A DNA stretch of 64,000 bases from Nannobrachium achirus (taxonomy: Eukaryota > Chordata > Actinopteri > Myctophiformes > Myctophidae), in NCBI GenBank assembly GCA_963921795.1, contig OY997658.1, forward strand, positions 47,440,415-47,504,414, in the 5' to 3' direction. The notes under the pieces were generated by a model. That model did not search any database, was not told the origin of the DNA, and saw nothing but the letters and a program-made list of their open reading frames with translations. Both the position numbers and the translations under genes were made by a program. Positions within the stretch are counted from its first letter, which is position 1. Each line of letters opens with the position of its first letter. Below, piece after piece: positions 1 through 64,000 of the stretch.

Positions 1-98
1 GCTACTTGTACGATTTGCTGACTGTACATTATTTACAGCATCTTGTAATATTTGTGTCCTTGTACTGTATCTCTTATGTGGACATAAATAAATGTGTG

Positions 99-136
<38 letters not shown>

Positions 137-138
137 AG
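1..138 (+). other. intron end upstream of first visible tm9sf1 exon
   Basis: This is the end of a tm9sf1 intron whose upstream exon lies outside the window. From about 90 it becomes a simple (TG)n-(TCTG)n-(TC)n run that serves as the pyrimidine tract and ends in a CAG acceptor at 136-138. No coding potential is seen apart from the exon that follows. Confidence 0.7.
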
Positions 139-9942
<9,804 letters not shown>

Positions 9943-12387
9943 AAGAGCACAGGCCGCAGATGTGTATGTGTGTGCGCGCAGAAGGGTTTGTGCATACGTG
10001 TAGGTACGCGTTATGGCATACAGTACAATCCATGCACAGTCGCACACTTTGTAACGTGCATTGCCTCATGCCATATACACACACACACAGACAGTCACTT
10101 TCTTCCATCTCGGTTACACACAATCACATACCTCCAGTAGGGGTGAATGGCAGGTGAAACGGGGGCCTTTTAACCTGGATTTGGCAGGAGCTAATAAAGA
10201 GACTATACAAGCTGTCGTGGTTGAAAGTTGATGAATGAACAAGTAAATGAATGGACTGATGAAGGGCTTCTGTGGAACGAGGTTATATATATTTAAGGAT
10301 GAAAAGGGACGCTGCATTATAAAGGGATGATTGTCCCCTCAGGAATGAATGGAATGTGTATGGTGAGATACGTACTGTATGCGTGTGTGGTTATATCATT
10401 GTATGATGCAGGCTTGCTGTATGGCATCAGCTACACCGGTGGGCTCCACTGCAGGCACTAGCATGGGTTTACAGGGGTCATGATGAATTATACCCCCACA
10501 CACACACGCGCAGACTCTGAACAGATATTAGGCTATTTAAGCTTTGCACTGCAACGGCAGATGACAACGGCAACCGGAAATGATCAGTGCTCGATAGATC
10601 AACCTGCCGCCGCTGCAGCCATCTCTACTACGGCAGAGTCTACCTTTCCACGTAGCGGCTACAACGCCTGCTGCGTGGTCGCGTCGCCTAACCTGACCAG
10701 CCAGATGGTGGCTACCGCCCTACTTTACCATCTGAGATTTCTCGGTGAGAGTTGATAACACTCGTAAAGTCCCGGGCCGGACCAATCAGCGGCAGCTATG
10801 GGCGGGCTCTGAGCGGCTCTGAGCCAATAGTCTGATTGCAGACCACGTGGAAACCCAGGAGGCGGATTCTGTGTGTAACGTCATGCAGACAAGCCAATCT
10901 GAGTGGTTGGAGTTGGCACTCCCAGACTGTGATAGAGAGACGGCCCCATCCAATCACCTGCTAAAGAATTTGAAAAAATGGCCCGCCCCTTACATCGAGT
11001 CTGCCGGAGCAGTCCCAGATGATAGTAGCAGAGCGGTATGCAGCCAGGCAAACGCACTGCTGCTATCATCTGGCGCAGTCAGGTTACGCGTCGCCATGGG
11101 AACCAAAGCGTTCAGTGAAAGGGGTGGGACCCCGACGGCTGGTTGCTTAACACTTTTGACCGTTACGGCGATTACGTCATAACAGCCGTAGTCCCGCCTC
11201 ACGTCGCCGTAGTAAAAACGCGCCCCTTAAATGTCCTATTATTTCAACTATCCTACCTACCTATGGACTATGACTTCCAGTTGTCAAGCAGAGGTGTTGA
11301 TTTCTCCTTTTGGAGGAAAGTGAATTCAATTCAAAGGGCTTTATTGGCATGAGAAACATACTGTACATTAACTTTGCCAAAGCAAAAGTGGAACAATACA
11401 ATCAAAACAAAATAATGTATGTACAATAGAAATTATATATACATAGGAGTCTCCCACTTGCATACAGATGCAAATAATATGGCTGCTTATGTTGCACTTG
11501 TTATTCTCTCAGAGGAAATCTGATTAAAAGGAGTTCTGTTGAAAGAGCGACCATCTGCTGACACGGAATATTAAAGGGGACCAGTTTGTCACCAACCAGT
11601 TGTGCTTATTTGGCTACGACACTGTTCATAAATAATTTATGTATCGTGTCCCCCTGTTGTGTTATATTTGATCCTTCCATAACCCCATGTAGGTCTGCAG
11701 TGGAAACACGGGCTGATGCCTGGTGTTGCAATATGTGGGTGATGGGAGCAACATTTTATGTACCGTGGTCACTATTGACTGATTTTGGTTCTGATGTAAA
11801 TAAAACCTATCTTTTCAATAAAAGTACTTTTTATTAAATATTAATTTTGCTGGCTAGTTCTGGGACTAACTCATGAGCACTCATTTTACAGGTTTTCAAC
11901 CCTTTTCATATCAAGCTCAATTATTTATTCTGCATTTGAGCCACGGACCACCGCTTAATGAGATCCTCTCGGATCCAAAATGTAGAATATTCTTTTATCG
12001 TTTCCACAATTCCATGCAGGATTAATGTTTCCACAAGTCCATGCTGTATTGATGTTAGTAGCATAGAAGAGAACCGGAAAAAGTCAAAATATAATTGTGT
12101 AGACTTCTGTAAATTAACCAATGTGACAATGTAACTACCGTAATAGATCTAGGTCTATAAGGGTTCATTTGGTAACCAACTCTTCATTTAGCTGGGGACT
12201 ACCTGGAACCCCTTCACGGACCACTGGTTGAAATAAAACTTTAGACTTCAGAGAGACAACTTTAATTTCCCCAGAGAGAGCACACAATGACTTACTCTTA
12301 TGGTTCCCAAGATAAAGAATATAGTTCTTTAATTGACCGAGAGTACCAAGTGTAAACAAGACAACATCTCAAGTAGCAAAGTGAATA
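9943..12387. other. tm9sf1 3'UTR and tm9sf1-nanog spacer
   Basis: The tm9sf1 3'UTR probably runs to just past 10198. Beyond it no gene is seen. The block 10590-11230 is GC-richer and contains nested inverted repeats: CCTAACCTGACCAGCCAGATGG at 10687 has a loose inverted partner near 11065-11090, and CAGATGATAGTAGCAG pairs with CTGCTGCTATCATCTG inside 11014-11077. A dispersed repeat with AATTCAAAGGGCTTTATTGG lies at 11321-11440 (second copy at 17805-17860). A hAT-like fragment (TTCAACCCTTTTCATATCAAG … GGACCACTGGTTG) spans about 11890-12236. Confidence 0.6.
10193..10198 (+). terminator. tm9sf1 poly(A) signal candidate
   Basis: AATAAA lies about 250 nt after the tm9sf1 stop codon. It is the first canonical hexamer after the stop. 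Confidence 0.6.
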
Positions 12388-12393
12388 TTTATT
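12388..12393 (-). terminator. nanog poly(A) signal candidate
   Basis: TTTATT on the plus strand reads AATAAA on the nanog strand, about 335 nt beyond the nanog stop codon. Confidence 0.55.
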
Positions 12394-12727
12394 CAAAAGA
12401 AAAAAGGGAAATAAACACCCAGGCAAATGTGTAGACATGTAGTAGTACTTTGCATTATTGGCAGTACATGATTATGTGATAAAATGAAAACGGATACATC
12501 CATCAAAGCTTAACGGGAGAGTTGCCAAAAGCAAAGAACACACAATGTAGATTAAGTACTCTGGTAAAAAAATATCTGAATACAAAAAAAGGGTTAAGAT
12601 AAAACACAAACAAGAAAACACACGCATGCAGCAGCGACAACTTTGGCATCTTAAAACTTGTGCGTGGGGAATATAAACAAGGATATGATCATCGCATTCT
12701 CACTGTTAGTCTCTGGCCACAGCACTA

Positions 12728-15700
12728 CTAGCTGCCGCCATGCACAGAGAGATCGACAACGTCATCACTGTCGATACTGGTGTTGCCACTGGAGTTGCCA
12801 GCGGTGGCAGTGCTGTATTCATGGTGCGTGCCAGACGGGCTCAGTGTGCTCCAGCCTGTTGGAAAGGGTCTGGGAGAGCCAGCTGGCTGAGAAGGAGCAG
12901 AGGGCCAGGCACTGTAGCCCGCGGCGCCCATAGCTGCCAGGTAGTAGGCCAGGTTCTGTCCGTTGCTCTGGTTGTATGCAGACGTCATCTGCTGGGTGTA
13001 TTGCTCCTGAAGTTGGGCACGAAACACCTCTTCTTGATACTACAGGGAAACAGGATGGGTGTTAATACACAGAGAAACACATACACAACATTAAGCCATA
13101 AATTAAGCCATGTATATCGTCCTGCATTTAAGACCACGACCACAACTCAGATCGGGCCTCCCCTAATGGACGACTTTTTGTGTGTCACAGCCTGCCGTTT
13201 CTCCGTTACTGATTAACAGGAGGACACCTGACAGCTGGACAGATATTTCTTTGGTTAATGTTGCATTAAAATAGGCTTTTTATTTAGACAGGAGAGAAAA
13301 TGGAAATTCTTGTATCTTTTATAATTATGTAGTCACTCACTGCTTGGATGTTGTTGGTGTCGAGCGTGGGGTTAGGGCTGGCATTAGGGCTGGTGCTCTT
13401 GCTGACGACCTTGGAAGAAGAAATTGCCCAGTCACCGTCCTTCAGGTGTCTCCTCAGCTTCATGCGGCGATTCTGAAACCAAGTCTTCACCTGAAACACC
13501 AGATAAAAGGGTTAGGGTTAGTTGCCCAATAAGCCAAGGGGATGAGGTGATGCAGTTTGTCAGGCAAGGTACCCATTATCCTCTTTCATAAACTGAACAA
13601 AGTTGGTCAATGATTGCCTGTGTGTGTGTATAGTTAAGTACATTCAAGTACATTCAATAGTTTATAAAACTAGACTAGCATCACATTCTTTTATCTTTAC
13701 CTGTTTGTAGCTTAGCCCTGTGGCTTCTCCCAGGTCCTTCATCTCAACAGGGGTGAGATACCTCTGAGCGTGGAAACGATGCATTAGGGCCACCATCTGA
13801 ACCTCTGAAAATGATGACCGGTTTTTTGTATTCGGGACCCGGGCAGCCTTCGGGACCCGGGCAGCCTTCACTGTTGCTGCTTTGCCTCGCTTGCCTCGCT
13901 TCTTTGGGGTGGACAAAGGTGCGTGTATGGGGTCAGGGGCGTCCCCCAAGGTGGTGGCGATATTCAACTTCTCTGTAAACTGAGGGTCAGGGACCTGCTC
14001 ATGTGTGTCAGGGCTGACACTGTCTCTCCTATCATCGAGGTCCATTCTTGTCCAGGCAACTGGTTCTGCTTGGGGGAGACCTTCCTCTCTGGGGCTGCAG
14101 TGAGGGTTCCATAAATCTGCGTCAAGTGCAGGTTTAGGGTCGTGGGGGCCAACACTGTCCCTCTTGCCATCGAGGTTCATTCTCGTCCAGGCAACTGGAT
14201 CTGCTTGGGGGAGACCTTCCTCTCTGGGGCTGCAGTGAGGGTTCCATAACTCTCTGTCAAGTGTGGGTTTAGGGTTGTGGGGGCTGACACTGTCCCTCTC
14301 GCTATCGAGGTCCCTTCTTGTCCAGGCAAATGGTTCTGCTTGGGGGAGACCTTCCTCTCTGGGGCTGCAATGAGGGTTCCATAAATCTGTGTCAAGTGCG
14401 GCTTTAGGACCGTGGGGGCTGACACTGTCCCTCTCACCATCGAGGTCCCTTCTTGTCCAGGCAACTGGTTCTGCTTGGGGGAGACTTCGCTCTCTTGCGT
14501 TGCAGTCAGAGCTCCATGAATCTGTGCGAAGTATGGGTTTAGGATCGTCAGGGCTAACACTGTCCCTCCTTGTCCAGGCATGTGGATCTGCTTGGGGGAG
14601 ACCTTCCTCTCGGCTGCTGCAGCGAGAGCTCCACGAATCTGTCCTAATAAGTGTGGGTTTAGGATCGTGGGGGCCAACGCTGTCCCTCTCGCCATCGAGG
14701 TACCGTCTTGGCCAGGCATGTGGATCTACTTGAGGGAGACCTTCCTCTCTGCTGCTGCTGTGAGAGCTCCATGAATTTGTCCTTATAAGTGTGGGTTTAG
14801 GGTCGTGGGGGCTAACACTGTCCCTCCTTGTCCAGGCAACTGGATCTGCTTGGGGGAGACCTTCCTCCCGGCTGCTGCAGCGAGAGCTCCATGAATCTGT
14901 CCTTAAAAGTGTGGGTTTAGGATCGTGGGGGCTAACGCTGTCCCTCTCAACATCAAGGTACTGTCTTGGCCAGGCATGTGGATCAGCTTGTGGGAGACCT
15001 TCCTCTCTGCTGCTGTGGCGAGGGCTCCATGCATCTGGGTGGACTGTGGAGGAAAGCAGAAGAGTTCAAAATGTGTGCTCTGGGGGTCACCGCCCATGGC
15101 CATGGGTAACAATGGTTTTAAAACGTGGGTAGAATCAGGGGTCATCAATATGCCTGACAAAGACTTGGCCGTGTCATTTTTTCTTTTTTTGTATTTCCTG
15201 GTTTTACACACCATTATAATCTTTCAATCTGGATCATGATATTTAATCCATAGTTCTTTGTGTTTCTGGTAATATTATTGTCCACTCATTGTGAATGTTC
15301 GTGGCAAAAACTATGACAAAATGTTCACCACAAGCCAACATAGCGATGATGGTGTAGATAGATACATTATCCATATAGATCATATATGGGCAACTGGCGG
15401 CCCGGGGGCCACATGCGGCCCCCACCTTCACTTAATGCGGCCCACAGGTTAATACTGGAATACTGATGGACCTGGACCTGGTGAGAGCAGGAGAGGACCT
15501 GCTGAGACGTAGGAGGAGCCCGGCCAGGAGCCAACCCATAGAGCCTAGTTCTTCCACGCGCCAGAGTGGTGCTGCCCCCAATCCCGACAGAGTAGTTCCG
15601 GTGCAGCACATTAAGTGACCCTGGTCTTTCCCTAATAGGACTGATCGTGGATAGCTACTGGACGACTTGATTAACCCCGGCTGGGTCACCTGGGCGAGGG

Positions 15701-17301
15701 TGTATGATGTTGCGAGACCCGAAACACCCGTCGACCCCAGGCTACATCACTGATTATACGCCCCAGTTGCATCCTCGTGATGTTTTTTTTCTTCAGTAGC
15801 TTAAAGAGGAAGACCACCCATTTTCAATATTGAAATATTTCATTAATATACCTCAGAGGAGTTGTGTGGAAATAGAAAAAAAGTCCCCCCCCCTTCTGTG
15901 TTGCCTAGAACTGGAGGATTGATTTTGGGGTTTGTATTGTAAAGTACAATGTGTGATGTCATCAAGTTGTACTTTACAATACAAACCCCACAATCAATTA
16001 ATGTTTATTTTTTATTTTATGTCCCCAATGTATTTGTATTTAAGTTCATAAAGTTAACATGAGTATATAACTAAATATGTTGAAATGAATTTAACATTTT
16101 ACATTTCAGGATTCCAATTAAAAAATAACAAGATAATTCAGGATTCCAATTCAAAAGAGCTTGTAGATCTGCTATTTTTGCTTCTTTTGCATGAGATACT
16201 AGAATGACAAAGTAGGATAGCATTAGCAATATGCAATGTGGCCCTCTGGAGTGAAGGTGGAAATATAGTGGCCCTCGCTATCATCAAAGTTGCCCACCCC
16301 TGATATAGATATATGTAACTGGCAATTTGCACTAGCCTATGCCTTCTCACTCAGGCAATCCCTGCTTCTCAAGCGGGTTAAGGTTTTCATGCACTTCTCA
16401 ATATCTACCACCAAGTATCACCAACTTCACCATAGAAAAGGTTGAGGTGGGATGGAGCAGTGGTGTACTGTAAAGTAACATTTACTTAAGTACTAATTTT
16501 AAGGTATTTGTAGGCCTACTTTACTTGACTATTTCCAATAGGGCCTACTTTTACTTGACTATTTCCAATAGGGCCTACTTTTACTTCTACTCCACTACAT
16601 CTTGGATCCAAATATTGTACTTTTACTCCACTATATTACATTTTAAAACTCACTTGGATTATTATTACAAAACTTCCACTTCAGCCTAGTCGTCCATTTG
16701 AAAACAAACGATCGACTACAAGCTCACAATGCATAGCTTTTTCCACCACTGACTACAGCCCAGGCTACCATGCAATCAACTCACCAGGTGACGCTGCGTG
16801 TGACTCATCATCGCTTGCTGGTGTAGCAGGCCTTTTTTGATCTGCTTCAGTTGCAGCATGTGTCCGTGCATTCTCGTAGGGATCGCGGTGGTTCTGGGCC
16901 AGGTGGTATAAGTGATGATGGCCCATCTGCGGGTTGCTGTTGCCGAAGTACTGGATGACCCCCTGCGAGCCCGGATAGTGATGGGCGCTCACGACGACGT
17001 TTGCCGCCGGGGGGCTTTCGGGTGGAGACGCCTCGGCCCGGGCCTCCCGGGTCGCCGTGACCGCAGCAGCCTGGCTGTAGTAAGACGCCTGGGCCTGGGT
17101 CAATGAGCCAGTGTGGTGATGGTAGTTGGCGAGCTCCGCGGCCATAAGGGCCGGGTCGGTCCATGCTGCCGCCCCGGTGCTCTGGTGCTCTGGTACCGGC
17201 GGCTGGTGGTACATGAAGCCGTAGCCATACGCTGCGGCATAGACACCACCACCAGCTGCATGGTGGTAATTGTAGCTCAGCTGCGTCTTCCACTCTGCCA
17301 T
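12728..17301 (-). CDS. nanog: nanog homeobox protein with expanded internal repeat array
   Basis: Exons on the minus strand: 17301-16785, 15043-13701, 13490-13341 and 13039-12728. Phases match and the total is 2322 nt, giving 773 residues. I chose the ATG at 17301 because the fish-type N-terminus MAEWKTQLSYNYHH starts there; an in-frame ATG lies nine codons upstream. Residues 1-172 are rich in Tyr, His and Ala. Residues about 183-535 are eight tandem repeats. A basic stretch (KKRGKRGK and a doubled KAARVP) precedes the homeodomain at about 577-636, split by an intron after Q44. W48, F49, N51 and R53 are present in VKTWFQNRRMKLRRH. The C-terminal exon encodes a Gln/Ser/Thr-rich tail with VVDLSVHGGS at the end. 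Nanog is a DNA-binding transcription factor that, with Pou5f3 and SoxB1, drives zygotic genome activation in fish. Without the array the length would be about 420, typical of fish Nanog. Confidence 0.93.
13838..13876 (-). repeat. 18-bp coding tandem duplication in nanog
   Basis: TTCGGGACCCGGGCAGCC occurs twice head to tail, encoding a doubled K-A-A-R-V-P just before the homeodomain. It adds to the basic region but does not shift the frame. Confidence 0.85.
13985..15014 (-). repeat. coding minisatellite, 8 units of about 135 bp (45 residues)
   Basis: Read on the nanog strand, the units are 46, 40, 46, 39, 45, 45, 45 and about 39-45 residues. Each starts S-(S/P)-REEGLPQA(D/E)P, continues (V/H)AW(T/P)R, then RDSV(S/G)PHDPKP, and ends near a second Trp (SWSS or LWNPHC). 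Units 5-8 share the WNPHC end and units 1-4 the DSWSS end, so two sub-types were amplified separately. No stop codon occurs in the nanog frame, and every length difference is a multiple of three. Other frames also stay open because the unit length is a multiple of three. Confidence 0.93.
15381..16302. mobile_element. hAT-like element in nanog intron 1, 922 bp
   Basis: It is bordered by a perfect 8-bp duplication ATATAGAT (15373-15380 and 16303-16310). The right terminus GTTGCCCACCCCTG matches the left terminus CA-TATATGGGCAAC except for four bases near the tip; this is the CAGGGGTGGGCAAC class of hAT ends. No transposase is seen. It contains a foldback at 15917-16000 and a single arm of the window-wide palindrome at 16157-16179. 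Confidence 0.88.
15917..16000. repeat. foldback inside the nanog-intron hAT element
   Basis: GGGGTTTGTATTGTAAAGTA (from 15927) and its reverse complement TACTTTACAATACAAACCCC (to 15990) form a stem of over 20 bp with a short loop. Confidence 0.85.
16451..16640. repeat. dispersed repeat with internal 30-bp duplication
   Basis: The sequence GTAAAGTAACATTTACTTAAGTAC … ACTTCTACTCCACTACAT matches a second copy at 51485-51660. Inside this copy CTACTTTTACTTGACTATTT-CCAATAGGGC is tandemly duplicated (16515-16572). A single arm of the palindromic module follows at 16711-16735. Confidence 0.7.
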
Positions 17302-17390
17302 ATCGAACCGACCCAACTTGTGGTTCACTGCTTTACCAAATACAATAAGTCTTTAAAATGGAAATAAAAAGCGACGAAAACGCTCTAGAG

Positions 17391-17396
17391 TATATA
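17391..17396 (-). promoter_or_regulatory. possible TATA box for nanog
   Basis: TATATA lies about 90 bp upstream of the nanog ATG on its strand. It is the only TATA-like motif in the proximal 200 bp that I noticed. Function is inferred from position only. Confidence 0.3.
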
Positions 17397-17698
17397 CTAG
17401 TACAGTCAGGTCACACAACAATAAAAACAAAGCCTAAAAGAAATGTATTTTCTGAAGGACTAATTCAAAACAACAGTGCTGGTTTCTTGGTTTGGTTGCT
17501 GACATGACATGTGGGTGACTGGGTGGGGAGCATTTAATAAGAGAGGTGTGGTTGTGGGCGTGTCCCCAGGTGGGGGTGTGGAGTGTTGAGGCAGCCAGTC
17601 ATCTCCTGCACTCATCACTGCTGCATTTTAATTGGTCCCAACCTCATTTGAATATCTTCTAAACCAGTGATCAAAGCTTTTCTCATTTCAAAGAGTAA

Positions 17699-17706
17699 AT
17701 GCAAAT
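17699..17706 (-). promoter_or_regulatory. POU octamer about 400 bp upstream of nanog
   Basis: A perfect ATGCAAAT (ATTTGCAT on the nanog strand). SOX-like TTCAAAG lies five bases away and ATCAAAG about 35 bp away, but the order and orientation differ from the canonical SOX-OCT composite. Nanog regulation by Oct4/Pou5 factors is established in vertebrates; use of this site is inferred. Confidence 0.4.
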
Positions 17707-17856
17707 ATTTTATTTGGCTGCTGCTGACTGGACTGACTCCCATCTGAAAATATTTTGTGCCAGGGATCAACATACTTTCCAAGATTAAAAAAACACACAT
17801 AATTCAATTTCAATTCGATTCAAAGGGCTTTATTGGCATGAGAAAACATAAGTTTA

Positions 17857-17860
<4 letters not shown>

Positions 17861-17931
<71 letters not shown>
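17861..17931 (+). repeat. (CA)n microsatellite
   Basis: A pure CA array of about 70 bp, upstream of nanog. It follows the dispersed repeat AAAGGGCTTTATTGGCATGA. Confidence 0.97.
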
Positions 17932-17933
<2 letters not shown>

Positions 17934-18021
17934 TAAGCAGCTCAAATGTGTTTATCCTGCATCCCTGCCAGTCAAGGCTAATAGTCTATTCTAGATAATA
18001 TACTATACTATACTATACACA

Positions 18022-18500
18022 AGTAAGACGCCTGTGGACAACAAGCGACCTTGCCCTTTAGGGCGAGGTCATGTCTTGGCCATCTGGCCAGGGATGTATA
18101 TTGGACCAGTTACTCATATATGGAGACCCCTCGTACCCATACAGTATATGGAGATCCATGTACTGTATATGGAGATATGCTGTGAGAGCCCAAACATGCT
18201 TACTCAGTTATTCGTTTTGTGAAAGTCCTATGACATCTGACATCATACATAGGCTACAAACCCTTTAATGCCCATACATGGAGATCCCTGTCTGTAGAAC
18301 CAGCCACACAGATATGAGCTATCTTGGCCGTCTGTCTTGACCATATGGATTCTGTTAGTGTGGTATGTCTGTGGCCTGACTGGCCTCCATATATGGGCAT
18401 TCCCATATGAAGTCCTGTTAGATATGGGCTTAATATTGATGACATCGGGGATCTCCATGTATGGGCATAACAGGGATTCTGTTAGTGTGGTTCCCCTGAC
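18022..18500. mobile_element. CArG-bearing dispersed element, copy 1
   Basis: It starts near AGTAAGACGCC (18022-18032), a terminus shared with 31745-31755 (inverted) and 46529-46539. It carries a perfect CCATATATGG at 18387-18396 and ends near the palindrome TGACATCACAGTGATGTCA. No coding capacity is seen. Confidence 0.6.
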
Positions 18501-19046
18501 ATCACAGTGATGTCAGAGCGGAAATAGACGGTAAAAAGTGTACACGTCCAGACGGAGTCAGCGTGTGCCGTTTCACATAAACTGCGACCTTCGGTCACAA
18601 TAATGCTTATGCCTGTGTGTTTAAAGTTTGTGTCTTTGGATTAAACCCACTGCATTTGCCCTCACAGCAGGCCTCAAAATAATATTACATTTTAAGTCTG
18701 TATTAGTCCTGTGTTGTGTATCCTGGACACAAGATGTGTTTAGCATTGCTTTGGGTTGGGTCCTCAAGTACAGGTAGACAGTGAATAATTTAAAAGCCAA
18801 CCCTTACTATCCTGCACAATGTCTGAACATGTTTTGAAGGGTACTGCAGTGCCCATGGGCTTGTACTGGAACTAATATCACCCACTCATTTACACCTGTG
18901 AACCTGATGACCATTTGCAGTCCTTTTACAGAGATGGGTTGTTTTAGGCCTGTGTTGTTTTGTTGGCACAGTGGCAATTGATATGCTAATGGCTCAGTTA
19001 CCAATGAAAGGGTTTGAGAGCGTAGTAGAAGGCTAATGATGGTACC

Positions 19047-19054
19047 ATTTGCAT
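19047..19054 (+). promoter_or_regulatory. POU octamer in tandem repeat, copy 1
   Basis: A perfect ATTTGCAT followed by TGCCATTGA. Located between nanog and ipo4. Confidence 0.35.
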
Positions 19055-19302
19055 TGCCATTGACCTGGACAGGTTCTATGTGTGATTGCCGAAGCATACT
19101 TATGTAAAGGTCTGTATACCGCATTAGCATTAATGAAATGTAGACTCAGACTGTGCTGTTTTGGAAGTCTCGTACATTCAAGATCTACTGTTGATATACT
19201 GTAGTTCACTGTTTCCCAAACAGTGGGTCGGGACCCATTTGTGTCACAGACAATTTTTTATGGGTCACGACTCGAGTAAAAATCGAAATTTCTTTTACTA
19301 CA

Positions 19303-19334
<32 letters not shown>

Positions 19335-20121
19335 TATAGGCCTATATATATATTTTTTATATGTATATATGCCATTTTTATGTCAATGTTTCAACGTTGT
19401 TTGTAATATTATGCACACAGAACAATACAAAGACACATCTCATGTACTTGACGAGCTGTGTCTCATTTATTAGCACTCTGCAATTGCTGGCAAAAGAATC
19501 TCAGACCGAGAACAATAGTGTGTTGCCTATATTGCAACCACACAATGATATATAATATCTCTTCATACATGAAGACAATCACGACATGAGAATTGGAAGT
19601 CTATAATGAAATGACCAAAGACGAACTTCAATTTGATACATGTAGTTGTACTCTAAAAAGCATTTAAACATTTTCATCTGAGCCTGAGGACAGACTAAAA
19701 AGGTATTTTCTTTAATGGGTGTTTTTGTAGCATGGTGTCATCAGTGTCTTCTTACAGTGCCAATGGTCTCATTATAGATTAGATACAACTATATTGTCCG
19801 AGAGAGATATGTTTTCACGGCCATAGAAACAAGAAACATGCAATACAGTTTACAAGAAGGCCAACCAAGTAGGCCCTGGTCAACGAAACTTGGTCAATGA
19901 AGTATATACGTTTAATTGTCTGTAAATAAAATGTGTTTGTGCACATTTTGCAGGCCAGGTTATGGAGCTTGAGCTGGAAATTATATCACCCACACATTCA
20001 CACCTGTTGACCAATAACATGAAGATTATTTGGATTAGGCTTGTGTTGTTTGTGCTTCCTCCATGGTGGCAATTGAATGATTCAATTACCACTGAAAGAG
20101 TTTGAGAGCAGCCTGATCTAT

Positions 20122-20129
20122 ATTTGCAT
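20122..20129 (+). promoter_or_regulatory. POU octamer in tandem repeat, copy 2
   Basis: A perfect ATTTGCAT in the same local context (TGCCATTGA) as the site at 19047, so the site was multiplied with the repeat unit. Confidence 0.35.
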
Positions 20130-20892
20130 TGCCATTGATCTCGACCTGGACAGGGTGTGTGAAGGCTCAGGTGAGACCATGTTTTGGGAGTCTTGTTCAA
20201 GCCTTATACCATTGATATACTGTAGTTGACATGAGAATTGTATTTGTTTGATTTTCAATAATTTTTCTTGTTCAATCTCCTGTGAACAGAATGTTCCAGG
20301 AATAAGATGTGGTCTAGAGTACACAAATTGTACTTTGTGAGCTGGGTGTCTCATTTATTAGCACACCAATCTCAAATAGAAAACAATGCAAAATCTTCAT
20401 CTACGAAAACGATCTCATCAGACTAGACATGGGGTCTTCAGGCCAAGGAGTGGACCCTCAATACTTAGACCTTTCGCTCTATACTTGGTTTGCTCATTGT
20501 TTCCCTCTACACCAAACCACTTTGCCAAAAATATTTGGTGGACCCCCTCTAGTAACTCTGTGGACCCCTATGGGTCCCGGACCCCTGGACTATACAATGC
20601 AAGCTTTGTGGTGTACAGCTTGTAGCCTACTCTAAAAAGTATTTTACATTTTTCATCTGGACCTGAGAACACATTCAATACACCAATTTAAATTTTGTTC
20701 GCATTTTGCCCTCACAGCAGGCTTCTGGACAAATTCATGTTTGTCCCGTGTTAGTCCTGTACCTGCCTGGACACAAGATGGGTGCTTAGTGTTGCCTTGG
20801 GATCATGATGTACAGGTAGAGTGAATAACTTCAAAGTCGCTCTTGAAGTTGAAGTTTGGGTCTCCACCATTTGAAATGATTTTACAGAGATT

Positions 20893-20918
20893 ATTTGCAT
20901 GCATGTTACCATGCAAAT
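20893..20918. promoter_or_regulatory. inverted pair of POU octamers
   Basis: ATTTGCAT (20893-20900) and ATGCAAAT (20911-20918) face each other 10 bp apart, and GCATGCAT overlaps the first. An ATTTGAAATG half of a PORE-type site lies about 20 bp upstream. Palindromic octamer pairs are known dimer sites for POU proteins; function here is inferred. Confidence 0.4.
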
Positions 20919-20986
20919 GGTTGTTTGTAGGCTTCTTCCCCTCCATTGTGGCACTATGTGGAATGATCAAAGTGCCTAACTGATCC

Positions 20987-20994
20987 ATTTGCAT
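20987..20994 (+). promoter_or_regulatory. POU octamer in tandem repeat, copy 3
   Basis: A perfect ATTTGCAT followed by GACCATTGA, matching the context of the sites at 19047 and 20122. Confidence 0.35.
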
Positions 20995-21660
20995 GACCAT
21001 TGATCTCTAGATCTACAGGGCAAGCATGAAGCAGTGTAGGTAGCATACTTGATTAGGCCATTGTGGGCTCAACACATTAAATTGGGAGTCTCAAGCCTTT
21101 GATGAGACTCCATGCACTAGTGAGGATAAAAAAATGTATGTATCACTGGTGTAAATCTTCAGATTGTGTTCAAGGAGATGTGTGTATCCATGATACATGA
21201 CTGTCTTGTATTTACATGTCATGATGACACATTCTCTCGAGACAGTCTGTAGAGGGACAAGTTGACAACCCGATTGGGCGTTCCCTTTTCTTTGACGATG
21301 GCTAGCCAGATTGGTCATGACATGACAGATGAGATATGACCTTCTTGTGATCCACAAGGCAAATGACAGTCTTGACTCAAGGCCGGGATCCCTCCAGACA
21401 GAGATAAAAAATATATATTGTGCGGCCATATGCATATCAAAGTGGGGGTCCGCGTCCGTGTCAAATGAACACGTTTTATCACTGATGAGTGATGATGTTA
21501 GTCAGGGACGTGCTGGGCCCCTGATTCAGCCTGGGAAAAAGAGTTGGAGAGGCCCTCGTTTTTTTAATTTTTTTAAAATATTTTGTTGTTTTCGGGTGGA
21601 AACCTTGTTTGTCCAAAACCGTTTGTTTTGTATTTATCATTTAAAAAATGATTTAAACTA

Positions 21661-21727
21661 GTGAAAACAGCCGATCTCGCAACGCGGTGCGAGGCGTTGT
21701 GTGCTTGTAGATCTGCTGTTTTCACTA
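21661..21727. repeat. palindromic module with symmetric arm changes
   Basis: It opens GTGAAAACAGC and closes GCTGTTTTCAC. Both arms have C where most copies have T (AAATAGC / GCTATTT). The inner left arm has lost part of TACAAGCTC. Confidence 0.8.
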
Positions 21728-22491
21728 CTTTTGTGCAACGGCCTTGTATGATGAACTAGGGCTTTGCTTTGCGAAAAAATGTATACATTTGAAACTTGGA
21801 GATACGAGGTTTCTGCCCGACAGTGACGATTTACTTGGAACGAAGGCCGACATTTTATTTTTATTTTTTTCCTAATGGCCGGCCTGGACCGGCCGGAAAT
21901 GAACCGGCCGTTCGGGAGTTGTCCCGCTTTTCCCAATGGCCAGCACGTCCCTGATGTTAGTGTAGAATTTCGTTATTACTTAGTTTTGCACAGAGCCACT
22001 GCTCTGGTTTTGCAGCAGTGTATCCTCCATTCCCACAGAGGTCGCCGTTAGGCCGGGGCTCACGGTGCTGGTGGTGCATGGATGTTGTCCCTTTAACAAC
22101 ACGCCAAGTTGGGCTGAACTCACATGGATCTCATTCTCCATCCATCCATAGTTCAGCCCGCGTGGTGCATGAGAACGGTGCGCTGTCACGACTCGAGCCT
22201 CACCCACACCTTCCGTTCGATGGTCTCCTCTCACCGGCTTTTTATCGCACTATAACACAGTATTATTAAGACAATTTAGACAGCTAGCTGTCAAGCTAGC
22301 TACCTAAAGCTGCTATTTGCCTAGGGAGGATTTGTTGACATCTTTTTCTGACAGCTTTCTGTAACACACTTTGATCATCTGGACGCCGGTGGGTCTGCTC
22401 TGCCTGGGAGACTTCCAACAACTTATTTTATAATCGACTTTGTGATAATCATAATCATAATAAGACAATCAGACGCCAGAGAAGTGCCAAC

Positions 22492-43289
<20,798 letters not shown>

Positions 43290-43359
<70 letters not shown>
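43290..43359 (+). repeat. (AC)n in ipo4 3'UTR
   Basis: A pure AC array begins three bases after the ipo4 stop codon, so it will be at the start of the mature 3'UTR. Confidence 0.95.
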
Positions 43360-43360
<1 letters not shown>

Positions 43361-43401
43361 GAATACTGTTTGCCCTTCCGCTCTTGTTCGTGAAGCCAGC
43401 C

Positions 43402-43913
43402 TTAACCCATTTAGGCCTAGGATTATTGACCGCTTTAACATTTAAAAAATAGCAGATATACAAGCTCGCCGCGCTGCGAGCTTGTAGATCTGCTATTTTT
43501 GAAAAATCATGATTTTTCTTTGCAAGTCTTTGAATATATCTATTTAAAAGCAAACATTTGTAACTCAAATATTTGCTTCTGGGGGGTCCCTGGAACAACA
43601 TATTTTGAGATGAGGGTCCGTAGCCAAATACCTGTAATTTCGGGGGTCCTTGACATGAAAAGGTTTGAGAACAACATGATTTAGAAGAAGGATTTAGAAG
43701 TCGGGTCAAAGCTCGGGTCAAAGATGTTCAAAGACTTGCACACATTTTCACGATTTTTCAAAAATAGCAGATCTACAAGCTCGCAGCGCGGCACTCGGTG
43801 CCGCGCTGTGAGCTTGTATATCTGCTATTTTTCAATAGTTAAAGCATAAAATCATGGTTAAAGTGGTTAAAATCTAACGCGACTCGGGCGCGTTCCAGGT
43901 ATTTGAGAGTTAA
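43402..43913 (+). mobile_element. TTAA-type element, copy C
   Basis: 512 bp between TTAA sites, same orientation as copy A. Modules at 43443-43507 (short loop) and 43758-43835. It lies within or just after the ipo4 3'UTR. Confidence 0.82.
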
Positions 43914-45748
43914 AGGAATACATTTTTATATACTGTGGATGGGGAAAAATGGGACAGTAGTTTGACAATGTTTTCCAAAATTTGGCCAAGTTTCTGCAAA
44001 CTTCAGCACTCAACCACAACTACTACTACGGATATTATTAATTGGTTATGTTTTCATTATTATATTTTTTATTTATTTGCCCTGTGTGCTTACGGTTTGT
44101 CTTATTTTATGAAATATGGTTTATTTTGTCTGATGTATTGCCCTTTCTTTTTCTTTTTCTTTATTGACCTAGTTCAATGTAATTATTGATCTGCTGCTGT
44201 CCCCTTTTTTACCACTGATTTGAAGAAGAAAAAATAACCTCTGGCTTTGCTGTTTTGGAGTGTGAAGTAATGAATTTGTTCTCATGATAAATGTATTTTT
44301 TTCTCAAGATATTTTCGTCTTATTTTTACAACCATAAATCTTCTCCTGGAGATCTCTGAACTTTAAAGTTTTAGTAAGAGCGTGGTGCTTTGGGTTCTCA
44401 AACCGCTTACTAAGGACTTCCGCAAACAGGCCAACTCTCTAACCATGCACTCCTGTGTTCTTTGCATTATGGCAGACATCCAGCAGGAAAAAAGATTTTA
44501 TTCCATTGAAATAATTAATTTAATGGTAAAGAATTAAATTGAATATGTAGACTACCTGCAGTGAAATAAATATTTGCAATCTGATCCATGCCCAGCCCAG
44601 CACCAATCAAAGTCGCTGGATTGGTTTAAAGTTGGGGACACGGGAAAGTTAATAATCTCAACAAAAGACACTGGTGTCTACATGACAAGAAAGAGACGCT
44701 GTTGTCTACATTGACAAGAAAGAGAGGAGAAAGTGGTACAGTAAGCTGGGGCATTAAGGCCACTGTGGCCTCACTCAGGGCATTTTTTAGGGGCCAAACT
44801 AAGGGGTCCTCCCTGAAATTCCTGCCCTGTTAAGCACTCACTCATTGGTTGAAGTAAGGGGCCACCCTCAGTTGTTACAAAAAGCAGCTCTTTATTTCCA
44901 TGTCATCATATTTTCATGCCATGTGGAAGTTGCAGAAACACTCAAACTTTACATTATCATGCTTTATAAACATGAAGGTTTAGTTCATTCACCTGTGCCA
45001 CTCCATCTTTAAGGGTGTTACAGTATATAAGCATGTAACGATTCACTCAACTCACAATACGATTTGGTTCATGATTTTTCGTCACTTTTTTTAAAACAAT
45101 TATCCAGACAGATTGACCGAAAAATATATTTTTTCCGTCTTACACAAAACCACTATTTTCTTTCTGCTATCCTTGTTTCAATACAGTTGCAAATTACGTT
45201 TCTTTTTTTTTTCTTTTTTTCTCCAATCAGTTCTCTTACAAAGGTCCTGTATTTCCTATCTTTTTTTTTTACATGCCCTCTACTCTGCTGTTTGCATCAC
45301 GATTCAAATTGCGATTTAATCCCAATTAAAATTGTCACTACGATATATCGTTACATGCCTAGTGCTATATCGTTTTTGCAGACATGTTTTCTGGTCATTA
45401 ACATTCTGATCATATGTATTACCTTAGACAAGCAAAATGTGTTATCAAACCATTGTAGAATATCCTACCGCACCTATTTTACAAGATGTTTGTACAAATA
45501 TTACAATATCTTTAAAGGGACACAACTGTGGGTAAGTCAAACCATGCCCCGCCACACTGCATAAAGTGCTTCCTCAAAATACAATTTACACGCAATAATT
45601 AGTAGATGACTTAAGTCATTAAACCAGTATAGAGTAGACAAATTGACTTTTTGAAAATCAATATTGGCTTACATTAAAATGTAATCAAAAGTGTAGCTGG
45701 TTTATCCTCAATATCTTGCACTGCGTATGGCCCCGGCCCCACACAACG
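43914..45748. other. ipo4 to 199-residue gene convergent spacer
   Basis: AT-rich. A possible ipo4 AATAAA lies at 44565-44570, but then the 3'UTR would contain copy C. TTTATT at 44891-44896 could serve the minus-strand gene. No coding exon is recognised. Confidence 0.5.
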
Positions 45749-47674
45749 TTAGATCTCCCGTTGTTCCTGTGTGTCGTTAATCTTTGGCTGGTCCAAACCC
45801 AACGGCAGAGTCATCTCCACCGGGGCCAGACCGTTCTCCCCTGAAACACAAACACGGCATTCAAACAAGAGGCACAACAGAAAAACCCTTCCCCACATGA
45901 TACAGGGATGTCCAAAACCTAGAACTCTACTGGTCATCAGTAGATAGGATTGTAGTTCAGAATTGTTGTAGTAAATCTGACAGTCTTTTGTCTATGTCTA
46001 AGTTATGGCTGAAACAACAAGTTAACTATTTGACAATAATGTACTGTAATCTAGGGATGATTGTCCATCTTTCCTGATAGTTTCATGGCCTTACATGAAT
46101 CCATAAAATCTATGAAACTCTCCCTGCAGGGTGATTATACTTCACTGACTCATTACACCACAATTATGTCTGAGCATGAGCTATCAGGCCTAGTGTCCTA
46201 GTGGAACTGAGTAAGAGAGAAATATCACACAACCATCACAAATATATACAGTAGACACCATATAGGCATGATTATTACACATGGAACACATCCAAAACAG
46301 GAGACAATATTTGGTAGTATTCTTTGCCATCAATCATGTTGAATATATAAATGTGAACTTTTTTCAACCGTGAAGCTAAAATGATGTCCAACAGGACGTG
46401 TTTGGACTTTGGACCAAGCTAATGACAGTGTGATATAGTAAAACACTATACTGTGTATTCATACATAGATGACCTTCTGGAGATACAGTACAGTATATAT
46501 CTGTAAGTTTATATAGTAGACTAGTACCAGTAAGACGCCATGTGTCTTATATATATATGAATTCTGTTAGTGTGGTTCTCCTAACAGGGCATCATCTGGG
46601 ATACAATCCCTTTTATGCCCATATATGGAGATCCCTAACAGAATTCCTTTTATGCCCTATATGGGGATCAATGCTCTGAGTATCTGACATCATTGTGATG
46701 TCACCTGTTTAAGCCCATATATGGAGATCCCTGCTCGGAGTATCACTGTGATGTCACAGTGTCAGGGGAACCACAGTGTCAGGCATTACCCTACGGACAA
46801 GCTCTGACGGTGAAATCACAGGCATGGCCGCGGTGGCATTGCTGCTAGCGTTGGCACATAGTTACTGAGATCTACATCAGCCTGAGAATACGGCTGTCAT
46901 CTGTGAGGTCATTGGCCTTGGCAGGAGATGATGGGATGGATGGTATTTATGGCACGGTCGGCCCAGGCCACAATGAGAACATCACATCACGCTCCAATCC
47001 ACATCACCTCCCTAATATAGACACTTCCATCCAATGATAACTATTTAATCTTAGACTACTATTACGATAGTTTTTTTTATTTTTTCTCTCTCATGGAAAT
47101 TGGAATCTCCTGCTCTGTTCTGTGAGAGAATGTATAGCACAGTATCTGGCCCTGGTGGGTTCTGATCCTAGACCAGAATGGGGTACATCATGTTGTACAG
47201 CACAGAACTGTAAATCACCCTTTCTTCCGAGTAGCGCGGCTTGGGTGCGGCGGCAAGTGCTGGGAGCTGATGATACTGTAGGTGTGGCGCTCCACCTCAG
47301 CGATACATCTCCCAGGGGCCTAGCACATTTTAACAGGGACAGACTCCCGCGTGTTACCGTCTGATACCGACAATCAGCCACTCCCGACACTACCTGTATG
47401 TTGGGAATCAATACCATTTACATGCAGATAAATGTTGTCTAATTCATCTGGGAACAGGTAGACAAACTTAAATACTTATTGCTTGTCCTCAGCCAATGTG
47501 TCCCAGACGGCCAACAAACATATCAGAGCATTATTATTTAAGTGCTACGAGAGGAGCAGCCACATGCTGCATGGATGGCACCCTGACATCTCAATGGGAA
47601 TTCAGACGGGATGTTTCACATTTCTCAGGCAACTGCCAGTTATTTAAAAACGTGGTGGATTCCCTCCCACTTTC

Positions 47675-47762
<88 letters not shown>

Positions 47763-48615
47763 CGTGTGTGTCTGTGTGTCTGTGTGTGTGTATGCGTGCA
47801 TGTGTATCTCACCGGGTCCTACGCCTTCCCCCCTGGGGTATCTGGTCTTCCAGGGCAGGATTTCGACACCGCTGCGGCAGAAGGAGCGGTCAGTGTGGGC
47901 CTCTGTGCTGTACAGAATTTCCTGGAGCTGTTTCTCTCCGGGCTTCTGGGCTTTCACTCGCACCTGTTAGAACAGCGGTGGGGTGGGAGTTAGTGTAATT
48001 ACAACAGCAGAATGAGTCTGCTTTGAATGAAAATATTATATGCCATGGCCCATGACATTGACCGTGCTTTATATACATGTTTTTTGAGCGGTGGTAGTGG
48101 CTGTGCGTGTGTCTGTAGCCTTTTTCCTCAGTGTTTTGCCATAGCAAAACGTGTGTGTGTAGCATAGCCTGTACATCCTAGACTCAAATCCTAGTCTGAA
48201 GACGTTATGCAAGCACAACCACCGCTCACTTCACATTGGGTGTGACATTTTTATCTAATTTTGGCTGTCCACTCTCTTTTGCATGTCTTTATTAAGACAG
48301 ATCTGAAGGAGGGAGGCTTAATACCCACCCTACAATCTGTGGAAACATGATAACATTTTTGTCAGGATTATAACAATAATGTAACCTTACGAATGTGTAA
48401 CCAAATGGACCCGAACGGATCCATTTGGTTCCATGTATTCACTCAAATTACACTGTCTCTCCACTACTGACCTCCAGAATGGTGACCTCTTTCTCCTTCA
48501 GTTTCCCTGTTTTGTTCTTAACCTGGGTCTTCTTGTTGTCAACCCACACCACGCGCTCCTTCACCTCTGACCTGCACACACAGCACAAACACATGGTGAG
48601 AAGGAAGTTGTACAT

Positions 48616-48683
<68 letters not shown>

Positions 48684-49643
48684 TAGTCTAATGGAGGGAT
48701 CTTCAACGTTTTCAGGCCATGGACCCCCTAACTAATGGGGAGATGGAGCAGACCCCCTACCTCGTAGGGTGGGGGTGGGGCTACAACATGTATATTTATG
48801 TATAAAATTGTGTTTCATGTGTATAAACATACCATGTTATTGTGCATTCAATACTATGCTATTAAAATAATAGATTGATATATTCATGCTTTTAACATTT
48901 TTTTTTTTTCTCCAACAATTTTGGGGACCCCCTGCAGTATCCCCGTGGATCCCCTAGGGGTCACGGACCCCCTGTTGAAGACCCCTGGTTTAATGGACTG
49001 CACACACACACGCATAGTACTTTCATGAACACCGTAATCCTCAGTAATTTTACTGTGAGAGTAAACACAGACCCGTAATGCAGTGGTTCTCCGTGACTCC
49101 CCAAAATAATCATAATTGAACTGGGGACCCCCCACCCTGAGCACTTGGAACCACTGCCATAATGGACCCCATTTAGGTCAATTTGTATACTTTCAGAGTT
49201 CAATTTTCACTGAAGATTTACTATGCCAATGATTGGTAACATCTCATGGATTGCACCCATGACTAGTCGGCGCCAAAATGAGGCCTTTGAACAGCAGTTG
49301 AATGCATTCAGCTATCTGGTACAATTGAAAGAATAGCTGAAATACAAGTTGGGAACCACTCCACACACAAATGACAGCAGACTTACTCGTCGATGCCCAG
49401 GTCGGCCAGCGTTGTGTCCAGGAAGGGGAAGGGCGTATGGGCGGGGTCGATGGGGTCAGGCTGTAACTGTATGGGCAGGGAGAAGGTCATGGGGATGTCC
49501 CACGCCACCTCTGAACGTAATAACACCTTGGGCTTGGGCCCGGAGGAGGATCCCCCTGCGTCCAGCCCGCCGTTGGCCTGCTGCTGCAGCGTGGCAGGGC
49601 TCTGCCCAGCATCCAGGGAGGGGTTTGTCTCGTCGGCCGCCAT
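45749..49643 (-). CDS. unrecognised four-exon gene, 199 residues
   Basis: Minus-strand exons 49643-49387, 48571-48472, 47963-47813 and 45840-45749 join in phase (600 nt with TAA). The start [14 protein letters not shown] is the first ATG of the open exon. Residues 1-40 are polar and low complexity (Gln, Gly, Ser). Then follows [20 protein letters not shown], a stretch [20 protein letters not shown], a Lys-rich segment [20 protein letters not shown], then [20 protein letters not shown] and a C-terminus ending NDTQEQREI. No signal peptide, membrane helix or domain is recognised. The protein is probably soluble. Clean splice sites, matched phases and a biased residue pattern argue for a real gene; I cannot name it. 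It is convergent with ipo4. Confidence 0.65.
46520..46800. mobile_element. CArG-bearing dispersed element, copy 3
   Basis: It begins near AGTAAGACGCC (46529-46539) and has CCATATATGG at 46619-46628 and 46715-46724, with GTGATGTCAC-type palindromes between. It lies in the third intron of the 199-residue gene. Confidence 0.6.
47680..47800 (+). repeat. (GT)n with variants
   Basis: A GT array at 47680-47758, then GCGT and TCTG variants. On the minus strand it is a CA repeat about 10 nt into the intron after exon 3 of the 199-residue gene. Confidence 0.95.
48619..48681 (+). repeat. (AC)n microsatellite
   Basis: A pure AC array about 50 bp upstream of the exon 2 acceptor of the minus-strand gene. 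Confidence 0.97.
48694..48987. mobile_element. hAT-like element, CAGGGGTCTTCAAC family
   Basis: The left GAGGGATCTTCAAC and right GTTGAAGACCCCTG ends are inverted. Target duplication GTCTAATG/GTTTAATG matches at 7 of 8. Internal GGACCCCCT-rich ends. Confidence 0.85.
49081..49156. mobile_element. 76-bp hAT-Charlie-like MITE
   Basis: CAGTGGTTCTCC … GGAACCACTG ends, flanked by CCGTAATG/CCATAATG (7 of 8). It is a very short deletion derivative, 93 bp from the preceding hAT element. Confidence 0.8.
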
Positions 49644-50082
49644 CAGCTTGACTGATGATGCTGTTCGTTATCTCGGACAAAAATATGTGTGGTTTATTCC
49701 CTCACCCTGCTTGGTCTCCTGCTGTTTAGTCTCGCTCTCCTCAGTACGGCAGCTCTTTGCTTATCTCTGTAATTGATTCTCGGTTGTCTCTCGACGACTT
49801 GTTTTCAGTTGTGTTGCGCTGTTGGATGTTGAAGGCTGGCCCGTTGGTTGCCTTGGCTCTCCCTGGGGATAGTTGTGATTCAGAGTTGGGTATACTGTCT
49901 CCTCTCCTCCTGTCTCCTCTGATGAAGTGCTCTTCCCGGGAGGTGTGTGTGGGTGTGTGTACAGACCTGTGCCCAGCCCCTTGGCAGATATAAGCAGCCG
50001 GAATGAATGTGTGTAATGTGCCACTTGCATGTTAGGTTTATTAGACTGTCAAGGGATTGATGGAGGCATGTTGTTTGTACCA

Positions 50083-50083
<1 letters not shown>

Positions 50084-50178
<95 letters not shown>
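50084..50178 (+). repeat. (GT)n microsatellite
   Basis: A pure GT array of about 95 bp. Confidence 0.97.
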
Positions 50179-50181
<3 letters not shown>

Positions 50182-50328
50182 CATGTGTGCACGAGAGAGA
50201 GTAAGAATGACTGATGTTTCACATTATGCGTTCTGATGCATACTATACACAGGGTGTGTTTTGATACATACTATACAGGGTGTGTTTTGCTTTTGATACA
50301 TACCATAGTTTTGATACATACCATAGAA

Positions 50329-50509
50329 CAGTGGTTCTCAAACCCTCATGTCAAGGAGGATTCCAAAATGCTTACACATTTTCAAATGTTGTGAAACTAG
50401 ACGATCTAAAAGCCCACAACGTGTCACATTTTGATGCTATATGAACTAATTTAGCTGGAATCCTGGGGTTCCCCTGGGAGTCTCCGGGACCCCACTTTGA
50501 GAACCACTG
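50329..50509. mobile_element. hAT-Charlie-like MITE, 181 bp
   Basis: CAGTGGTTCTCAAACC and its partner TTTGAGAACCACTG, with target duplication CCATAGAA/CCATAGAG (7 of 8). It carries a decayed left arm of the palindromic module (ACGATCTAAAAGCCCACAAC). Confidence 0.85.
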
Positions 50510-51685
50510 CCATAGAGGAGGACATACACTATACATACAGTATATGTTTTGGTGATGAATAAATGTATTTTGATACACCGCAGTATCTGTTTTGATATTC
50601 CATGTACTGTAAAGTCAACTTGAATCAGCACTGTAATAAATAATGATAACATTGAATTGAATTTATGTCCATACGAGTACGACTAGGGCTGGGGTCCCAT
50701 TCAAGGCATGCACACACAGAACATCATTTACAGCCCATCAAGAATGAATACATGAAGAAATTATATTTAATATAAGGCACTTTATATGCCACGTTGTTTC
50801 TATTTATATTCTCAACTGACAGAAAGTGGATTTGACACAAGCACAAATCTTGGTTTGTTTTGAACATATATCAACTGAGGTTATATTCACATACACTCTG
50901 AAAGAGTTTGATTTGTAGATGGAAACATAATGCTGTATGTAAACAAACCCATTAAAGTAATTAGAAAAACCTTTTTCTTTTTTTATTCAGTTGGTGACAT
51001 TCTGTCAAGTGCTTAATCAAACAGAGATGATGATGGGGCAAACCATTTTATTTGTTTGTATTGCACTGATTGGGCCTTTAATGTGAACTGTTCACAGTCC
51101 TGCGGTCCAGATCACGGAACAAAACACCCAGAGGATGAGGAGTTACCTCATCATCACAACAACTTTAGAGAGATTTACGGCTGTGAGTAATTAAACGTGC
51201 CTGGTTGGTGATCCAATCCACCTCTCTGAATGACCTCCTGTAGATATTTAGAGTCGCATTGATTGTTCCTCATCATTTGTCTCTCTGCATTGCCACTCAT
51301 TTAGTAGTGGATGATGTATGGGCCATTCACGGCACGCTGCCACATTTTCAGCTACAGTATATAGAAAAGGAAAAAAGAAAAAGCATTCACCCTGTGTTTG
51401 CAAAAGTGGGCCACGTGCAGTGCTGCCAGGTGCCCCCATGTGCTGTTGTATGTGCATGTGGGCATGTGTGTTTCTACCAGTGGTGTAAAGTAACTAAGTA
51501 CATTTACTTAAGTAGACCTATACTGTACTTTTTGAGGTATTTTTTTTTACGTTACTTGAGTATGTCCAATCTATACTTTTACTTCAACTCTACTACATCT
51601 CAGAGGCAAATATTACTTTTACTCCTTTACTAGTTACTTATAGATACTTGAAGATTTTGATTATCATTACAAACATACAGTATAT

Positions 51686-51992
51686 CAACCACTTAAGCCC
51701 TATATAATCTTTTTTCTGACATTTGGAAATAGCAGATCTACAAGAGAGTACTTTTATTACCACTGTTTGTACTGAGCACAGAGGGAGCACAGCAGACCTT
51801 TATCCAGTAAATGAACATTCTGGATGCATCATGTCACATTCAGTGATTGGGAACATGAACCACTTAAACACCATCAGCATCCATATTTTGGGGGGAACAT
51901 TTGCCACAAATAGCAGACATGTTGTGAGCTTGTAAAAATCACACCCGTGTGAACTGAGCGGTGGTTTCCCCCCCCCCCTTCCCCCCTGTGTG

Positions 51993-52035
<43 letters not shown>

Positions 52036-52292
52036 CTGGTCTGGCCTGGCCTGAACAACAGCGCCCCTCCCTTAACATGTGTGGTCATAAAAGGTACTGC
52101 AGGCCTGCAGGCTACATACAGACACACACGCACACACACACACACACACACACACGCACGCATACACATAGGAGACGGTGTAACCACCGCTCAAAAATAT
52201 TGTTGGTGAAGAGGTTTTGTGTAGAGGGGGAAAAAAGAAGGACATGCAAAGCCAACTATTGGGTCCAGTTTACTAGAGGGTTTAAGTGGTCT
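51686..52292. mobile_element. palindrome-bearing element with ACCACTTAAGCCC ends
   Basis: The left CAACCACTTAAGCCCT and right AGGGTTTAAGTGGT ends are inverted. A left arm (AATAGCAGATCTACAAG, 51727) and a right arm (TGTTGTGAGCTTGTA, 51920) of the module are separated by about 180 bp. Two short GT/CA arrays and an internal GGCCTG-rich part follow. The copy at 8928-8990 shows the same end (GGGCTTAAGTGGTTAA). Confidence 0.6.
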
Positions 52293-52977
52293 ATACATTT
52301 GTCTGAGATAAGAGATTACTATTTCTATGCATTTGATGTATTGTATTGATGTTGATGTAGATGTATTACCTTGCTATTGTAAATCACTCTGGATTGAAGT
52401 GTCTGCTAAATGCCTAAATTGTAAATTGTTAAAGCCTATCAGCTAGAGTAGACCAGCGATTCCTAACCTATGGGCCTTGAAGATATTGTCAGTGGGCCCC
52501 AAAATAATTGTCAAAACACTAAGAGTTTAATATAACATTAATATTATATTTATATAAATGTTTCTTTAGACCTAGGTTTACATTTTTATGCTGATGAATA
52601 GGAACTTAAAGTATGCTTTGTTAGTTGTTGCATTGATCCTAGCAGAACACAACCGATTGATTGATAAAAGATAAAATAAAAATGCACTGAGAATATGGCA
52701 GCCAAATGGCATAAAAGGGGGGGAAAAAAACATTTTGGAACAGAGAGGTGTAACAGCATGATTGAGTGTCTGCTCCACACATAATGACACCACAGGTTGA
52801 TGTCTCTAACAGCTAAACAGATGTTGGTGGGATTTCTGCCAACCATGGCAGCAGATTCATACAGTCTGAGAAAGATACTGCACAAACGTACAGAACAGAA
52901 CACACTTAGGTTTAATGTAGAAGGAGAGATACAACGTGAGCAGAGCATCACCAAATACATGTTCTTGTATCACCAAA

Positions 52978-52985
52978 TCAGTCAG

Positions 52986-53017
<32 letters not shown>

Positions 53018-53145
53018 CCAATCAATTAAGAAAGATATAATAGGACCACAATGGAAACAAGTCCTTGGGACGTTTTTCTTTTTTTGTGTTATTCTTTCAG
53101 CCTTAATGTCTGACTGTACTAATAAAGTATTCAATCAATCTTAGC
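52978..53145 (+). mobile_element. LINE 3' tail fragment
   Basis: (CAAT)n then ATAATAGGACCACAATGGAA … TAATAAAGTATTCAATCAAT. It matches 26165-26290. Confidence 0.6.
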
Positions 53146-54366
53146 TAATCAATGTTTTTGTACCTCTGGACTCTGACCCTGACTGCTACAACCATTACCA
53201 ACCAATAGTTTGCTGTTGGAGTAGACAACACTGTGCAGTGTAAACAGAATGAAATCACTGTTCTATTCTGCCCCTCCTGGCTGCAGTGCATGTCCTTAGT
53301 ACCAGTGATGTAAGGTTGGTTGAGGTGGGCATCCAGACCGCTGACTCCACCATCCGTTGGTCAATAACCTTCCAATTGCTCCTGAGAAAGTCATATCAGT
53401 CCATGATGTACCAGAGGCAGAACACTGCTGTGATCACAGCTGTTGCAGTACACTGTGGCATTTAGCAGGGTGAAGTCCTTTAGTTGATCTGATGCCTCAA
53501 AGTAATTACACTGCCTGAAGATATTATTCACTTTTATGGAGTCTATGCTTTTATGTCAAAAAGGCCAAGGTCAGAATCAAGGTCAAAGTCAAAATAATGT
53601 AATTCACTTGAACAAAAGGATGGTTCGATCAGGAACACTCACATCAAAGTAGATTTAACATTTATTGCAACAAATGGAATAGGCTGGTTTACAGTTCAAC
53701 TAAACCCCCACTGGTACCGATGTTTCTGGTTGACATTGGCACATTTCACTCAGGTTTTTTCATCTCACTCATGTCACTTTGTCTGCTGACCTCACTCAGC
53801 AACAAAATAAAAATAAAAAAAACAAAGAAAAACAACAACAAAAAAACACAGGAGGCAAGCAGTGATCACCCATGATGTGCACTGCTATGTAGTTTCAAAT
53901 GCACTACATTGCAGGCACTTTTTGAGAGTAAAAAAAATAAAAAAGAAGAAGACATGTGTGACATGCATGATCTGGGCAGATTGCCCCAGGAAATGTGCCA
54001 GTCTCAACCCAAAACAACGGTATACAAGAGCAGGCCCATAGCAAGACATTTAATCAGAATAACTCGAGTCATGCAAACTTGAATGCATTTTAACTTTAAA
54101 GCCATAGAACATTGAATTCAGTTAAGAGCCATGCAAACATTGAATTACAATTTACTTTAGAATATCAGTTCAACATTCAGTTTAAACACTTGAGTAATTC
54201 AAAACTGTGAACTATAAGGTGGATTTGCCTGTGTTTAAATACCTCTCTATTATAAAAAAAAAAGGTTGGATTCAGTTGTGTCATCCTTTATTTCTAACTA
54301 GAAGCTGTAGTCGGCGACCTGGCCAACTCGGAACAATGTAAATAGGGAATGAATGCCCCGCCCTTT

Positions 54367-54815
54367 AATGCAAACCCCATTATACCTGTTTTCATAGGAC
54401 CCGTTTTGACCATCTGTCTGCCTGTGTCCATTTATGCCCATATATGGAGATATCTGTATCTGTCTGTCTGTCGGCGTCCATTTTATGTCCATATATGGAG
54501 ATCACTGCAGTTATAGTTCTGGGTCCATTTTATGCCCATATATGCCCATATATGGAGATATCTGTCTATCTGTGTCCATTTTATGCCCATATATGGAGAT
54601 CTCTGTATCTGTCTGTCTGTGTCCCTTTTATGCCCGTATATGGAGATCTTTGTGATTCTGCGTCCATTGTATGCCCATATATGCCATATATGGAGATATC
54701 TGTTTATCTGCGTCCATTTTATGCCCATATATGAGATCTCTGTTGCTTTTTCAAACAGATGGTCAAAACGGGTCCTATGACAACAGGTATAATGGGGTTT
54801 GCATTAAAGGGGGAA
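54367..54815. mobile_element. CArG-array element with about 60-bp inverted ends
   Basis: The left end ATGCAAACCCCATTATACCT … GGACCCGTTTTGACCATCTG is inverted at 54754-54815. Inside lie CCATATATGG at 54438-54447, 54489-54498, 54546-54555, 54587-54596 and 54684-54693. A further end copy is at 54918-54985 and a sixth CArG box at 55083-55092, in DNA that repeats at 55376-55445 (GTGGGACGAACGGTTCTCGA). Confidence 0.75.
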
Positions 54816-55462
54816 CCGGCACTGTGTCTGCAACACAGTCGGAGGCACAGACAGATATACAGAGATCTCCATAATGGGAATAAAGGGACACAGACAAACA
54901 GATGGAGGAGGAGACAAACTTAATGCAAACCCCATTATACCTGTTGTCATAGGACCCGTTTTGACCATCTGTTTGTCTTTGTCCACGTATGCCCATATAT
55001 GAAGATCTCTGCACACACAGTACCGGTTGCGGAAAACTCTGATGTCAGACATCAGCTCCGCATACGGGCATTCATTTTATTCCCATATATGGAGAACGCG
55101 CGTGCCGGTGGGACGAACGGTTCTCGAGATATGCGGATTACATACATACATACACACTCACAGAGATTTTTTGTTGACTCATGTACGTACGTGATGTCAG
55201 AGCCTTTTATGAAGTGATGTCACAATGAGTCAGCGCTTGCGCCGATTTCCTCCGGAACAGCCTGATGTCAACAATCAGCCCGCATAAGGAGATTCCGAAC
55301 GTTTCGCGCCGGTTCGGGAAAACCGCGCGTCGGGTCGGGTCGAGGCCCGGCACTGCACTCCGTGCCGCGGCGGGGAACGCGCGTGCCGAATCTGAAGCCG
55401 GTGGGACGAACGGTTCTCGAGATACGCGGATTACAGACACGCAGAGACTTCTCGCAGTCTCT

Positions 55463-56640
55463 CATAGATAGATGACAAAGCTGTAAGATATCTAAAAAGC
55501 ATTTATGTAAGGCTAGGGCAGCGGGGGGCTTTGGTCTACTGCAGGGGTCTTCAACAGGGGGTCCGGAACCCCTAGGGGGTCCTCAGAGATACTACAGGGG
55601 GTCCTCCAAATCTTTGTGTGATAGAACCTTTTTTTTTCCTGAGAACTTTAGCCAAAAATAGCAGATCTACAAGCTCCAGGCGTTGTGAGCTTGTAGATCG
55701 GCTATTTTAGGCAAAGGGGTTTAGTGTAGAGGCGAAAAAGAGCAGACTAAGTACAGAGTGAAAGGTCATGTTTAGTATTGACGGTTCAAGTGGTTCAATA
55801 TCGGAAAACACAAATTGACATGAATCCAAAATACACTGATGATCGTGCTGTCAAACGATGAAACTATATGGAATCTATGAACAGGTTGTGTGGGTCCCTG
55901 CTTCATCTCTCTCTCAACTAAGGGATCCTTGGCCTGAAAATGTTGAAGACCCCTGGTCTACCGCAATTGAAACTGTACTACTGGGCAGCTAATTTGAACG
56001 TGTTTTCCTACTGGCGCAGCTGTCTGCCAGCTGGTCAAGCAAATAGCCTAGCTTGGCTGCAGATTAAGATGGCCTCAGTTGGGCAGTTGGGGCTACCTCT
56101 ATCCCTGCACTGCTTAATAATCCTGCCAATCCTACCATCGTACATAGCTAACCCTATAATTATTCTAATTTATTCTAGGGTCGATTGGGAGAGCGATTTG
56201 GACACTGCAATTTATGAAGATGTTTGGGAGTCAATTCTGGGTAATATCCATTCCAGACACACTTTGGTTCAGTTCAATACACAAACTACACTACTCGAAG
56301 TCAAGGGCCAATCCTTGTGTGATAAATGTACACAGGAGACAGGCACACTTGTCTACCAGTTCTGGTTCTGCTCAAAACTAAATTCATTTTGGTCCCTCAT
56401 TTTCGATTATACATCAAAAGCCCTTAATAAAAATATTGTGTCCGATCCACTACTGGGCTGGCTATGTTTGGATCAGTGGCATTTAATCCCTCTATTAATT
56501 GAATCGAACCATATGGTGCAGATAGTCTCACTCTATGACACAGACACACACACAGTTTCACACTGTAAAGTTAAACCCCACTACCCCACCTTAGTCAGCA
56601 GGCCAACACTGTTGTATGGAGCCACTCAGCCATGAGATCA
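55463..56640 (+). mobile_element. LINE (L1/Tx1-like) ORF2 C-terminal remnant, interrupted
   Basis: Conceptual frame: …RLGQRGGFGL before the hAT insert, then LPQLKLYYWAANLN after it, and later WESDLDTAIYEDVWESIL, CDKCTQETGTLVYQFWFCSK and PLLGWL. This resembles the reverse-transcriptase C-terminal region of fish L1-type LINEs, with a Cys-rich C-x2-C motif. The 5' part is absent, so it is a dead copy. Confidence 0.8.
55542..55955. mobile_element. hAT-like element inside a LINE, 414 bp
   Basis: Ends CAGGGGTCTTCAAC and GTTGAAGACCCCTG are perfect inverted repeats. Target duplication GTCTACTG/GTCTACCG (7 of 8). It carries a full palindromic module at 55651-55710. Confidence 0.92.
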
Positions 56641-56802
56641 GACAGGAGCTTTTCTGCCCGCATGGCATAATGATGTCATGGCCTGTCTGCAGAGTGACTG
56701 ATTTTTTTAAACCCCGGGACAAAGAGATAAATGATGTAGGGACACAGGAGGACACGTTTCACTGTTTTATATGAAGACTTAACCCCTCTATTCTCAGTGA
56801 AA

Positions 56803-57125
56803 TGGACCTAGGCAGCAGTGGCTCATGCAGGGGTAGAGTGGCCTGTGGAGCGGTCGGATCCCAGCCTCCCCAGAGGCCAGAGTTATTGTCGAAGTGTCCT
56901 TGAGCAAGACTCTGAACCCATAATTGCTCCCGGTGAGCAGGTTGGTGCCTTGCATGGTTTCCTCTGCCATCGGTGTATGTGTGTGTGAATGGGCAACACA
57001 TTCTCACCTCTAAAGCGTCATACAACCGACGCGTTGTGAAGTACTGGTTGGAATGGGTGAATGTAATGCACAGTCTATGTAAAGCGCTATGGATAATAAA
57101 CGCTATATAAATGCACCATTTACCA
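56803..57125 (+). mobile_element. tRNA-derived SINE, longer copy
   Basis: An A-box-like TGGCTCATGCAGGGG, a B-box-like GGTCGGATCCC, a body shared with 7975-8165, and a tail GCGCTATGGATAATAAACGC-TATATAAATGCACC. A short unrelated insert (56990-57045) interrupts the body. Confidence 0.7.
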
Positions 57126-58817
57126 TTTATGGACCTGAGTTGCAAGTACTTGGTGAGCTTTTTTCACTCTATGCCAAATCTCTGTCAGAAGTAGACTTCT
57201 GCTATGCCCCCAGAATAGGGATGCTGGGGTTCAAGTGATAAAGACTATAGGCTAAAATCATCAGTCTTGTGTGTTTGACTAATTAAACAAACTTCCTTGT
57301 ACATATATGCTGGTCAGTGTGAAAAAGCATGTTCAAATTCAAAAGGTCTGGTGCAGGAATTCGGCTACATCAAAATGGCAGAATTTTGCACTGTTCAGTT
57401 GGCTGAGGACATATTCAACTTTACACTGAAAGTAGAGCCTGACAAAGGTGTGAATTTGTTTGGGTACAGTAGGTTTATATGATTTAACTTAATAATAATA
57501 ATATGAACAACTTATTGGGTCATGAAGACATGTTTAAACTACTTCTAACACATGCTTAATATTTTAGGGGCGTCTGGGTGGCGCAAGGGTAAAGGTCGTA
57601 CCTGGCACATAGACATCCCTTTTACCCGTCTGTATAAAACTGCCCTCTCCAGACCATGAATGCAGCATTTGCTATGGTGAAAGAAATGCAAATGCCCTAT
57701 GCTCCCCTTTCCTTTCCATACCATACCTGAAGGCAGCATTAAGGGGGGAGGTATCCACATTTCTTTTTGTAATATACTGTATGTTAGAAATCTAAGATAC
57801 AAGTAGCTTCATCAGTCAGGATGACTGTTTACTGTAAGTTAAATCCCTCGTTGCTGCCCAGTGGTTACTGTGGTCCAGAGCGTTGTGGTCACATCACCTC
57901 TCCTCTGCTACCATCTGCTGTCCTTCATGCACAGTAGACCATGCAGCAATCACTGTCCCAAACAATATTTTGCCTCTATTTATCCAACCAGTTATGTTGT
58001 TTCAAGATATGGAAATAAGAATAAATAAATTATGAAGATACAATAAAGGTTATTAAACATATGAATCAACAATGCAATTTAAAGTGCTTTACTCATACAG
58101 TATGTGGTGCATAAATTGCACGTTTAAGTTTTTTCTTTTTAAAGCACACCTGCCCCAGATGATCTGTGAGTTCTGGATGGTTCATGATGTAGCACACAAT
58201 TACAAATGTAGTTCGGCCCTAAACTGTTTTTATTTGACAGACAGGGAGCCAGAGTAAAGATCTGAGAATATGATCCACTTTCTTATTAGTAGGGAGGGAC
58301 CAGGGACTCGAGCAGCAGCATTTGGAATCGACTGCAGCTGTCTGATTGATTTTTTAAGGGAGAGCTGTGAAGGGAGACATTAGTCAAGTCTGTCTTGACT
58401 CCTGAATCCTGCTGAGACATAAATCCTTCAATCCATGATAAACTCTTATGTTGATAACAGGCTGCCTTTGTAAGTTTCTTAAAGTGGCTCCAATCTCTGG
58501 CTTTGGTTGTGGTTTTTAACATTACCAAATTAAGCTGGGCATTGACTTTAAATCGTTCTTCCTTGGCCCCACAAACAAATACTCTTTGTTTAATTGAAGA
58601 ACATTCTGGCACATCCAAATCATTTGTCCATTGCTTTAACATGCACTGTCATTGATGCTCCTCCGTTCAGAGAGATCATAAAACTAACCTGAAAGGAAAT
58701 GTAATTGAAAATAGAAACAGAGAGCTAGAGAGTTGAATGGAGAGTTCTGTGTAGAAGTTGTGCCTCGATCACATCACAGTGATGCTTGAATATGGGGCCC
58801 AGTTGTGGCACGCGCAG

Positions 58818-58971
<154 letters not shown>

Positions 58972-59404
58972 CTTCTTGTCATGATCTGGTGTTGTGGAAC
59001 CCTAATACAGGTACTCCAACTTAAGACCTTACAGGGAATTCAGACAAACTAGGATATCTAGTTCTAGATGTCCTACAGGCACAAGTCAGCTGTGACACTT
59101 GTTCCTATGTGCTTGCTTCTCTGTCCTGATCTCAAAGGTTCTCTGTAAAGCTGAGCAAACGGATGTCAAGAGGTTTCTGTGTTGTAAAGTAACTGATTAC
59201 ATGTTTGTAGGAATTAAAAAAAAAAAAGAAAAGAAAAAGAAATAGAAGCAGTGCTCTTCTGAGCACAGGTCTCCACCAGGTCAGGTAGGTCCTGGTGGCA
59301 CTAAATGCATGTGAAAAGGGTGCCATGTCTTATTTGGCCTTTAACGGCAATGTGACGCTGCATGCATGATTTGAGGCAATTTGTTCCAAAATTTTGTTTT
59401 GCAG

Positions 59405-60130
59405 AAGTCGACCTGCTGGTGTCGCTAACAGGCCAATGTGAAAAGAGTGGCATTTGTTCCTTGACCTAGTGGGAATGTGCGTGCAGAATTTCTCTGTAAT
59501 CACAAGCTGTGTTCATGATTTAAGTCATTTTGTTCAAAATGGACCAATCCTGCAAACTTTGGAAGCCAATGTTAGCCAATTAGGATGGAATATGAAATAT
59601 CGGACAGATCCGACTGATTTGGATGATTTTTGGATAAAATCTCAAGGAATAATAGGAAAAAAATTGTTTTACATAAGTCGGCCTCCTGGTGGCGCTATAA
59701 AAGGCAGATATGAAACATCCTCGGCTCTTGGTAGTGCACATACAAAGTTGTTCTCTGATCAGTGGAGTTATAGGTAAAAACACAAATCGGCCTGTTATAG
59801 CGCCACCATGAGGCTGATTTGAACTTTTTAAGTGGCATTTATTCCTCTGCCTATTGGGAATGTACATGCACAATTTCACCAAAATCGTACACTGCGTTCA
59901 TGATTTCAGGCATTTTATTCAAAACGGACCAATCCTGCAATCTTTGGAAGCCATTTAGCCAATCAGGATGGAAAATGGAAAGAGACTGATTTGCGTGATT
60001 TTTGGACGAAATCTGTAGGAGTATTGGCCAAAGGTTAGTTTTGCAAAAATCGGCCTCCTGGTGGCGCTAGAACAGGCCCATGTGAAAAATTTGGGGCAGA
60101 GTGCGTGAGCACAGTTTGGCAGCCACCGGG
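59405..60130. repeat. two diverged tandem copies of a TGGCGCTA-type repeat
   Basis: TCGGCCTCCTGGTGGCGCTA at about 59677 and 60050, a related block at 59408, and an inverted TATAGCGCCACCATGAGGC near 59794. The text AAATGGACCAATCCTGCAAA (59538) recurs as AAACGGACCAATCCTGCAAT (59922). Unit about 370 bp. Confidence 0.7.
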
Positions 60131-60236
60131 CCAACGGCGCCGGAAATTAGCTGGTAACGGACGGATGGACGCAAGCACGCACGCACGGACCGGCGGCTGG
60201 TGGAGACAAAAAACAGTATGTAGAACACCCAGATAA

Positions 60237-60640
60237 ATGCCCAAATGATTTATAGCCATTTTGTTGTACAGAAAATGTTTTTAGCATTTCCCCAATGCTC
60301 TTTACTTCAATAGTAATCAACTTTGCCATTGGTTATGACATCAGCCAATGTCTAATTCTTTTCAGTAATCTTCACAGTCATTCCACACAAAAATATTATT
60401 AAAATCAACCCTAAATCAAAGAAACTATGGTAACTTTATTACCCTTGTGCTCAAAATACCTCTATAGTATCGGCCCTAGCAGGGGTTTATTATGTGCACC
60501 CCCTTATTTCCTTTCTAGCTCGGATTTTGTCATAACCAATAGCAAAGTTGATTACTATTGAAGTAAAGATGAAAGTATTGGGGAAAATGCAAAAACTTTG
60601 CATTTTCTGTGCAATAAAATGTCTATAAATCATTTGGAAA
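60237..60640. repeat. foldback element with about 100-bp arms
   Basis: The left arm runs CCAAATGATTTATAGCCATT … TAATCAACTTTGCCATTGGT. The right arm returns as ACCAATAGCAAAGTTGATTA … CTATAAATCATTTGG. The spacer is about 185 bp. Confidence 0.85.
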
Positions 60641-60892
60641 GGTTTTGTGGGTGTATTTTTTACTTGGTGTTGTTCACACATGTGTTCTGTGTGTACATCA
60701 TTCTGTGTATCTGGAAGCATTTATTAACAACCTACACGATTAATCTACTGAGCACTTTAAAAGAAGAAACCTAAATTCACCTCGCAATAAAGGCTTCATT
60801 ATACAAAAATGGCCATAATGTCAGTGAGTTTACAATTATACCTTCACACTTTATGATGTAATGCTTTGCATGCCATATAGCATACTTAGAAG

Positions 60893-60926
60893 AGAGAGAG
60901 CGAGAGAGGGAGAGAGAGAGAGAGAG

Positions 60927-61009
<83 letters not shown>
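60893..61009 (+). repeat. (GA)n microsatellite
   Basis: GA arrays broken by GTAGA units. A second GA/G-run is at 61217-61251 and (GCGT)n at 61401-61433. Confidence 0.95.
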
Positions 61010-61011
<2 letters not shown>

Positions 61012-62624
61012 CTCTCTTGTCTTCAAACTAGGCTTCAAAGCCAATGACAGATTGCTCCAAGAAAAGACAGACAGAATGAGATTATCTCGCAGAAAGAGCC
61101 AAAGAGGGAAGGGGCTGAGGGAGATGGGACAGAAAGAATAGACAGATGAAAGGAACTGGGAACTTGGACAGAAATAAAATAAAAGAAAAGCAAAAATGGC
61201 ACAAAGAGGATAGATGAAGGGGGAGAGAGAGAGAGAGAGGGGGGGGGGGGGAGGAAGATAATAAATAAATGATCAGTGTGTGCGTGGGCTGGGTGAACTT
61301 AGAGTTAGACTTTAATTACCTGACACTGCTGAATGGACACTTTAGATTACACAACAGCACTGACTGGAAAATCAATGGCCCTATATGCAAGCCCAGTCAA
61401 GTGTGTGCGTGCGTGCGTGCGTGCGTGCGTGCGTTTGTGTGTGTGAGAGAGAGAGACACTAGGCTATGTGTTCCAGTCAGTGGGTCTTCTTTATTGTAGC
61501 GTTTGAAATTTGTGTTACGGTGTCAATGAGGAGCACCTGGTGTCTCTGTGGGACGAACCTCCACCTAGAGGGTGGGTCATACTTACATACATTTAGAAAT
61601 ATACAGGGCCCATGCAGGGTCATCAACATAATGTACGTAGACAGACAAATGTGTCCATGGCAAAGACTTGGTCTTGTTAGTGGATCATTTTAGACGTTCG
61701 TTTTCACACATCATTATAATGTTCTTATTTCATCATAATACCCAATTCCTGAATGTCAGTTGTCAGTCTCCAGGTTTTCTTCAGAATATGTATGACACTG
61801 ATTTACTATGACACTATGGCACTGGCACATTATGAGTCCATCAGTACTAGTAGTTTTCAAACATTTGATTTGAAAGGACGACCATAACTTTGAGAGTGCA
61901 AAAATGGAACCAAATGAACCCATGGTTCCATTTGTACACTCTCAGAGTTACATACCTGTTGTGGTCAATTAGGGCTAGCTCTTTATGTGTTTCTGGTAAT
62001 ATTGCTTACTCATTTTGTATGTCTATGACAAAAATGGGAATTTGACAAAGATATTCACCACCAGCATGGTGATGACCCCTGGAAATATAAACTAAAAGGT
62101 TCCTACAAATAATGCTCTGTAAATGCATAGCACATGCACACTGTCATGAGTGACAGTAGTAGTCTGAAATAGTACTGAAGATATAAACGTCAGATAGTTA
62201 ACTATTAACTTGTTGGGCAGATATTGCTGCCAGCAGAATAGTGCAGGCTCCCTTGTTCTGTTCTGGCTGGGGTCCTGTGTTGCATTGATTTCCCCATCTC
62301 TGCAGGTCCCTGTCTCTCTACTATCTTATCCTAGCAACAATGAATGCTAGGTGATCATTTGTTTATCATGTACCCATAGCAATAATGAACATATTAAATA
62401 TACTCTGAATCTGAACAAGGAGATGTTAGGATATATAGGGAAAATATAAGAATATATGTATATCAAATTAGTGTAAGCTTTTCTCCCTGTCTCTGTCCTT
62501 TCACCTTGTGGGTAGTATATATAAAACCTGTTAGCTGTGCTCTGCGCCTTTCAGACAGAATGTTTTTCTATGCGTGACTGCCCGATGGAGATGCATTTCT
62601 GCCTGAATGAACTGGATTTATAAC

Positions 62625-62810
62625 GTTGGGCCATAGCTGTGGTTAGTGAGTCCACCTGGGGAGCTGTTGTCCCAGGTACGATTCCAGGCCAGGCCTGCAA
62701 TGTCTATGTGTGTCCTGAGCAAGACTCTTAACATCTAATTGCTCCCTGAGCGCCGTAGAATCCAGTGGCTGCTCACTGCTCCTGGTTGTTGTAGGATGGG
62801 TAACGAATTT
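62625..62810 (+). mobile_element. tRNA-derived SINE, diverged copy
   Basis: A B-box-like GGTACGATTCC at about 62674, then GTCCTGAGCAAGACTCTTAA, AATTGCTCCC and GCTGCTCACTGCTCCTG. Partial relatives lie at 42330-42400. Confidence 0.6.
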
Positions 62811-63092
62811 CACCTATGTGTATATATATACATATAATGTGACAAAAAAAACTAAACACCCCAAGGAGTAGGGACTATTCTATTCTATGTTGTAGGGTGG
62901 CCTGGGGATTGTGACAGTTCGGGGTGTAATTTGTCCACTGTGCCCTTACTTTCCTGTTGCTCAGGAATGATGAGGTTGTGGCAATCGTTCGACTGAAGTG
63001 TTTGCATGAATAGCAGCAGTGTGATTATTATCGGTAAGCTCCAAATGATTCAGTACTCTATTATTGATCATATTGTGTCATTGTTGCTGCAG

Positions 63093-63149
63093 GTTCTGTT
63101 CAGGCTCCATCCCCTCTTTATCCTGCATCCTGGAGCTCCTGAACAGAAC
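63093..63149. repeat. short hairpin
   Basis: GTTCTGTTCAGGCTCCA and TGGAGCTCCTGAACAGAAC pair over 17 bp with a 2-nt bulge and a loop of about 21 nt. Confidence 0.6.
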
Positions 63150-63716
63150 AGTATTGCGGATAAATGCCTGGTATTGTTTAAGCTGTAGGGTAAGTGTTTT
63201 GTTTAATGGTTAAAGCACTGTAGAGTGTTTGTTCAGTAACAGGAGTATCCCATGATCCCATCTCTCTTGACAGAAAATAATTTTAAATGCAATTAAAAAA
63301 AAAATCTTAATGAAGAAAAGCGAAAGAACAATACTTTCTTTGGGAAACAAAAACAAAACAATCTCCCACCTCTCCGCAGGAACTCTCCGTGTCTCTCTGT
63401 TTGACACTCACTCTTTTCCCAACAGGCCGGAGCTGCTAGTGGGGAGGAACGGTGTCCATGGGAACCGTATGGGCACATCCTTAGTCCGTATAGGCTCAAC
63501 CTGTTCAACCTGGGAACACATTGAGGTGAATTAAATATTATTATATTTTGTTGATTGCTATGTGCTGCGTGACCCTGAGACACAGCTGCTGATAGAGACG
63601 AGGGAGGATAGGTAAGGAGTGAAGAAAGTAGTGGGAGGAAAGTACGAGGGAGGATAGGTAAGGAGTGAAGAAAGTAATGCACGCACATCCGTGGCCCAGG
63701 TGCTAGACAAGCATCA

Positions 63717-63837
63717 AGAAGGACTAATAGAGTCTGCACACTGGTTAAGCTCCAGGTTTATTGCTGGTCAATGTTTCAAATTCGATCTTAATAGATCTTC
63801 ATCTTCATCAGTGTGCATACTCTATATGTCCTTCTTC
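63717..63837. repeat. short element with inverted ends
   Basis: AAGAAGGACTAATAGAGTCT and its partner ATACTCTATATGTCCTTCTT are imperfect inverted repeats 121 bp apart. Confidence 0.65.
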
Positions 63838-64000
63838 AGGATAGGTAAGGAGGTCATAGTTGCCACATAGTGGCCTCCCTTTGTTTTATGGATGTGTGAA
63901 AGAGATAAGGTGCTTGGCCTTTAATGAGCTCTGTAGAAAAGAATGTGTGATGTTTTGTTTTAGCCGTTTAAGAATGAACTGTTGTGATGTGTGAATGTTA

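Follow-up and report, generated by a model that had tools for sequence, protein, structure and literature searches.

An eight-unit repeat array in the N-terminal arm of a fish nanog gene and its likely origin from a single conserved element

The nanog gene and its surroundings

The window, by which we mean the whole 64,000-nucleotide stretch of Nannobrachium achirus DNA that was analyzed, carries a four-exon nanog gene on its minus strand (17301-12728). The spliced model forms a single open frame and predicts a protein of 773 amino acids to the stop. All of its introns are GT-AG, the four exons are open, and helix 3 of the homeodomain is intact.

16785..17301, minus strand: nanog exon 1, 517 nt coding; start MAEWKTQLSYNY, end ESHAASP; GT donor in the splice model
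13701..15043, minus strand: nanog exon 2, 1343 nt; repeat array and first part of the homeodomain; open frame
13341..13490, minus strand: nanog exon 3, 150 nt; homeodomain helix 3 (VKTWFQNRRMKLRRH)
12728..13039, minus strand: nanog exon 4, 312 nt including the stop; C-terminal arm

A first-pass annotation of this DNA had named the gene nanog, and homologues, homeodomain structures and locus all bear out that name. The homologues recovered by a full-length search were fish NANOGs (20 proteins), and a search with seven repeat units removed returned 71 proteins with fish NANOGs on top; these searches scored just the 7995 and 7997 candidates with the most words in common. The start of the homeodomain in exon 2 matches Pfam PF00046 at 23.2 bits against a cut-off of 22.9, and the closest solved structures are NANOG homeodomains (2kt0, E 3.7e-13). 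The Nanog-type homeodomain is split over exons 2 and 3, an arrangement also stated for nanog in a passage of PMC9495436. EMP70 (TM9SF) exons lie on one side of the gene, as three open frames between 1182 and 9942 whose match holds at the level of the TM9SF family and does not tell TM9SF1 apart from other members, and importin-4 exons lie on the other, in 24398-24955 and 29225-29578. Because all actinopterygian nanog paralogues are described in a section of PMC3894937 as close to TM9SF1 and IPO4, the position of the gene between TM9SF and IPO4 exons marks it as an orthologue at the standard locus. It resembles the Nanogs of Centroberyx, Polymixia, Arctogadus and medaka in this locus, in the start MA(D/E)WK that the window protein and the orthologues share, in a pre-homeodomain element and in the homeodomain.

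In a tree of 31 rows, sampled from fish Nanogs only, the window gene groups with the other fish Nanogs on the 22-row acanthomorph side of a 100/98 branch. Its start, MAEWKTQLSYNY, and its SREEGLPQ resemble those of gadiforms (Arctogadus; Merluccius has SREEGIPQ), and a clade with three gadiforms was not rejected. The same is true of several other placements, as seen from the p-AU values, uncorrected for the eight clades compared: gadiforms 0.32, Polymixia 0.26, gadiforms with Polymixia 0.23, Lampris 0.18, Centroberyx with Diretmus 0.10, Centroberyx 0.054, Synchiropus 0.049 (borderline) and Thalassophryne 0.03.

Intron 1 contains a 922-bp insert (15381-16302) with exact 8-bp duplications, ATATAGAT, at 15373 and 16303 and with ends CATATATGGGCAACT and (reverse complement) CAGGGGTGGGCAACT. 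It looks like a non-autonomous DNA transposon, which we take to be of the hAT type. The window also has many long CA/GT microsatellites (e.g., 74-442, 25558-25977, 33669-34013, 35628-36140 and 49880-50218), which give spurious THTH/CVCV frames, and it has no Rfam match.

The repeat array and its single-copy counterpart

Exon 2 stays in frame through eight tandem units (15038-13977, aa 175-528) that begin directly after intron 1 and end just before the intact homeodomain. The first-pass annotation had correctly described an open, coding array in this exon, as the in-frame spliced model and its GT-AG introns confirm; the interval it gave, 13985..15014, is well placed, and the true span is slightly wider.

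14901..15038, minus strand: unit 1, 138 nt, 46 codons (aa 175-220), PDAWSP...; occupies the ancestral single-element place beside intron 1
14781..14900, minus strand: unit 2, 120 nt, 40 codons (aa 221-260), DSWSS type
14643..14780, minus strand: unit 3, 138 nt, 46 codons (aa 261-306), NSWSS
14526..14642, minus strand: unit 4, 117 nt, 39 codons (aa 307-345), DSWSS
14391..14525, minus strand: unit 5, 135 nt, 45 codons (aa 346-390), DSWSS
14256..14390, minus strand: unit 6, 135 nt, 45 codons (aa 391-435), LWNPHC type
14121..14255, minus strand: unit 7, 135 nt, 45 codons (aa 436-480), LWNPHC type
13977..14120, minus strand: unit 8, 144 nt, 48 codons (aa 481-528), LWNPHC type; transition to the ancestral downstream flank

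The count of eight thus stands, and the uniform length of 45 residues given earlier holds for three units only, the others having 39, 40, 46 (two units) and 48. All lengths are multiples of three (117-144 nt) and two Trp recur in every unit (16/16 kept), both as the annotation had it. The two Trp of a unit are always spaced by 19, and the second is spaced by 20-27 from the first of the next unit. Tandem Repeats Finder reported overlapping arrays at 14011-15037 with periods of 135 (score 806) and 270 (score 1011). A dispersed repeat as the source of the unit was rejected: a 16-base piece of the unit has 8 matches in this window at up to 3 mismatches, all within the array, with 0.24 expected.

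The DSWSS and LWNPHC sub-types that had been distinguished are real. Unit 1 has DAWSP, units 2-5 have (D/N)SWSS, and in units 6-8, the LWNPHC type, the DSWSS core is replaced by (D/E)LWNP. In the unrooted tree of the units, 6-8 are set apart from 1-5 (0.88) and 5-8 from 1-4 (0.96), and since both splits hold, unit 5 is intermediate. Over the first 111 aligned bases the units differ by 5-24% in DNA, the longest exact repeat being one of 50 bases between units 7 and 8, and adjacent units resemble each other somewhat more than shuffled ones do (the observed value is reached in 324 of 10000 permutations), as expected for growth by local duplication and exchange. Repeat growth has occurred a second time in exon 2, where 18 bp are exactly duplicated in tandem and in frame (KAARVP twice; 13833..13868, minus strand; period 18, 100% matches) directly before the homeodomain.

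It is very improbable that the array lies outside the working protein, whether spliced out, part of a decaying gene or an assembly error. Other AG sites within exon 2 could speak for this, as could the fast evolution of the gene considered below. However, the modeled acceptor (AG at 15045-15044) has the top pyrimidine score among the AG sites scanned, 0.89 on a crude scale on which the best sites between array and homeodomain reach 0.72-0.78. Exon 2 also encodes the start of the homeodomain, so that skipping it would break that domain, and all four exons are open, their splice sites are canonical and helix 3 is intact. The 5-24% divergence of the copies is likewise unlike a single duplicated read.

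The unit is recognizable in other fish. Each contains a form of PDSWSSGSSREGSLPQADPxxW, a sequence of which fish Nanogs usually have one copy, where exon 2 begins (in Centroberyx it reads ...SEAHTSPDSWSSGSSREGSLPQADPAMWAKKDLDDETDSGSPD...). In the window gene the intron falls just before the element, and the motif SDSEAHTSPDSWSSGSSREGSLPQ, from the N-terminal region of P0001-P0060, spans the exon 1/2 junction by the window gene model; an insertion at the place of intron 1 in the Spinachia protein (P0017) has the appearance of a retained intron. Apart from the homeodomain and the extreme N-terminus, conservation among the orthologues is highest in the first half of the element, SDSEAHTSPDSWSSGSSREGSLPQA; the second half is poorly conserved. 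Exact PDSWS occurs in 51 of 60 fish Nanogs, does not vary among the 21 rows selected for one alignment, which reaches to Amia, and is found in none of the eight window units. PDSWSSGSSREGSLPQxDPxxW stands out as a conserved linear motif, and passages of the literature on Nanog assign it no function. A shorter SPDS precedes the homeodomain of a cetacean NANOG (P0061).

To count copies, we used a profile built from 54 orthologue rows with the window protein left out. By this profile the window protein has the PDSWS...PQxDPxxW element before its homeodomain in eight copies instead of one, with exactly eight domains at i-E-values of 2e-7 to 6e-12 (one-protein search). Run against 60 fish Nanogs, the profile detects a single domain in 55 and no domain in 5; not one of them has several. 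Because the five misses (three sturgeon-group sequences, a bichir-group sequence and Aldrovandia) all fall outside the training rows, each of the 54 rows was left out in turn: 53 again had one domain, and Enoplosus (P0005) had one and, in its C-terminal arm, a further match of 6 residues and 3.5 bits that we take as chance. The 23 other returned proteins (cetacean and primate NANOGs and other homeobox proteins) had no profile match. These comparisons cover P0001-P0060, in which zebrafish Nanog, absent from the hit lists, is not represented.

A second array was not found in these 60 Nanogs, nor among the annotated, near proteins reached by the full-length search (candidates of 425-1352 aa) and the search with seven units removed, where the Nanogs returned were without one. 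A search with the array only, over 6214 candidates, had no match with an E-value of 0.01 or less. In that database a lone match of 38 residues is too weak to be returned, and single-copy Nanogs were also missed, so this search informs about arrays only. Among the open-licence literature matches listed (titles and starts of abstracts), an N-terminal repeat array in fish Nanog is undescribed. The other fish Nanogs are 282-475 aa long, compared with 773 aa for the window protein, whose predicted length the array almost doubles.

The first-pass annotation had suggested comparing the unit with other fish nanog loci and had taken the array for an independent gain of a new Trp-rich unit by this lineage. 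The profile comparison supports the part of this that concerns the array, which no other Nanog examined has, and contradicts the part that concerns the unit, whose exact PDSWS reaches to Amia and which most of the Nanogs carry in single copy. Since the unit is present once in other fish Nanogs, the novelty is one of copy number; judged from the alignments, ray-finned-fish Nanog has long had the unit in single copy, and the copy number alone is new. The anatomy of the gene, and the derivation of the array from a single element at the start of exon 2 that would have grown from one copy to eight by in-frame tandem amplification, are on sequence grounds almost certainly correct, and the route was probably slippage or unequal exchange. 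Of the 47 orthologues that have a second Trp before the homeodomain, 38 have the two Trp spaced by 18 (16-20 in the remainder), compared with 19 in all eight units, suggesting that a one-residue change probably preceded the amplification. By the same comparisons the window gene is ordinary as a gene and unusual within its family for the eightfold amplification of a strongly conserved element.

Disorder, constraint and evolutionary rate

AlphaFold2 predicts the array to be disordered, with pLDDT of about 42-55 and no secondary structure, and predicts the single Arctogadus element alike. A folded repeat domain was rejected on these grounds. Constraint on the protein sequence between units appears weak. 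The comparison of dN/dS between units proposed in the annotation was run as pooled pN/pS, which is 0.67 over the whole alignment and 0.61 over the first 37 columns. Neutral evolution could readily give such a ratio: when those 37 columns were simulated neutrally along the unit tree, 244 of 2000 runs were as low. By part, the ratio is 0.82 in core columns and 0.26 in tail columns. The positions conserved among orthologues and those conserved among units show no correlation (rho 0.016, p 0.93).

The gene as a whole appears to change quickly. Its end branch in the 31-row tree is 1.0, compared with a median of 0.22, and its homeodomain (aa 577-636, exons 2-3) is identical to that of Centroberyx at 42 of 60 positions, the lowest value compared, other orthologues having 43-58/60 (n=58; P0060 outside the count). 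This is just one residue below Nothobranchius; the best match of the window homeodomain is 45/60, and the changes lie mostly before helix 3. The long branch and the diverged homeodomain indicate rapid evolution across the gene, with selection relaxed or altered, and may reflect relaxed constraint.

These results bear on the main rival to a functional array, namely that a disordered linker grew near-neutrally, through slippage or unequal exchange in a repeat-prone stretch, and left function unchanged. Such an expansion would be tolerated because the disordered arms of Nanog tolerate change in length and sequence; a section of PMC12255298 reports that the intrinsically disordered regions (IDRs) of zebrafish Nanog are partly interchangeable, even with Fus IDRs, and that foreign IDRs support early function. 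A between-unit pN/pS indistinguishable from neutral, the mismatch with orthologue conservation, the gene-wide rate, the predicted disorder of the array and the duplicated KAARVP in the same exon are all consistent with such growth. Modest evidence runs against it: all 16 Trp and the 19-residue spacing are kept, whereas only 39 of the 2000 simulations keep all Trp; 139 of 2000 stay without a stop in any unit; the tail columns have a low pN/pS; and every unit length is a multiple of three. We regard near-neutral growth as a serious possibility that falls short of probable.

Possible roles of the array

If the array does have a role, the arm in which it lies suggests what that role may be. According to the portion of PMC12255298 cited here, zebrafish Nanog clusters need the DNA-binding domain and an IDR, nuclei are left with about two clusters each once the N-terminal IDR is deleted, and this IDR is reported to harbor a dimerization domain (citing Schuff 2012), which places it in the same protein region as the array. 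A passage of PMC7402524 adds that the Nanog N-terminus binds the Groucho-binding domain (GroBD) of Tcf7 and that N-terminally deleted Nanog does not rescue the mutant. With clusters, dimerization and Tcf7 binding all assigned to the zebrafish N-terminal arm, eight copies of an element within that arm would raise the valency of its interactions, a step that we advance tentatively, at slightly less than even chances. The array would then serve as a disordered, multivalent arm built of copies of an ancestral interaction element that contains Trp, and greater valency would lead to more Nanog self-association, more clusters or more binding of a partner such as Tcf7 at target genes of the early embryo. 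The added multivalent self-association proposed in the first reading is therefore plausible by analogy, and the conserved element is a putative dimerization or Tcf7 site, the papers cited locating these activities to the N-terminal arm as a whole. Taken as a whole, the statement that this is a fish nanog orthologue whose element was amplified from one copy to eight and whose array acts as a multivalent arm seems to us evenly balanced between right and wrong.

Mammalian NANOG offers a likeness in that it, too, has recurrent Trp beyond its homeodomain. In the mammalian tryptophan repeat (WR), Trp occurs at every fifth residue. The array differs in its N-terminal position and in its Trp spacings of 19 and 20-27, and a dimerization domain of the mammalian WR type was rejected because both position and spacing differ; the mammalian WR is C-terminal to the homeodomain (excerpt of PMC9495436), and the C-terminal Trp repeat is described as missing in rohu, flounder and zebrafish Nanog (excerpt of PMC5994655). 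The fish N-terminal arm itself, with its reported dimerization domain, seems the better parallel. Excerpts from two papers concern dimerization in other Nanogs: the number of Trp in the mouse WR sets dimer strength and activity (PMC5446312), and axolotl Nanog with an added dimerization domain gains new activity in mouse ES cells (PMC3894937). The eightfold natural repeat of a conserved N-terminal element suggests a valency series for dimerization, clustering or Tcf7 binding. We consider it unlikely that the array is an eight-copy, 16-Trp scaffold under selection, an independently reached N-terminal counterpart of the mammalian C-terminal repeat in which unit number, possibly varying between individuals, tunes clustering and the onset of zygotic transcription.

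The units could instead matter for protein stability. Mammalian NANOG has a PEST and Pin1 role at the corresponding pre-homeodomain place, where the cetacean protein also has its SPDS, and the 354-residue array has 57 Ser/Thr and 20 [ST]xx[DE] sites. The Ser-rich, acidic units might serve as a series of phosphorylation or turnover (PEST-like) sites and so control how stable Nanog is at the maternal-to-zygotic transition. We consider this improbable, since units 6-8 have 3-7 Ser/Thr, compared with 12-16 in the four orthologue elements counted, indicating that the Ser-rich core was not preserved, whereas Trp was.
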